Assembly: GCA_009920665.1 (NCBI GenBank)
Contig: RFZL01000003.1
Location: forward strand, 1-64,000
Direction: 5' to 3'
DNA: 64,000 nucleotides
DNA from: Alphaproteobacteria bacterium
GTDB taxonomy: Bacteria > Pseudomonadota > Alphaproteobacteria > Puniceispirillales > Puniceispirillaceae
Position numbers and translations under genes: made by a program. Below the pieces are notes generated by a model. The model had not been told where the DNA came from. It searched no databases and was given only the letters and a program-made list of their open reading frames with translations. Of the stretch, positions 1 through 64,000 are shown in pieces; the stretch's first letter is position 1, and the number at the start of each line of letters is the position of its first letter.

Positions 1-1
1 C

Positions 2-409
2 CTTGGATCATTGCTGGCGTCCGGGTGGATCGGTCTTGGCCGTCTTGGCAAATCCCGGATCCAGGCATTTCTCTGGCCAATGGTCATTCTGGGCATTGCC
101 ATGACGGCATTGCTCAATCCATTTGACAATCTGATCCCCCTCAGTCTGATTTTCATCGTGACCGGCTTCACCGCGACCATTGCCGGGATCGGTGCGCAGA
201 CCGTCATCCAGCTGGAGGTTGAAGAACGTTATCGGGCCCGGGTGATGACATGGTGGTCGACGATTTCCTTTGGCAGCCTTGTCGCCGGCGGCGTCGTCAT
301 CGGATATCTTGGCGATATCATGGGCATAGATGATGCGATCCTGCTGATGATGCTGGTCGGCGGCGCCATCGCTCTCGGTGTCCCTGCCTATATCAGGAAG
401 ATGGCATAG
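2..409 (+). CDS. MFS transporter, C-terminal fragment (cut by window start)
   Basis: The reading frame is open to the first base, so the true start lies upstream; about 135 residues remain. They are very hydrophobic, with about four membrane segments. Between two of them sits the stretch LEVEERYRARVMTWWS (about residues 75-90), which resembles the loop of MFS_3-type exporters where an ELRGRVM-like motif precedes a helix. The product should be an inner-membrane secondary carrier, probably an efflux pump; the substrate cannot be read from this piece. It ends at TAG, and nothing downstream on the same strand looks translationally coupled to it. Confidence 0.75.
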   Translation, partial: LGSLLASGWIGLGRLGKSRIQAFLWPMVILGIAMTALLNPFDNLIPLSLIFIVTGFTATIAGIGAQTVIQLEVEERYRARVMTWWSTISFGSLVAGGVVIGYLGDIMGIDDAILLMMLVGGAIALGVPAYIRKMA

Positions 410-544
410 CCACAGGCTGGTGAAAGCCCCGGCACGGCCTGTCGCCGGTCACCTTCCGGCAGATTTCAGCCATTCCGCTTCCGACGAATTGACGGACGGG
501 ATGGCGGGGATTTATTGTGGGCCGGTGTGGCGCGGTTTCTGATC

Positions 545-1072
545 ATGCGGGGTAAGTTGATGGCGGGCATATCAAGATGGCTTGCGAGGGTGGTCAGGGT
601 CACGCTGGCGGTCAAATTCACGCCGTCTGTCAAACCCGGCTTGATGATCGCGCTTTTCCTCTCACTGTCGGCCGCCATGCTTCCGGGCATGTCGCACGCG
701 CATGAAAAGAACAAGACACATTGTTCTATCGATGTGCTGTTCGAGAATGATGATGACGGGGTGGCAACCTATTTTGCGCTGCGCCTGCAATACAAGAACC
801 AGTCCAGGCGGAACATCGAGGCCGTCAGCGTTCTTGTCCGCGACGCCGCCGGCAAGGTCATCCGCAATTCCGACGCGATCTGCGGAAATGGTGATGCGGG
901 CATTGAAGCCGGCGACACCGGCCAGTGCGAAAAGATCCTTCAGATCATTACCGGCAGGATGTCAAACCGGCTCGGCCATGACGTATGGGTCCGGATGATC
1001 GATGATCAGCGGCAACAGATCGGCCTCGCCGACCGTTGCGAGATCCTCGGCGTCCGATACAGCAATGAATGA
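545..1072 (+). CDS. hypothetical secreted protein
   Basis: No family is recognised. The frame is open from a TTG at 515, but ATG codons at 545 and 560 are better starts; neither has a strong ribosome site. A hydrophobic stretch (LMIALFLSLSAAMLPG) followed by SHAHE looks like a Sec signal peptide cut after SHA, and an ATG at 644 would give a more normal signal-peptide length. The mature part is about 120 residues, polar, with four cysteines that could form disulfides in the periplasm. The order of strands and the ALRLQYKNQSRRNIEAVSVLVRD region suggest a small beta-sandwich. Function is unknown. Confidence 0.55.
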   Translation: MRGKLMAGISRWLARVVRVTLAVKFTPSVKPGLMIALFLSLSAAMLPGMSHAHEKNKTHCSIDVLFENDDDGVATYFALRLQYKNQSRRNIEAVSVLVRDAAGKVIRNSDAICGNGDAGIEAGDTGQCEKILQIITGRMSNRLGHDVWVRMIDDQRQQIGLADRCEILGVRYSNE

Positions 1073-1174
1073 GCCCCAACACCCTGGTGCAGGCTATCAG
1101 CCCATCATTGGAATCTGCACCGAGACTGAAATGACGCAGACCTACCTGACGTCCAAGGTTGGAAGGAACAAACC

Positions 1175-1528
1175 GTGACACATTATCTGGGAATCGCCAT
1201 CTGTCTGTTCATCGTGGGCGGGGCGCTGTTTCAAATCGGGCCGCATCTCTACATGGACATCAACAGCCTGTTATTCGTCCTCGGCGGCGGTGTCGGATAT
1301 GCGCTGATCACAGGTGGCAAGGGCAGGCATGTCACGCAGTTTGGCACCGGTGCTGTCTATTTCGGCTGGCTGGGAACACTCGTCGGATTGATTGCCATGG
1401 CAGCGGGTGCCTTTGACAACTGGGGTGATCTGGACAGGATGGGGCCAGCATTGGCGGTTGCCATGCTGACCCTGTTCTACGGCTATATGGTGAAACTGAT
1501 CAGCCTCGCTTTCGCGGACCGGTCATAG
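1175..1528 (+). CDS. small membrane protein resembling the MotA N-terminus
   Basis: A GTG start is supported by an AAGGAAC ribosome site 6-10 bases upstream. The 117 residues form about four hydrophobic segments. The stretch MDINSLLFVLGGGVGYALI (residues 26-44) resembles the second helix of MotA-type stator subunits, where a (I/L)DxxSLLxVxGGT motif is typical. The cytoplasmic loop and proton-channel part of MotA are absent, so this is not a working stator by itself. It stands alone between a secreted protein and a convergent gene. It may be a free-standing MotA-N domain protein; its role is unknown. Confidence 0.6.
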   Translation: MTHYLGIAICLFIVGGALFQIGPHLYMDINSLLFVLGGGVGYALITGGKGRHVTQFGTGAVYFGWLGTLVGLIAMAAGAFDNWGDLDRMGPALAVAMLTLFYGYMVKLISLAFADRS

Positions 1529-1587
1529 GCCCGCAGGGGGCGGCAAGGATCATCATCACCTGCCGGATCTGATGCCAGCCTTGTAGT

Positions 1588-2007
1588 TTACCGTCTGGCA
1601 AGAATCTCGGCGACGGTTACATCGCATTTATATCTTTGCGTGCCAACCTGCACATAGCCGCCTTTCTGAGGAAAATGGGCGAACAGCCGACCATCCGGCA
1701 GCATTTCCCATTTGAGGCCCGATGCAAGCCAATAGCGCCTGCCCTCTTCGAGATAATATCCGGACTTGTCGCCGAATGTGAGACGGCCACGCTCTGCCGG
1801 CTGCGCCGACGCACGGTAGAAATAGACGACCTTTGGAAACCAGCCATCAAAGGCACGCACACTGGTGAATCCGAGGGAAGAATGACTATTGCGCACACAT
1901 TTCACATCGGGGGCGGTGGCGGCAAAACCGGCCTGACCATAAGTGGCGATGGATATCGCGAGGGCTAGGGCTAGGGCGATGGTGATGATTTGCAGTGATT
2001 TACCCAT
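1588..2007 (-). CDS. hypothetical secreted protein
   Basis: The start is placed at the second Met of the frame (position 2007) because AAGGAG lies about 8 bases upstream of it; the further upstream Met has no such site. The first ~30 residues are a clear Sec signal peptide (LQIITIALALALAISIATYGQAGFA is its core, quoted only to show its hydrophobicity). The mature part of about 108 residues has two cysteines, one near each end, and many aromatic residues (WFPKVVYFYRA, YWLASGLKWEML), suggesting a small disulfide-closed beta domain in the periplasm. No family is recognised. Confidence 0.6.
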   Translation of the reverse strand: MGKSLQIITIALALALAISIATYGQAGFAATAPDVKCVRNSHSSLGFTSVRAFDGWFPKVVYFYRASAQPAERGRLTFGDKSGYYLEEGRRYWLASGLKWEMLPDGRLFAHFPQKGGYVQVGTQRYKCDVTVAEILARR

Positions 2008-2302
2008 TACGGGGCTCCTTGATCCTACGTTCAAACCTCCTGTGGTGTTGCGCTACAAATCCATGCGACCACGCCATCGCTGATGCCGGGCCGCAGCTTC
2101 CCTTCGTTAAACCGTGGCAAGTCACATATGGCCAATGGCCGCCCGGTTACGACTCGCAGTCTAACCCGGATTCACCAAAATCCGTCAGCCAGCCCGACAG
2201 CTGAAAGCCCTGCGCCGGAATGACGCCGCCGCATTGAACATGCGCTGGCAAGGCCCTATCTCTGGCGTCGGGGGAGCGGACTGGCCAGCAGGATGTTGGA
2301 GT

Positions 2303-2770
2303 ATGGACAGTAACGCGACAGACCTGATCTTCGGACAGCGGGACGGGCTGGCCTCGGCCAAGCTTATGGCGGTATTTGGCCTTCACGCGGCAAGCCTTGC
2401 CCTGCTGTTCGCCATGGCGCATGGACAGCCGGCATCGACGCTTGGCAGATTTGCCATCATCGCCGGCAGATGGCCCGGCCGCCTTGCACTGGCGGCGGCG
2501 CTGGCGGCGCTGATCGCGGCGGCATGCCTGATCGCCGACCGGCAGGCCGGCATGACAACGGTGCTGTTCCTCAATGCCGGCGTGCTGGCCCTTTATGTCA
2601 TCGAATATTCGATTCTTCTGTCGCGCGGGTTTTTCAAACGTCTGCTTGGCGACGATCTGCAGGCCGAGTTACGCTTGTTCATATGTTTCGTGGTGATGAC
2701 AAATGCCGGCTATTTCACGCTGATGTTCCTGAAGGACATCCTGCTGAGTGATAGCCTGGGAGTGGGATGA
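2303..2770 (+). CDS. hypothetical four-helix membrane protein
   Basis: The start at ATG 2303 is chosen over upstream in-frame codons because TTGGAG lies just before it. The 155 residues contain about four membrane helices (roughly residues 20-40, 55-73, 82-104 and 122-148) with short loops. No known family is recognised. The stop overlaps the next start (ATGA at 2767-2770), so the two are translationally coupled and probably act in the same membrane process. Confidence 0.6.
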   Translation: MDSNATDLIFGQRDGLASAKLMAVFGLHAASLALLFAMAHGQPASTLGRFAIIAGRWPGRLALAAALAALIAAACLIADRQAGMTTVLFLNAGVLALYVIEYSILLSRGFFKRLLGDDLQAELRLFICFVVMTNAGYFTLMFLKDILLSDSLGVG

Positions 2771-2985
2771 TGGCTGAAGACAAGATCAATGCCTGTCAGG
2801 TTCTTTCACAGAGCGAGAGGGTGAGTGAATTCAGGAAGGATTTTGTCTGCATGAATGACAATCTCCATGAAGGGCTGCAGGACCACCCGCAGGTCCTGAT
2901 CCTCTATGTCGCGATGGTGATCTTCGTCATGGTCTTCCTGAAACTGGTCACCCGCAAGCCGCGGCAGACCGGGTCCGGCGACTGA
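2767..2985 (+). CDS. hypothetical small single-pass membrane protein
   Basis: This 72-residue protein starts inside the stop codon of the preceding membrane protein (ATGA overlap). A polar, charged N-terminal half with two cysteines is followed by one membrane helix (about residues 43-61, ILYVAMVIFVMVFLKLV) and a basic tail, so a cytoplasmic C-terminus is likely by the positive-inside rule. Not recognised. The coupling argues it is a real gene and a partner of its upstream neighbour. Confidence 0.55.
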   Translation: MMAEDKINACQVLSQSERVSEFRKDFVCMNDNLHEGLQDHPQVLILYVAMVIFVMVFLKLVTRKPRQTGSGD

Positions 2986-3002
2986 TACCCGGTCGCCTGC
3001 GC

Positions 3003-3044
3003 CTGCGCTTGCGACTGCGCTTGCCTTGCCTTGCCTTGCCTTGA
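3003..3044. repeat. short tandem repeat (CTTGC units)
   Basis: Between the small membrane protein and the convergent cyclic-nucleotide-fold gene, CTGCGCTTGC occurs twice, followed by about 4.8 copies of CTTGC (3020-3043). It is non-coding and very likely produced by replication slippage. It belongs to the pattern of intergenic micro-duplications reported under findings. Confidence 0.85.
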
Positions 3045-3055
3045 ACCGGCAACGC

Positions 3056-3448
3056 TCAGTCGCCGGAGTTTTCGCCAGAACTGTCGCTGATCAGCCTGTC
3101 ACCGAGGTTCGGCCAGTTGCGAACACAATAGATGATGAACGGGTCGCTGGCGGCGATGCGGTCCTTCAATACCTGTTCAGGAATCGTCGTGATGCGTGAT
3201 TTCTGAACGATAGTACAGGTGAAATAGCGCATCTCATTCTCGAACAGCGTCTTGTAGACACCGAAAATCTGGCCGGCCTCGATGAAGATTCCCCGCTGCA
3301 CGGCATCGCCGACAATGCGGGACAGTTCCACCCGTCCCTGCTGCACGATATAGCCATCCCCATCAATATCACCCTGCTTGAAGAGCACGGTGCCAACCTC
3401 CAGGGTCTCGGTCGGGAACACCTTCGCCAGATCTGCAACTTTCATCAC
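3056..3448 (-). CDS. cyclic nucleotide-binding-fold protein
   Basis: The 130 residues match a single cNMP-binding beta-roll (about residues 10-95: TLEVGTVLFKQGDIDGDGYIVQQGRVELSR is split here by its glycine turns) with a short helical tail. There is no HTH, kinase or channel domain. The phosphate-binding cassette, usually FGExALL followed by RxA, reads IFGVYKTLFENEMRYFTCT, so the Glu and the RxA arginine are not evident; cAMP or cGMP binding is therefore doubtful. It lies downstream of the flavoenzyme operon on the same strand, about 80 bases away. Confidence 0.65.
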   Translation of the reverse strand: MMKVADLAKVFPTETLEVGTVLFKQGDIDGDGYIVQQGRVELSRIVGDAVQRGIFIEAGQIFGVYKTLFENEMRYFTCTIVQKSRITTIPEQVLKDRIAASDPFIIYCVRNWPNLGDRLISDSSGENSGD

Positions 3449-3531
3449 TATAACCTATGCCCTGAACCTGCCGTACAGCTCCGCCCACAGTCGCCGACCG
3501 CGGGCGATTTATCAACCATATTGGTGATCAA

Positions 3532-4839
3532 CTACCCCAGGACCGAGAAGCTGCTCTCATTGTTGATCTCGCGCTGGCGGGAATAGAAGCCGACATTGAC
3601 CTTACGCTGGATATAGGGAAGCGTGTAATGCAACGGCGCGGCGTCATGATCGGCACCGCCCTCGCAATAACCGATCAGGGCGGCCATCATCTTGCCGGCG
3701 ATCGGCGCGTTCTTGTACTGGTTGCCGCTGCTGCCGCAAGCCATGTAATAGCCGCCAAGCGACGTCTTGTCATAGATCGGGATCCAGTCAGTCGACGCGT
3801 CATAAAGATCAACAACGCCGCGCGCCTGTGACGGGATGCCAAGGCTCGGCACCCGCTGGCCATAGCGCATCACCTGGTTGCTCCACTGCTCGGTGAAATC
3901 GCGCGCGTAATCGGTGTCTGTCTCGGCCCACATATGCGGATCACAGGGTGGATCCTCGCTACCGATCAGGATATTGTTGCCATGTTCGGGCCGGATGTAG
4001 CAGGCGATGTCGGAATCCGACACGACCATGCCGATCTCGTCAAAATCGCACCCCTGCGGCGCCGGCACATGCGCCACCTCCTGGCGAAGCGGGCGTGTCT
4101 CGATCGTCATCTCCTCCAGCACTCCGGCCAGCCCGTTGATATGGGCCGAGGCCGGACCGGCGACATTGACCACCACCGGCGCATGGATTTGCTCACCAGA
4201 GGCAAGCCGGACGCCGGTGACGCGGCCGTCCGATTTCAGGATGTCCACCACCTCGGCACCAAGCCGGAATTCGGCACCATGCAGTTTGGCGGCATCGGCA
4301 AGGTTCTGGCTGGACAGTGACGGGTCGGTGACATAGCCGCCATTCGGCCAGTAGAGCGCGCCGGCGATTCTGCCGCCATTCGGGGTGCCGAAACCCGGAT
4401 CATCGATGCGGCGCGGCGGCGCGAAACTTTCAAGCGAATAGATCGGCAGCCTCTCGCGGATGGCATCGCCGTCCCATTCCTCGACCGGAATGCCGAGGTC
4501 ACGGCTGTTGGCAAGATGCTTGTGCAGATAATCATTTGCCGCCGTGCGCATGACCATACAGCCGCATTCCTTGAATTTTGCCAGATCGGCATCCGCCGGC
4601 AGGCCGAGATAGGATTCCCAGTCGCGCCAGTAATGATATCCCTCCCACGCAAAGGCGGTGCCGTCGAAGGTGGAATAATGCATGCGGATGATGGCGCAGG
4701 ACCCGGCTGTCGAGCCATGCCCGATCCGCGTGTTGCGATCCAGCGACAGCGTCTTCCAGCCGGCCTTCGCCATTTCAAAGGCCACCGCGGTGCCGATCAC
4801 GCCGGTACCGATGATGATTGCGTCGGGCTGTTGGCTCAT
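3532..4839 (-). CDS. FAD-dependent amine oxidoreductase (DAO family)
   Basis: A 435-residue D-amino-acid-oxidase/sarcosine-oxidase-type flavoprotein. The Rossmann GxGxxG for FAD is at residues 11-16 (GTGVIG), followed by the ribose-binding acidic residue in SLDRN. Substrate and cap regions follow, with the closing GSSGNQYKNAPIAGKMMA motif near residues 375-390. The start at 4839 is preferred over a TTG at 4857 because GAGGGAAA sits in front of it. It should oxidise a secondary or methylated amine to an imine in the cytoplasm; the substrate is not readable. It follows the dimethylglycine dehydrogenase-like gene by 40 bases, so the two are co-transcribed. Confidence 0.8.
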   Translation of the reverse strand: MSQQPDAIIIGTGVIGTAVAFEMAKAGWKTLSLDRNTRIGHGSTAGSCAIIRMHYSTFDGTAFAWEGYHYWRDWESYLGLPADADLAKFKECGCMVMRTAANDYLHKHLANSRDLGIPVEEWDGDAIRERLPIYSLESFAPPRRIDDPGFGTPNGGRIAGALYWPNGGYVTDPSLSSQNLADAAKLHGAEFRLGAEVVDILKSDGRVTGVRLASGEQIHAPVVVNVAGPASAHINGLAGVLEEMTIETRPLRQEVAHVPAPQGCDFDEIGMVVSDSDIACYIRPEHGNNILIGSEDPPCDPHMWAETDTDYARDFTEQWSNQVMRYGQRVPSLGIPSQARGVVDLYDASTDWIPIYDKTSLGGYYMACGSSGNQYKNAPIAGKMMAALIGYCEGGADHDAAPLHYTLPYIQRKVNVGFYSRQREINNESSFSVLG

Positions 4840-4879
4840 CAGATTTCCCTCACTCAAAACTACAGGATGTGACCGTCGC

Positions 4880-7285
4880 TTACCCGCGCATCACCGCGCC
4901 GGCCGGGTCATGGGGCGACGGCGCGATCACCGAACAGTCGCGTTCCACCCCGACAATATGAACGCCGAGCTTATTGCCGACCGAGGCGAGGTCACTGTCG
5001 ACCAGCGCCATGGCCAGCGATTTCCCGACCGTATGCCCATAGCCGCCGGATGTCACGAAGCCAACCCGCCGGTCACCCGACCAGATGGGCTCGTATCCGC
5101 TGGCATCGGCATCGTCAGCCGCCACCTCGAGCGTCACGAGGCGCTGTGCCGGGCCATTGCCCTCGCGTTCGGCGATAGCCGCGTCGTGGCCGATGAAGCC
5201 GGCCTTGTCCCAGTCGATCCAGCGGTCCATGCCGGTCATCCCGGGCGTATAGCCTTGCGTGAATTCAGCCGACCAGATGCCATAGCTCTTCTCCAGCCGC
5301 AATGACAACAGGGCGTTGAAGCCGTATTCGGCAATGCCGAGATCGGCACCGGCCTCGAGCAGCATCCGCCGCAATGCGATATGGTCACCCATCCGGCAGT
5401 TAATCTCGTATCCTGCCTCGCCGGTGACCGACAGCCGGCCAACCCGCGTGCGGACAAGGCCGATATCCAAACTGCCGCATCCCATGAAGGACAATTCGTC
5501 AAGCGGGCCGTCGGTGAGTTTCTCCAGCACGGCGCGTGACTTCGGGCCGGACAACGAGAACCCGGCCATCTCCTCGCCAAGGTCGCGGACCCGCACACCG
5601 TCATCCATATGGTCATCGAACCAGCGCATATGCCAGCGCCGCAGATAGTAGGACCCCATGATCCACCAGGTGCCATCGCCCCAGTTGAACAGCGTCAGAT
5701 CGCCCTTCAGACGGCCATCATGGCCAAGCGCCACGGCAAGCCGGGCCCGTCCCGGCACCGGCAGTTTCGTGGCGAACAGCTTGTTGAGCCAGGCTTCGGC
5801 ATTCGGGCCGCTGACCTCGAACCGTGAAAAGCCGGTGATGTCCAGAAGGCCGACATCGCGGCGCACCGCCCGGCATTCGCCGCCAACGATGTCAAAGGCG
5901 TTCGAGCGTTTCAGCGACGGCGTCTCGGCAAAATCCTTCGGCGCGAAATAGAGCGGCACTTCCAGATCCCAGCTGCTGCCCCAGACCGCGCCTGCGGCAT
6001 CCATGTCGGAATGCGCCGGCGCCATCTTCAGCGGGCGTCCCGCCGGCAGCTGTTCGTTCGGATAGGTCATGACGAACCGGCGTGAATAGAACTGGCCGGT
6101 TGTCTGCCTGATATATTCCTTGTTTTCGGCGAAGGGGCCGTAGCGCGCGACATCCATGCCATAGACATCGGCCTCCGGCTCGCCATGGATCATCCATTCG
6201 GCAAGCGACTTGCCAACACCGCCGCCCTGCAGGAACCCGGCCATGACCGCACAGGCCGACCAGTAGCCGCGCTTGCCCGGCACCGGCCCGACCAGGGGAT
6301 TGCCATCAGGCGAGAAGGTGAAAGCGCCATTGACCCAGTTCCGCACACCGGCCGTCTGCAATACCGGATAGCGCTCGAACCCCATGGTCAGCTCATTCTC
6401 GATCCGGTCGACATCCTCCTGCAAAAGTTCGATGCCGTAATCCCAGGGAGCCCCGTCCATCATCCAGTGCTGATGGTTGATCTCATAGATTCCAAGCAGC
6501 ATGCCCTGCTGGTCCTGGCGCATATAGGTAAAGCCCTCCAGATCGACGACAAGCGGCAATTCACCATCCAGCTCGGCAACCTCGGGTATCGTCTCGGTCA
6601 GCAGGTAATGGTGCGACAGCGGCGAGACCGGCAATTCGACCCCGGCCATGCGGCCAACCTGTTTCGCCCACAGACCGGCGGCGTTCACCACATGTTCGCA
6701 TGAAATCGTCCCCTTCTCGGTGACGACGTTCCAGCCCCCGGCGGTCTGGTTGAGTTCGAGAACGCGGTTATGTTCTATCACGGTGGCGCCGTTCTTCTTT
6801 GCCGCGCCGGCATAGGCAAGCACCGTCCCCGTGGTATCGACATAGCCCTCGCGGTCAGCCCACAGTCCGCCGAGGATCCCGTCTGTCGACAGCACCGGAC
6901 ACATCTCGCCAGCCTCCTCGGGCGTGACAAGCCTCACATCCTCGATGCCGATACTCTGATAGACCCGGTAGGCGGATTGCAGCCATTCCCAGCGATCCGG
7001 CGTGCCGGCCAGCGTCAGCCCGCCGGTCATGTGCATGCCGACCGACTGCCCGCTTTCCTCCTCGATCTTGCCAAGAAGGTCGATCGTGTAGGCCTGCAGG
7101 GCGGAAATATTGGGATCGGCATTCAGCGCATGCACACCACCAGCGGCATGCCAGCTCGACCCGGCCGTCAGCACCGACCGTTCAATCAGGCAGATATCCG
7201 ACCACCCCATCTTCGCCAGATGATAGATGATCGACGCACCAACGACACCGCCACCGATGACCACCACGCGATAATGCGATTTCAT
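4880..7285 (-). CDS. dimethylglycine/sarcosine dehydrogenase-like flavoprotein with GcvT domain
   Basis: An 801-residue two-part enzyme. The N-terminal half is a DAO-type FAD domain with GGGVVG at residues 11-16 and SSWHAAGG, whose His46 is at the position that carries covalent FAD in dimethylglycine and sarcosine dehydrogenases. The C-terminal half (about 420-795) is an aminomethyltransferase (GcvT) domain plus its beta-barrel, which in this family passes the released one-carbon unit to tetrahydrofolate. Expected role: oxidative N-demethylation of dimethylglycine, sarcosine or a similar osmolyte-derived amine. It is first gene of the operon, followed by a second flavin oxidase. Exact substrate is inferred, not proven. 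Confidence 0.85.
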   Translation of the reverse strand: MKSHYRVVVIGGGVVGASIIYHLAKMGWSDICLIERSVLTAGSSWHAAGGVHALNADPNISALQAYTIDLLGKIEEESGQSVGMHMTGGLTLAGTPDRWEWLQSAYRVYQSIGIEDVRLVTPEEAGEMCPVLSTDGILGGLWADREGYVDTTGTVLAYAGAAKKNGATVIEHNRVLELNQTAGGWNVVTEKGTISCEHVVNAAGLWAKQVGRMAGVELPVSPLSHHYLLTETIPEVAELDGELPLVVDLEGFTYMRQDQQGMLLGIYEINHQHWMMDGAPWDYGIELLQEDVDRIENELTMGFERYPVLQTAGVRNWVNGAFTFSPDGNPLVGPVPGKRGYWSACAVMAGFLQGGGVGKSLAEWMIHGEPEADVYGMDVARYGPFAENKEYIRQTTGQFYSRRFVMTYPNEQLPAGRPLKMAPAHSDMDAAGAVWGSSWDLEVPLYFAPKDFAETPSLKRSNAFDIVGGECRAVRRDVGLLDITGFSRFEVSGPNAEAWLNKLFATKLPVPGRARLAVALGHDGRLKGDLTLFNWGDGTWWIMGSYYLRRWHMRWFDDHMDDGVRVRDLGEEMAGFSLSGPKSRAVLEKLTDGPLDELSFMGCGSLDIGLVRTRVGRLSVTGEAGYEINCRMGDHIALRRMLLEAGADLGIAEYGFNALLSLRLEKSYGIWSAEFTQGYTPGMTGMDRWIDWDKAGFIGHDAAIAEREGNGPAQRLVTLEVAADDADASGYEPIWSGDRRVGFVTSGGYGHTVGKSLAMALVDSDLASVGNKLGVHIVGVERDCSVIAPSPHDPAGAVMRG

Positions 7286-7408
7286 ATCCTTCTCCCCCTC
7301 AGATCAGGAATTCTCATCAAGGATCAGTCTCTACCGGCGGCTTGTCCACCTGTTTTCGCGCCAGCGACCGGAACTGCGCCATTTCCGCCGACCGGCGAAA
7401 CTGCCCTC

Positions 7409-7447
7409 CAATGCAGATGGCCCAATGCAGATGGCCCAATGCAGATG
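7409..7447. repeat. 14-bp tandem repeat, three copies
   Basis: CAATGCAGATGGCC is present at 7409-7422 and 7423-7436, with a third partial copy to 7447. It lies in the 264-base divergent spacer between the dimethylglycine dehydrogenase-like gene and the RNase D gene. The rest of that spacer shows no convincing promoter or structure to me. Confidence 0.9.
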
Positions 7448-7549
7448 ACGGAACAGGTTTAGCTGGCATTTCGCAGTGCTGATCCTGTAATGTAGGGCGG
7501 AAATTCGGGCACCCGGCCGGGTGCCGACAATTCGGGGACAAACAGCGGG

Positions 7550-8161
7550 ATGGCCATATATCTTCACCATGATGACCTGCCGGACGGCATCGAGCTTGGC
7601 CGGGAGATCGCCATCGATACCGAAACGATGGGGTTGAACCCGCATCGCGACAGGCTCTGCCTTGTCCAGCTGTCATCAGGGGATGGTGACGCGCATCTTG
7701 TCAAAATGGCGCATCCCCTTCAGCCGGCGCCCAATCTTGCGGCGGTCCTGGCAAACCCTGCGGCAACCAAGCTGTTTCATTTCGCACGTTTCGATCTGGC
7801 CGCTCTGGCACAGTCGGTCGGCCCGATCAAGGGCCCGATCTATTGCACGAAAATCGCCTCCAGGCTCTGCCGCACCTACACCGACCGGCATGGGCTGAAG
7901 GATTTGTGTGCCGAACTTATCGGCGTCGAAATCTCCAAACAGCAGCAATCCTCGGACTGGGGCGCCGATACCCTGAGTGACGCGCAGCAGAAATATGCGG
8001 CAAGCGATGTGCTTTATCTCCACCGGTTGCGCGCAATGCTGGACGAGATGCTGGTACGCGAGGGGCGCGCCGACATCGCACGGGCCTGTTTCGAGTTTCT
8101 GCCGGTGCGCGCCGGCATGGACCTTGGCGGTTTCGCCGATCTCGATATTTTCCATCACTAG
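7550..8161 (+). CDS. rnd: ribonuclease D-like 3'-5' exonuclease
   Basis: A 203-residue DEDDy-type exonuclease. Asp23 and Glu25 (AIDTETMGL) form motif ExoI, Asp82 (HFARFDLAAL) ExoII, and Tyr149/Asp153 (YAASDVLYL) ExoIII, so the metal-binding site is complete. It lacks the HRDC domains of long RNase D and matches the short alphaproteobacterial form that usually sits next to lptC. It should trim 3' ends of structured RNAs such as tRNA precursors in the cytoplasm. The lptC gene follows 11 bases later, so it heads that operon. Confidence 0.87.
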   Translation: MAIYLHHDDLPDGIELGREIAIDTETMGLNPHRDRLCLVQLSSGDGDAHLVKMAHPLQPAPNLAAVLANPAATKLFHFARFDLAALAQSVGPIKGPIYCTKIASRLCRTYTDRHGLKDLCAELIGVEISKQQQSSDWGADTLSDAQQKYAASDVLYLHRLRAMLDEMLVREGRADIARACFEFLPVRAGMDLGGFADLDIFHH

Positions 8162-8172
8162 GGTCACCCTCG

Positions 8173-8820
8173 ATGGCAGAGCAACAGGGCACCGATCAGC
8201 CCGCGCCCAAATTCGCCCCGCGCGCCAGACAGGCCGACCCCGAACGGCGGGGGTTCCGGACCAGCCTGCTGCTCATCGGGCTTGGCGTGTTGATGTCCTT
8301 TGGCACTGTCCTGTGGCTCGGTCTGTTCAACCAGCAGGATGAAATCCGGCTTGAGATCAGCGACATCAAGATCGACGAGACAGGCGATGTCGAACTGACC
8401 GGCGCCATCTATCGCGGGCAGACGGTGCGCGGTGAGCCTTTCGAGATCACCGCCGAAATCGCGCGTGAACGTGAAAACGGTGTTGTCGACCTGTCATCAC
8501 CAACCGCCGAACTGCGCCGCAACAGCGGTGATGTGATGAATGTCACCTCGATGACGGGTGTCTATTTTCCGGATCTGACGGAAATCGACCTGATAGGCGA
8601 CGTGGTGATCACCAGCCGCGATACCGGCCTGGTCATGTTGGCGGAAGTCATCCACGCAAATCTTGGCGAAGGTCGCATGAACACCGACCGGCCGGTGCGG
8701 GTCGAGAATGACAGCGGGGTCATCCTTGCCGGCGGCATGCAGGTGACCGACAGGGGCAGCACCATCATTTTTACCGACAAGCCGAGAATGACACTCCATA
8801 ATCAGGGAAGCGGTTCCTGA
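8173..8820 (+). CDS. lptC: LPS export protein LptC
   Basis: A 215-residue bitopic protein: a cytoplasmic N-terminus, one membrane helix (about residues 29-50), then a periplasmic beta-jellyroll typical of LptC/YrbK. In the Lpt machine it takes lipopolysaccharide from LptB2FG and hands it to LptA. Identification rests on topology, length and the following lptA and lptB genes, since LptC sequences are weakly conserved. Confidence 0.85.
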   Translation: MAEQQGTDQPAPKFAPRARQADPERRGFRTSLLLIGLGVLMSFGTVLWLGLFNQQDEIRLEISDIKIDETGDVELTGAIYRGQTVRGEPFEITAEIARERENGVVDLSSPTAELRRNSGDVMNVTSMTGVYFPDLTEIDLIGDVVITSRDTGLVMLAEVIHANLGEGRMNTDRPVRVENDSGVILAGGMQVTDRGSTIIFTDKPRMTLHNQGSGS

Positions 8821-8866
8821 TCCACATCGCAAGACCGCGCACGCGCGTGCACATATGAGGGGAAAC

Positions 8867-9667
8867 ATGTTCAAAACATTGCCAGTAACGTCGCCAAAGG
8901 CCAGGTCGGGATTCCTCGGCCTTTGTCTTGTCGTCCTCGCCACAGTGCCGGCAGGCCTGGCGGCGCAGGACGGCACGCCGCTGACCATCGAGGCGGATGA
9001 CATTCTGGAATGGAACCAGACAGACGGTGTCTACACGGCAAAGGGCAATGCGCTCGCCATTCAGGGCGAAAGGGAAATCCGCGGCGATCTGCTTGTCGCC
9101 ACCTACGACCCGGACAGCGAAGGACGCGACATTGAAACCGTCACGGCGACAGGCGGAGCCTCATTCAAGGATGACACGTCACGGGCGCGGGGCGCCAAGT
9201 TCATCTACCGGATTGAGGATCAGGATTACCGGGTAGAGGGGCCTGATGCGCTGGTCTCCGGGGCTCGCGGAACGATCACGGCGGATACATCAATCGACCT
9301 CGACACCCGGGCTGACGAAACCCAGAAGATGACGGCTATCGGCAGCGCCGTCTATACCGACACGGCTGGCCGCCTGTTTGCCGGCAATCTGGTGAACGCC
9401 TATTTCGCCGCGGATGGCAGCCTGACGGCGATTGATGCAGAGGGAGCTGTGAAGGTAACCAGTGCCAACGGCCGCGAGGCCACCGGCGATGCCGCAACCT
9501 ATGACGCCGGGTCCGAATTTGCGACTGTGACCGGCAATGTCGAGATCATCGATGATGAGAGCAGAATGCTTGGTGATCGCGCCGAAATTGACCTCAAGAC
9601 CGGCAACAGCCGTATGCTGTCGACAGGCTCCGGCGGCCGGGTCAGCGGAGTCCTGCAGTCCAACTGA
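8867..9667 (+). CDS. lptA: LPS transport periplasmic protein LptA
   Basis: A 266-residue exported OstA-family protein. The start at ATG 8867 is chosen over ATG 8855 because GAGGGGA immediately precedes it and the resulting signal peptide (cut near GLAAQ, about residue 33) is normal. LTIEADDILEWNQ opens the OstA beta-jellyroll, and YTAKGNALAIQG and GNVEIIDD are the repeated strands. It is longer than the E. coli protein (185 residues), consistent with an additional set of strands. It forms the periplasmic bridge for LPS between LptC and LptD. Its stop codon lies inside a tandem repeat. Confidence 0.87.
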   Translation: MFKTLPVTSPKARSGFLGLCLVVLATVPAGLAAQDGTPLTIEADDILEWNQTDGVYTAKGNALAIQGEREIRGDLLVATYDPDSEGRDIETVTATGGASFKDDTSRARGAKFIYRIEDQDYRVEGPDALVSGARGTITADTSIDLDTRADETQKMTAIGSAVYTDTAGRLFAGNLVNAYFAADGSLTAIDAEGAVKVTSANGREATGDAATYDAGSEFATVTGNVEIIDDESRMLGDRAEIDLKTGNSRMLSTGSGGRVSGVLQSN

Positions 9668-9702
9668 CAATGACCAACTGATAATGAACAACTGATAATG
9701 AA
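9661..9702. repeat. 14-bp tandem triplication spanning the lptA stop
   Basis: CAACTGACAATGAC (9661-9674) is followed by two identical copies of CAACTGATAATGAA (9675-9688 and 9689-9702). The lptA stop TGA (9665-9667) is in the first copy. Because 14 is not a multiple of three, the copied TGA codons fall in all three frames. Confidence 0.92.
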
Positions 9703-9783
9703 CAGACATCACGGCAGGCGATAGACCGTTGAGGTTCATTGAAAATGTCGGTAAGATACCCGCCTGTTCTCAGATGAGATATC

Positions 9784-10569
9784 ATGACCACTGACAAAGA
9801 CAATATCGGCGCGGCCGAATCGGGCCGCCCGCGACTTGTTTCTCACCATGAAGGGCTGGTGGCGACCGGCGTTGGCAAGAGTTTCGGTGGGAAACGCGTT
9901 GTCCGCAATGTTTCGATGCAACTGAAGCGTGGCGAGGCTGTCGGCTTGCTGGGCCCCAACGGGGCTGGCAAGACAACGACATTCCACATGCTTGTCGGTT
10001 TGCTCCCCGCGGATGAAGGCAATGTACAGTTCGACGGCACCGAAATCACCGATCTGCCGGTGTTTCAAAGAGCGCGCCTTGGCCTTGGTTATCTTCCGCA
10101 GGAATCCAGCATCTTCCGGGGACTGACAGTCGAACAGAATATCCGGGCCGTACTCGAAACCACCGAAGGCACAAGGGAGGATCACGACGCCATCCTTGAT
10201 GACCTGATGGCTGAATTTTCAATTGCACATCTTAGCAACACATCGGCCGTCAATCTGTCGGGCGGTGAGAGGCGGCGTCTCGAGATTGCCCGGGCTCTGG
10301 CGATGCGGCCAACATTCCTGCTGCTTGATGAACCGCTTGCCGGCATTGACCCGATCGCCCTGACCGACATCAGAAACCTGATCGCACAGTTGAAGATGCA
10401 TGGACTTGGCGTTCTCATCACCGACCATAATGTCAGGGAAACACTGGACATCGTCGACCGCGCCTACATCATCCATGACGGCACGGTTTTGATGGAGGGC
10501 ACACCGGACGAGGTGATCCGCCATCAGGGCGTCCGTCAGGTTTATCTCGGTGACCGTTTTTCAATCTGA
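9784..10569 (+). CDS. lptB: LPS export ABC transporter ATPase LptB
   Basis: A 261-residue ABC ATPase with Walker A GPNGAGKT at residues 57-64, the signature LSGGERRRLEIARAL, Walker B LLLDEPLAGIDP and the switch histidine in ITDHN. LSGGERRR and LAGIDP are typical of LptB. As a homodimer with LptF and LptG (not in this window) it powers LPS extraction from the inner membrane. It has an N-terminal extension of about 22 residues. It lies 116 bases after lptA in the same direction. rpoN and hpf, which commonly follow lptB, are not present here. Confidence 0.93.
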   Translation: MTTDKDNIGAAESGRPRLVSHHEGLVATGVGKSFGGKRVVRNVSMQLKRGEAVGLLGPNGAGKTTTFHMLVGLLPADEGNVQFDGTEITDLPVFQRARLGLGYLPQESSIFRGLTVEQNIRAVLETTEGTREDHDAILDDLMAEFSIAHLSNTSAVNLSGGERRRLEIARALAMRPTFLLLDEPLAGIDPIALTDIRNLIAQLKMHGLGVLITDHNVRETLDIVDRAYIIHDGTVLMEGTPDEVIRHQGVRQVYLGDRFSI

Positions 10570-10704
10570 GATGAATGTCGGCGGCTGCGCGATGGTGCCT
10601 TGACAGGCACAGTCGTTGCAACTACGGTCCCGCCTCCTCGCGACGGGATGTGCCATCTGGGCTCATCCGCTCGGTTGCGCTTTACGTTTCTTGGGTGCCA
10701 CACC

Positions 10705-11154
10705 ATGATCCAATCGGACCTGATGCCGGGCATTTTGTTGTGCCGACATCCCGTGACCAGCAGAAAGCAGCTCCTCGAGAGCCTGTGCAACCGCGTGGCG
10801 CGCCACGGCGATCTGTGTGAGCGGCTTGTCCTTGATTCTGTCCTCGACCGTGAGAAGCTTGGCAGCACAGCCATTGGTGACGGCATCGCGCTGCCCCATG
10901 CAACCATTGCCGGAGCGACAGCAACCAGCACCCTGCTTGCAACGCTGGAAACACCGGTCGATTTTGACAGCCCCGACGGCAAGCCTGTCGACATTGTCAT
11001 GCTTGTGCTTGGCAGCGATCGTGATGGCGCCGGCCATCTTGCCGCGCTTGGTGCTGTATCGCGCCAGCTTCGGGCGTCAGCCGATCTGCTGCGCACCGCC
11101 GATAGTGAAGCGGCGTTGCATGATGCTGTCGCCGGCCATCTTGTTGCCGCCTGA
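10705..11154 (+). CDS. ptsN: nitrogen PTS EIIA protein PtsN
   Basis: A 149-residue EIIA-fructose/PtsN-type domain. The phosphorylated histidine is His65 in ALPHATI, and the FDSPDGKPVDIVMLVL stretch is the conserved core after it. The ATG at 10705 gives the usual family length; the upstream in-frame sequence does not look coding. PtsN normally receives phosphate through EINtr and NPr and acts as a regulator of potassium, nitrogen and envelope functions. Neither partner gene is visible in the window. It ends before a terminator shared with the opposing tRNA gene. Confidence 0.88.
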   Translation: MIQSDLMPGILLCRHPVTSRKQLLESLCNRVARHGDLCERLVLDSVLDREKLGSTAIGDGIALPHATIAGATATSTLLATLETPVDFDSPDGKPVDIVMLVLGSDRDGAGHLAALGAVSRQLRASADLLRTADSEAALHDAVAGHLVAA

Positions 11155-11177
11155 CCGGCACCCGATGATCTGACATT

Positions 11178-11210
11178 CGAAAAGCAAAACCCGCGAAAAG
11201 CAAAAACCCG
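11178..11210. repeat. 16/17-bp tandem duplication
   Basis: CGAAAAGCAAAACCCG (11178-11193) is followed directly by the same sequence with one extra A (11194-11210). The end of the second copy forms the left arm of the terminator hairpin at 11203-11226. Confidence 0.88.
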
Positions 11211-11226
11211 CCGGCTGGCGGGTTTT
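11203..11226. terminator. bidirectional Rho-independent terminator
   Basis: A perfect 10-bp stem (AAAACCCGCC / GGCGGGTTTT) with a 4-base loop. It lies 48 bases after ptsN on the plus strand and 12 bases after the tRNA-Ala 3' end on the minus strand. The T-run is present in both readings because the stem itself begins with A and ends with T, so it can end transcripts from both sides. Confidence 0.85.
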
Positions 11227-11237
11227 ACTGAAGCGGT

Positions 11238-11313
<76 letters not shown>

Positions 11314-11447
11314 GTCGCATATGGTCTGATGACCCATGATCTGGCGTTCCAACCGGAACCATGCCGGGCGGTTGCCCGAACGCCACTGTGTCTATCCCAG
11401 CCACCACCGGCCGGGCAAGCAAAAAATGTGGACATCGAAAAGCTGGC

Positions 11448-11840
11448 CTATTCGTCATCCTTCGGGATGCCGGTGATGATTTCATCATCCTCATCTAGGT
11501 CGTCAGTGATCAGGCCGGCACTGTCATCATTGCTGACATCAATGTCATCATCATCAAACCCTGTCTCGTCTTCGGCCCCCTCGGCTGTCGCAGCCTCCCC
11601 GTCGGTTTGCGGCTCGTCCTCCTCGGATGCCACAACATCTTCAACAGCTGCCGAGTCGCCAACCTTGTCGGTCTTGCCACCGCTTTTCGGTACCGCGCGG
11701 CCACGCCGGCTGCGAACGACGAGTTCGGGATCAAATTCGGTCTGGCACCCTGGGCAGATTATCGGTGTCCGGTTAAAATCGTAATAGCGCATGCCACATG
11801 ACAGGCAGGTGCGCTTCAGGCCAAGTTCAGCTTTCGCCAT
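11448..11840 (-). CDS. TIGR02300-family (FYDLN acid) zinc-ribbon protein
   Basis: A 130-residue protein with an N-terminal zinc ribbon, Cys12/Cys15 and Cys29/Cys32 (CLSCG and CPGC), around the RYYDFNR motif that defines this alphaproteobacterial family. The remainder is strongly acidic and rich in Asp/Glu, and probably disordered. The start at 11840 gives the MAKAELG N-terminus usual for the family. Function is unknown. It is transcribed towards tRNA-Ala and divergently from aroA, the usual neighbourhood for this family. Confidence 0.88.
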   Translation of the reverse strand: MAKAELGLKRTCLSCGMRYYDFNRTPIICPGCQTEFDPELVVRSRRGRAVPKSGGKTDKVGDSAAVEDVVASEEDEPQTDGEAATAEGAEDETGFDDDDIDVSNDDSAGLITDDLDEDDEIITGIPKDDE

Positions 11841-12144
11841 ATCACAAACCCATTCAAGCCTTGCCCAGTGCCGTTGATGGCAAGAGGGGCGAAGCAATCA
11901 AAACGGCGTCCGGTGCGGACATCATCCTGCGATTTGATACAATTTGGCATCGCTGTCAAAAACAAAATTCATATGCGACATATTTTCTATGCGCCCTTTG
12001 CGGCTTGGATGTTGTCGTGGCGGACCGGATCGCCACATCGTTGCCTAGCAGCGATCAAGAATGTTATCACTGCCTGCATCAAGAGCCCCGCGCGCACCGG
12101 TACCATCCGGGGTCACGGTGCCAACACAGAAAGTGCCGTTACCT
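11841..12144. other. divergent intergenic region before aroA
   Basis: About 304 bases between the TIGR02300-family gene and aroA. The part 11930-12000 is visibly AT-rich and contains TTGACA-like words on both strands, so the promoters for both genes are probably here. I could not fix a -35/-10 pair with good spacing. No RNA gene or repeat was seen. Confidence 0.45.
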
Positions 12145-13500
12145 ATGCCAAGCGAAACCTCGCTCACAGCGCATGAAATCCTCCAGTCAGGACAGCATTC
12201 CGGCCTGTCCGGACGATTTGATGTTCCTGGCGACAAATCCATATCCCACCGCTCGCTGATCCTTGGCGGGCTTGCCATTGGCACCACAAAGGTCAGCGGG
12301 CTTCTTGAAGGTGACGATGTCATGGCCACTGGCCGCGCCATGCAGGCCCTTGGTGCCAGCATCACCCGCGACGGGGACGGCATCTGGCATGTTACCGGCG
12401 TTGGCACATCGGGACTCGTATCGCCGGAAAACCCGCTTGACCTTGGCAATAGCGGCACCGGAGTGCGGCTGCTGATGGGCGTCGTCGCCGGCCAGCCATT
12501 GACCGCCACCTTCTGCGGCGATGCGTCGCTTAGCCGTCGTCCGATGGCCCGCGTGACAGACCCACTTGCCGCCATGGGTGCCGACATCACCGCCCGTGAC
12601 GGCGACAGGCTGCCGGTCACGATTACCGGATCGCCGACACCGCTGGCGGCCGACCACACAAGCACGGTCGCCTCGGCCCAGATCAAATCGGCCGTCCTGC
12701 TGGCAGCCCTGAATGCACGCGGCACCAGCATTGTTCGCGAACCGACGGCGTCGCGCGACCATACCGAGGCCATGCTCCGCCATTTCGGGGCGACGGTGCG
12801 CTCTCACACCGAGCCCGACGGAACGCATGTCGTTGAAGTTGAGGGGGAGGCAACATTGACCGCCAGCGATATTGTCGTGCCTCGCGATCCCTCCTCGGCC
12901 GCCTTCCCGATGGTGGCGGCGCTGATTACCGAGGGCAGCGACCTGACCATCCCGGCGGTTGGCATGAACCCGCTTCGCACTGGCCTGATCCGGACGCTGC
13001 GCGAGATGGGCGGCGATATCGAGATCACCAATCAAAGGACCGAGGGCGGCGAGGATGTCGCCGATCTACGGGTGCGGCACAGCCGCCTCCATGGCATTGA
13101 CGTGCCGCCGGCACGCGCCGCCTCGATGATCGACGAATATCCGGTCCTGGCCGTCGCCGCGACACAGGCCGAGGGTGTCACCCGCATGCTTGGCGTCGAG
13201 GAATTGCGGGTCAAGGAAACCGACCGGATCGCCGTCGTGGCGGACGGAATCGCCGCCGCCGGCGGCGATGTCGCCTATGATGATGCCAGCATGACGGTGA
13301 CCGGCAGTGTCATTCCCGGCGGCATCACCATCGATTCGCAGCATGACCACCGGATTGCGATGTCCTTCCTGACGCTTGGCATGGTGTCAGCAGCGCCGAT
13401 GACCGTCAGCGGATGCGCCACCATCAACACCAGCTTTCCGGGATTCGCCGACAGCATGAACGGGTGCGGCGCCGCGCTTCGCGCCGGCGAGCCTTCATGA
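12145..13500 (+). CDS. aroA: 3-phosphoshikimate 1-carboxyvinyltransferase (EPSP synthase)
   Basis: About 451 residues. It joins shikimate-3-phosphate and phosphoenolpyruvate to make EPSP in the chorismate pathway. PGDKSISHRSL (substrate binding), GNSGTGVRL, RPMARV, DPSSAAFP, RVKETDRI and DHRIAMSF are all present. The pattern resembles the class II (CP4-like) enzymes of alphaproteobacteria. At the position of CP4 Ala100 this protein has Gly (GNSGTG), as in ordinary class I enzymes. The start is placed at MPSETS; the upstream part of the frame looks non-coding. The stop overlaps the cmk start (ATGA). Confidence 0.95.
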   Translation: MPSETSLTAHEILQSGQHSGLSGRFDVPGDKSISHRSLILGGLAIGTTKVSGLLEGDDVMATGRAMQALGASITRDGDGIWHVTGVGTSGLVSPENPLDLGNSGTGVRLLMGVVAGQPLTATFCGDASLSRRPMARVTDPLAAMGADITARDGDRLPVTITGSPTPLAADHTSTVASAQIKSAVLLAALNARGTSIVREPTASRDHTEAMLRHFGATVRSHTEPDGTHVVEVEGEATLTASDIVVPRDPSSAAFPMVAALITEGSDLTIPAVGMNPLRTGLIRTLREMGGDIEITNQRTEGGEDVADLRVRHSRLHGIDVPPARAASMIDEYPVLAVAATQAEGVTRMLGVEELRVKETDRIAVVADGIAAAGGDVAYDDASMTVTGSVIPGGITIDSQHDHRIAMSFLTLGMVSAAPMTVSGCATINTSFPGFADSMNGCGAALRAGEPS

Positions 13501-14138
13501 TCATTGCCGTTGACGGTTCGGCCGCCAGTGGCAAGGGAACGCTGGCCAAACGCCTCGCATCGCATTTCAATCTGGCGCATCTTGATACGGGATCACTCTA
13601 TAGATGCCTGGCGCTGGACCTTCTGAGATCTGATCATCTGCCTGAAACCATTGATGAAACGACAGCCGCGGCATCGGTGAACGACCTCGATCTGTCGATG
13701 GCCGGCACCGCGGCCATTCGCACCGATGCCGTTGCCGGCATGGCCTCCATCGTGGCCGCCATGCCAGCGGTCAGACAGAATTTCCTGGCCTTCCAGCGGC
13801 GGTTCGCCAGCGAAAAAACATCGCATGACGGGGCGATCCTCGACGGCCGCGATATCGGCAGCGTGATCCTGCCGGACGCCGATTTCAAGTTCTTCATCGA
13901 CGCCGATCTGGAAGAACGCGCGGCACGCCGCACCCGGGAGTTGCAAGATGCCGGGCAATCCGTTATGTTCCGCGACGTTCTCGAGGATATGCGGGATCGG
14001 GACCGGCGTGACCGGGAGCGCAGTACGGCACCTTTGAAGGCGGCCGACGGCGCGATGATCATCGACACGACAGGGCTGAATGCCGACGGTGTATTCACCG
14101 CAGCGCTCCGCCATATCGAAAATCACCGGGAACAGTGA
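13497..14138 (+). CDS. cmk: cytidylate kinase
   Basis: A 213-residue nucleoside monophosphate kinase that phosphorylates CMP and dCMP using ATP. The P-loop GSAASGKGT is at residues 7-15, LDTGSLYR is the CMP-binding segment, DGRDIGSVILPDA and the RDRRDRERSTAPLKAA lid region are characteristic of bacterial Cmk. The start overlaps the aroA stop by four bases. The order aroA-cmk-rpsA is standard in alphaproteobacteria. Confidence 0.95.
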   Translation: MIIAVDGSAASGKGTLAKRLASHFNLAHLDTGSLYRCLALDLLRSDHLPETIDETTAAASVNDLDLSMAGTAAIRTDAVAGMASIVAAMPAVRQNFLAFQRRFASEKTSHDGAILDGRDIGSVILPDADFKFFIDADLEERAARRTRELQDAGQSVMFRDVLEDMRDRDRRDRERSTAPLKAADGAMIIDTTGLNADGVFTAALRHIENHREQ

Positions 14139-14239
14139 AGCGGAGGGACGGCAGACTGAACGGCCGACCCTTCATATGTGAAACAGGAAACGCTGGCGGC
14201 AAACCAACCATTCGCCACCAAAAACCCGGCCTGGGTTTC

Positions 14240-14269
14240 CCCGATCCGCACCTGCCCGATCCGCATCTG
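14240..14269. repeat. 15-bp tandem duplication upstream of rpsA
   Basis: CCCGATCCGCACCTG (14240-14254) is followed by CCCGATCCGCATCTG (14255-14269), one mismatch. It lies in the 258-base spacer between cmk and the rpsA start. No other clear structure was seen in that spacer. Confidence 0.88.
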
Positions 14270-14396
14270 ACGGACCAGGATGGCAGATCGCCGCGAGGAA
14301 ACCATGTTCAGCCTGACCGGCCCTCACCCGCCAGCTGAGGATTTATGGCCACCCGCCGATTGTTGCGGCAGGCCACAGGCGAAAACGGAGATTTCT

Positions 14397-16112
<1,716 letters not shown>

Positions 16113-16129
16113 GTCTGACACCGAAATCC

Positions 16130-16172
16130 GGGACGAATCGACGCCATGCGCCTCGATTCGTCCCTTTTTTTT
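16130..16172 (+). terminator. Rho-independent terminator of rpsA
   Basis: A 12-bp perfect stem, GGGACGAATCGA (16130-16141) with TCGATTCGTCCC (16153-16164), an 11-base loop and a following run of eight T. It lies 18 bases after the rpsA stop and separates it from ihfB. Confidence 0.95.
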
Positions 16173-16322
16173 GTATTGAACCTTGCCTGTGGTGGCGATT
16201 TCGCCGGGATTTGCCGCCAAAACCTCGAATCCAGCGCCTTTGGCAGGCAAGATTGTTGACGTGCTTTTCAGCAGCAGGCATGCTCTTCTCTCGTTTTTCC
16301 TTTAATTACAGTGGGTGGGGCC

Positions 16323-16601
16323 GTGACACGTTCTGAACTCATAGCCAGACTGGCGGCAAAGAACCCTGCTTTGTATCACCGCGATATCGAAAGGCTGGTC
16401 GGAACCATCCTTGACGAGATCGGTGGCGCACTTGAACGCGGTGACCGCGTTGAACTGCGTGGATTCGGGGCATTTTCCGTGCGTCACCGCAAGGCGCGTA
16501 CCGGCAGGAACCCGCGTACCGGGGCCAGCGTCGAGGTTGCCGAGAAGAAAGTTCCTTTCTTCAAGATGGGCAAGGGTATGCGTGAGCGGCTGAATCGCTG
16601 A
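16323..16601 (+). CDS. ihfB: integration host factor subunit beta
   Basis: A 92-residue HU/IHF DNA-bending protein. It begins with [20 protein letters not shown], has the dimer core [13 protein letters not shown] and the DNA-intercalating arm GRNPRTG with its proline, and ends [12 protein letters not shown]. The GTG at 16323 matches the family N-terminus better than the GTG at 16311, and a G-rich ribosome site (GGTGGGG) precedes it. With IHF-alpha it bends DNA at promoters, recombination sites and origins. Confidence 0.93.
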
Positions 16602-16613
16602 CGGGCGGCGGCC

Positions 16614-16967
16614 ATGCGTTTTCTCGGCCGTTTTTTCTGGTTGATCATCTCACTTGCCACCACCGCGGTCGCGATGATCTTCGCCGTATCCAACAATCAC
16701 TCGGCCAGCGTGAAGTTCTGGCCGCTTGCCGGACAGCTTGAACTTGCCACCTGGATGCTGACGCTTGGGGCTGTCTGTACCGGTGCCATTGTCGGTGGCG
16801 GGCTCGTCTGGCTGTCACTTGTTGCCGCGCGGTCTCGGAACTGGCGGCTGAAACGCCAGCTTGGCAAGGCCGAACAGCGTGCCGCCAAAGCCGAAACCAG
16901 ACTTGCAGAGGCGGAGGAGAATGCCGGCGCACCCTCCCCGCCAACCGCCCTTGGAGGCCCGTCATGA
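16614..16967 (+). CDS. lapA: LapA-domain membrane protein
   Basis: A 117-residue inner-membrane protein of the LapA (DUF1049) family: two membrane helices (about residues 8-27 and 46-70) around the conserved FAVSNNHSASVKFWPL segment, then a charged coiled coil (about 75-105). It is 13 bases after ihfB and overlaps trpF by four bases, an order common in this class. In E. coli LapA works with LapB in controlling LPS synthesis through FtsH; the same role here is inferred. Confidence 0.85.
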   Translation: MRFLGRFFWLIISLATTAVAMIFAVSNNHSASVKFWPLAGQLELATWMLTLGAVCTGAIVGGGLVWLSLVAARSRNWRLKRQLGKAEQRAAKAETRLAEAEENAGAPSPPTALGGPS

Positions 16968-17644
16968 CACCGGACCACGCGCCGGCCCGCAACATCGCCG
17001 TGAAGATCTGCGGCATCGGTTCGACCGAGGATTATGATGTCTGCCGGCAAGCCGGTGCCGCCTTTGTCGGGATGGTGTTCTATCCGCGTTCACCGCGCCA
17101 CCTTGATCTTGCCGCCGCGCGCGGTATCGCCGATCATGCCGAGAAAACGGGCCAGCAGGAAGGACCGCCAGCGCGCGTTGCGCTGACGGTGGACATGCAG
17201 GATCACGACCTTGCCGACGTCATCGCAACGGCGCGTCCACATTATATCCAGCTTCATGGCCATGAGACGCCCGAACGCGCCGGCCGCATCCGTGATCGTT
17301 TCGGCCTGCCGCTGATTCGCGCCATCCGCGTTGCCGGCCCCGAGGATCTGGAAATCTGCGAAGCATGGGAGGGGGTGGCCGACTGGCTTTTGTTCGACGC
17401 CAAGGGCGACCCCGGCGGTCTGCCGGGTGGCACCGGCCATGTCTTTGACTGGACGCTTCTTGCCAACCATGCGGGCCGCACAAAATGGATGCTTGCCGGT
17501 GGCCTGTCGCAGGAGAATGTGGCGCGGGCCATCGCGGTCACCGGTGCCGGTGCCGTCGATGTATCCAGCGGCGTGGAAACGGCCCCCGGAAAAAAAGACG
17601 CAGACCGCATTCGCAACTTTGTCTCGGCGGCCCGTCTGGGGTAG
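16964..17644 (+). CDS. trpF: phosphoribosylanthranilate isomerase
   Basis: A 226-residue (beta/alpha)8 enzyme that converts phosphoribosylanthranilate to CdRP in tryptophan synthesis. [10 protein letters not shown] holds the catalytic Cys, FYPRSPRHL the phosphate-side loop, IQLHGHETP the conserved strand, and LLFDAKGD the catalytic Asp; [10 protein letters not shown] and [15 protein letters not shown] close the phosphate site. The start overlaps the lapA stop (ATGA). trpB follows after 52 bases. Confidence 0.95.
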
Positions 17645-17696
17645 ATTTCCGACTTCACACAAACGCGTGGCAGCTGCCGCCACGACCGGATGGACC

Positions 17697-18920
<1,224 letters not shown>

Positions 18921-18999
18921 CCGGCATCACGGCGTCGCCCCGGATTTTGCCCGGAGGTCACCCGGATGGCCGCCAACCCAAGATGGAAAGACCCTGACA

Positions 19000-19833
19000 A
19001 TGACTTCACGTATCGAAGATGCCTTTGCCAAAGCCCGCGCCGAAAACCGCGGTGTTCTTGGCGTCTTTGTGTCGGCCGGTGATCCCGACCGCGAGACATC
19101 CGGCGCCATCCTCGACGCGCTTGTCGAGGCAAAGGTCGACATGATCGAGCTTGGCATGCCCTTCTCCGACCCGATGGCGGATGGTCCGGCCATTCAGGCG
19201 GCCTCGCTGCGGGCACTGAAAGGGGGCATGACCCTTGCCGGCACGCTGGAGATGGCGCGCGCATTCCGCGCCCGTCATCCCGCCACGCCGCTGGTGCTGA
19301 TGGGCTATTACAACCCGATCTATATCTATGGCGTCGAGGCCTTTCTTGCCGATGCGGTCGCGGCCGGTGTCGACGGGCTGATCGTCGTCGACCTGCCGCC
19401 GGAAGAGGATGACGAACTGTATCTGCCGGCGCGCGAGGCCGGGCTTGATTTCATCCGCCTTGTCACCCCGACAAGCGACGCTGCGCGGCTTCCGGTCGTC
19501 CTCGGCACCGCCAGCGGGTTCGTCTATTACGTCGCCATCACCGGCATCACCGGCACGCGAAGTGCCGCCGCCGACAGTATCTCCGCAGCCTATAGCCGGA
19601 TTTCGGCGGCAACCGATCTTCCGATCGTGACCGGTTTCGGGATCAGGACACCGGAACAGGCCGGTGAAGCTGCCAGCCTGTCGGACGGTGCCGTTATCGG
19701 GTCCGCCGTTGTTGACATCATTGCCGACAATCTTGGCGGCGACGGCCGGGGCACCCCCGAAATCGTGTCCAAAATTGCCGCATTTGTCGGCGACCTTGCC
19801 AAAGGTGTGGCGGCAGCTGGCCGTCGCGACTAA
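19000..19833 (+). CDS. trpA: tryptophan synthase alpha chain
   Basis: A 277-residue TIM barrel that releases indole from indole-3-glycerol phosphate for TrpB. The catalytic Glu50 ([15 protein letters not shown]) and Asp61 are present, as are [10 protein letters not shown] and the phosphate-binding GTGFGI-like [11 protein letters not shown] and GAVIGSAVV. The start at 19000 is preferred over upstream codons, as it yields the standard N-terminus [10 protein letters not shown]. Confidence 0.95.
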
Positions 19834-19939
19834 ATACATACGCTTCCGCCGCCATGCGGATACAGTGAAGAAGATGGGAGCGGCGAAGAAGGCAAAAATG
19901 GCGAAGACGGCGGAAACAGCGAAGAAGAAAGGCTGACCG

Positions 19940-20809
19940 ATGAACTGGATCACCAACGCGGTGCTGCCGAAGATCAAGGCACTTGTCACGGCAAATGACG
20001 TTCCCGACAATCTGTGGATCAAATGCAAGGCCTGCGGCCAGATGATCTTTCACCGCGAGTTCGAACAGGCCAATAATTGCTGCTCGACCTGCGGTCATCA
20101 CGCGCCGCTGCCACCCGAGGCGCGTTTCGCGATGGTTTTTGACGACGCAAGTTTCGAGACGGTCGAGCTGGCGGCGATTGATGATGATCCGCTGAAATTC
20201 CGCGACTCCCGGCGCTATACCGACCGGCTGAAGGACAGCCGCGCGAAGACCGGCGTCAAGGACGCCATCGCCGTGGCGCATGGCCGCATCGGCGGCCGCA
20301 AGGCGGTGATCGCCGCGTTCGATTTCCGCTTCATGGGCGGATCGATGGGGCGCATGGTCGGCAATGGCATCATCGCCGCTGCCGAAACAGCCGTGGCACA
20401 TGACGCCGCCCTGATCACAATCCCGTCGACCGGAGGCGCGCGCATGCAGGAAGGCGTGCTGTCGCTGATGCAGCTGCCGCGCACAATCCTGGCCGTTGAA
20501 AAAGTGCGGGCTGCCGGCCTGCCACATATCGTGTTGCTGGCCCACCCGACAACCGGCGGTGTCACCGCCTCCTTTGCCATGCTTGGCGATCTGCAGATCG
20601 CCGAACCCGGTGCCATCATCGGCTTTGCCGGCCGGCGCGTCATCGAGGAAACGGTCCGCGAAAAGCTTCCCGATGATTTCCAGACGGCGGAATATCTGCA
20701 GGATCACGGAATGGTCGATGCCGTCATCCCCCGTGCCGAGCAGCCATCCTATATCGGGCGCATTCTCGGCTTCCTGATGGATCAGCGCGAGGCCACAAGG
20801 GCCGCCTGA
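19940..20809 (+). CDS. accD: acetyl-CoA carboxylase carboxyltransferase subunit beta
   Basis: A 289-residue crotonase-fold subunit with an N-terminal zinc ribbon: Cys29/Cys32 and Cys48/Cys51 (CKAC, CSTC). FRFMGGSMGRMVG and STGGARMQEG mark the CoA/biotin active site. With AccA it transfers carboxyl from biotin to acetyl-CoA, the first step of fatty-acid synthesis. The 106-base spacer after trpA is A-rich and lysine-coding in one frame but is not convincingly a gene. The stop overlaps folC by one base (TGATG). Confidence 0.95.
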   Translation: MNWITNAVLPKIKALVTANDVPDNLWIKCKACGQMIFHREFEQANNCCSTCGHHAPLPPEARFAMVFDDASFETVELAAIDDDPLKFRDSRRYTDRLKDSRAKTGVKDAIAVAHGRIGGRKAVIAAFDFRFMGGSMGRMVGNGIIAAAETAVAHDAALITIPSTGGARMQEGVLSLMQLPRTILAVEKVRAAGLPHIVLLAHPTTGGVTASFAMLGDLQIAEPGAIIGFAGRRVIEETVREKLPDDFQTAEYLQDHGMVDAVIPRAEQPSYIGRILGFLMDQREATRAA

Positions 20810-22128
20810 TGCCGACAATGCCGGGCCCGGACGATGCGCGGCGCGCGCATGACGCGCTCACCCGTCTGACGGCGCTGCACCCCAGGCTGATTGACCTCGG
20901 GCTTGGCCGCACCTTCGACCTGCTCGCCAGGCTTGGCGATCCGCATCACCACCTGCCACCGGTGATTCATGTTGCCGGCACCAATGGCAAGGGGTCGGTC
21001 ATCGCGCTGATGCGCGCCATGGCCGAGGCAGCGGGTCTTCGCGTCCATTGCTATGTCTCGCCGCATCTGTGCCGTTTCAATGAACGCATACGTCTTGCCG
21101 GCAGCCTGATCGGCGATGGCGAGCTTGCCGACCTGCTGGAAGAGGTCGAGGCCGCCAATGGCGATATGCCGGTCACATTCTTCGAGGTCACGACCGCCGC
21201 CGCCTTTCTGGCGTTCTCGCGTATCGAGGCCGACCTGCTGCTGCTTGAAACCGGGCTTGGCGGGATGCTTGATTCGACCAATGTCCTGACCGCCCCGGCG
21301 GCCACCATCATCACGCCGGTGGCGCGGGATCACGAACATTTCCTTGGCAGCGACCTTGCCGGCATTGCCGGTCAGAAGGCGGGTATCATGCGCCGGTCAG
21401 TGCCCTGTTTCAGCGCGGCACAGGCAGCAGACGTGATGGCCGCGCTCGAGGCCCATGCCAAGGACATCGGCACCGTAGTGACGGCGATCGGGCGAGACAT
21501 CGCCTGGACGCCGCGCGCCGATGGCGGGATCGACATCGAAACCGGCGCACGCCACCTTCATCTGCCGGCAGCATCGCTTCACGGGCCGCATCAGCAGGCC
21601 AATATGGCGCTTGCCGCATCGGCGCTTGTGACGGTGATGCCGGACCTGGCGGACGAGTCGCTTGCCACCGGTGTCACAAACGCTTCATGGCCCGGCCGGC
21701 TGCAAAGACTTGCCGACGGCCCGCTGACACGGCTTGCCAGCCGTCATGTCTGGGTCGACGGGGCGCATAACGCGCATGGCGCGGACGCCCTCGCCGCCTC
21801 GCTTCCGGCACTCGATGACCGTCAATGGCATTTCATCTGCGGTGCGCTGGACACACGGCCGGCCGATGAATTCCTGCAGCGTATCGCACCGCTCGCGGCT
21901 TCGATCACCTGTCTTGCGATACCGGACCAGCCTGCCAGCCTGACAGCAGAGCAATTGGCCGAGGCCGCGCGGCAGAGCTTTCCGGCGGCGCGCCTTGCCG
22001 CGTCGGTCGGTGGCGCGTTGCAAGCGCTGGCAGACGGCCCCGATGACGGGGGCCTGCCGGTGATGATCTGCGGGTCGCTCTATCTGGCGGGTCACGTGCT
22101 GGCGCAGAATGGCAGCCTTCCGGACTAA
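20809..22128 (+). CDS. folC: bifunctional folylpolyglutamate/dihydrofolate synthase
   Basis: A 439-residue Mur-ligase-fold enzyme that adds glutamate to dihydropteroate and to folates. The P-loop GTNGKGS is at residues 57-63; the Omega-loop region YVSPHLCRFNERI, LLETGLGGMLDSTNV and the C-terminal VDGAHNAHGADAL are diagnostic. It is coupled to accD through a TGATG overlap, a very common pairing. It ends 19 bases before the convergent trxA. Confidence 0.94.
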   Translation: MPTMPGPDDARRAHDALTRLTALHPRLIDLGLGRTFDLLARLGDPHHHLPPVIHVAGTNGKGSVIALMRAMAEAAGLRVHCYVSPHLCRFNERIRLAGSLIGDGELADLLEEVEAANGDMPVTFFEVTTAAAFLAFSRIEADLLLLETGLGGMLDSTNVLTAPAATIITPVARDHEHFLGSDLAGIAGQKAGIMRRSVPCFSAAQAADVMAALEAHAKDIGTVVTAIGRDIAWTPRADGGIDIETGARHLHLPAASLHGPHQQANMALAASALVTVMPDLADESLATGVTNASWPGRLQRLADGPLTRLASRHVWVDGAHNAHGADALAASLPALDDRQWHFICGALDTRPADEFLQRIAPLAASITCLAIPDQPASLTAEQLAEAARQSFPAARLAASVGGALQALADGPDDGGLPVMICGSLYLAGHVLAQNGSLPD

Positions 22129-22147
22129 CAGCGCGCCAGGCAGATGG

Positions 22148-22471
22148 TCAGGCGATGCTGCTGGTGATCCAGGTTTCGAGCTGTGATTTCGGCACCGCGC
22201 CGATCTTTTCGGCAACCACCTCGCCGCCCTTGAAAATCAACAGCGTGGGGATGCCGCGGACATTATATTGCTGCGGGGTCAGCGGATTCTCGTCGATATT
22301 CAGCTTGACGATCGAGATGGCCTCGCCATGCGCCTCGCTGAGCTCCTCCAGCGCCGGCCCGATGGCCTTGCAGGGGCCGCACCATTCCGCCCAGAAATCA
22401 ACAAGCACAGGCCCATCAGCCTGCAGGACGTCGGCAGAAAAATCACTGTCGGTTGTCTTTGTCGTCGCCAT
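22148..22471 (-). CDS. trxA: thioredoxin
   Basis: A 107-residue thioredoxin with the redox motif WCGPCK (Cys31, Cys34) and the cis-proline in GIPTLLIF. The start at 22471 has AAGGGGGC about 9 bases upstream, whereas the longer frame to 22549 adds non-conserved residues. It is a general cytoplasmic disulfide reductase. It follows the addB-addA ORF by 74 bases on the same strand, as is usual in alphaproteobacteria. Confidence 0.95.
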   Translation of the reverse strand: MATTKTTDSDFSADVLQADGPVLVDFWAEWCGPCKAIGPALEELSEAHGEAISIVKLNIDENPLTPQQYNVRGIPTLLIFKGGEVVAEKIGAVPKSQLETWITSSIA

Positions 22472-22545
22472 CGTCAGATGCCCCCTTGAAAGTCGGATTG
22501 GCGGATTGACCCGCCCTCCCAAGGTAGGAGCCACGCCCCGAACCG

Positions 22546-25500
22546 TCAAGGCGTTGACTCACCGGCAAGCGTGGCAAGTGCGGCCGCGCGTGTATCCGGT
22601 GCCACCGCTTCTACCGCCGCCACCTCGGTCCAGATCAGCCATGTCACAATGTCACGCTGCGGATAGATCTGCGCCATCAACGCGCCATAGAGCGCCATCT
22701 GCCTGACATAGGCATCAGGCGTTATGGCCGGCCGCGGCCCGGTCTTGAAATCGCCGATCAACACCCGCTTCGCATCGACATGCAAACGGTCGATCTGGCC
22801 GGCGACACCGACCCCCTGCACCAGGCCGCTAACCGAAATCTCGGCAAGCGCGTCCGGCCCGAACAGCGGCGCAAGTTCCGGCATCGCCAGCACATGTCTG
22901 ACCTCGGCAGCAAGCGCCAGGGCGGGCTCTGCCGGCAACTCCTTCTGCGCCTCGATCATCGCCGTGATGACGGCGTCGTGTCGGGCGGCTGGCAGATGCG
23001 GCAGCACCTCGAACATGCGGTGCGCCAGCCGGCCGCGCGCCAGCGCCGTGGTGGCGGTGGTAAAGCGCATGCCGGGGGCAGTTGCCGCGGTGGCGGCACC
23101 ATCCGGCACCGAGGGCCGCAGCGGACGTGGCGGGCGCGGTTCGGCTGGTGCCATCCGGAACAGCCAGCCGGGAATTTCCCCGGTCTCCTCCTCGCGCGGC
23201 GGGGTCGGCAGACCGGTTTTCACTTCTTCCACCTTGCCCGCGGTTTCGACACGAAGCCCGCCACCCTCGATGCCGGTCACCCCGGGCATGGATTCGATCC
23301 GCGCCAGCAGATGCTCGTAAAAGCTGCCTTCCAGACGCCGGCGACGCGGTGCCTGCCAGCCGCCAATGATGATACCGTCACGGGCCCGGGTCAGCGCGAC
23401 ATAGAGCAGCCTGTTCTCCTCCTCGCGCTCCCGCTGGCTTGCGGCCTCGCGGACGGCGGTGACAAAATCCGGACGCGCCGCGCCGGGCGCCCAATAGACA
23501 AAGCCGCTATCCGGATCGCGCACCAGCTGGTCAGTCACACCGGCCGGTTTCAGCATGTCGGGAAGAACGACCACCGGCGCCTCGAGTCCCTTCGCGCCAT
23601 GGATCGTCATCACCCGCACCTCGTTGGCGGCAGCGCTGTCCATATCACGGCGCACCTCGCCGCCACTGCCACGCAGCTCGGCAAGGAAGGCGGTCAGCGA
23701 CACACCGCCGCCAGCACCGAAACTCTGCGCCAGCCCGAGAAAATGCTCGAGCGTCTCATCAACCGCCGCACCGAGCCGGCGCCGGAAATCCTGCCGCGTC
23801 TCGGTCAGCACCGCGCTGAAAAAGGCGAAAACCGACCGATCATCGGCAAGGTTCCTGAAATGCTGCAGGCGGTCCGCCGCCCGCCCCATCGCGTCGGCGC
23901 CGCCGGCATGCGCCATCAGGCGGGCGTGAAGGCTGCGTTTGCCGCGGTCATGGGCCAGCGTGAAAAGCGCCTCCTCATCCAGCCCGAACAGCGGCGATTT
24001 CAGAACCGCCGCCAGCTGCAGATCATCCTCGGGAAGCAGCATCACATCGCCAAGTGCCAGCAGATCCCTGATCTCGATCTGATCCTCAAGCTTCATCCGG
24101 TCGGCGCCGGCGACCGGAATGCCGGCTTGCTGCAACGCCGCCAGCACCAGCCGGTGATAGCGCCCGCGCTTGCGCAACAGGATCATCACATCGCCGGCCC
24201 GCATGACCCGTCCCGATGGCAGCAGGCGGCTGCCGATCCAGCCGGCGAGCTGTTCGGCCAGCCGGGTCGCCGACAGCGCCGCCGCGTCACGCGGCTGGCT
24301 GATCTCGGGCGGGGCGAATGATGGCAGTACCGGTGCCTCGCTGTCATCGCTGATGACCGGCCAGATTTCGACAAAGCCGCCAGCATCGACGCGGGCCGAC
24401 CGATGCGCCTGGAAGCCCGGCATGCGCGGATCGGTGATGCCGGCAAGGTCAGGCACGGCCAGGTTGACAAGATCAAGCACCGGCCGCGCCGAACGGAAGG
24501 AGACATCAAGTCCGACCTCGCGGAGCGGCGCACGGCGCGACCCGGCGCGCTGCCGCAAATCAAGCCGGTTTTCTCCCATTACCGCCGGATCGGCACCCTG
24601 AAAGGAATAGATTGACTGTTTGAAGTCACCGACCACAAACAGCGTGCGCGGCCTGTCATCGCCCGCCACCGGCTCGAAGAACTCGTCACTCAGCCGGCGC
24701 AGCAGCTGCCATTGCGCCGGGCTGGTATCCTGTGCCTCATCAAGCAGCAAATGGCGGATGCCGTTGTCGAGTTTCCACGCCACCCACTGCGCCGCCTCGC
24801 CATCGGCAAGCATGTTGTTGGTCAGGCTGATCAGATCATCATAGTCAAGCAGCCCCCGCTGCGCCTTCAGCCTCGCATATTCCGCCTCGAACGCGGTGCC
24901 GACCTGATAGAGCGCCATCGTCAACTGCCAGCATCGCAACGCGGCGCGCGCGGCCTGTATCGACATCAACGCGTCCTGCGCCACCTGCTGCACCGCCACA
25001 ATGCCGGGGAAACCCTTCCTGATGCCGGCGTTCGACAGGCTGCGCTCGGCCAGTGGAAGTCCGGCATTGGTGAACAGCGCGTCAATCAACCGGTCGATAT
25101 GGCAGCGGCGCCCGGCCGGTACCTCGCCAAGCCAGGCGGTGATCCGCGCCCCGCGCTTGACCTGCCCGTCAACGCCGCTTGTCTCGAGGGCGATGGCGGC
25201 GGCGCGCAAGCCCTCCTCATCGAGTCCGGACACCACCTCCGCGATCATCGCGTCCAGATCGAGATTGGTATCGACCCCGCATGTATCGGTGAAATGTCGC
25301 TCAAGCTGCTGCAGCAACAGCGGCTCGCCGATGCGATCTTCCTTGGCGAGCAGTTCCTTCAGCACGGTTTCGGCATTGCCCTCGCTCGTCTGCTCGGCCA
25401 GCAGCGCGATGTGCCGCGCGAGATCGGCGCCGGAGCCCATCAGCAGATTGTCGCGCGCCCGGGATTTCAGCCTGGCCTGTTCAAATTCATCCGCAAGTTC

Positions 25501-28500
25501 GGCCTGCGGCATGATCCCGGCCTCGATCGGGAAGCGGCGGAGCACCGACTGGCAGAAGGAATGCACCGTCTCGACACGCGGCCCGTCATCATTGTCCAGT
25601 GTTTCGGCGAACAGGCTGCGTGCCCGCGCCAGCATCGCCTGGGTGGGGGTGGCAATTCCCATACCGGCAAGTTCGGTGCGAAGCAGCTTGCCGCTTGCGA
25701 TCGCCCATTTCGCCAGCTGCGCCGAGATTCTGTTCCGCATTTCAGCGGCGGCGGCCCGCGTATAGGTCACACAAAGAATGCTGTCCGGCGGTGCCCCGTC
25801 CAGCATCAGACGCAGCACCCGGTCGGTCAGCAGCTTCGTCTTGCCGGTTCCCGCATTGGCCGACACAAGGGCCGAGCTGTCGGGGTCGGAGGCCGCCGCC
25901 TGCTGCGCCGATGCCTCGCTGGCCACGGCCGGGTCAAAGCCCGGCGTTACCGGCGTCGCGTCTGCCGGTGCTGTCGGCACGCCGGCACCGACCGGGCCGG
26001 TTTCCCCGATCCGCCATTCATCGACCCGCGCCAGATGGTCATAGAGCGGGAATGCCGCGCCAAGCTGCGGGTCCGGCCGGCTGGCATAGGGCATCGCCGG
26101 GTCATCAAACCGCGCCGCGAGCCGCGCCAGACTGTCCCGCGCCGCGGCGGCATCCCAGTCCGGCGGTTGCACGGGCTTTCGCGACCCGGGCTCGTCTCGC
26201 TTGCCGGTCAGCCGCCAATATTCCATCTCCAGAACGTCCGCCGCCGCGATTCCGGCAAAGCCGCCATGCGCGGCGATCACCGCTTCGGTCACAAGCTGCG
26301 TTCGCCGCCCCTGCGCCACCTCGGCGGCGCTTGGCGCGCGTCCGGTCTTGTAGTCGAGGATGGCGAGACCACCGCCGGTGAAGCGGTCGATCCGGTCGGC
26401 GCGCGCGGTGAATGTCACCGGCCCGTCCGGCGCCTCGACCTCCAGCGCCCCGCGCACCTCGGCATGGCTGTCCTGCAGGCCGGCGCGGCGGCGCACCTCG
26501 GTCTCGACAAACCAGGCTGCCATGGTGCGAAAGGCCGGCCACCAGAAATACCGAACCGTCGGAACCCGCCAGAACGGGTCAAAATGCCGTCGCGCAATGG
26601 CCAGCAATTGATCAAGCGCATCGTCAGGCAGATCACCTCGCGGGTGCGCCACAAGAAAGGCGGCCAGCGTGTCATGGACAAGGTTGCCGCGAAGTGCAGC
26701 GTCGATCGGCCGGTCGATCTCGTCAAGCTGTCGCAGGCCAAGCACCCGTTTCGCATAGAGGCTGTAGGGGTCGGCAATCCAGTCATCAATCTCGGTGGCT
26801 GAAAAACGCCGTGGCCGCGTACTGACGGGCGGTGCCGGACGCGGGCGGGCACAGGGCGTCATCGGCGGCACCGGCGACAGCGCGACAAGCTGGTCACGCC
26901 AGCGCTGGCCATCATCAACGGCCTGTTCGATGCGCAACGCGCCCAACACCGCGCCAAGCCTCTGCAGCCAGCGACTGGGCGTTGTCACCGCATCGCCATC
27001 ACGCAGCGCCCGGGTGATGATCACCTCCGGCGCGGTGGTGGCCATCCAGACATCATGCGCGCTGAGCCCGGTCCGCCAGTTATGCGGCTGCAGGCCGGCG
27101 GCCTGCCGCATCTCGGCATTCATCCAGGGATCGATGTCGGGGCGCGGCGGCCAGTTGCCCTCGTTGAACCCGCCAAGAATCAACCTGTCGGCACTCTGCA
27201 TGCGCGCCTCGACCGGCCCCAGGATGGCCAGGCGGGGATGCGTCTGCCAGCTGCGCCGCACGGTTTTTGACGCCATCAGCTGTGCCAGAATCTGGGGAAA
27301 GGATACCGGATCGGCCGCATAGACCGCGCCATGTTCGGCAAGAGCAGACAGCAGCTGTGCCGCCACTTCGCCATCCTCGCCAGCCCAGAGATGAAGCGCC
27401 CCGTCGGCAAGATCGATGCTCCCGTCAGCCTCGCTTCGCCGCGCCGCGAGCGCCTCGGCGGCGCTGCCGGTCGCGCGCGCCAGCGACGAAAGGTCGGGCG
27501 CCGTGGCCGACCAGGCATCAATCAGCGGGGCCAGCGGGGCGACGACATGCGACTCGAAAAAACCGAGCAACGCCGCATCACCGGCCAACCGGTCCCGGAT
27601 ACCGTCCAACCCTTCCGCCGGCCGGTACCCGCGCAGCGCCGCAAGCTCCAGCGCCCGAAGCTGTGACCTGAAACGGGCTGGCGCCATGCCGCCAGCAACC
27701 AGCGGATGTTTCAGGAATGCCAGCGTCGGAACAGGCGCGAAAGCCTCGGCAATCATGGTGATCATGCTTTGCAGAAAGCCGCCAACAGGACAGGCCGACA
27801 GAGGACGGCCAGCCGAATCATCAACCTCGATGCGCCAGCGTTGCAGCGCCGCGATCACCGCCTCGGCAAGCTGCCGGTCCGGTGTGACAAGCGCCGCCGT
27901 GCGGCCGGGTGTTTCCAGAACCTCGCGCATGGCGACGGCAATCAGCCCTGCCTCCTCGGCCCGCGTGCCGCATTCGACAACCGACATCCCGTCCAGCGCG
28001 TCGCGGCCAAGCTCGGGCCTTGTCGCGGCAAGTTGACGCCAGTCAGCGCTGAGGGCCGCCGGCTTGAAGGCTTCGCGCATCAGTTCACACCGTGGAAGGC
28101 CAGAACCAGCACGGCCAGTTGCCGCCATCCAGGTGGAAATATCAACCACAGTGACACCAAGCGCAGACAGAAGCACCGACAGCTGATGCTGCGGATGGCC
28201 GGCATCGGCCTCGATCTCCCGCCAATGGTCGGCAGCCCCTTGATCGAGGCCGGGCAACACCACATGCCCGTTCGGCAGGGAGGCGACACACGCAATCAGC
28301 TCGCGCGTTGCGGCAAAGGTACCGGTCGATCCTGCCACCACCACCAGCCCCTGCGGCGGTGAGCGGCGCCATGCCTCGCAGCGAAGCCTGATCAGCCTGT
28401 TGCGCCGGTCCCCCGGGTCGAGAACGCCCTGTTCGGCAAGAATGGCCGGCCAGCGGTCAATCAGGATGGTCAGAAGTTTCAGAATATCCTGCCAGTGGCG

Positions 28501-28977
28501 TGAAAACCGTTCAGGAAGAAGACCGGCAAGCTGTTCCGGAGTCGAATCGACATTGCACAGCGCATCGAGAAGCCGCGCCAGCGACTCCGCAAGCTGCATC
28601 GTCTGCGGCGCTGTCGGCGCCACGCCGCCCATCTGGAATCCCTGCAGCAGGCGCGCCAGCCAGAGCTGTCGGCACAGCGTGTCCATGGCTGGAGGCAGCG
28701 CCGCCCCATCCACCGCAAAGCCCAGAATTTCAGGCGAATCCTCCTCGACATCGCCGATCGGTTCGATCCGTGGCAGCAGCGTGGCATCCTCACCCCTGAT
28801 TTCCAGGAACGCCGCCCGAAGCGACAGCGCGGCGCGGCGCGACGGCACCAGAATGGTGGCCCGCGCCAGAGTGTCGGCCGTGCCGGCAAGATCGACGATG
28901 CCGCTGGCAAGCGTCGTGGCAAAAGGCACACCCGCCGGGATAGAATGAAGATTTTGTGCGGGAGCAACTGACGTCAT
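22546..28977 (-). CDS. fused AddB-AddA double-strand break repair helicase-nuclease
   Basis: One uninterrupted ORF of about 2143 residues. Residues 1 to about 1010 match AddB: a degenerate helicase fold without Walker A and a RecB-type nuclease with LDYKTG at 874-879 (Asp875). Residues from about 1030 match AddA: Walker A SANAGTGKTK (Lys1046), VETVHSFCQ, LLLDEAQDTS, VVGDFKQSIYSFQGADP, MTIHGAKGLEAP, LLYVALTRARD, and a second nuclease with GDFKTG (Asp2076). Normally these are two genes. The join (about 1005-1035) is a Pro/Ala/Thr-rich linker with no stop and no Met. Both nucleases and the helicase look intact. The start is at ATG 28977 rather than the TTG at 29007. Role: end resection for recombination, like RecBCD. 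Confidence 0.93.
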   Translation of the reverse strand: MTSVAPAQNLHSIPAGVPFATTLASGIVDLAGTADTLARATILVPSRRAALSLRAAFLEIRGEDATLLPRIEPIGDVEEDSPEILGFAVDGAALPPAMDTLCRQLWLARLLQGFQMGGVAPTAPQTMQLAESLARLLDALCNVDSTPEQLAGLLPERFSRHWQDILKLLTILIDRWPAILAEQGVLDPGDRRNRLIRLRCEAWRRSPPQGLVVVAGSTGTFAATRELIACVASLPNGHVVLPGLDQGAADHWREIEADAGHPQHQLSVLLSALGVTVVDISTWMAATGRAGSGLPRCELMREAFKPAALSADWRQLAATRPELGRDALDGMSVVECGTRAEEAGLIAVAMREVLETPGRTAALVTPDRQLAEAVIAALQRWRIEVDDSAGRPLSACPVGGFLQSMITMIAEAFAPVPTLAFLKHPLVAGGMAPARFRSQLRALELAALRGYRPAEGLDGIRDRLAGDAALLGFFESHVVAPLAPLIDAWSATAPDLSSLARATGSAAEALAARRSEADGSIDLADGALHLWAGEDGEVAAQLLSALAEHGAVYAADPVSFPQILAQLMASKTVRRSWQTHPRLAILGPVEARMQSADRLILGGFNEGNWPPRPDIDPWMNAEMRQAAGLQPHNWRTGLSAHDVWMATTAPEVIITRALRDGDAVTTPSRWLQRLGAVLGALRIEQAVDDGQRWRDQLVALSPVPPMTPCARPRPAPPVSTRPRRFSATEIDDWIADPYSLYAKRVLGLRQLDEIDRPIDAALRGNLVHDTLAAFLVAHPRGDLPDDALDQLLAIARRHFDPFWRVPTVRYFWWPAFRTMAAWFVETEVRRRAGLQDSHAEVRGALEVEAPDGPVTFTARADRIDRFTGGGLAILDYKTGRAPSAAEVAQGRRTQLVTEAVIAAHGGFAGIAAADVLEMEYWRLTGKRDEPGSRKPVQPPDWDAAAARDSLARLAARFDDPAMPYASRPDPQLGAAFPLYDHLARVDEWRIGETGPVGAGVPTAPADATPVTPGFDPAVASEASAQQAAASDPDSSALVSANAGTGKTKLLTDRVLRLMLDGAPPDSILCVTYTRAAAAEMRNRISAQLAKWAIASGKLLRTELAGMGIATPTQAMLARARSLFAETLDNDDGPRVETVHSFCQSVLRRFPIEAGIMPQAELADEFEQARLKSRARDNLLMGSGADLARHIALLAEQTSEGNAETVLKELLAKEDRIGEPLLLQQLERHFTDTCGVDTNLDLDAMIAEVVSGLDEEGLRAAAIALETSGVDGQVKRGARITAWLGEVPAGRRCHIDRLIDALFTNAGLPLAERSLSNAGIRKGFPGIVAVQQVAQDALMSIQAARAALRCWQLTMALYQVGTAFEAEYARLKAQRGLLDYDDLISLTNNMLADGEAAQWVAWKLDNGIRHLLLDEAQDTSPAQWQLLRRLSDEFFEPVAGDDRPRTLFVVGDFKQSIYSFQGADPAVMGENRLDLRQRAGSRRAPLREVGLDVSFRSARPVLDLVNLAVPDLAGITDPRMPGFQAHRSARVDAGGFVEIWPVISDDSEAPVLPSFAPPEISQPRDAAALSATRLAEQLAGWIGSRLLPSGRVMRAGDVMILLRKRGRYHRLVLAALQQAGIPVAGADRMKLEDQIEIRDLLALGDVMLLPEDDLQLAAVLKSPLFGLDEEALFTLAHDRGKRSLHARLMAHAGGADAMGRAADRLQHFRNLADDRSVFAFFSAVLTETRQDFRRRLGAAVDETLEHFLGLAQSFGAGGGVSLTAFLAELRGSGGEVRRDMDSAAANEVRVMTIHGAKGLEAPVVVLPDMLKPAGVTDQLVRDPDSGFVYWAPGAARPDFVTAVREAASQREREEENRLLYVALTRARDGIIIGGWQAPRRRRLEGSFYEHLLARIESMPGVTGIEGGGLRVETAGKVEEVKTGLPTPPREEETGEIPGWLFRMAPAEPRPPRPLRPSVPDGAATAATAPGMRFTTATTALARGRLAHRMFEVLPHLPAARHDAVITAMIEAQKELPAEPALALAAEVRHVLAMPELAPLFGPDALAEISVSGLVQGVGVAGQIDRLHVDAKRVLIGDFKTGPRPAITPDAYVRQMALYGALMAQIYPQRDIVTWLIWTEVAAVEAVAPDTRAAALATLAGESTP

Positions 28978-29034
28978 GCCGTCATCATACAGGCAACACC
29001 GCGCCAAAACGAGGGCTGACAGTTCAAAATCCCG

Positions 29035-29523
29035 TCAGTTCACACCCTGCATCTGGGTATCAATTTCCGTTATTAACGTCTGCCACCGGCCACCACCGGC
29101 AAGCGAGACAGCACGTGTGTCGTTATTGTCCGGGCCAGGGTTGATGGCGACATTCAGCGCGGTGCGTGGCAGATAGGGACCGAGGCGCTGCGCCCATTCA
29201 ACAAGACAGACAGAGTCGATAAAGGCATCCTCGATCCCGAGTTCCAGCGCGTCCTCGGGTGAGTCCAGCCGATAGAGATCAAAATGCATCAGAGACGGGC
29301 CCTCGGCCGGTTCATAGGTCTGCACCAGCGTGAAGGTCGGGCTGGGGATATCGTCTTCCTGCGGGCAGACATGCCGGATAATCGCGCGTGCAAGAACCGA
29401 CTTGCCAGCACCGAGCGGACCATCGAGAGCCACCACATCGCCGGCCTTCAGCCAGCCCGCAATGAAATGACCCAGCCGCTCGGTCGCGGCCGGGTCACGA
29501 AGAGTCAGATCAAGCCGGGTCAT
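29035..29523 (-). CDS. tsaE: tRNA threonylcarbamoyladenosine synthesis ATPase TsaE
   Basis: A 162-residue YjeE/TsaE P-loop protein. Walker A GPLGAGKS is at residues 35-42, SPTFTLVQTYE is the conserved switch, and HFDLYRLDSPEDALELGIEDAF carries the Walker-B-like Asp; VEWAQRLG follows. With TsaB and TsaD it supports t6A37 formation on ANN-reading tRNAs. It lies five bases after ahcY and 57 bases before addB-addA. The sugar kinase and nucleotidyltransferase genes (amgK, murU) often found between tsaE and addB are absent. Confidence 0.92.
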   Translation of the reverse strand: MTRLDLTLRDPAATERLGHFIAGWLKAGDVVALDGPLGAGKSVLARAIIRHVCPQEDDIPSPTFTLVQTYEPAEGPSLMHFDLYRLDSPEDALELGIEDAFIDSVCLVEWAQRLGPYLPRTALNVAINPGPDNNDTRAVSLAGGGRWQTLITEIDTQMQGVN

Positions 29524-29528
29524 CTGGC

Positions 29529-30923
29529 CTAGTAGCGATATTGCTCACTCTTGAACGGCCCCTGCTGTTCGACCCCTATATAGTCGGCCTGGTCGTTGCT
29601 GAGCTGCGAGAGTGTCGCCCCAACCTTGGCAAGATGCAGCGCCGCCACCTTTTCATCGAGATGGCGCGGCAGGGTATAGACCCGGTTCTCATAGCCTGCG
29701 CCTTCGTTCCAGAGCTCCATCTGCGCCAGAACCTGGTTGGTGAAGGATGCCGACATCACAAAGGACGGGTGACCGGTGGCACACCCCAGATTCACCAGCC
29801 GGCCCTTTGCCAGCATGATGATCCGCTTGCCGTCCGGGAATTCGATCTCGTCAACCTGCGGCTTGACCTCTGACCAGTTCATGTTCTGCAAGGACGACAC
29901 CTGGATCTCGTTGTCGAAATGGCCGATGTTGCAGACGATGGCGCGGTCCTTCATGTCGCGCATATGGTCAAGCGTGATGACATCACGGTTGCCGGTCGCG
30001 GTGACGAAGATATCGGCCTTTGGCGCCGCCTGCTCCATGGTCACGACCTCATAGCCCTCCATCGCTGCCTGCAACGCGCAGATCGGGTCGATCTCGGTCA
30101 CCATGACGCGGGCACCGCCCTGGCGGAGCGATGCGGCAGAACCCTTGCCGACATCGCCATAGCCGGCGACGACCGCGACCTTGCCGGCAAGCATCACGTC
30201 GGTGGCGCGGCGAATGCCGTCGACCAGCGATTCACGGCAACCATAAAGATTGTCGAACTTCGATTTCGTCACCGAGTCATTGACGTTGATCGCCGGGAAC
30301 GGCAGGCCACCTGCCTCGGCGAGCTGATACAGCCGCAGAACACCGGTGGTGGTTTCCTCCGACACACCCTTGATGGCATCACGCTGGCTTGTGAACCATC
30401 CGGGGCTGCTGGCAAGGCGGGCATGAATCTGCGCCTTCAGGAATTCCTCTTCCTCGGACGCCGGCGCGGCAAGCACATCCTCACCGGCCTCGGCGCGGGC
30501 CCCAAGCAGGATATACATGGTGGCATCGCCGCCATCATCGAGGATCATGTTGGCAGTGCCGCCATCGGCCCAGTCGAAGATCCGATCGACATATTCCCAA
30601 TATTCGGCCAGCGTCTCGCCTTTCTTGGCGAAGACCGGCACGCCGGCCGCCGCGATCGCCGCCGCCGCCTGGTCCTGGGTCGAGAAAATGTTGCAGGAGG
30701 CCCAGCGGACATCGGCACCAAGCGCCACCAATGTCTCGATCAGAACCGCGGTCTGCACCGTCATATGCAGGCAACCGGCGACGCGCGCACCCTTCAGTGG
30801 CTTGGCCGCCCCGAATTCATCACGAAGCGCCATCAGGCCCGGCATCTCCGTTTCAGCAATGGACAGCTCCTTGCGGCCCCAGTCGGCAAGGCCGAGATCG
30901 GCCACAATATAATCGTTGGACAT
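29529..30923 (-). CDS. ahcY: adenosylhomocysteinase
   Basis: A 464-residue NAD-dependent hydrolase of S-adenosylhomocysteine to adenosine and homocysteine, needed for the methyl cycle. [43 protein letters not shown] (split by its lysines), the NAD-binding [10 protein letters not shown] and the C-terminal KSEQYRY are all diagnostic. The length is normal. No SAH or SAM riboswitch could be recognised in the 87 bases before the start. tsaE follows closely. Confidence 0.97.
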
Positions 30924-31010
30924 CGAACATCCCGTCAGCGGTTTAAATGGAATTCGGTGGTGAAGTATCAGATATCGGGTGGCAAGGGAAGCGGATTGGT
31001 CCGCGACATG

Positions 31011-31883
31011 TTATCGGGTGTCTTTAAGCTCACGATGCGCAACCTTCACGTCATAGCCCTCGTCCCGGAGCCAGCTTGCCATTGTCTCGACAGCCCAGAC
31101 CGATCGATGCTGACCGCCAGTACATCCGAAGGCGATGGTCAGCAGGGGCCGGCCCTCAAGGGACATCCGCGGCAGCATCCCGGTCAGCATGGCCTGCAGG
31201 GAATTGAGAACGGACATGGCTGTTTCATCCTCATTCAGAAAGCCCGCAACCTCGTCATCACGCCCGTCCTGTGCACGCAGCCCGGCGACCCAGTGGGGAT
31301 TCTCGGCAAAGCGCATGTCGATGACCATGTCGCTATGGTCCGGAATGCGGCGGCGATAGGAAAAACTCAGCAGACGCAGATTGATCTGGAATGCCTCCGC
31401 AATCCCGAGGCTGGCCAGCAGTGACTGGCGAAGATCAGACGGCTTTGTGGCACTGGTATCGAGCCTTATATCGGCAAGCGGCGCGACATTCTCCATACGG
31501 TCGAGATCGGCCGCAATGGCACCGGCGAGCGACCCGCTTGCAACAAGCGGATGCTGGCGGCGTGTCGCATTGAAACGTCGCAGCAGATCATCCTGCGAGG
31601 CCACAAGATAGATCGCCGTGAACCGGTCGGCGAATTTACGCCGCAGATTGCTGACAAGCGTTTCGACAGCGCCAACGGAAAAGCCGGTGGTGCGGGCATC
31701 AAGCCCGATAGCAAGGCTGTGCCCCCCGGCCTCTACCTCCATCGCGACCAGAGTGTCGATCATCGCCAGCGGCAGATTGTCGACAGCCTTGATTCCGCAA
31801 TCCTCCAGAATATTGAGCGCTGTCGACAGGCCTGCGCCCGAGGCTCCGGTCACAAGAATCAAACGTGGCGTATCGTCATTCAT
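31011..31883 (-). CDS. rapZ: RNase adapter / nucleotide-binding protein RapZ
   Basis: A 290-residue RapZ/YvcJ protein. The N-terminal P-loop region reads GASGAGLS (residues 13-20): the usual Walker A lysine is Leu19. KAVDNLPL, the DLDRMENV-like helix, the RLLSFSYRRRIPDHSDMVIDMRF segment (given here as landmarks) and the C-terminal IAFGCTGGQHRSV with VAHREL are conserved. In E. coli RapZ senses glucosamine-6-phosphate and guides RNase E; the role here is inferred. hprK, which usually precedes it, is missing: chvG is only 39 bases upstream. Confidence 0.9.
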   Translation of the reverse strand: MNDDTPRLILVTGASGAGLSTALNILEDCGIKAVDNLPLAMIDTLVAMEVEAGGHSLAIGLDARTTGFSVGAVETLVSNLRRKFADRFTAIYLVASQDDLLRRFNATRRQHPLVASGSLAGAIAADLDRMENVAPLADIRLDTSATKPSDLRQSLLASLGIAEAFQINLRLLSFSYRRRIPDHSDMVIDMRFAENPHWVAGLRAQDGRDDEVAGFLNEDETAMSVLNSLQAMLTGMLPRMSLEGRPLLTIAFGCTGGQHRSVWAVETMASWLRDEGYDVKVAHRELKDTR

Positions 31884-31922
31884 GAAAGGACAATATCAGT
31901 TTCAAAAGGGTCGCAACAGGGG

Positions 31923-33575
31923 CTAGGAATTCGCCAATGGCAGGGTCAGGGTAAAACAGGCCCCCTCATCGTTCGAGGCAACCAGATCGCCGCCATACCC
32001 ATGCGCAATCTGCTGTGCAATCGACAGTCCGAGACCGGAATGCTCACCAAAGGCCTCGCTGGCCGGACGTTCGGAATAAAATCGGTTGAAAATCTCCTGC
32101 AGCCGGCCGGGCGGTATCCCGGGCCCCCGGTCCCTGAACGTGAGGCGCGCCTTCCCCTCTTCAGCCACATCGACAGAGACGGTGATCTGACTGTCAGCAG
32201 GGGCGAAGGACACCGCGTTGCCAAGCAGATTATCAAGAATCTGGACAATCCTTCCATCATGAACCGACACCATGACCGGCGCGTCGGAAATCTCTGCCGC
32301 AAGCCGGTGTGTATTGGTCGTTGTCTGGCGCGCCTCGACAAAATTCGTCACCAGATCGCGAAGGTCGATGACATGCGCCGACTCCACCGCCATTTCATTG
32401 TCCAGCCGGCTGGCGCGGGAAATGTCGGTGATCAGCCTGTCGAGACGGGCGACATCACGCAGAATGACATTCATCAGTTTCTGCTGCTGCGCGGGATCGG
32501 AAATCCGGCTGATGGTCTCGGCGGCGCTGCGAAGTGATGAAAGCGGGTTTTTCAGCTCATGCGCGACATCGGCGGCGAACCCGGCGGTTGCCGCCATGCG
32601 CTTCTGCAGCTCGTCAGTCATGTCGATCAGCGATTCCGACAGCTTTCCGATCTCGTCACGACGCCTTGGCAGCCGCTGCATCCGCGCCGACAGATCGCGG
32701 CTTCGCCGCAGATTGTCAGCCTCATTCGCAAGATAGGTGATCGGCACCGTTATGGAACGCGCCAGATAGATACTCAGCGCGACGGTGATCAACAAGACGA
32801 TGCCAAACAGCTGGATGAACACCACATTCACATCGGCGATTTCCTTTTCGATCTTGCCGCCGCCAATGCTGACCATCAACGCGCCGCGAACAAGCCGCAG
32901 GTCCTGGATCGGTACCGCCACAGACAGCACAAGACGGCCGCGCGGATCGCGGCGAAGCTGACGCGCCGGCTCACCGGCCAGCGCCATCAGCACTTCATCA
33001 TAATCACTGGCCCGCTGGCGTGCCTGTTCACGATAGACCGGCAAGGCCAGATCACTCCCGATCATACCGGCAGCGCGGCGCATGATGGCCTGGAAATAGT
33101 CCGAGGAGCGCTGCAGCGCCCCACGCGCCTCGCGGCGGCGAAGCCGTGCCCGTCCACCACCATCACCGGCCAGTGCGGTATCGGCAAGAAGCCAGCCATC
33201 GTGACGGAAGACCCGGGCCCGCAACTCGGTCCCATAGCCGACAAGCGGCAGAAGATGGTTCATGGTTTCCGGCGACAGACGTCGACGCGCCAGACCACCA
33301 TCAATCTCGGACTGGGCAAGCGCCAGCGAGCGCGCGAGGGTGAACCCCTGGCGTTCAAGCGCGGTGAATTCGGACCGGATCAGCGTCGTGCGGTATTGGT
33401 CGATGGAGAACAGACCGATGAAGAACAGCACCAGCGGCACCAGCATGATCATCATGATTCTGGTGCTGAGGCGGCTCATCCGGAAGCGCAGCCGCACCAG
33501 CGGCCTGCCGATCGCGCCGCGCGCCAGCAGGCGCCGGAACCTGGATTTCATTTTCGCCTTCACCGCCGGCACCAT
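31923..33575 (-). CDS. chvG: sensor histidine kinase ChvG
   Basis: A 550-residue membrane kinase. Membrane helix 1 is at about 39-58, a large periplasmic sensor follows to about 245, then helix 2, a HAMP domain, the dimerisation/phosphoacceptor domain with His339 (VAHELKNPLSS), and an ATPase domain with NLLGNAVSFA, DRGPGIP and GLGLSIA. ChvG (ExoS) with ChvI senses acidity and envelope state in alphaproteobacteria. It is 102 bases downstream of chvI. Confidence 0.92.
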   Translation of the reverse strand: MVPAVKAKMKSRFRRLLARGAIGRPLVRLRFRMSRLSTRIMMIMLVPLVLFFIGLFSIDQYRTTLIRSEFTALERQGFTLARSLALAQSEIDGGLARRRLSPETMNHLLPLVGYGTELRARVFRHDGWLLADTALAGDGGGRARLRRREARGALQRSSDYFQAIMRRAAGMIGSDLALPVYREQARQRASDYDEVLMALAGEPARQLRRDPRGRLVLSVAVPIQDLRLVRGALMVSIGGGKIEKEIADVNVVFIQLFGIVLLITVALSIYLARSITVPITYLANEADNLRRSRDLSARMQRLPRRRDEIGKLSESLIDMTDELQKRMAATAGFAADVAHELKNPLSSLRSAAETISRISDPAQQQKLMNVILRDVARLDRLITDISRASRLDNEMAVESAHVIDLRDLVTNFVEARQTTTNTHRLAAEISDAPVMVSVHDGRIVQILDNLLGNAVSFAPADSQITVSVDVAEEGKARLTFRDRGPGIPPGRLQEIFNRFYSERPASEAFGEHSGLGLSIAQQIAHGYGGDLVASNDEGACFTLTLPLANS

Positions 33576-33677
33576 CCGTTACTGACCGCCTGTTCGGGGC
33601 ATGACGCCTGTCAGATAGCCCGGTGTCCCGGCCAGATGACCGGTGCCCGGCCCATCCGGCCCCATGACGCCAAATGG

Positions 33678-34367
33678 CTATGCCCGATATTTATACCCTA
33701 TGCCGTAGAGAGTTTCGATATTGTCGAAGCTGGAATCCTGGGCTTTGATCTTGCGGCGAAGCCGTTTGATGTGGCTGTCGATGGTGCGATCATCGAGAAA
33801 CACCGATTCGCCATAGGCAGCATCCATCAGCTGGTCACGGTTCTTGACCATGCCGGGCCGCGACGCCAGCGCCTGCAGGATCAGGAATTCGGTCACGGTC
33901 AGCTTCACCTCCTCACCCTTCCAGCTGCACAGATGGCGGTCAGGGTCCATCAGCAATTCACCCTGGCGGATGATGTTCGGCGCCGACATATCCATCTCAT
34001 CCTGGCTGGCACGGCGCAGGACAGCCCGAATCCGTGCGATCAACAGACGCTGCGAGAAAGGTTTGGTGATATAGTCGTCGGCGCCCATGCCGAGACCGAG
34101 CGCCTCGTCAAGCTCATCATCCTTGCTGGTCAGGAAAATCACCGGCAAGCTGGAGGTGCCGCGCAGTTTCTGCAGCAATTCCATTCCATCCATACGTGGC
34201 ATCTTGATGTCGAGAACAGCCAGCTCGACCGGCCGGCGGGCAAGGCCGCGCAACGCCGTCTCGCCATCATGATAACAATCGACCTCGAAACCTTCACTCT
34301 CCAGCGTCATCGACACCGAGGTCAGAATATTCTGGTCATCATCGACAAGCGCAATCCGCGTTCCCAT
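33678..34367 (-). CDS. chvI: response regulator ChvI
   Basis: A 229-residue OmpR-type regulator: receiver with the acidic pair VDDD (residues 8-11), phosphoacceptor Asp53 ([11 protein letters not shown]) and Lys in LTSKDDE, then a winged-helix DNA-binding domain ending in [10 protein letters not shown]. The start at 34367 is chosen because AGGAG lies about 8 bases upstream; the frame from 34391 lacks this. It is the partner of ChvG and probably regulates surface polysaccharide, motility or stress genes. Confidence 0.93.
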
Positions 34368-34455
34368 GCCACTCTCCTGCCTTCGAATCATGTTACAGGG
34401 CGGCGCGCACCACCCACCATGATCCCGGTCTAGCCATTAAAAAGGGCCAAGATAG

Positions 34456-34489
34456 GGCGGCTTTTTGCCAGCCCTGCCGCAAAGCCGCC
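34456..34489 (-). terminator. possible terminator hairpin downstream of polA
   Basis: A 9-bp perfect stem, GGCGGCTTT (34456-34464) and AAAGCCGCC (34481-34489), with a 16-base loop. It lies 46 bases past the polA stop on the minus strand. The following T-run (about 15 bases on) is not adjacent, so strength is uncertain. Confidence 0.4.
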
Positions 34490-34534
34490 GCAATGACGCC
34501 GGCAGTCGGTCCGGCATGGGCCGAGGAAAGGCGA

Positions 34535-37381
34535 TCAGTGCGCCTCGGCCCAGCTGTCGGCGATACCGGCATCGGCGACAAGCGGCACCGCCAGTTCCAG
34601 AACCGGCGCGGCGGCGGCCTCCATCACCTGCCGGATGACTGTTACCGCATCCTCGGCCGTCGCCGCGTCGGCCTCGAAGATCAGTTCATCATGGACCTGT
34701 AGCAGCATCCTGGCATCCAGCCCGGCTTCGGCAAGCGCACCCGGAATGCGGATCATCGCGCGCTTTATGATGTCGGCGGCACTGCCCTGAATCGGCGCGT
34801 TGATCGCCTGGCGTTCGGCAAATCCGCGCTGCGCCGGGTTACCGGCGGTGATTCCGCCGATATGGATGCGCCGGCCGAACAGCGTCTCGACATGGCCGGC
34901 CTCGCGCGCCTCCAGCTTGATCCGCTCCATATAGGACCGGATGCCCGGGAAATTCTCGAAATAGGCATTGATGAAATCGCGCGCCTCGCCCTGTCTGATG
35001 CCAAGCTGACGCGCCAGGCCGAAACCGGAAATGCCATAGATGATGCCGAAATTGATCGCCTTGGCGCGGCGGCGGGTTTCGGCATCCATACTGTCAATCG
35101 GCACCCCGAACACCTGCGATGCGGTGCGCGCATGAATGTCGACGCCGGCCCGGAAGGCCTCGATCATCGTTGCCTCGCCAGCGACATGCGCCACCAGACG
35201 CAACTCGATCTGCGAATAGTCGGCCGAGATCAGCTTCTTTCCCTCGGCGGCGACAAAGGCGGTGCGGATCTGCCGGCCCTCGGCGGTGCGGATCGGAATG
35301 TTCTGCACATTCGGGTCGGATGAGGACAGGCGTCCGGTCGAGGCACCAACCATCGAAAACGAGGTATGAACCCGCCCGGTCTCGGGAAGGATGCTGTCGA
35401 CAAGCGCGTCGGCATAGGTGGATTTGAGTTTTGCCAGCTGTCGCCAGTCAAGAACCTTCGCGGCGATCTCGACACCGTTGGCGGCCAGCTCCTCGAGGAT
35501 GTCGGCCGATGTCGAATAGGCGCCTGTCTTGGCCTTCTTGCCGCCTTCGAGCCCCATCTTGTCGAACAGGATTTCGCCAAGCTGCTTAGGCGAGCCGACA
35601 TTGAAATCCTCGCCGGCAAGATCGAGTATCTCGCGGTTGAGCGCCTCCATGCGGGTCGCGAAATCATTCGACATCCGCGCCAGAATCGACGGGTTGACGG
35701 TGATGCCGGCATTTTCCATTGCCGCCAGCACCGGGATCAGCGGCCGTTCCAGCCTTTCATAGACCGACGCCACACCTTCAACGGCAAGCCGCGGGCGCAG
35801 CATCTGCCACAGACGCAGCGTGATGTCGGCATCCTCGGCCGCATAATCCAGCGCCGCGTCGGGTGTCAGCGACCCGAACGGCACCTGTTTGGCCCCCTTG
35901 CCGCAGACATCCTCATATTTGATTGTCGTATGGTCGAGCCAATGGCCGGCGAGTGAATCCATCGAATGGCTGTTCACCCGCCCGGCGTCGAGAACATAGG
36001 ACAGGCACATCGTGTCATCGACCGGTGCCAGATGAATGCCGCCATTATGCGGGCGCATCAGGACATGACTGTCATATTTCAGATTATGCCCGATCTTCAG
36101 GACCGCCGGGTCCTCGAACAGCGGCTTCAGGATCGCCATCGCGTCATCGAACCCAATCTGGTCCGGAAGCACGGCATTGGCACTGGCATCGGCCTCGAAA
36201 TCAAGACCGCCCTGCCCGTCCGCCGCCACCGTCGCGCCGCCATGGCGAAGCGGCACATAGCAGGCGCGCCCCGGTGCCAGCGCCATCGAAATGCCGACAA
36301 GTTCGGCCGCGGCGGCGTTCAGCGAGCTGGTTTCGGTGTCAACGGCAAGATAGCCCTGCCGCCGCGCCATCGCCGCCCATTCGGCAAGCATACTGGCCTC
36401 GGTGATCAGCCGGTACTCGGCCTCGCCCTGCGGCACCGGCGCGGCAGGTTGTGACGACGCCCCGGCAGGCTGCGGCGTGCCACCCATCGAGCGTATGGCC
36501 GGCGCGGTGCGCGGTGCGGCGCCATCGGCCCCGATGCGGGTCAGAAGCCGCCGGAATTCCTGTTCGGCCAGAAAATCCTTCAGCCGGTCGAAATCGCGTT
36601 CACCGCGCTTCAGCCCGTCAAGCGTCAGCGGCGTCGGCGCGTCATCGCGAAGCCTTACAAGATCACGCGAAATCCGTGCCTGCTCGGCGAAATTGATCAG
36701 GTTCTCGCGCCGTTTCGGCTGCTTGATTTCTTCGGCGCGTTCCAGCAGCGTGTCGAGATCGCCATAATTGTTGATCAGCTCGGCCGCCGTCTTCACACCG
36801 ATCCCCGGCACGCCGGGCACATTGTCGGTGGAATCACCCGCCAGTGCCTGAACATCGACAACCTTGTCGGGGCTCACGCCGAACCGTTCCTCGACCTCGG
36901 GTGCCGCGATGCGCCGCTGCTTCATCGGGTCGAGCATCGTCACGCCGCCGCGCACAAGCTGCATCAGATCCTTGTCGGAAGACACGATCACCGTGTCCAT
37001 GCCGGCATCTTCGGCCATGCCGGCATAGGTGGCGATCAGATCGTCAGCCTCGAACCCCGGCGCTTCAAGCTGCGGCAGGCTCAGCGCCTCGGTGGCGTGG
37101 CGCACCAGCGCGAATTGCGGCACCAGATCCTCCGGCGGGTCGGTGCGGTTCGCCTTGTAATCGGCATAGATGTCGTTGCGGAAGGTCTGGCGGGCCGAAT
37201 CAAAGACGACGGCGACATGACTTGGCGCCAGATCATCGACAAGCTTCATCACCATGCCGGTGAAGCCGAACACCGCATTGACCGGTGTGCCGTCACCACG
37301 GGTCATCGGCGGCAGCGCATGGAAGGCCCGGAAGATATAGCCGGACCCGTCGATCAGGACGAGCTGGTCACGATCACTCAT
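34535..37381 (-). CDS. polA: DNA polymerase I
   Basis: A 948-residue family A polymerase. N-terminal 5'-3' exonuclease (LIDGSGYIFRAFHALPP, then DLMQLV and QALAGDSTDNVPGVPGIG), a 3'-5' proofreading domain with its acidic residues present (VDTETSSLN, HNLKYDSHVLM, AAEDADITL), and the polymerase domain (SADYSQIELR, RRRAKAINFGIIYG, LLQVHDELIFE). All three activities look intact. It fills gaps after Okazaki-fragment processing and repair. Confidence 0.97.
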   Translation of the reverse strand: MSDRDQLVLIDGSGYIFRAFHALPPMTRGDGTPVNAVFGFTGMVMKLVDDLAPSHVAVVFDSARQTFRNDIYADYKANRTDPPEDLVPQFALVRHATEALSLPQLEAPGFEADDLIATYAGMAEDAGMDTVIVSSDKDLMQLVRGGVTMLDPMKQRRIAAPEVEERFGVSPDKVVDVQALAGDSTDNVPGVPGIGVKTAAELINNYGDLDTLLERAEEIKQPKRRENLINFAEQARISRDLVRLRDDAPTPLTLDGLKRGERDFDRLKDFLAEQEFRRLLTRIGADGAAPRTAPAIRSMGGTPQPAGASSQPAAPVPQGEAEYRLITEASMLAEWAAMARRQGYLAVDTETSSLNAAAAELVGISMALAPGRACYVPLRHGGATVAADGQGGLDFEADASANAVLPDQIGFDDAMAILKPLFEDPAVLKIGHNLKYDSHVLMRPHNGGIHLAPVDDTMCLSYVLDAGRVNSHSMDSLAGHWLDHTTIKYEDVCGKGAKQVPFGSLTPDAALDYAAEDADITLRLWQMLRPRLAVEGVASVYERLERPLIPVLAAMENAGITVNPSILARMSNDFATRMEALNREILDLAGEDFNVGSPKQLGEILFDKMGLEGGKKAKTGAYSTSADILEELAANGVEIAAKVLDWRQLAKLKSTYADALVDSILPETGRVHTSFSMVGASTGRLSSSDPNVQNIPIRTAEGRQIRTAFVAAEGKKLISADYSQIELRLVAHVAGEATMIEAFRAGVDIHARTASQVFGVPIDSMDAETRRRAKAINFGIIYGISGFGLARQLGIRQGEARDFINAYFENFPGIRSYMERIKLEAREAGHVETLFGRRIHIGGITAGNPAQRGFAERQAINAPIQGSAADIIKRAMIRIPGALAEAGLDARMLLQVHDELIFEADAATAEDAVTVIRQVMEAAAAPVLELAVPLVADAGIADSWAEAH

Positions 37382-37480
37382 CGGGTGCCCGCCATGCCGA
37401 CAGCGCCAGATTCGGGTAAAGGACCGGGCAAAAGATCGGGCACCGGAACGGTCTTTGCGAGCAGGATGATGGCAAGGGCG

Positions 37481-37714
37481 TTATACATCATCCTCGTCCC
37501 CGGCGCGCTCATAGCGGCGCGAACAATAGGGACAGACGATTTCACCATCGGTGCCGAGGGTCAGCCAGACCCGCGGATGGCCAAGCGCATCGCCATTGCC
37601 ATCGCAGGCCACCCGGTCCGATGTCACATGGATGGTATCTGTCTGCGATACGCCAGCGTTGTTGCCGGCGGCGCTGCCGTCTGTGCTGCCGTCTGTGCTG
37701 CTGGCCGTCATCAT
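37481..37714 (-). CDS. zinc-finger domain protein (zf-CHCC, NDUFS6-like)
   Basis: About 77 residues. The C-terminal half matches the zf-CHCC fold: VACDG, a His in LGHPRVWL, then CPYC-SRRY, giving a Cys-His-Cys-Cys zinc site. The N-terminal part is Ser/Gly/Thr rich and probably disordered. Two adjacent ATG codons (37714, 37711) follow a GAGGGGG ribosome site. Homologues in alphaproteobacteria resemble the NDUFS6 subunit of complex I; a role in respiratory complex assembly is possible but unproven. Confidence 0.8.
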   Translation of the reverse strand: MMTASSTDGSTDGSAAGNNAGVSQTDTIHVTSDRVACDGNGDALGHPRVWLTLGTDGEIVCPYCSRRYERAGDEDDV

Positions 37715-37884
37715 CCGTCCATATCCCCCTCGATCCGATATGCCCATGAAAGCAGTAAAGCCGTGAAGCCGTGAATGTCATCTGCGGATCGGCCGGTCGC
37801 GCGGCCGTTGCCATCCCCTGTTTGAAATCTATAGCCTTGCCGGCGGTGATGCAATTGCGAAGCATGGCTGCGGCGAATTCAGGT

Positions 37885-37910
37885 CCATATGTCTGGCCCA
37901 TATGTCTGGC
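37885..37910. repeat. perfect 13-bp tandem duplication
   Basis: CCATATGTCTGGC occurs at 37885-37897 and again at 37898-37910 without mismatch. It lies in the 299-base divergent spacer between the zinc-finger gene and the ABC ATPase gene. Nothing else definite was seen in that spacer. Confidence 0.92.
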
Positions 37911-38013
37911 CCGGAATGCGCCAGGGAATCCGGGTTCCCGACACGGCCCGCTTCCGATGGCCCGGCCGAATACCTATATCATTGTCAATTCAGGCCCCCA
38001 AGGTATCCACTTC

Positions 38014-38976
38014 ATGATCCAGCCCTTTGTGAACGCCCCCGCCGATGGCATCGCCATTCGCGCCCGCGGCATCCGGAAAATCTATACCGGTGCCGGCGGC
38101 AAGGCACCGAAACAGGCGCTTGACGATGTCGATCTCGACATTCCGGTCGGTGCTGTTTTCGGGCTTCTGGGACCGAATGGTGCCGGCAAATCGACCTTCA
38201 TCAACATCATGGCCGGCACGGTGATCAAATCCGCCGGCAGCATCGGCATCTGGGGCACCGATATCGATGACAATCCGCGCCAGGCGCGGGCCAATATCGG
38301 AATCGTGCCGCAGGAATTGAACATTGATGCCTATTTCACACCGCGCCAGCAGCTGGAATTCCAGGCCGGCCTGTTCGGTGTGCGGCCAGCGGAGCGGCGA
38401 AGCGACGAGATTCTCGAGATGGTCGGCCTGTCCGACCAGGCGCATAGCTATGCCAGACGCCTGTCAGGCGGCATGCGACGGCGGTTGCTTGTCGCCAAGG
38501 CGATGGTCCACAGCCCGCCGATCCTGGTTCTTGACGAGCCCACAGCCGGCGTCGATGTGGCGCTTCGCCAGCGGCTCTGGGACAATATCCGCGCCCTCAA
38601 TGAGGCCGGCGTGACGATTGTCCTGACGACGCATTACCTGGAAGAGGCCGAGGCGCTGTGCGACCGCATCGCCATTCTCAATCACGGGCGGCTGATCACG
38701 AACCAGCCGAAGGCGCAGCTGATGGCCGGAGCGCGCGCCAAGGAACTGCGGATGACACTGGCCGGCGGCCCCCCGGCACAGATGCCGGCCGCGCTTGCCG
38801 CGCTGGGGGCGCAAGCTGTCGAGGGCGGCGTTCTGGTGCGTTACGACCCGGCGAAGACCGGCGCCGCCGAGATCATCACCATCATGGCCGCGGCCGGGCT
38901 GGAGATCGGCGATGTCACCACCGTCGAGCCCGACCTTGAGGATGTGTTCCTCGAGATGACCGGCGGCATGGCCTGA
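38014..38976 (+). CDS. ABC-2 type transporter ATP-binding protein
   Basis: A 320-residue ABC ATPase with Walker A GPNGAGKS at 53-60, QELNIDAYFTPRQQL (Q-loop), LSGGMRRRLLVAKAM, LVLDEPTAGVD and LTTHYLEEAEALCD. The pattern and a C-terminal domain of about 80 residues resemble YadG-type exporters. The start at ATG 38014 has AAGG about 10 bases upstream; the longer frame is not convincing. Its membrane partner (YadH-like ABC-2 permease) is not adjacent: a tRNA gene follows. The substrate is unknown. Confidence 0.87.
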   Translation: MIQPFVNAPADGIAIRARGIRKIYTGAGGKAPKQALDDVDLDIPVGAVFGLLGPNGAGKSTFINIMAGTVIKSAGSIGIWGTDIDDNPRQARANIGIVPQELNIDAYFTPRQQLEFQAGLFGVRPAERRSDEILEMVGLSDQAHSYARRLSGGMRRRLLVAKAMVHSPPILVLDEPTAGVDVALRQRLWDNIRALNEAGVTIVLTTHYLEEAEALCDRIAILNHGRLITNQPKAQLMAGARAKELRMTLAGGPPAQMPAALAALGAQAVEGGVLVRYDPAKTGAAEIITIMAAAGLEIGDVTTVEPDLEDVFLEMTGGMA

Positions 38977-39034
38977 GCCACGCCCGGCCAGACGGTATCG
39001 CAACAGGGATGCTCATGGTCACGGCAAACGGCCC

Positions 39035-39070
39035 GGCAATGGCCCTGGCAATGGACTTGGCAAATGGCTT
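39035..39070. repeat. 12-bp tandem triplication
   Basis: GGCAATGGCCCT (39035-39046), GGCAATGGACTT (39047-39058) and GGCAAATGGCTT (39059-39070) lie between the ABC ATPase gene and tRNA-Arg. The copies are close but not identical. Confidence 0.85.
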
Positions 39071-39127
39071 GGCTTTGGACAGTCAAGCGCGTATAACCCG
39101 CACCAATGGCGGCATGAACCGCCCGCC

Positions 39128-39204
<77 letters not shown>

Positions 39205-39316
39205 CTCTTTTCAATGGCCTCCCCCTTAACGTGGATGGCAAGAAGCTCTTTGGTCGCATTGTGGTCACCCAAACTGTCAAACAAGTGGACAGATGGGACA
39301 GGCGAATAATCCGGAC

Positions 39317-39619
39317 TCAACCGGTGATGAACAGATTGAACTTGAATTTCGGATCAGGTTGCCGGGGCAAGCGACAATCCTTTTGACGCATCAGCTGCAA
39401 CAGCCAACGTCGTCTTGCGTCCATATTCTCCCCGGACAGCTGGTCGGCACCTTCATATTCTGCATGAAGCCCGGAACAGCTTCGTTCCTCGTCACCTTCG
39501 AGGACCAACAAAGCGCCTTCACCCTGATACGCGCATGCACCAAGCCACACCCCAACGACAACCGCGACAACCGGAGCCGGTTTAGATGGCCTCATCATGG
39601 TTTTGCGGCTGGATCTCAC
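39317..39619 (-). CDS. small putative lipoprotein
   Basis: A frame of 100 residues beginning with GTG; a double ATG at 39598/39595 is also possible. VVAVVVGVWLGACAYQ is a lipoprotein signal with lipobox LGAC. The mature part (about 70 residues) has cysteine pairs and ends in RRRWLLQLMRQKDC, similar in style to small alphaproteobacterial lipoproteins. No function is known. The opposite strand also has an open frame here (39293-39634), but it lacks such a signal. Confidence 0.45.
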   Translation of the reverse strand: MRSSRKTMMRPSKPAPVVAVVVGVWLGACAYQGEGALLVLEGDEERSCSGLHAEYEGADQLSGENMDARRRWLLQLMRQKDCRLPRQPDPKFKFNLFITG

Positions 39620-39676
39620 AATTTACGCCTGTAAAGAAATCGGTTAGCTTTAATCTCTTAAATCTAATGTATAGAC

Positions 39677-39698
39677 TTTTCCGCCGGGCCGCGGAAAA
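39677..39698. other. hairpin in the AT-rich spacer before the TauE gene
   Basis: TTTTCCGC and GCGGAAAA form an 8-bp perfect stem with a 6-base loop, about 120 bases before the TauE/SafE gene in an unusually AT-rich 200-base spacer. No T-run follows on either strand, so it may be an operator or an RNA structure rather than a terminator. The promoter for the exporter genes is probably nearby. Confidence 0.4.
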
Positions 39699-39819
39699 CT
39701 TTCCGTAAGGATCCAAGCCTCAAACCAACGCCATTCCAATTCGACAAGCCCGCTCCACAGGCCGAACAAAGACCACCTCAGACCTTGCTGAATCCCGTGC
39801 GAACAAAAGACAGGCCAAA

Positions 39820-40827
39820 ATGCTAGACGGCTTTAGAAATAACCGGGAACTTTCCATTCTCGTGGTTGCCACGCTTTGTTGTTACCTGTTCCTCGAGACA
39901 CAGATAGATGGGGCGGCATTTGGCGGACAAGGTGGCTTCTCCAGCATTGACATCATCGTTATTTCTTTCTTTGTCAGCGTCATCATTGCAGTGATTGCGG
40001 TGATCGCGGGTGTTGGCGGTGGCGTGATCTTTACCCCGCTGCTGCTGGCCTTTACATCGTTTGACACGCTCCTGATACGATCCACAGGCCTTGTCGTTGC
40101 GATGTTCAGCGGCCTGATTTCAACCGGTCCGCTCATGCGCAAAGGCCTGGCCGACATCAAACTGGTCCTGTTAGGTGCATTGCCGATAATTGTTGGTGGA
40201 ATGTCAGGCTCATTCACTGCCATTCATCTCGCCCAGCAATTCGGCGAAAAATCAGACGGCATAATCAGACTATTGCTCGGTTTGATGCTGCTTCTGATTG
40301 CGGCGCTTTTCATATTCAAGAGCGGCACGTCCGACTATCCCGTTCTGAAAAAATCAGAGAATTTTTCCCAACGTTTGAAGCTTCGCAAAACATACTGGGA
40401 AAGCTCATTGTCGAGTTATGTCAGCTACCGCGCAACCAACGTCAAACTGTCAATTTTCCTGTTCCTGCTCGTCGGCTTCACCGGCGGATTCTTTGGCTTG
40501 GGTGGCGGCTGGGCAGCGGTTCCGCTGCTGAACCTCGTGATGAGCATACCGATCAAAGTGGCAACCGGGACAAGCGGGGTACTTCTGGCCTTGGGAAATG
40601 CAGCTGCCATTTGGCCATATATCAATGTAGGCGCACTGATCGGCATAATCGCTGCGCCATGGATGTTGGGACAGGTTATTGGCGGCCTTATCGGTGCAAG
40701 CCTCCTTACAGCCTTGAAAGCGTCTGTTGTCAGGGCTCTCCTGATCACAATCCTCTTTGGCTCGAGTCTCAAACTGGTGGCCAGAGGCATTGAGTCGTTG
40801 ACTGGTGTTGAAATACCGGTGTTGTGA
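39820..40827 (+). CDS. TauE/SafE-family anion exporter
   Basis: A 335-residue membrane protein with about eight or nine helices arranged as two TauE repeats: GVGGGVIFTPLLLAFTSF (about residues 64-81) and GLGGGWAAVPLLNLVM (about 224-239). The family exports sulfite, sulfonates or small organic anions. A hydrophilic loop of about 50 residues separates the two halves. Codon use is more A/T-rich than in the housekeeping genes. The next gene encodes a likely partner. Confidence 0.85.
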   Translation: MLDGFRNNRELSILVVATLCCYLFLETQIDGAAFGGQGGFSSIDIIVISFFVSVIIAVIAVIAGVGGGVIFTPLLLAFTSFDTLLIRSTGLVVAMFSGLISTGPLMRKGLADIKLVLLGALPIIVGGMSGSFTAIHLAQQFGEKSDGIIRLLLGLMLLLIAALFIFKSGTSDYPVLKKSENFSQRLKLRKTYWESSLSSYVSYRATNVKLSIFLFLLVGFTGGFFGLGGGWAAVPLLNLVMSIPIKVATGTSGVLLALGNAAAIWPYINVGALIGIIAAPWMLGQVIGGLIGASLLTALKASVVRALLITILFGSSLKLVARGIESLTGVEIPVL

Positions 40828-40839
40828 GGGGGTGACGTC

Positions 40840-41262
40840 GTGCGACTGTATCAAAAATCTCTGATACCGATATCTGGCGTGATTTATGGTCAGACCATAT
40901 ACTGGCTGACGCTGCTGTCTTCCTGTCTGGTATTGCTTGGCACAATCATCAGCTTTCTGGAAAAGGACTCACCGATACCCGCCAACCAGCTTCTGCAATC
41001 AGTGATCGATGGCAAGAGCGTTGATCAGATCTGGCACGGAATTGGATTGAGCGCCGCGCCAGATATGTTTTTCTTTCTGGCGAACCCGTCCTTTGGCGAA
41101 AGCATAACCATGATCGGTATCGGTATCGGCGTTTCCAGCGTCGTACCTGCAACTTTCTTTTCAGCCTACTTTTTGAAGAAATCCAGAAATCCGGTTTTTG
41201 CAGTTCTGGCTGTCATGGCAGGACTCCTGACATGTTTTGCCGTGTCGGGCATCACTCTCTAG
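40840..41262 (+). CDS. DUF1634-like membrane protein, partner of TauE/SafE
   Basis: A GTG start 12 bases after the exporter gene, with a strong GAGGGGGTGA ribosome site. The 140 residues form three membrane helices (about 20-41, 83-108 and 117-138). Small three-helix DUF1634 proteins are commonly encoded beside TauE/SafE exporters, and size, topology and position fit. The family match is by topology and context rather than by a strong motif. Confidence 0.6.
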   Translation: MRLYQKSLIPISGVIYGQTIYWLTLLSSCLVLLGTIISFLEKDSPIPANQLLQSVIDGKSVDQIWHGIGLSAAPDMFFFLANPSFGESITMIGIGIGVSSVVPATFFSAYFLKKSRNPVFAVLAVMAGLLTCFAVSGITL

Positions 41263-41341
41263 GGCGAAACTGGCGCTGCTCTCCTGCGATCGGCAGCACA
41301 GCGATCACCCATGCCTGTATCGATGAAATACAGATGCATTA

Positions 41342-41347
41342 TATAAT
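41342..41347 (+). promoter_or_regulatory. candidate -10 element upstream of the DMSP lyase-family gene
   Basis: A perfect TATAAT at 41342-41347, in the 262-base spacer before the cupin gene. No good -35 element is found at 16-18 bases (ATCGAT or similar), so an activator may be needed if it is used. Confidence 0.35.
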
Positions 41348-41484
41348 CCGAGGGCATCTGCCATTAGCGCTGGAGCGGCCTTGTGCGCAAGACAGATGCC
41401 TCTGATAGCCGATGAATAATTGAACGATGCCAAGTTTGGTTTTGACGTTGGCACCCTCTTTTGCTCTGGTTTGGATATGAAGTG

Positions 41485-41499
41485 AGCGCGTCACGCGCT
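41485..41499. promoter_or_regulatory. palindrome just before the DMSP lyase-family gene
   Basis: AGCGCG-TCA-CGCGCT is a perfect 6+3+6 inverted repeat ending 25 bases before the start codon. It could be an operator or a hairpin in the 5' leader of the mRNA. Confidence 0.45.
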
Positions 41500-41524
41500 A
41501 GATGAAACAACGTCTGTTCCGGCC

Positions 41525-42127
41525 ATGACACTCGCGACGCTATTCGAAGAATTGTGTGAACTCCTTTCCGGGGATTACCCGATCGAAAGACATGCAAGGG
41601 CGGAGTTGCAAAGGGCGATGACAGAAGCCGTTTCGCCGCCAGAGCCCACCATCCTGGCTGCCCCCTTTCTGGAGGTGATGAGCCGGGACGGCGCCCATCC
41701 CGTTTGTGATCTGATCGGCGAGCTGCCCTTCTGTTGGGCGCCGCCACAGACATCATCGGATCCCCTCTATCAAGAACACAGCCATTTCAAGGCTCATGTC
41801 GAACTGCTCGGGCCAACCGGACTTGTGACCTCGTCACGGGTCCGCATCGGCCTGTACGGCATGCTTCCCCACAGCGAATATGGCCTTCGAACGCACCCTG
41901 CCGAGGAAACATATATTATGCTGGCCGGAAGTGCCTTCTGGAAGCTCGCCGACGCGCCCTATCAGCAGTTGTTTGCCGGCCAGAGATCACATCACCCGTC
42001 AATGATGCCGCACGCCACCCGCACACGGGATGATGCCTTCATGTCGATCTATATCTGGGATGGGGATATCGCGACGGACCAATATAGATATTTTGGCTTG
42101 CCGGATGAGGAGCACAGCTCCGGGTAA
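41525..42127 (+). CDS. cupin of the DMSP lyase family (DddL/DddQ-like)
   Basis: A 200-residue protein whose C-terminal half is a cupin barrel. Metal-site residues are His124, Glu128 and Tyr130 (HPAEETY) and His163 (PHATRT), the HxxxExY-plus-His pattern of DddL/DddQ/DddW lyases. HVELLGPTGL (91-100), HHPSMMPHATRT and IYIWDGDIATDQY are typical of this family. These enzymes split dimethylsulfoniopropionate into dimethyl sulfide and acrylate. Length matches DddQ, the second motif matches DddL. Activity on DMSP is inferred; some family members may have other substrates. No acrylate-handling genes (acuI, prpE) are adjacent. Confidence 0.75.
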   Translation: MTLATLFEELCELLSGDYPIERHARAELQRAMTEAVSPPEPTILAAPFLEVMSRDGAHPVCDLIGELPFCWAPPQTSSDPLYQEHSHFKAHVELLGPTGLVTSSRVRIGLYGMLPHSEYGLRTHPAEETYIMLAGSAFWKLADAPYQQLFAGQRSHHPSMMPHATRTRDDAFMSIYIWDGDIATDQYRYFGLPDEEHSSG

Positions 42128-42164
42128 ACCGCCGGGGATCAACGCAGCAACCCAGAGCAATGCC

Positions 42165-42353
42165 ATGCGCGCGGCGATGATTACCGAAAATCGGCAGCCT
42201 CTTGAAATTGTAAATGTCGTTGGCCCCGAATTGCCAAAGAATGGCATCATCATGAAGGTCCGGCCGACAGGGGTCTGTCGCAGCGACTGGCACATCTTGA
42301 TGGGTCACTATCGCGACCGGATCCGGTTGCCCTCGATGCCCGGTCTTCCAGGC
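42165..42353 (+). pseudogene. N-terminal remnant of a zinc-dependent alcohol dehydrogenase
   Basis: In the frame starting at ATG 42165, about 63 residues match the first part of a medium-chain zinc alcohol dehydrogenase: RQPLEIVNVVGPELP, then VRPTGVCRSDWHILMGHY, where the Cys of GVCRSDWH is the catalytic zinc ligand. The similarity stops at MPGLPG, where PGHE would be expected, and the sequence runs into the repeat at 42364. The rest of the gene is missing, so this is a truncated relic. Confidence 0.75.
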
Positions 42354-42363
42354 GGTATGGCAA

Positions 42364-42454
42364 CACCTCATATCAGGGATGTTATTCATGCTGATAAAAG
42401 ACAATGCGACTATCGATGTGGAGTGGCGGTTTCGGCCTGATTGACCGGGGCAAA
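42364..42454. repeat. copy 1 of a ~91-bp direct repeat flanking the two-gene cassette
   Basis: This segment aligns without gaps to 44965-45055 (offset 2601), with roughly 70% identity by eye. The best block is around ATTCATGCTGA, then AAA-GACAATG and TGGCGGTTT. Many differences are transitions. It starts right where the alcohol dehydrogenase remnant ends and is followed by a tandem repeat. Confidence 0.75.
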
Positions 42455-42496
42455 CTTCCGGGGCAAATTTCCGGGGCAAATTTGCGGGGCAAATAT
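42445..42496. repeat. 13-bp tandem repeat, four copies
   Basis: CCGGGGCAAACTT (42445-42457), two copies of CCGGGGCAAATTT (42458-42470, 42471-42483), and GCGGGGCAAATAT (42484-42496). The remainder of the spacer, 42497-42705, contains only a possible promoter for the cassette and no recognisable gene. Confidence 0.92.
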
Positions 42497-42705
42497 GGAG
42501 ATGCAGAGGGTTGCGGTGCGGGGTTTGGGCCTTTGTCGAACTCGGTTGAATTGATCAAAATCATCAAACATAATTCCCGAACATCTCGTCGTGCCTGTGT
42601 CGCATCTCGCTCCAATGCCGGTCACATCCCGTCGCGCCTTGTTGATCCGTCCCGCTTGCTTCAATCTCTCCGCATAAAAACAGCTCGTCGGGACAAGGGG
42701 GAAGC

Positions 42706-43890
42706 ATGCTGATACCAGAAACGATGTCCGCCATCGTGTTAACCGGGCATGGTGGACCGGAAAAGCTGGTCTATCGCACCGATCTGCCCGTGCCGAAGCC
42801 GCGCCCTGATGAGGTGCTGATAGAGGTTAGCGCCTGCGGTTTGAACAACACAGATATCAAGGTACGCGAAGCACAATATGCGGTGGATTTTGATCCCAAT
42901 AGCGGGCTGGATGAGGCTGGTGCCGCCGCCTCCATCGCCTCCACCCTGGGCGAGACAAGTCTGCGTTTTCCACGCATCCAAGGGGCGGATATTGTCGGAC
43001 ATATTGTAGCCGTTGGATCAGACATTTCCGCAGATCGTATTGGCCAGCGGGTGCTCATTGATTTCAGCATCTATCATGCAAAAGACTCTGATGGTCGCCC
43101 CCGCATGGATTTGTCGAATGTCGATTATATTGGTCATGGCGCGGATGGCGGCTTTGCGGAATATGCGGTTGTACCGGCGATTAACGCGCATGAAATTCAC
43201 CGCGATATTGCAGACACTGCTCTTGCCACATTTGGATGTGCCACGCTGACCGCCGAACATATGCTATCACGCGTTGGCGCGCGGGAGGGTGATAAAATCC
43301 TCATTACCGGTGCGGGTGGCGGTGTGGGATCGGCTGCAATTCAGCTGGCCCGTGCGCGTGGCGCGATCCCCTATGCGGTCACAAGCCGTGGAAAGGAAGC
43401 GGCAATCATGGCACTTGGGGCCGAAGGGTGTCTTTGCCGCCAGGATTTCTCCGATGTGGAAAACAAATTCGACAAAGAGGCGTTTCTGGCTGCGGTGGCA
43501 AAGGTGACAGGCCGCACGCGTTCGATGGATGCCGTGATTGATCAGGTGGGCGGGGTCATGTTCCATGGGCTCTTGCAGGCTCTGCGTCCTGACGGTCATT
43601 ATATCTCGGCGGGGACAATTGCTGGCTATACACCGCGCGTCAATCTGCACACTGTCTATATGGCGTTTCTGAATATCCACGGCTCGTCCCAAGGACAGCC
43701 AGAGGATTTTGTTCGGATAGTGGAGTATATCGAAGCTGGAAAGATCGAGCCGACATTAGGTGGGGTCTACCGCCTGTCGCAGTTGCATGAGGCCCAAAAG
43801 ACATTTCAGGCCAAGGACTATGTTGGCAACATCGTTGTCGTTCCAGATGCCAAATGGCCGGAATTGGGGGCGCCCCATGTCGAAAGATAG
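42706..43890 (+). CDS. medium-chain (quinone oxidoreductase-like) zinc-binding dehydrogenase
   Basis: A 394-residue MDR-superfamily enzyme. The start has AAGGGGGAAGC directly upstream. The N-terminal GroES-like domain has CGLNNTDIKVREAQY and no catalytic Cys/His zinc set of classical alcohol dehydrogenases; the Rossmann domain has ITGAGGGVGSAAIQLA (about 199-214), an NAD(P)H site. An insert of about 50 residues after the CGLNNTD motif makes it longer than quinone reductases (~330). It is probably a reductase for an enone or quinone. It overlaps the next gene by 14 bases. Codon use is more A/T-ending than in housekeeping genes, suggesting transfer. Confidence 0.83.
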   Translation: MLIPETMSAIVLTGHGGPEKLVYRTDLPVPKPRPDEVLIEVSACGLNNTDIKVREAQYAVDFDPNSGLDEAGAAASIASTLGETSLRFPRIQGADIVGHIVAVGSDISADRIGQRVLIDFSIYHAKDSDGRPRMDLSNVDYIGHGADGGFAEYAVVPAINAHEIHRDIADTALATFGCATLTAEHMLSRVGAREGDKILITGAGGGVGSAAIQLARARGAIPYAVTSRGKEAAIMALGAEGCLCRQDFSDVENKFDKEAFLAAVAKVTGRTRSMDAVIDQVGGVMFHGLLQALRPDGHYISAGTIAGYTPRVNLHTVYMAFLNIHGSSQGQPEDFVRIVEYIEAGKIEPTLGGVYRLSQLHEAQKTFQAKDYVGNIVVVPDAKWPELGAPHVER

Positions 43891-44911
43891 CTGGCAAGTC
43901 GATATTGCCGACATTGATGTGGGCGGTGATTACCATAGGATCATCCTGGGCGGTGTGCCCTTGCCCACGGATCTATCTGCCTTTGAAATGCGCCGTCTGA
44001 TCAATACGCGCTTTGACAGTTTACGACATTTGATGATTTCCGCTCCCATGGGGCATGAGGATATGTGCGCCAACCTGATCTTCTCCTCGGTCACCAAGGA
44101 TGCGCCATTCGGGCAAGTGATTATGGAGTGTATGGGATATCCCTATTTTTCCGGCTCCAACACCGCGGCCACGCTCTTTGCCTTGATGGAGGCGGGATTG
44201 CTGCCCAAACAAGAGGGGGTAAACCAAATCACCCACGAGGTGCCCGCGGGCCTGATCCACGCCACCGCCACGGTACAAAATGGCATCGTGGAGGAGATGG
44301 TGGTCGAGGGTGACGCCTCCTATGTCATCGCGCAGGAGTTGCAATTGACCCTGCACGGTCACGGCGTGATCACCGCAGCACTTGTCTGGAGCGGGGCGCT
44401 ATTCATCACCGTTGATGCCGCGCAGTTTGATCTGAAAATTGACGCGGCCTGTTTCCCACAGATGAAATCCATCGGGCTTGCCCTTTGTGCCGCGATGGAG
44501 GCTGATTTTGATCTCAGCCATCCCACACTTGGCCCGTTGGAACCGCCAAAATTTGTCAATTTCCTTGGCCCCATAACGCAGACAGGCGCGGGCCAATTTG
44601 AAGGTTCAGGGGCGATTTACGGATATCCCAACACCATATTCCGCTGCCCCACGGGAACAGGCACCGCCGCGCGCATGGTCTATGAATTGGATCGCGGGTG
44701 GATGGGCGCCGAGGATCGGCTGATCAACACCTCCCCCATTGGCACGCAATTCACGGGCTATGGCCTTGGAATGACCGAAAAGGGCGGTGTTCCCATGCTA
44801 CGCGTCACCATCGCATCAAAACCCTATATGCTGATGCGGGCTCAGATGAATGTTGATTTTGAACACCCGCAGCTCAGGCAATTTGCAAACCTCCGCGATC
44901 TGTCCGGATAA
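43877..44911 (+). CDS. proline racemase-superfamily protein lacking both catalytic cysteines
   Basis: A 344-residue protein with the diaminopimelate-epimerase-like fold of proline racemase, 4-hydroxyproline epimerase and trans-3-hydroxyproline dehydratase. The first active-site motif (M-C/S-G-H/S-N) reads YFSGSNT with Ser92, and the second (SPCGTGT) reads RCPTGTGT with Thr259 in the Cys position and a Cys two residues earlier. EVPAGL and VDAAQF are conserved. The Asp that precedes the second motif is Phe. A ribosome site (GGGGG) sits upstream and it overlaps the MDR gene. A dehydratase or isomerase of a hydroxy-amino-acid-like substrate is possible; function is unproven. Confidence 0.8.
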   Translation: MSKDSWQVDIADIDVGGDYHRIILGGVPLPTDLSAFEMRRLINTRFDSLRHLMISAPMGHEDMCANLIFSSVTKDAPFGQVIMECMGYPYFSGSNTAATLFALMEAGLLPKQEGVNQITHEVPAGLIHATATVQNGIVEEMVVEGDASYVIAQELQLTLHGHGVITAALVWSGALFITVDAAQFDLKIDAACFPQMKSIGLALCAAMEADFDLSHPTLGPLEPPKFVNFLGPITQTGAGQFEGSGAIYGYPNTIFRCPTGTGTAARMVYELDRGWMGAEDRLINTSPIGTQFTGYGLGMTEKGGVPMLRVTIASKPYMLMRAQMNVDFEHPQLRQFANLRDLSG

Positions 44912-44964
44912 TGAGCGCACCAGTCAGCCCGTGAAATGCGCTCTGGAGCTGTATCGGCCTTCGT

Positions 44965-45055
44965 CACCCCACATGACGCCTGTCATTCATGCTGACAAAT
45001 GACAATGTGACCATCGGTATCAAATGGCGGTTTGGGCCAGGCCGGCCCGGGCAAG
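44965..45055. repeat. copy 2 of the ~91-bp direct repeat
   Basis: Aligns gap-free to 42364-42454 in the same orientation. In this copy, TGTCATT and AATGACA form an inverted repeat around CATGCTGACA (about 44978-45001). It lies just after the proline-racemase-like gene and is again followed by a tandem repeat. Confidence 0.75.
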
Positions 45056-45086
45056 ACCTCCCCTCCGATGAAATCCTTCGGGATCT

Positions 45087-45121
45087 GGCAACCAGCCCCG
45101 GCAACCAGCCCCGGCAACCCC
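45087..45121. repeat. 13-bp tandem repeat, 2.7 copies
   Basis: GGCAACCAGCCCC at 45087-45099 and 45100-45112, with a third partial copy to 45121. It follows repeat copy 2 just as the 13-bp repeat at 42445 follows copy 1; the two units share a GGCAA core. Confidence 0.9.
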
Positions 45122-45145
45122 GCTTCGGCGCAACCCGTCCCGCGG

Positions 45146-45952
45146 TCAGCCGTGGCGTTTCAGGAAGCGCAGCAAGGCCGCCCATGACCGGCCATCAGCA
45201 TCGGCATCATAGTCGCGCGATCCGGCAACAGTGAAGGAATGACGCGCGCCGCCGAACACCTGCGCGTCATGCGTTACCGCGGCGGACTGAAGCTGTTGCA
45301 GCAGGCTGGCGAGGTCATCCATACCTGACACCGGGTCCGCAGACCCGTGAAGCAGCAGAACCGGGGCATCTGTCTTCGCATAATCCTGGCCTTCCGGCGT
45401 GCCAAGGCCGCCATGGAAACTGACATAGCCGTCCAGCCCCATGCCGGCGCGCGCCGCTTCCAGAACAGCGGCACCGCCAAAACAGTAACCGATGATAAAG
45501 CTCTTGCCACCCTTGTCAGAGATCGGCTTGCCGGCTTCGACAGCAGCCGCGAGACGGGCGCGGAAGGCGGCCCTGTCACGATAGAGCGCGCCTGTCTCAC
45601 GGCGATAGTCATCACGCCCCTCCAGCCTGGCATCTACGCCGAACAGGTCAATCGCCACGGCGTTGTATCCCAGTTCGGCCAGCATCTTCGCGCGATTTTT
45701 CTCATACGCGTTCAGTCCGTCCCAGTCATGGACAATGAACACCGTCCCAGCCGGCTCCCCATCCGCCATCGCGACATGGGCGGCGAAGGATTTGTCATCA
45801 ACCTCATAACGCAGTTGCGCTTCATGGCCACCCGCATGGGCCGGGCTTGCAAGGGAAACCACCGCAACAAGGGCGGTGGCAAACAGGCCTGGGACCGTGG
45901 TTCTAGAAACAGGGAACTTCGAAAAGGGGGATTTCAAAAGACGGTTTGTCAT
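45146..45952 (-). CDS. secreted dienelactone hydrolase-family protein
   Basis: A 268-residue alpha/beta hydrolase with a Sec signal peptide (cut after ASPAHA, about residue 41). The nucleophile elbow is GYCFGG with a cysteine nucleophile, the mark of the dienelactone hydrolase family; the acid (HGSADP) and histidine (ARHSF) follow in order. The start at 45952 has GGAG upstream and gives the signal peptide its normal basic n-region. It is probably a periplasmic esterase or lactonase; the substrate is unknown. Confidence 0.85.
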   Translation of the reverse strand: MTNRLLKSPFSKFPVSRTTVPGLFATALVAVVSLASPAHAGGHEAQLRYEVDDKSFAAHVAMADGEPAGTVFIVHDWDGLNAYEKNRAKMLAELGYNAVAIDLFGVDARLEGRDDYRRETGALYRDRAAFRARLAAAVEAGKPISDKGGKSFIIGYCFGGAAVLEAARAGMGLDGYVSFHGGLGTPEGQDYAKTDAPVLLLHGSADPVSGMDDLASLLQQLQSAAVTHDAQVFGGARHSFTVAGSRDYDADADGRSWAALLRFLKRHG

Positions 45953-46200
45953 TGGTCGCTCCAGCGAGAACAGTTGCCTATGGTGTGGATATGGCGTTGA
46001 TGAAGACCGCAATCAAGCCAGCCCGTTTCACACCGCTGCCAGGCGGAAAACCAATGAATGGCTTTGGCATCACATAATATTTGTGGCGATGTGCTACCCC
46101 GAACCGAGCACCGTGCTCCGGCAGACAGTATCATCGGGCCTTGGACCGGGGTTCTGGTGCCATCACAGCCCGGTCGGATCAGGCAACCTGACAGCCGCGG

Positions 46201-47817
46201 TCAGTGACCGGACTGGAACGCACCCTGCCTGACACGATAATCCACCGCCACCTGGTATTCCGGGTCATCGTCACTGCCGATGATCAATTGTCCGGATCGC
46301 GATAGCAGCCTGTGGCAATCGGGGCTGAGATGCCGGAGCATGACGGTCTTTCCCGCCTCGTGATATTTCGCAGCGATATCCTCGATGGCCTGCAGGGCCG
46401 ACTGGTCGACAACGCGTGAGGCAGCAAAATCGATGATCACGGTGTCCGGATCGTCCTTGATCTGGAACAGCTCGCGGAAGCCGGTTGCCGACCCGAAGAA
46501 CAGCGGGCCCTTGATGTCATAGACGATGGCGCCCTTTTCCCGGATCGAGGGGCGTTTTGACGCCTGAATGGTTTTTGCAGCGTTCCAGGCATAGACAAGT
46601 GCCGACATGATGACCCCGACGACCACGGCAATGGCAAGATCCTCTGCCACCGTGACGGCGGTGACGGTCAGGATGACCAGCGCGTCGGCGCGCGGCACCT
46701 TGCGAAGGGTGGTGATCGAATGCCAGGCAAATGTGCCGACCACGACCATGAACATCACCCCGACAAGCGCGGCAATCGGAATCTGTTCGATCAGCGGGGC
46801 TGCAAACAGGATGAAGACCAGAAGAAACAGCGCAGCGGCAATGCCTGCAAGACGTGTACGCCCTCCGGATTTCACATTGATCATCGACTGGCCGATCATC
46901 GCACAGCCGCCCATGCCACCGAAGAACCCGGTCACCAGATTGGCGGCACCCTGGGCCGCGCATTCGCGCGACGCACCACCGCGCTGTTCGGTCATGTCAC
47001 CGACAAGGTTCAGGGTCAGGAGACTTTCGATCAGACCAATGGCGGCGAGGATCAGCGCATAGGGAAACACGATGATGAGTGTTTCCAGTGTCAGCGGGAC
47101 CATCGGGATGGCGAAGTCCGGAAAGCCGCCGGACAGGCTGGCGAGGTCACCCACCCGCGGCACATCGATCCCGAAACCGATCACAACCGCCGTGACAATG
47201 CCGATGGCTGCCAGCGGCGCCGGCACCAGCCTGGTGATGCGAGGGGCCTGCCAGATCACCAGCATGGTGAGGATGATCATACCAATGGTGGCATAGAGCA
47301 TCTCGCCTTCCATCCATCGCATGTCTCCATCCGGTGCCGCGATCTTGAATTGCTCCAGCTGCGCGAGGCCGATCACGATCGCCAGACCATTCACAAAGCC
47401 GAGCATGACAGGATAGGGAACCATGCGAATGAACTTGCCCCAGCGAAGCACGCCGGCGATCAGCTGTAGCACCCCCATCAGAATGACGGTGGCGAAGAGA
47501 TACTGGACGCCATGCTCGACGACCAGTGAGACCATGACCACAGCCAGCGCGCCCGTGGCGCCGGAAATCATGCCGGGCCTGCCGCCGAACAAGGCTGTGA
47601 CCAGCCCGACGATGAAGGCGGCATAGAGCCCCACGAGCGGTGCCACGCCGGCAACAAAGGCAAAGGCCACTGCCTCCGGCACAAGTGCCAGCGAGACGGT
47701 GAGACCCGACAGGATTTCGGCGGATAACTGTTTCGGTGTCAGGCGCGGGCGGGAGTCATCGCTGTAGAATTCACCACAAACAAGCCGGTGAAGGCTGTTT
47801 GGCTTGGACAGGGACAT
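46201..47817 (-). CDS. SulP-family inorganic anion transporter with STAS domain
   Basis: A 538-residue SLC26/SulP carrier. The N-terminal region has LSAEILSGLTVSLALVPEAVAFAFVAG (shown as landmark, broken at VPEA), with about 12 membrane segments to residue 420; GGMGGCAMIGQSMINVKSGGRTRLAG is split by the conserved SMIN. A STAS domain (IDFAASRVVDQSALQAIEDI region) ends the protein. Likely substrates are sulfate, bicarbonate or another small anion. The start at 47817 is the only one that fits the family N-terminus. Confidence 0.87.
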   Translation of the reverse strand: MSLSKPNSLHRLVCGEFYSDDSRPRLTPKQLSAEILSGLTVSLALVPEAVAFAFVAGVAPLVGLYAAFIVGLVTALFGGRPGMISGATGALAVVMVSLVVEHGVQYLFATVILMGVLQLIAGVLRWGKFIRMVPYPVMLGFVNGLAIVIGLAQLEQFKIAAPDGDMRWMEGEMLYATIGMIILTMLVIWQAPRITRLVPAPLAAIGIVTAVVIGFGIDVPRVGDLASLSGGFPDFAIPMVPLTLETLIIVFPYALILAAIGLIESLLTLNLVGDMTEQRGGASRECAAQGAANLVTGFFGGMGGCAMIGQSMINVKSGGRTRLAGIAAALFLLVFILFAAPLIEQIPIAALVGVMFMVVVGTFAWHSITTLRKVPRADALVILTVTAVTVAEDLAIAVVVGVIMSALVYAWNAAKTIQASKRPSIREKGAIVYDIKGPLFFGSATGFRELFQIKDDPDTVIIDFAASRVVDQSALQAIEDIAAKYHEAGKTVMLRHLSPDCHRLLSRSGQLIIGSDDDPEYQVAVDYRVRQGAFQSGH

Positions 47818-48137
47818 GGATCTGACTTCTTGAAATGGCCGGAAAGGGCGTGAGGCGCATGCAGACAAAATTCCTGCGGTCCGCATTGCCACGACTATGT
47901 ACAGCGGACCGGTCCGGATGGCCAGCCTTCAAATCGAGATGTGGGACGGCCAATGACAACCGGCCCGCGAGCCGCGGCACCATGCGGCTGGCGCGCGGGA
48001 TTGGCGCACGGCCAGTTTTTTCATCATCCGCGGCCGAAACCCCCCATTATTACCTCTTCCGGCAGAAGGCAGCGTTGACAAGGCTTGCCCCGGCCCGTCA
48101 AAATGAATGCTGTTAGAAAGGGTAAAGGGAGCAGATC
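47818..48137. other. divergent intergenic region between SulP and TRAP genes
   Basis: 320 bases separating the SulP carrier (minus) from dctP (plus). The dctP-proximal end contains a promoter-like pair (see 48075-48104). The remainder shows no RNA gene or repeat that I can identify; the SulP promoter should lie in the left part but no clear consensus was seen. Confidence 0.5.
48075..48104 (+). promoter_or_regulatory. candidate sigma70-type promoter of the TRAP operon
   Basis: A perfect TTGACA at 48075-48080 and CAAAAT at 48099-48104, spaced 18 bases, 33 bases before the dctP start. The ribosome site AAAGGGAG follows at about 48124. Confidence 0.5.
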
Positions 48138-49127
48138 ATGTTTAAACGCGGAAACTTCATCTTGAGCCTGCTGGGCGCGGCATTGCTTTTTGCAAATGCG
48201 GCTCAGGCAGAGACCTGGCGCATGGCGTCCAAAATGCCTGCGGACAGCCCCGAGGGTAAGGTTTTCCAATATTTCGCAGATAAGGTTAAGGAACATAGCG
48301 GCGGCAAACTTGAAGTCGTTGTCTACCCGAATGAACAGCTTGGCAAGACAGATGCCGTTCTGGAACAGCTGAAGCTGGGCACGGTTCATCTCTATGCCGA
48401 AGGTTCCACCTACATGAAGAAATGGGTGCCCGAAATCAACTGGACATCGGCCGCGTTCATGTTCGATGACCGTGATCACTGGATCCGCTTCATGGAAACC
48501 GATCTTGTCCAGGGTTGGTACAACAAGGCGAGTGAAGAAGCCGGCATCAGCCTGCTTGGCGACGCCACATCCATTCTGCGTGGTCCGTACCGGGTGATGG
48601 TCACAAATCGCGACGTCAAGACATTTGACGATATCAGCATGCTCAAGCTTCGCATGCATCCCAGCAAGCTGGCGGTCAACACCTGGACCCATCTTGGCGC
48701 TGACGTGAAGACGCTTGCCTGGACAGATGTCTACCAGTCCATCCAGAAGGGCATTGTGGAGTCGGTGAACAGTCCGATCGCGCTGGTTGAAAGCATGCGC
48801 TTTCACGAGGTGGCACCGAACATCATTCGTCACGACGAATATTATCAGTCGATCGGCTTCATGATGAACCGCAGCAAGTTCGACGCCCTGTCCGGCGACA
48901 TGCAGAACGCCCTCGAGAAGGCCTATTTCGATGCGGGCAAATATTCCAACGAGGTCATGGGCAGATCGGCCGATGAGTCGATCACACGGATGAAGGCAAG
49001 CGGTGTCTCATTCGTCGATATTGACCGGGCTCCGTTCGTCGCAAGAATGAAGGCATTCTACGACGATATGGAGAGCAAGGGTGAATTGCCGGACGGCTTC
49101 CTTAACGCTGTAGCCAGTTCACGCTAG
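48138..49127 (+). CDS. dctP: TRAP transporter substrate-binding protein (DctP family)
   Basis: A 329-residue periplasmic binding protein. The signal peptide ends AAQA/E at about residue 24. KMPADSPEGKVFQYFADKV, then LGTVHLYAEG and LKLRMHPSKLAVNTW (the conserved arginine that clamps the ligand carboxylate is in the LRM motif) mark DctP. It binds an organic acid and delivers it to the DctQM permease encoded next. The ligand is not identifiable from the sequence. Confidence 0.92.
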   Translation: MFKRGNFILSLLGAALLFANAAQAETWRMASKMPADSPEGKVFQYFADKVKEHSGGKLEVVVYPNEQLGKTDAVLEQLKLGTVHLYAEGSTYMKKWVPEINWTSAAFMFDDRDHWIRFMETDLVQGWYNKASEEAGISLLGDATSILRGPYRVMVTNRDVKTFDDISMLKLRMHPSKLAVNTWTHLGADVKTLAWTDVYQSIQKGIVESVNSPIALVESMRFHEVAPNIIRHDEYYQSIGFMMNRSKFDALSGDMQNALEKAYFDAGKYSNEVMGRSADESITRMKASGVSFVDIDRAPFVARMKAFYDDMESKGELPDGFLNAVASSR

Positions 49128-49141
49128 CCGATCAAGATTTG

Positions 49142-49681
49142 ATGACCGCCTCGACGCGACATCAAATCGGAAAACTCATACAGAAAGCCGATGATATTCT
49201 CGGCTTTCTGTCGGACATTTTTCATGCCATCGCGATTTTTTGTCTTGTGGCAATGCTGGTGGGAACAGCCTTCACCATTATCGCCCGCCCCATGGGGGTT
49301 TCCTTTTACTGGATCTGGCCATGGACCATCCAGTTCTTCGTGTGGATGTGCTTCTTCGGCTTTTATCCGATCTATCGGCGACGGGCCGATATCGCCATCA
49401 GCTTTATCATTGAGCGACTGGCACCCACCTACAGACATCTCAGCAGCATTCTGATCGAGGGTGTTATCATTCTGGTGATGGTTCTGATCATCCTGCAATT
49501 GCCCATCATCTTCGAGAGCCAGGTTGGGCCGGTGGATGGTGTCATCACCCCATGGGGCGAGCTGGAGCGCTACACATTGTCTATCCCGATGAGCTTTTCC
49601 TGCTGCCTGATCCTGATCAATTCAGCGACCGAGATCATGAAGCTGCTGGTTCGCGGAACGCCTTCCGCAGAGGGACCCTGA
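49142..49681 (+). CDS. dctQ: TRAP transporter small permease (DctQ family)
   Basis: A 179-residue protein with four membrane helices, typical of DctQ. The WPWTIQFFVWMCFFGFYPIYRRRADIAISF segment (seen as two halves, helix 2 and the RRRADI loop) carries the conserved acid-basic loop. The ATG at 49142 is preferred to the TTG three bases earlier. It lies 14 bases after dctP and one base before dctM. Confidence 0.88.
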   Translation: MTASTRHQIGKLIQKADDILGFLSDIFHAIAIFCLVAMLVGTAFTIIARPMGVSFYWIWPWTIQFFVWMCFFGFYPIYRRRADIAISFIIERLAPTYRHLSSILIEGVIILVMVLIILQLPIIFESQVGPVDGVITPWGELERYTLSIPMSFSCCLILINSATEIMKLLVRGTPSAEGP

Positions 49682-49682
49682 T

Positions 49683-50969
49683 ATGATTGCTCTTATTCTG
49701 TTCGCCGGGTTCATCGGCCTGATTCTGGTCGGCATTCCGGTGTCGATTTCGATCGGCGCGGCAGTCTTCGCAACATTTCTGACCTCGGAATTCAGTGACG
49801 CCACCTATATCATTCCCCAGCAATTGCTCGAGGGCGTGCGCAAACCGTCCCTGACAGCGGTTCCCTTCTTCATCATGGCTGGCAATTTGATGAATACGGT
49901 TGGCATGACCGACCGGATTTTCAATTTCGCCAATTCTCTTGTTGGACATTTCAAGGCCGGACTCGCACAGGTGAATGTCCTTGCATCGATGGTGTTTGCC
50001 GGTGTGTCGGGCGCCGCCGTGGCTGACTGCGCCGGGTTGGGCATGATCGAAATCAAGGCGATGCGCGAGCGGGGATACAATCCCGAATTCGCCGCGGCCC
50101 TGACCGTATGTTCGGCTGTGATCGGCCCGATCATTCCGCCATCGATCGGACTCGTCATATATGCGTTTCTGGCCCAGCAATCGATCGAACGGATGTTCCT
50201 TGCCGGGCTGGTGCCGGGGCTGCTTGTTGGCCTGTCACTGATGGTGTTCAACCGGATCCTGGCAACAAGACAGCATTTCCCGACGCAGGAGAAGGCCAGC
50301 CGCGAGACCGTTCTGAAAACCAGCCTTGACGGCATTCTCGCGCTTGGTGCGCCGGGCATCATTCTCGGGGCCATTCTGTTTGGCTTCGTGACCGCAACCG
50401 AGGCCGGTGTACTGGCCTGTCTTTATACTCTTGTGCTTGGGGTGCTCTACCGGTCCATCACCTTGAGAGGGCTTTACACCGCGCTGAGTGACACGATGAT
50501 GATGACCACCATCATCATGATCATCATCGGCTTTTCAACAGCGATGGGATGGCTTCTTGCGATCGATCAGGTGCCGCAGCATTTCGGCAATTTCCTGTTT
50601 GATTTCACCGACGACAAGAACGTGTTCCTGGCGTTGATGCTGGTATTCATCCTGCTGATCGGTTGCGTGGTCGAGGGTGTTCCCGCAAAGCTGATGCTTG
50701 TGCCCATGTTGCTGCCGATCATCGATCAATACGGTGTCGACCGGGTTCATTTCGGCATCATAATCCAGCTTGGATTGCTGATCGGGATTGCCACCCCGCC
50801 CATGGGCATAGGTCTTTATATCGTCAGCGAGGTCGGTAAGGTTCCCTTTGAACGGCTCGCGATCGCGGTGATCCCGTTCCTTGTGCCGCTGATCGTTGTC
50901 CTGCTGATGCTGACTTATATTCCGCAACTGACGTTGTGGCTGCCGAATCTGGTGCTGGGGCCAGAATAG
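49683..50969 (+). CDS. dctM: TRAP transporter large permease (DctM family)
   Basis: A 428-residue inner-membrane permease with about 12 helices. AVPFFIMAGNLMNTVGMTDRIF, GVSGAAVADCAGLG and PIIPPSIGLVIYAF are family hallmarks, and ATPPMGIGLYI near the C-terminus is the second hairpin. With DctQ it imports the DctP ligand using a sodium or proton gradient. It is the last gene of the operon; its stop is followed by a 12-bp duplication. Confidence 0.93.
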   Translation: MIALILFAGFIGLILVGIPVSISIGAAVFATFLTSEFSDATYIIPQQLLEGVRKPSLTAVPFFIMAGNLMNTVGMTDRIFNFANSLVGHFKAGLAQVNVLASMVFAGVSGAAVADCAGLGMIEIKAMRERGYNPEFAAALTVCSAVIGPIIPPSIGLVIYAFLAQQSIERMFLAGLVPGLLVGLSLMVFNRILATRQHFPTQEKASRETVLKTSLDGILALGAPGIILGAILFGFVTATEAGVLACLYTLVLGVLYRSITLRGLYTALSDTMMMTTIIMIIIGFSTAMGWLLAIDQVPQHFGNFLFDFTDDKNVFLALMLVFILLIGCVVEGVPAKLMLVPMLLPIIDQYGVDRVHFGIIIQLGLLIGIATPPMGIGLYIVSEVGKVPFERLAIAVIPFLVPLIVVLLMLTYIPQLTLWLPNLVLGPE

Positions 50970-50992
50970 CCCGGGGAATGGCCCGGGGAACA
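50969..50992. repeat. 12-bp tandem duplication at the dctM stop
   Basis: GCCCGGGGAATG (50969-50980) is followed by GCCCGGGGAACA (50981-50992), beginning at the last base of the dctM stop codon and filling the 25-base gap to the convergent aldolase-like gene. Confidence 0.85.
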
Positions 50993-50994
50993 GC

Positions 50995-51669
50995 CTAGGA
51001 TTTCAATGCCGCCGCGACCTTTGCCGAGGCGCCTGTCAGGTCGCCAAGTCTCGCGCCCTCCTCCTGGATCAGCTTGTGACTTGCCGGCTCCTGACGCTGC
51101 TTCTCAAGCGCCCAGTCGATAAAGGGCGGGGCGTCTTCCGGCGGCATGAACAGGACACCGCTGTCATCAGCCACCACCACCCAGCCCGGCAGCACAGCCG
51201 CGCCGCCACAACTGATCGGCACATTCAGCGCGCCGCCGATGTCATAGAGCCGGGTCGTGACTGGCGACAGACCGCGGCTCCAGACGGGGAGGCCGAAATC
51301 GAGAATTTCCAGACGGTCCGTTGCCGGCCCGTCAATGACAACAGCCTCACATCCAGCGGCCTTGATTGCGCAGGCCACACCGCCGCCAAGACAGGCATGT
51401 TTGTGATCTCCAAGCCGGTCGATCACCAGTACGTCACCCGGTCTCAATCTGCCTGCCACATCATGCAGCAGAGTTGAATCCTGACCCGGCAATGCCAGCG
51501 TCACAGCGGTGCCGATCACCGTCCTTGCCGGCATCATCGGCGCGATGGCGGGATCGGCAAAGCCAAGCTGTCTGATATGGCCTATGGTTGCCGTCTCGAC
51601 ATTCGCCGCCCGCGAAACCAGGGCCGGATCGATTTGCTGTGGCATCGGATTGATCTGATATTTGTCCAT
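50995..51669 (-). CDS. RraA-family protein / HMG aldolase-like
   Basis: A 224-residue protein of the RraA/dimethylmenaquinone-methyltransferase fold, which includes 4-hydroxy-4-methyl-2-oxoglutarate aldolases. GTAVTLALPGQD, GDVLVIDRLGD, CLGGGVACAIKAAGCEAVVIDGPATD (landmarks: GG and DG(x)ATD, where the Asp binds the metal) and WVVVADDSGVLFMP are present. The start at 51669 has AGGGAG upstream. It probably cleaves a pyruvate-containing aldol. It is next to the TRAP operon and the amidase; a shared substrate route is possible. Confidence 0.8.
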   Translation of the reverse strand: MDKYQINPMPQQIDPALVSRAANVETATIGHIRQLGFADPAIAPMMPARTVIGTAVTLALPGQDSTLLHDVAGRLRPGDVLVIDRLGDHKHACLGGGVACAIKAAGCEAVVIDGPATDRLEILDFGLPVWSRGLSPVTTRLYDIGGALNVPISCGGAAVLPGWVVVADDSGVLFMPPEDAPPFIDWALEKQRQEPASHKLIQEEGARLGDLTGASAKVAAALKS

Positions 51670-51706
51670 CAAACGCTCCCTGAAGGCTCCTCTTGTCCGG
51701 ATCTTG

Positions 51707-52528
51707 TCAGCTGCCAATTCGCCGGTGACTGGCGACCGGCACATCGGTTCGAATACGGTTCAGATAATCAACATCGATATTGGCGCTGGCCCAGCCGGTG
51801 CCATAGGATGACCGCGCGACCACAAGGCCCCAGGGATCCACGATCATTGAATGCCCCCAGGTCTCGCGCGTGCCTCCCGCACCATCGGGATAGGCGCCCC
51901 ACTGTGCCGGCGCAACGGCATAGCACTGGGTCTCGATCGCACGCGCGCGAATCAGCGTATCCCAGTGGTCCTTGCCGGTCTGCAGGGTGAAGGCGGCAGG
52001 CAGCATGATCACCTGCGCCCCCGCCGCGGCGAGCTTCAGATAGAGTTCGGCGAACCGCATGTCATAACAGATGCTGCATCCAATCGTGATATCGTCGGCC
52101 TGATAGGTCACGATATCGCTGCCGGCTATCACGGTATCGGATTCCTTGTAATCCTTGCCGTCCGGAGTGGTGATGTCGAACAGGTGAATCTTCCGGTAGG
52201 TGGCGATCACCTCGCCATCACGGTTGAAGGCGACGGTGGTGTTGTAGACCTTGTTGTCGCCGCCCTTCTCGTAAAAGCTGCCACCATGAATGAACACACC
52301 ATGTTTTTTTGCGAGGGTGGACAGGAATTCGGTTGTTCGTCCCTCCGGAATATTTTCCGCAGATTCCTTTCTGTCGGCGATCGTGCCGCCATAAAAAGCC
52401 ATCATTTCGGGAAAGGCTATAAGATCCGGCTTGTCGGCCTTGATGGCTGCCTCGGCCAAATCCGACGCAGAGGTCAGATTGATGTCCTTGTCATTGGTGC
52501 TGTTCATCTGGATCGATGTGATTTTCAT
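51707..52528 (-). CDS. nitrilase-family carbon-nitrogen hydrolase
   Basis: A 273-residue cytoplasmic amidase of the nitrilase superfamily with the complete triad Glu41 (FPEMMAF), Lys113 (YRKIHLFD) and Cys154 (SICYDMRF). The overall pattern is close to omega-amidase / Nit2-like enzymes (KIHLFDI, GHSMIVDPWG). The ATG at 52528 is chosen over a TTG six bases before it, with GGGAG upstream. It precedes the RraA-like gene by 37 bases on the same strand, so they are likely co-transcribed. Confidence 0.88.
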   Translation of the reverse strand: MKITSIQMNSTNDKDINLTSASDLAEAAIKADKPDLIAFPEMMAFYGGTIADRKESAENIPEGRTTEFLSTLAKKHGVFIHGGSFYEKGGDNKVYNTTVAFNRDGEVIATYRKIHLFDITTPDGKDYKESDTVIAGSDIVTYQADDITIGCSICYDMRFAELYLKLAAAGAQVIMLPAAFTLQTGKDHWDTLIRARAIETQCYAVAPAQWGAYPDGAGGTRETWGHSMIVDPWGLVVARSSYGTGWASANIDVDYLNRIRTDVPVASHRRIGS

Positions 52529-52533
52529 TGTCA

Positions 52534-52556
52534 AACTCCCTAACTCCCTAACTCCG
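52534..52556. repeat. 8-bp tandem repeat before the amidase start
   Basis: AACTCCCT at 52534-52541 and 52542-52549 plus AACTCCG. Read on the minus strand this supplies two or three consecutive AGGGAG ribosome-binding words just upstream of the amidase gene. Confidence 0.88.
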
Positions 52557-52663
52557 CCGGCATCCGGATCCTATTTTGCTCTGAAGAGAGGCTACCACGA
52601 TAACCGGCGGATAATCCCGTGCAATTTCATCTCATCGGCGACTACGGGCCAGTCCCTTGTTGG

Positions 52664-53662
52664 CTAGCGCAGTCTCTGCCCGTTGCTGTCGAAGAACAGC
52701 ATATCCTCATCCCTGAAATCGAGACCGATCCTGGCGCCGATATCGAGGCTGGCCTCACCGAACTGGCGCACCGTGATCAGCCCACCATCGGTGTTGACGA
52801 AGATGTTCGTCTCGGCACCAAGATGTTCGAGATGACTGACGGTGCCCGACACCCGGCCGCGGCGGGACGGTGTGAGCTGTTCGGGTCGCACACCCACAGT
52901 CGCCGCCTTGCCGCCCACGCCAAGATGCCCGGCCTCGATGAAATTCATCGCCGGCGAGCCAAGAAATCCGGCCACAAACATATTGTCCGGATCCTTGTAG
53001 AGTTTCATGGGTGACCCAACCTGTTCGATCCGGCCATCACGCAGCACGACAATCTTCTGGGCAAGGGTCATCGCCTCGATCTGGTCGTGCGTCACATAGA
53101 TGACGGTTGATTTCAGCTCGCGATGCAGGCGGGCGATCTCGATACGCATATTGACGCGCAGCGCGGCATCGAGATTGGACAGCGGTTCATCAAACAGGAA
53201 CAAATCCGGATTGCGCACGATCGCGCGGCCGATGGCGACGCGCTGACGCTGCCCGCCGGACAGTTCGGCAGGCTTGCGCTTCAGATAGGGTTCAAGTTCC
53301 AGCATCTCGACAGCAAGGCTGATCTGCCGCTCGATATAGCTGCTGGCGGCGCCCGCCTGGCGAAGGCCCAGGCTCATATTCTTTTCAACCGTCAGATGCG
53401 GGTACAGCGCATAGGTCTGGAAGACCATCGCGATCTTGCGCTTCGAGGCCGGCATGGCATTGACCAGCTGGCCGGAAATCTCGACATCTCCGCGCACCGG
53501 GTCCTCAAGCCCGGCGATGATCCGCAGCAGGGTGGATTTTCCACATCCCGATGGTCCGACAAAGATGACGAATTCCCCGTCTTCAACCTCCAGATTGATA
53601 TCCTTCAGCACCTCATTCGTGCCGAATGACATATGGATGTTCTTCAAACCGAGCGAACCCAT
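52664..53662 (-). CDS. ABC sugar transporter ATPase (UgpC/MalK type), copy 1
   Basis: A 332-residue ATPase with Walker A GPSGCGKS at 36-43, LSGGQRQRVAIGRAI, LFLFDEPLSNLD and YVTHDQIEAMT, followed by a C-terminal TOBE/OB domain (VGVRPEQL). The ATG at 53662 is preferred, with AAGGAGAG upstream, over a GTG immediately before it. It energises the MalF/MalG-type permeases encoded upstream on the same strand. Confidence 0.93.
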   Translation of the reverse strand: MGSLGLKNIHMSFGTNEVLKDINLEVEDGEFVIFVGPSGCGKSTLLRIIAGLEDPVRGDVEISGQLVNAMPASKRKIAMVFQTYALYPHLTVEKNMSLGLRQAGAASSYIERQISLAVEMLELEPYLKRKPAELSGGQRQRVAIGRAIVRNPDLFLFDEPLSNLDAALRVNMRIEIARLHRELKSTVIYVTHDQIEAMTLAQKIVVLRDGRIEQVGSPMKLYKDPDNMFVAGFLGSPAMNFIEAGHLGVGGKAATVGVRPEQLTPSRRGRVSGTVSHLEHLGAETNIFVNTDGGLITVRQFGEASLDIGARIGLDFRDEDMLFFDSNGQRLR

Positions 53663-53680
53663 CACTGCTCTCCTTGCGGA

Positions 53681-54718
53681 TTATAATTCCGGCTGATGCA
53701 AATCCACCACCTTGCCAGTACGCACGCTTTCATCAGCCGCAAGGCAGATGGCAAGAGACTGCACCGCATCCCGCGCATGTCGTGACAAATCGATATTCTC
53801 AAGAATGGCGCGCGCGACAAATGCCTGCTCCGCATCACACAATGCCTGGTGGCCGGGTTCATCCTCAAGGTCTATGGCCCGGTCCTCGCCGCTTGTTGGA
53901 TGCACCAGCAAACGACCGACTTTCGTATGGCTGTCGATATCGGAGGATCCCGCAATATCCTCGGCCACGATTGACACGGCGCCACCCGGCGAGATGACAT
54001 CCTTCACAAAAAAGGCTGTCTCCGACATCATTGGCCCCCATCCAGCCTCATACCAGCCAACCGAACCGTCGGAAAACAGCACCTGGAAATGGCCGTAATT
54101 ATACATGTCCGCCGCGATTTCATCTGACAGCCGCAGCCCCATTCCACGCACCTGAACAGGTGCGGCATCGGTGATCTGGCACATCACATCGACATAATGC
54201 ACGCCGCAATCAACGATAGGCGGCGTTGTTTCCATGAGCTGTTTGTGGGTGGCCCATTCCTCTCCCCGGCTCTGCTGATTCAGGTTCAGCCTGAATACAT
54301 AGGGGCCACCAAGCTGTCGCGCCTCGGCGATCATCCGCTGCCAGCTTGGATGATGGCGCAGGATATAACCGACAACCAGCTTGCGATCATGGTCCCGCGC
54401 CGCCCGTGTTACCGCGACAGCGTCATCCCTGTTGGTGGCAAGCGGCTTTTCCACAAAGACATGCGCGCCGGCCTGCATCGCGGCGATGGCATATTCGGCA
54501 TGACTGTCCGAATAGGTGGCGATACAGACAAGATCGGGGGATGTGGCGTTCAGGGCGGTATGGAAGTCGTCGAAGCGGGTATAGCCGGTCAGTTCATCCG
54601 GCAGGACCGGCGGTGTCCGGTTGACCAGGCCGACAATCTCGAATTCCGGCTGTCCATGATAGGCCAGAGCATGGCTGCGCCCCATGTTGCCGAGGCCTGC
54701 GACAAGAACACGAATCAT
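53681..54718 (-). CDS. Gfo/Idh/MocA-family oxidoreductase
   Basis: A 345-residue NAD(P)-dependent sugar dehydrogenase. GLGNMGRSHALAY (residues 9-21) binds the cofactor; HVFVEKPLATN contains the conserved EKP; PPIVDCGVHYVDVM carries the catalytic Asp/His pair. It lies between the permease and ATPase genes of the ABC importer, 18 bases before the ATPase gene and overlapping the permease gene by four bases. It likely oxidises the imported amino sugar or a derivative; the substrate is inferred. Confidence 0.88.
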   Translation of the reverse strand: MIRVLVAGLGNMGRSHALAYHGQPEFEIVGLVNRTPPVLPDELTGYTRFDDFHTALNATSPDLVCIATYSDSHAEYAIAAMQAGAHVFVEKPLATNRDDAVAVTRAARDHDRKLVVGYILRHHPSWQRMIAEARQLGGPYVFRLNLNQQSRGEEWATHKQLMETTPPIVDCGVHYVDVMCQITDAAPVQVRGMGLRLSDEIAADMYNYGHFQVLFSDGSVGWYEAGWGPMMSETAFFVKDVISPGGAVSIVAEDIAGSSDIDSHTKVGRLLVHPTSGEDRAIDLEDEPGHQALCDAEQAFVARAILENIDLSRHARDAVQSLAICLAADESVRTGKVVDLHQPEL

Positions 54719-55554
54719 TTCACGGCACCCGATGTTATGCCTCTGATGAGCTGTTTGGAAAAAATCAGATAGAGTACCAGCACCGGGAACATCGCCATCG
54801 ACAGGGCCGACAATACGGCGTTCCAGTCGGTGACAAACTGGCCGATGAACACCTGCGAGCCGAGCGTGAGGGTCTTTGTTGCTTCCCCGGGCGCAAGGAT
54901 CAGCGGGAACCAGAGGTCGTTCCAGATGGGTATCATGTTGAACACGGCGACAGTGGCAAGCGCCGGCCGGACCAGCGGCAGTACCAGGACAAAGAAAATG
55001 CGATATTCAGAAAGTCCGTCGATCCTGCCGGCATTCTTCAGATCATCCGACACCTGGCGCATGAATTCCGACAGAATGAAAATCGCCAGCGGCAAGCCCT
55101 GCGCGATATAGACCAGCACCAGCGCTGTCAGGGTGTTGACCAGATTGGTGGCGACCATGATCTCGAGAATGGAGATGGTGCCAAGCCTGATCGGAATCAT
55201 GATGCCAATGGCCAGATACAGCGCCATCAGCGTGTTGCCCTTGAACCGGTATTCGGCGAGGGCAAAACCGGCCATCGCGCCAAACAGCAGAATGAAGAAC
55301 AGCGACGCCACGGTGACGATCAGCGAATTCTGCATATACAGAAAGAAATCACCCTGCCTGAACACGGTTTCGAAGCCGACCAGCGAGAAATTCTCCGGGC
55401 CCGGCAATGCCAGCGGGTCGCGGAAAATGGCCTTTCGTGTCTTGAAGCTGTTGATGATGATGATGAAGATCGGGAACAGCGCGATCACCGTGTAGGCCGC
55501 CAGCGCCACATGCGCCAGCAGAACATTCGGAACCGTATGCCTGACACGTCTCAT
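54715..55554 (-). CDS. ABC sugar transporter permease (MalG type), copy 1
   Basis: A 279-residue permease with six membrane helices; the EAA motif (EAGRIDG-like NAGRIDGLSEYRIFFVLVLPLVRPALA, about 190-215) contacts the ATPase. It overlaps the downstream oxidoreductase by ATGA and follows the MalF-type gene by 16 bases. Confidence 0.93.
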   Translation of the reverse strand: MRRVRHTVPNVLLAHVALAAYTVIALFPIFIIIINSFKTRKAIFRDPLALPGPENFSLVGFETVFRQGDFFLYMQNSLIVTVASLFFILLFGAMAGFALAEYRFKGNTLMALYLAIGIMIPIRLGTISILEIMVATNLVNTLTALVLVYIAQGLPLAIFILSEFMRQVSDDLKNAGRIDGLSEYRIFFVLVLPLVRPALATVAVFNMIPIWNDLWFPLILAPGEATKTLTLGSQVFIGQFVTDWNAVLSALSMAMFPVLVLYLIFSKQLIRGITSGAVK

Positions 55555-55570
55555 CTTCCCGCCATTGCCC

Positions 55571-56491
55571 CTAAAGCTGATAGCGCGTCATGCGCATCTG
55601 GATGCCGAACAGATAGATGCAGACACCGGTCAGAATGATCAGGAACATGATCATCGCCACCGCCGCGCCCATATTCGGGTCGCCAAGTTGCATCTGGAAA
55701 CCAAAGAATGTCCGGTACAGGAATGTGCCCAGGATGTCAGTGGCATAATTGGGCCCGGCAAGCGCCCCCTGCGCCGCATAAACCAGATCAAAGGCGTTGA
55801 AGTTTCCGACAAATGTCAGGATGGAAATGATGCCGATGGCCGGCAGGATCAGGGGAAGCTTGATCTTCCAGAAGGCCGCGAAGCCGGTGACACCTTCCAC
55901 CTCGCCAGCCTCGATGACTTCCTGTGGAATGGACAGCAACGCCGCATAGATCAGCATCATCGGAATGCCGACATACTGCCAGACGGAAATGAGCGCCAGG
56001 GTTGTCAGTGCATATTCCTCCTTTCCCAGATAGGGCGCAAACAGGAATTTAAGGCCAACCGCCTTCAGCATGTCCGGCGCGATCCCCCACAACGGAGAGA
56101 GGATCAGTTTCCAGGCAAAACCGACAATGACGAAGGACATGATCGTCGGCAGAAAGATGGCCGAGCGATAAAAGCCGCGAAGCCGGAGTTTCGGGTTGGA
56201 CAGGACGGCAGCGATCAGAATGCCAAGCGGGTTCTGCACCAACATGTGAATGACAAAGAACCAGACATTGTTGACCAGCGCGTTCCAGAAGGCACCTGAC
56301 CAGCGCGGATCGCCAAACAGGATCCTGAAATTGTCCAATCCGACAAAGGATGTCTGCTGCTCGGATGTCGTGAAAAGCGACAGCTGCAGGGTACCGAACA
56401 GTGGAAAAATCATGAAGGCTGAATAAACCAGAACAGCCGGCGCCAGGAAGATGCCTATATGCCATCGGATCGGGCGGCGGTGCGATGTCAC
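55571..56491 (-). CDS. ABC sugar transporter permease (MalF type), copy 1
   Basis: A 306-residue permease with six helices and the EAA loop EAGEVEGVTGFAAFWKIKLPLILPA (landmarks EAGEVEG and KLPL). The GTG at 56491 is chosen because GAGG sits just before it and the residual sequence upstream (up to 56587) is polar and unlike the family. It is separated from the binding-protein gene by a hairpin region of about 135 bases. Confidence 0.9.
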   Translation of the reverse strand: MTSHRRPIRWHIGIFLAPAVLVYSAFMIFPLFGTLQLSLFTTSEQQTSFVGLDNFRILFGDPRWSGAFWNALVNNVWFFVIHMLVQNPLGILIAAVLSNPKLRLRGFYRSAIFLPTIMSFVIVGFAWKLILSPLWGIAPDMLKAVGLKFLFAPYLGKEEYALTTLALISVWQYVGIPMMLIYAALLSIPQEVIEAGEVEGVTGFAAFWKIKLPLILPAIGIISILTFVGNFNAFDLVYAAQGALAGPNYATDILGTFLYRTFFGFQMQLGDPNMGAAVAMIMFLIILTGVCIYLFGIQMRMTRYQL

Positions 56492-56574
56492 CTTGTCCTC
56501 AGTCAAACCTCTGGCTCCGATAGATGAACTTGAAAATCGGTCACAGAATGATCTCTTGAAAATTCTGCCCGCTG

Positions 56575-56599
56575 CAGACAGCCCCACCGGGGCTGTCTG
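56575..56599. other. intercistronic hairpin between binding-protein and permease genes
   Basis: CAGACAGCCCC (56575-56585) and GGGGCTGTCTG (56589-56599) form an 11-bp perfect stem with a 3-base loop, 28 bases past the binding-protein stop on the minus strand. No T-run follows directly. Such hairpins commonly stabilise the upstream message so that binding protein is made in excess over permease. Confidence 0.75.
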
Positions 56600-56626
56600 G
56601 CTGTTTTGGTGGAAAGTCAGTCAGGT

Positions 56627-57880
56627 CTATTGCTGGGGTGCGTACCAGCTGGCCAGACCCTTTTGCATATGGGCGGCCGCCTCTTCGGGTGTCATCGATC
56701 CGCGAATGACATTCGCCGAGGTAACCCAATATTCATTCGCCAGATTCGGCGTGCCGCGCGACAGGATCTGGTGATAGGGCCGGATCGAGGAGTTGCACTC
56801 ACCGCGCCAGCTGACAAAATCCTGGGCCAGCGGGTCCGTCATGTTCACATTGTGATCCGACAGCGAGAAGAATCCCGGCAGTGAATTCGCGTACAGATCG
56901 GCAAATTCGGCCGAACCCACCCAGTTCAGGAAGGTACGGGCGGCCTCGGGGTTCTTGGTCGCCTTGTTCATGCCAAGTGCGATATCAACATGGTCGGAGA
57001 TGTAGCATTCATCGCCGGCAGCCTGCACAGGAACCTTGAAGGCGCCCATTTCGAAATCAGCCTGCGCGTTGAACCCGGCAATTTCCCATGAACCGGCAGG
57101 ATAGATGGCTGCGCGGCCAAGCGTGAACATGTTCTGGCTGTCAGGATAGGACTGCGCCTCATAGCCATCGCCCATATAGGGGCCCCATTTGGCAAGTTGA
57201 GCGTAAGGTGCCACCCAGTCCGGATGCGTCAGCTTCATATCGCCGGCGATCACCGCCTGCCGGCCTTCCTCGCCCTTCCAGTAGTTCACACCGATATTGG
57301 CATAGCCCATGGTGGCGGCTTCCCACTGGTCGGCGACGCCCATCGACAGCGGCACATAGCTGCCATCCTGCTTGATTTTTTCCAATGTCGAGAAAAACTC
57401 GTCCACCGTTGTCGGCACGGAAACCCCGACTTCCTTGAAAGCGTCCTTGTTGTAGATGAAGCCGTGGATGACCGAGGCCATGGGCACGCAGAAAATCGCT
57501 GATCCGTCATCCGTGCTCCAGCCGGATTTGGCCACGGCACCGAAATTCTTCATGTTCTCCAGATCACCAACCTCGCCGAGATGCCCTGCCTTGTAGAGCG
57601 AGAGAGAGCCGTCAAACGGCCGGCAGGTGATGAGATCGCCAGCCGTGCCTGCTTCAAGCTTGGCATTCAGCGCCGAGTTATATTGCGCCGGTGCGGTGGG
57701 CGCGAAAACCACCTTGATGCCCGGATTTTCCGCTTCGAAAGCCGGGATGATCTTCTCCTGCCAAATTGACAGATCGTCATTACGCCAGCTTTCGATGGTG
57801 AGCGTGACATCGGCCGTTGCGACACCGACACTCCCCAGCAGCAGGGCTGTAGCTGCCCCGAACAATGATTTGATCTTCAT
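56627..57880 (-). CDS. ABC sugar transporter solute-binding protein
   Basis: A 417-residue extracellular binding protein of the MalE/UgpB type. The signal peptide is the first ~23 residues (cut after VATA). TLTIESWRNDDLSIWQEKIIPAFEAENPGIKVVF and AIYPAGSWEIAGF are family landmarks. The start at 57880 has GGGAGGAA upstream. It is first gene of the operon and faces the GlcNAc-kinase-like gene across a symmetric promoter. The likely ligand is an amino sugar or a chitooligosaccharide, by context. Confidence 0.92.
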   Translation of the reverse strand: MKIKSLFGAATALLLGSVGVATADVTLTIESWRNDDLSIWQEKIIPAFEAENPGIKVVFAPTAPAQYNSALNAKLEAGTAGDLITCRPFDGSLSLYKAGHLGEVGDLENMKNFGAVAKSGWSTDDGSAIFCVPMASVIHGFIYNKDAFKEVGVSVPTTVDEFFSTLEKIKQDGSYVPLSMGVADQWEAATMGYANIGVNYWKGEEGRQAVIAGDMKLTHPDWVAPYAQLAKWGPYMGDGYEAQSYPDSQNMFTLGRAAIYPAGSWEIAGFNAQADFEMGAFKVPVQAAGDECYISDHVDIALGMNKATKNPEAARTFLNWVGSAEFADLYANSLPGFFSLSDHNVNMTDPLAQDFVSWRGECNSSIRPYHQILSRGTPNLANEYWVTSANVIRGSMTPEEAAAHMQKGLASWYAPQQ

Positions 57881-57978
57881 GGTATTCCTCCCTCGTAAAA
57901 TTGACCTGATATGCCGATTGTCTTTTCTTTCTGTATTCTTGGTGTAAAACGTGAACGGGCATTCAGGACACCACTGGA

Positions 57979-58010
57979 ATATTGAGCCTTTCAAACAGAT
58001 TGGTCAATAT
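57979..58010. promoter_or_regulatory. symmetric bidirectional promoter between ABC and GlcNAc genes
   Basis: AATATTGA (57978-57985) and TCAATATT (58004-58011) are perfect 8-bp inverted arms. On the plus strand TTGAGC (57982-57987), 17 bases, CAATAT (58005-58010) reads as a -35/-10 pair; on the minus strand TTGACC (58007-58002), 17 bases, CAATAT (57984-57979) does the same. The two promoters thus occupy the same 32 bases. The arms may also bind a repressor. Confidence 0.55.
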
Positions 58011-58168
58011 TGTCGCAGATGGATGACTGGAAGATGCCGTTGAGACCTCACCTGACAGGCGGCCTGCCGGAAAATGCCAACCACCGACAGCACACAAGCC
58101 CAACCGGCGTTCGGCAGCGTGACAATTCCTCACCGCCCTGCATTGCGCCCGCGACGGGGAGACCTGAC

Positions 58169-59050
58169 ATGAATGGCCGGCACATAGTCGCGGTTGACGG
58201 CGGCGGCACCAGAAGCCGGGTGGCCCTGGCCACCGCCGATGGCAGGATCATCGCCCGGGTCGAGGGCGGCTTCGCCAACCTGACAAGTGATTTCGAGACA
58301 AGCCGCCAGAACATCATGCAGGCCATCGAAGCGGTCTATGCCACCGCGAACATGCCGGCCGGGGCAGCGCCATCCGATATCGCCATCCTTGGCATCGCCG
58401 GGGCCAATGTCGGCACCGGCGCCGAACAACTGTCCGCGGCCCTTGAATTTGCATCGGTGCATGTCATGTCGGACCGGGAAATCACCATCGCCGGGGTGCT
58501 TGGTGACGGGGACGGCACGCTGGTCCAGGCGGGCACAGGTTCCTTTTTCGTCAGCCGGTTGCAGGGGCGGCTCAACCAGATTGGCGGATGGGGCCTGCAG
58601 CTTGGCGATGATTGTGGCGGTGCCTGGCTTGGCCGTGAGCTGCTGCGCTGGACATTGAAGGCGCATGACAGCGTGATCGAGACAACCGGGCTTGCCCGCC
58701 AGGTTCTGGCGCGATTCGGCAACAGCCCGTCGGAGATCGTGCTTTTTGCAAAAACGGCGACGCCGCAGCATTTCGGCGCGTTTGCCCCTGAAATCTTCGA
58801 GGCAAGAGACGCTGGTGACCCGCTGGCAATCCGGATCATCGATGCCGCGCTGGCCGATCTTCACGGCATTCTGGACTCGCTTGACGCCATTCACACGAAA
58901 CAAATCCATCTCAGGGGCAGTGTCGGCGAACGCTACGCGCCGCTTCTTCGCGACGAATTCAGACAGCTGGTTGTCAAAAGTACCGGCGACGGCCTGTCAG
59001 GCGCGGTAGATCTTGGTGTCAAGCTTCTGCGGCAGACGCCACCGGGCTAG
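58169..59050 (+). CDS. N-acetylglucosamine kinase-like protein (BadF/BadG ATPase family)
   Basis: A 293-residue ASKHA-fold kinase. VDGGGTRSR (residues 9-17) is the phosphate-1 motif; QAGTGSFFV and GGWGLQLGDDCGGAWLG (phosphate-2 and adenosine regions) match eukaryote-type GlcNAc kinases. The ATG at 58169 has GGGGAGA upstream, while the longer frame to 58010 runs through the promoter. It should make GlcNAc-6-phosphate. It is convergent with the MurQ-like gene, overlapping by four bases. Confidence 0.85.
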   Translation: MNGRHIVAVDGGGTRSRVALATADGRIIARVEGGFANLTSDFETSRQNIMQAIEAVYATANMPAGAAPSDIAILGIAGANVGTGAEQLSAALEFASVHVMSDREITIAGVLGDGDGTLVQAGTGSFFVSRLQGRLNQIGGWGLQLGDDCGGAWLGRELLRWTLKAHDSVIETTGLARQVLARFGNSPSEIVLFAKTATPQHFGAFAPEIFEARDAGDPLAIRIIDAALADLHGILDSLDAIHTKQIHLRGSVGERYAPLLRDEFRQLVVKSTGDGLSGAVDLGVKLLRQTPPG

Positions 59051-59796
59051 CCCGTCGCATCGTCGCCGTGAATCCGGGCGAACCGGTCGCGCAGCTTTGC
59101 GTTGGTTGGGCGCATCGCGATCATCTTGCCATCGCGCACCCGGCCAAGCCTTGTCATCACCAGCGTCGATATCATGTTCAGGCATATTTTCTGGGCGGTC
59201 GCCGCCTTCAGCCGGGTCGACCCTGCCAACGCCTCGCCGCCGGTGATCAGCGGAATGGCGATATCGGCATTGTTGAGAAGCGGCACATCAGGATTGTTGG
59301 CAATGCCGATGACGAGGGCGCCTGCCTTTCGGGCCTCGTCAAGCACCGTGCAGGTGAAGGAGGTCCGCCCGCTGGCCGCAAGTGCTATCACGACATCCTG
59401 CCGGCCGATATCATGGTCGCGGACCAGCGCGCGCGCGGCGCGTTCATCATCTTCCGCATCCTCCACCGATTCGATCAGCGCCCTGTCACCCCCGGCCACG
59501 AGATAGGCAACGCGCTCCCGCGGCCAGTTGAAGGTTGGCAGCAACTCCACACCGTCCTGAACCGCGATGCGAATGGAGGCACCCGCCCCGGCATAGATGA
59601 TACGCGCCGTCTCGTCCTTCTGCATGCGACTGACAATCGCCGTGACCCCCGATTCGATCTCGGCAAGGCTGCTGCGCACGGCGTCAATCGCACGGCCATG
59701 ATCCCGCAGCATCACCTCAAGAGCCGCCGCATCATCAAGACGATCAAGCCAGCAATCGGCATCCGGTTGGGTTTCTGTATCGGTTTTGACACTCAT
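59047..59796 (-). CDS. MurQ-like SIS-domain etherase
   Basis: A 249-residue SIS-fold protein resembling MurQ (MurNAc-6-phosphate etherase), which releases lactate and GlcNAc-6-phosphate. Two acidic residues thought catalytic in MurQ have counterparts here: GVELLPTF (ASECPPTF in MurQ) and SVEDAEDD (IEGAEDD). GSTRLKAATAQK is diagnostic. It is about 50 residues shorter than E. coli MurQ (298) at the ends. The start at 59796 has GGTGAG upstream. Such short forms often travel with GlcNAc kinase and NagB genes, so the true substrate may differ. Confidence 0.78.
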   Translation of the reverse strand: MSVKTDTETQPDADCWLDRLDDAAALEVMLRDHGRAIDAVRSSLAEIESGVTAIVSRMQKDETARIIYAGAGASIRIAVQDGVELLPTFNWPRERVAYLVAGGDRALIESVEDAEDDERAARALVRDHDIGRQDVVIALAASGRTSFTCTVLDEARKAGALVIGIANNPDVPLLNNADIAIPLITGGEALAGSTRLKAATAQKICLNMISTLVMTRLGRVRDGKMIAMRPTNAKLRDRFARIHGDDATG

Positions 59797-59854
59797 CTTT
59801 CGCTCACCTTGCTGATACCCGTTCCACCGGACCATGGCCGGTCACCAAATGCAA

Positions 59855-60580
59855 TCAGTAGCCTGCCAGCCGGCTGGCCGCGTGCCTGTCCAGAACCACC
59901 GTTGTGTCGGGATGCGCCTGCAGGGCGCTGGCCGGACAGGCGGTGGAAGGTGGTGCCTCCAGCATCGCGCTGACCGCCGCCGCCTTGGCCGCGCCTGTCG
60001 CCAGAAGCAGGCACCGCCGTGCCTGCATGATGGTGCCGATACCCATGGTTATCGCCATCTGCGGTCTTTCGGCGTCAAAGCCCTGCATGGCCTGCTGGGT
60101 TTGCCGGCTCAGCTGTACCGGTGCGGTGCGGCTGTCAAACGGTGTCCCGGGTTCATTGAAGCCTATATGCCCGTTTCTGCCGATCCCCAGAAGTTGCAAC
60201 TCGATGCCGCCGCGCGCTGCAATCTCCGCCTCATAACGGGCCGCCTCCGCCGCCAGATTGTCAGCCAGACCATCTGGCAGAAAACAGCGACCCTGCGCGT
60301 CGGCAATATGGCTGAACAATTCCCGCGCCATGAAGGCATGGAAACTGCCGGGATGTGTATTCGGCACGCCGATGAACTCGTCGAGGTTGAAACTTGTGAA
60401 GGCGCCGGTCGGGACCTGTCTTTCAGGAATGAGCTTGCGCAAATGTCCATAGACAGGCCGCATGGTCTCGCCCGTCGCCAGCCCCAATATGGTGGCCGGC
60501 ATGTTTGTGAGATGATCTGCCAGTTGCTCGGCCACATGGCGTGCCGCTTCATCTGCGTCATTCCTGATCGTAACTTTCAT
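59855..60580 (-). CDS. nagB: glucosamine-6-phosphate deaminase
   Basis: A 241-residue NagB-fold enzyme that converts glucosamine-6-phosphate to fructose-6-phosphate and ammonia. LGLATGETM is the phosphate loop, FNLDEFIG carries the catalytic Asp, and GIGRNGHIGFNEPG the ring-opening His and Glu. It has Asn where E. coli has Asp141, as in many short Gram-positive-type NagB proteins. Two in-frame ATGs (60589, 60580) are both plausible. The needed deacetylase NagA is not in this window. Confidence 0.92.
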   Translation of the reverse strand: MKVTIRNDADEAARHVAEQLADHLTNMPATILGLATGETMRPVYGHLRKLIPERQVPTGAFTSFNLDEFIGVPNTHPGSFHAFMARELFSHIADAQGRCFLPDGLADNLAAEAARYEAEIAARGGIELQLLGIGRNGHIGFNEPGTPFDSRTAPVQLSRQTQQAMQGFDAERPQMAITMGIGTIMQARRCLLLATGAAKAAAVSAMLEAPPSTACPASALQAHPDTTVVLDRHAASRLAGY

Positions 60581-60692
60581 CGCACCCATCACGCCCGAAG
60601 CCGGATTGCCATTCAAGCACAATCAGGACAAGGGCGGTACCCGGCAACATTTTGCATGGACGACATGCCATTGTGATAACGTGAAGGCAGCA

Positions 60693-61940
60693 ATGATGCG
60701 GGAATTTTGGAAATTGGGAAATTTTGGAATGAACCATGACTGGTTGAGGTCTGCCGTAAAACGCTATGATGACTGCAATCGTGCAACGCTGGAATTCATC
60801 CTGTCACGCGCACCGCTGAAAGGCGCATTTGTCGACACAAAGGTCCATTCCATCAGCGGTGAAAATTATGATGGCGCCTGCGGAATACGGGGGCCGGAAT
60901 TCACCTTTGGCTGGATACAGGGGCGCGCCCTCGAGGCGTTGATGACCTTCGCCCGCTTCTATCATGACCGTGATCCGGATCTTTCACGCCGGCTTGTCGA
61001 CCGGGCAAGGCTTCTCTTCGACGGGCTGGATGCATTGTTCCGGCGCGACGGACATGTGTATTTCCTCTATGACCGGGATCTTCAGCCTGTTCGCGCAACA
61101 GCTGACGGCACCATCAGTCAACAGGCCGACACGGATATATTCACCTATTCGGACGCGTTCGCCGCGAAAGGCCTGTTCGCGGCCTCGAGGGTATTCGCAG
61201 CGGACCGGTCCTCACCATATCTGGACTATCTTCTTTCGGTCATAGAGGCGGTCGAGGACGGGCGCTTCCAGATGAGCGAAACCGTTCCCATCAGCCGGAA
61301 ATCCGTCACCGGGCAGGCTGATGATTTCGGCCCGAGAATGATACTTCTCGGGGCGGCCGGGCTGCTGCATCGACATGGCGAGACGGCAAACACCGAATTC
61401 GCCGGTCGCTTCATCGACCATGTCCTTGACAGACACCATCACGCGCCAACAGGGTTGTTGCTGAACGTCCCCGGCGATGATAGCTGCAATGTGGGACACG
61501 CCATTGAACTGTGCGGTTTCGGTTTCGAACATCTGCAGAGCATCCCGGACGATGCAAGGCTGCGCAAGCTGGGTTCGGTGCTGGTGCGCAGCCTGCAGGT
61601 TGGTCTGCAGGGGCCGGGAATAGCGCTTTATCTGTCGGCCGCGACAGGCAGGGCGACCTCTGCGCACTACCCGTGGTGGCCAATGCCGGAAGCGATCCGC
61701 GCCTGCGCGCTTGGCGTGCATCTCGATCCCGGTCTTGACCTCCAGACCCTCTGGAAGCGATGTGATCACGCCTTCTTCACCGATTACTGGCAGGCAAGCA
61801 GGGGATTTGCATTCCAGACCCGCGATGTTTCGGGGCCTGTCGATTTCGTGCCGGCCACACCCGATCTCGATCCGGGCTATCATACCGGCCTCAGTCTTCT
61901 GGGTGCCACGCAGGCAATCGGGCTGCTGCTGGCAAGATAG
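60693..61940 (+). CDS. AGE-family (acylglucosamine 2-epimerase-like) protein
   Basis: A 415-residue (alpha/alpha)6-barrel protein of the AGE/cellobiose-2-epimerase family. GIRGPEFTFGWIQGRALEAL (landmark FGWIQGR, active-site arginine) and DSCNVGHAIELCGFG, with its conserved His-Ala-Ile-Glu, are characteristic; a second His lies in YPWWPMPEAIRA. The ATG at 60693 has AAGG upstream; ATG 60729 is an alternative. It may interconvert GlcNAc and ManNAc or a related sugar. It is divergent from nagB. Confidence 0.8.
   Translation: MMREFWKLGNFGMNHDWLRSAVKRYDDCNRATLEFILSRAPLKGAFVDTKVHSISGENYDGACGIRGPEFTFGWIQGRALEALMTFARFYHDRDPDLSRRLVDRARLLFDGLDALFRRDGHVYFLYDRDLQPVRATADGTISQQADTDIFTYSDAFAAKGLFAASRVFAADRSSPYLDYLLSVIEAVEDGRFQMSETVPISRKSVTGQADDFGPRMILLGAAGLLHRHGETANTEFAGRFIDHVLDRHHHAPTGLLLNVPGDDSCNVGHAIELCGFGFEHLQSIPDDARLRKLGSVLVRSLQVGLQGPGIALYLSAATGRATSAHYPWWPMPEAIRACALGVHLDPGLDLQTLWKRCDHAFFTDYWQASRGFAFQTRDVSGPVDFVPATPDLDPGYHTGLSLLGATQAIGLLLAR
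60700..60730. repeat. 16/15-bp tandem duplication at the AGE gene start
   Basis: GGGAATTTTGGAAATT (60700-60715) is followed by GGGAAATTTTGGAAT (60716-60730). The duplication lies between the two possible start codons and would encode a repeated FWKLGNFG-like segment if the first start is used. Confidence 0.85.
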
Positions 61941-61968
61941 CACTGTCCCGCCGGGCAGCCGTTCCGGA

Positions 61969-63033
61969 TTAACTCGAAATGGCCTTGCCGCTCTCGGCTT
62001 CAAAAAGATGCAGGTCCGCAAGGTCGAAGCCGAACCGATATTCCTCTCCCGGACTTGCCGCAAACCTGTCATGCAGCACGATCACAACCTTCTGGTCACC
62101 TGACTGGCATTGCAGCAATGTTTCGGCGCCGGTCTGCTCGATGGACTCGATTGTCACAGAGAGCCCGTTGCGGGTCTTTTGCTGCTGGAAATGTTCCGGA
62201 CGTATGCCGATCAGAAACTCGCCCTGAAGATGCTTGAATTTGGCAAGAGACAGGCTCTGCCCGTCCCCGAAAGAGAATGTCGCGCTTCCCGCCTCGGTGG
62301 TGACCGGCAGGAAGTTCATCGCCGGAGAACCGATAAAGCCGGCCACGAAACTGTTTTTCGGATTGTCATAAAGATCCAGCGGTCGGCCAATCTGTTCGAT
62401 GAAACCGTCCCGCATGACGACAACGATATCCGCCATTGTCATCGCCTCGATCTGGTCATGTGTCACATAGATTGTTGTCGTCTGGAGACGGCTGTGAAGA
62501 GCTTTCAATTCAGCCCGCATCTGCACACGAAGCTTGGCATCAAGATTTGACAGCGGCTCGTCAAACAGAAAGACCTTCGGCTGGCGAACGATTGCCCGTC
62601 CCATGGCGACCCTCTGCCGCTGGCCGCCCGACAACTGTTTTGGCAGGCGATCCAGCAATTCACCGATTCCCAGAACCTCGGCGACATTCTTCACGGCGGC
62701 CGTGATGTCCGCCTTCGAGCGCTTCATCAGCCGCAGCGAGAAACCCATATTCTCGGCAACCGTCATATGGGGATAAAGCGCATAGTTCTGGAACACCATG
62801 GCGATGTCCCGGTTCTTTGCCTCGACATCATTGATGACCCTGTCGTCAATCAGCAATTCACCGTCGGACACCTCTTCCAGCCCGGCCAGCAACCTCAGGA
62901 TGGTGGATTTCCCACAGCCGGAGGGGCCGACCAGCGCCACAAACGCACCGTCGGGGATGGTGAAGGAAACACCATGCAGCACCTCTGTTGGTCCAAACGA
63001 TTTTCTTAAATTCCTGATTTCGACTGAAGACAT
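61969..63033 (-). CDS. ABC sugar transporter ATPase (UgpC/MalK type), copy 2
   Basis: A 354-residue ATPase with Walker A GPSGCGKS at 36-43, LSGGQRQRVAMGRAI, VFLFDEPLSNLD and the C-terminal regulatory domain (IGIRPEHF). It belongs to the second importer, whose permeases are encoded upstream on the same strand. The two MalK copies are about as similar as paralogues of the same family usually are, and neither looks degenerate. Confidence 0.93.
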   Translation of the reverse strand: MSSVEIRNLRKSFGPTEVLHGVSFTIPDGAFVALVGPSGCGKSTILRLLAGLEEVSDGELLIDDRVINDVEAKNRDIAMVFQNYALYPHMTVAENMGFSLRLMKRSKADITAAVKNVAEVLGIGELLDRLPKQLSGGQRQRVAMGRAIVRQPKVFLFDEPLSNLDAKLRVQMRAELKALHSRLQTTTIYVTHDQIEAMTMADIVVVMRDGFIEQIGRPLDLYDNPKNSFVAGFIGSPAMNFLPVTTEAGSATFSFGDGQSLSLAKFKHLQGEFLIGIRPEHFQQQKTRNGLSVTIESIEQTGAETLLQCQSGDQKVVIVLHDRFAASPGEEYRFGFDLADLHLFEAESGKAISS

Positions 63034-63088
63034 GAATCCAATCTCGTTGCTGTTCGGTTTCCGGCTGTCATTCTGGACGCGATCCTCG

Positions 63089-63931
63089 TCATTCCTTCAT
63101 ACCGCTGGCGGCAATGCCTTCAACAAAGCTGCGCCGCAGAAGCACGAAGACAAGGACCGAGGGAACCATGACCGCGGCCGAAGCCGCGCTCAGTAGGGCG
63201 AGGTCGACGGTATAGGCACTCTGGAAGTTGGCCAGCCCGACCTCGATGGTGAAAGCCGTCTTGCGGGTCAACACCACAATTGGCCAGGCGAAGGTTGTCC
63301 ATGCCTGAAAGAACGCCAGCACGGACAATGCCGCGATGGGGCCTTTCAGCAACGGCACCACGATATGCCAGAAAATCCAGAACTCGCCGGCGCCATCAAT
63401 GCGGGCGGCCTCTATCAACTCATCCGGTACGGCGGCGATCACGTTTTGCCGAATGAGGAAGATACCAAAACTCATCACCAGATAACCGATCAGGAGACCG
63501 CCAATGCTGTTGAGCGCGCCAAGCGCCTTAACCTGGAAATAGAGCGGGATCATATAGACCTCGAACGGTATGATCGCCGTTGCCAGAAACAGCGTGAAGA
63601 TCACGTTGATCGTCCAGAACTGGAACTTCGCCACCACGTAACCGGCAAGCGTGGAGGTGATGACGATGGCGATCATGGAGAGCAGCGCGAATGACAGGCT
63701 GTTGAAGATCCACCTAAACAGCGGTGTCTCGCTGAAGACGCGGTGGAAATTCTCCAATGTCGGATCCTTTGGCAGGATTGTCGGCGGCCAGACAAGGATT
63801 TCCTGGGGTGTCTTGAAGCCGTTCGCGATCAGCAGCAGCAGCGGCATCAGCAACAGCACGCAAATGACAAACAACATGATGTCGAGGAGGAGGTTTTTCC
63901 GCCGCGATCTTGTATTGGAAGACACCGTCAT
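63089..63931 (-). CDS. ABC sugar transporter permease (MalG type), copy 2
   Basis: A 280-residue permease with six helices and the EAA loop EAARIDGAGEFWIFWHIVVPLLKGPI (landmarks EAARIDG and VPLLK). Its start overlaps the stop of the MalF-type gene (ATGA at 63931-63928). It precedes the second MalK gene by 55 bases. Confidence 0.93.
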   Translation of the reverse strand: MTVSSNTRSRRKNLLLDIMLFVICVLLLMPLLLLIANGFKTPQEILVWPPTILPKDPTLENFHRVFSETPLFRWIFNSLSFALLSMIAIVITSTLAGYVVAKFQFWTINVIFTLFLATAIIPFEVYMIPLYFQVKALGALNSIGGLLIGYLVMSFGIFLIRQNVIAAVPDELIEAARIDGAGEFWIFWHIVVPLLKGPIAALSVLAFFQAWTTFAWPIVVLTRKTAFTIEVGLANFQSAYTVDLALLSAASAAVMVPSVLVFVLLRRSFVEGIAASGMKE

Positions 63932-64000
63932 TTCCGCCCCCGTTGTCTGAGCAGGCCGAACTGCACTCCGGTCAGCACCAACACAATCACCAGAAGGATC
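63928..64000 (-). CDS. ABC sugar transporter permease (MalF type), copy 2, C-terminal end only
   Basis: Only the last 24 residues are in the window, reading ILLVIVLVLTGVQFGLLRQR then GRK and TGA. A final membrane helix with a basic tail, overlapping a MalG-type gene by four bases, is exactly what the end of a MalF-type permease looks like. Confidence 0.8.
   Translation of the reverse strand, partial: ILLVIVLVLTGVQFGLLRQRGRK

Follow-up and report, generated by a model that had tools for sequence, protein, structure and literature searches.

A probable clade-fixed fusion of addB and addA in an alphaproteobacterial genus of the SAR116 clade

The window, by which we mean the whole 64,000-nucleotide stretch of DNA analysed here, carries a single open reading frame that runs first through AddB and then through AddA, the two subunits of the AddAB helicase-nuclease. 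The organism belongs to the SAR116 clade of the Puniceispirillales, its database relatives being SAR116 bacteria and Candidatus Puniceispirillum. The single frame is confirmed as an observation. Judging from comparative sequence evidence, it is very probably a genuine addB-addA fusion fixed in its clade, which would yield one chain of about 230 kDa carrying out the usual AddAB resection of double-strand breaks for recombination.

An earlier note on this DNA had described one AddB-AddA frame of 2143 residues between positions 22546 and 28977. That description is confirmed: the frame lies on the minus strand, and both alphaproteobacterial NCBIfam models match it above their cut-offs. The features of the locus are as follows.

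29035 to 29523, minus strand: tsaE, the upstream neighbour (Pfam TsaE)
22546 to 28977, minus strand: addBA fused gene, 2143 amino acids, from ATG at 28977 to the stop at 22546
26011 to 28950, minus strand: AddB part (NCBIfam TIGR02786, addB_alphas), residues 20-999 in TTG-start numbering
26083 to 26808, minus strand: C-terminal PD-(D/E)XK nuclease domain of AddB (Pfam PDDEXK_1), residues 734-975
26341 to 26355, minus strand: AddB nuclease motif DYKTG, found in all fused homologues covering the site
25891 to 26013, minus strand: linker of 41 residues, from VDEW (last conserved in AddB) to SDP (first conserved in AddA)
22612 to 25905, minus strand: AddA part (NCBIfam TIGR02784, addA_alphas), residues 1035-2132 in TTG-start numbering
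25837 to 25851, minus strand: AddA Walker A motif, GTGKT
24727 to 24741, minus strand: AddA motif II, DEAQD
22738 to 22755, minus strand: AddA nuclease motif GDFKTG
22148 to 22549, minus strand: thioredoxin gene (Pfam Thioredoxin), the downstream neighbour, whose longest frame touches the addBA stop

The longest reading starts at a TTG at 29007 and ends at the same stop (22546), giving 2153 amino acids; the ATG at 28977 is the position aligned among the other members of the genus. Both profile matches are full-length, with 845.3 bits for AddB (equivalog cut-off 486.5, profile positions 2-1024 of 1024) and 925.8 bits for AddA (cut-off 860.75, positions 2-1135 of 1138). UvrD-type helicase domains begin at residue 1034 (Pfam), and AddA motif VI, EENRLLYVALTRA, is intact. 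Counted from the ATG, DYKTG falls at 875, the Walker A lysine at 1046 and GDFKTG at 2075, where the earlier note had placed them. Its statement that the active sites look intact also holds, since the window protein has all the helicase motifs and both nuclease motifs, as do nearly all fused homologues whose sequence spans these sites. Long open frames also occur on the forward strand of the interval (for example 24712-26802) and are taken as by-products of the GC-rich addBA codons.

The same arrangement is found throughout the genus. Twelve genus genomes were examined. The complete fused frame lies on one contig in eight of them, the window's own included, and two more read in frame through the junction on partial contigs; in one of the remaining genomes addB and addA sit on different contigs, and the other is without the locus. 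The frame is thus uninterrupted in all ten species that cover the junction on one contig. The complete fused proteins of the seven other species are 61-93% identical to the window protein. An apparent TGA in one genus member, G001, sits 5' of the start codon and does not break the frame. The window genome (2.69 Mb, 214 contigs, 99% complete) yielded no second addA or addB, its sole other match being a UvrD-like helicase.

Outside the genus the picture is that of two genes, in line with what had been claimed for most alphaproteobacteria. The sister genera within the family and the other members of the order have addB and addA as separate genes lying in different frames, and separate genes also prevail in the class-wide draws. 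In the family and order the junction is usually an ATG..TGA overlap (ATGAATGA and ATGACTGA are examples), and a purine-rich stretch resembling a Shine-Dalgarno sequence often lies just upstream, within the end of addB; a few two-gene relatives instead show a clean stop or leave a few bases between the genes. Measured between the same anchors, the distance is 61 bases in the close two-gene relative G018 and 123 or more in the fused genus, so that at least about 62 bases must have been gained on balance at the fusion, with a shift of frame, and the mere loss of a stop codon would not have sufficed.

Mechanistically, this gain of about 62 bases, reckoned against the closest two-gene relatives, would in the ancestor of the genus have erased both the stop and the start and placed the two parts in one frame. 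Ribosomes would then translate through a flexible linker from the AddB nuclease domain into the AddA helicase domain, and the resulting chain would fold into the usual helicase-nuclease and resect double-strand breaks for recombination.

The overlapping start and stop codons of the two-gene relatives suggest that translation of AddA was already coupled to that of AddB, and the two-gene state was probably a coupled one. The fusion makes this coupling absolute for newly made protein, though the practical gain may be small. The forced 1:1 stoichiometry proposed earlier stands for newly made chains, but the change is smaller than had been implied, because most two-gene relatives start AddA inside or adjoining the AddB stop, usually with an overlap. 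The altered Chi-like regulation that the earlier note also suggested would be a speculative further consequence.

A class-wide draw of 289 genomes revealed one further lineage with an uninterrupted frame, the alphaproteobacterial family f38. Here all twelve AddAB-bearing genomes, among the 16 examined (which are also all the genomes examined from its order), are fused across the junction, including one assembled in 2 contigs (loci L066, L068, L070 and L074-L082). The order is again AddB-linker-AddA in one frame; the linker, 31-37 residues long, shows no relationship to the one in the SAR116 genus. The search for relatives with both domains in one chain, proposed as a check in the earlier note, found them in the genus and in f38. 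No third fusion was found in a second class draw (252 genomes) or a phylum draw (249 genomes), both of which overlap the first draw and were searched with score limits that may miss very divergent full-length chains.

In a tree built from the concatenated AddB and AddA domains, with the linker left out, each fused group forms one clade with full support and the fusion state changes twice. Constraining all fused proteins to one clade, as expected from a single fusion spread by descent or by transfer between the clades, was rejected (AU p about 6e-30). On this phylogenetic evidence, the SAR116-genus and f38 fusions are of two independent origins.

Several other long frames were considered as fusions and set aside. 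In G244 (open frame of 2586) the genes are separate with an opposite-strand gene between them, and in G163 the coordinates place the long AddA frame in a different frame from AddB. In the SAR116 genome G126 the open-frame figure of 2144 codons is misleading: the locus (L122, G126:C3:9500-19500, on a contig shared with L052) holds two genes, and its addA shifts frame after about residue 204, most likely through an assembly error.

Four loci from four different alphaproteobacterial families (L067, L069, L071 and L072, in G242, G247, G351 and G418, respectively) have addB and addA in the same frame, and are not fusions since one stop ends addB. The next ATG follows that stop directly or one codon on, leaving these loci one point mutation short of fusion.

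As had been noted from the sequence, the window join has neither a stop nor an in-frame ATG. Between VDEW and SDP the linkers of the genus measure 41, 42, 46, 50 or 52 residues and differ by whole codons only; that of the window is rich in Ala, Pro, Gly, Thr and Asp, and no conserved sequence was found in the central part across the genus. In the closest pair of species the linker dS is 0.34, against 0.34 and 0.29 in the flanks, and its dN of 0.18 is about five times the 0.04 of AddB and AddA, yet still below dS; with only 21 codons these linker values are indicative only. A dS equal to that of the flanks, together with a raised dN that stays below dS, points to a linker that is translated, flexible and loosely constrained. 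An AlphaFold2 model of residues 566-1560 from a six-row alignment reached a mean pLDDT of 45, and its junction is too poor for use.

Such a divergent and probably exposed segment could also be where AddA is released or restarted, so that AddA would additionally, or mainly, be made as a separate protein through internal initiation or proteolysis of the linker, and the working enzyme would be the usual heterodimer. Several species do have in-frame GTG or ATG codons in their linkers, and most of the genus shares a GTG positioned six codons ahead of the AddA part. However, this GTG has no Shine-Dalgarno sequence, no start position is common to all species, no conserved AddA start codon with a Shine-Dalgarno at the right distance was found in the genus linkers, and the ATG..TGA overlap of most relatives is gone. 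We therefore consider separate production of AddA quite unlikely, and infer that one intact chain works in the cell in the manner of AddAB.

A second alternative is that the fused gene represents a decaying or repurposed AddAB whose activity has been lost. At E 1e-60 no AddAB match was found in f3 and f4, two families belonging to the window's order, nor in four of the 16 f38 genomes (G427, G430, G431 and G432). Judging from these searches, parts of both orders appear to have lost AddAB or replaced it, which makes the enzyme dispensable in these lineages. Against decay, dN/dS between species is about 0.1-0.2 in both parts, indicating strong purifying selection, and the catalytic motifs tested are kept as described above. 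Decay is highly improbable on these grounds; halves that are typical and under purifying selection argue instead for an ordinary AddAB resection enzyme synthesised as a single chain.

An organism with two ordinary genes, falsely joined by a mistake in sequencing or assembly, is almost certainly not what is seen here: the window genome is split into 214 contigs and genomes of this kind do contain frame errors (the addA of G126 breaks frame after about 204 residues), but the same open join in seven other complete and two partial species, with linkers varying by whole codons, excludes the hidden indel that the earlier note had wished to see checked, and the second fused clade includes the 2-contig genome.

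Proteins commonly evolve by the fusion of neighbouring genes whose products are subunits of the same complex. No published natural AddBA fusion was found in the open-access literature searched. We regard AddBA, modestly, as a solid, clade-wide and convergent variation on a well-known repair machine and not as a new kind of system. Nature can join AddB to AddA while keeping the motifs and the selective constraint, and has done so twice with unrelated linkers. A bolder reading holds that single-chain AddBA arose at least twice since linking is advantageous, and that these are natural single-chain resection machines regulated unlike the heterodimer. We find this somewhat unlikely; if true, the advantages could include the absence of orphan AddB or AddA, faster assembly, and a linker that restricts movement of the AddB nuclease domain.

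The probable clade-fixed fusion has practical consequences as well. It would offer a ready-made 1:1 single-chain resection enzyme for structural and single-molecule work, and if the chain acts as a single unit, which is one possibility beside a swap of domains between two copies, the C-terminus of AddB must lie within reach of the N-terminus of AddA in the complex. For annotation, proteins of about 2150 residues labelled 'AddA' or 'AddB' in both clades should be taken as real and not as merged gene calls.

Compared with alphaproteobacterial AddAB (TIGR02786 and TIGR02784), the fused gene keeps the addB-addA order and matches both models over nearly their full length above the equivalog cut-offs. 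It differs in having the two parts joined by a 41-residue linker within a single gene and chain, whereas the known systems consist of two genes, usually with the ATG..TGA overlap. Known AddAB is made of two separate polypeptides; the ten genus members covering the junction encode one. The f38 fusion shares the AddB-linker-AddA order, with an unrelated linker and a separate origin.

The AddAB of Bacillus subtilis is an enzyme of the same type, equipped with two PD-(D/E)XK nucleases and a single SF1 helicase motor. Its AddB carries a C-terminal iron-sulphur cluster. No cysteine was found in residues 885-1052 of the window protein (TTG-start numbering; about 25850-26355, minus strand), and such a cluster is thus not apparent in the stretch from DYKTG in AddB to Walker A in AddA. 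Among solved structures the AddA half is closest to the AddA of B. subtilis AddAB (PDB 3u44 and 4ceh; 3u44 chain A matches at E 1e-26), in which the subunits are separate and not fused as here.

More distant are RecBCD and the mycobacterial AdnAB, which do the same job of resecting double-strand breaks (PMC5030088). RecB is distantly related to the AddA half (PDB 1w36). Both are multi-subunit enzymes of other families, and the addA and addB models fit the window protein far better than recB does.
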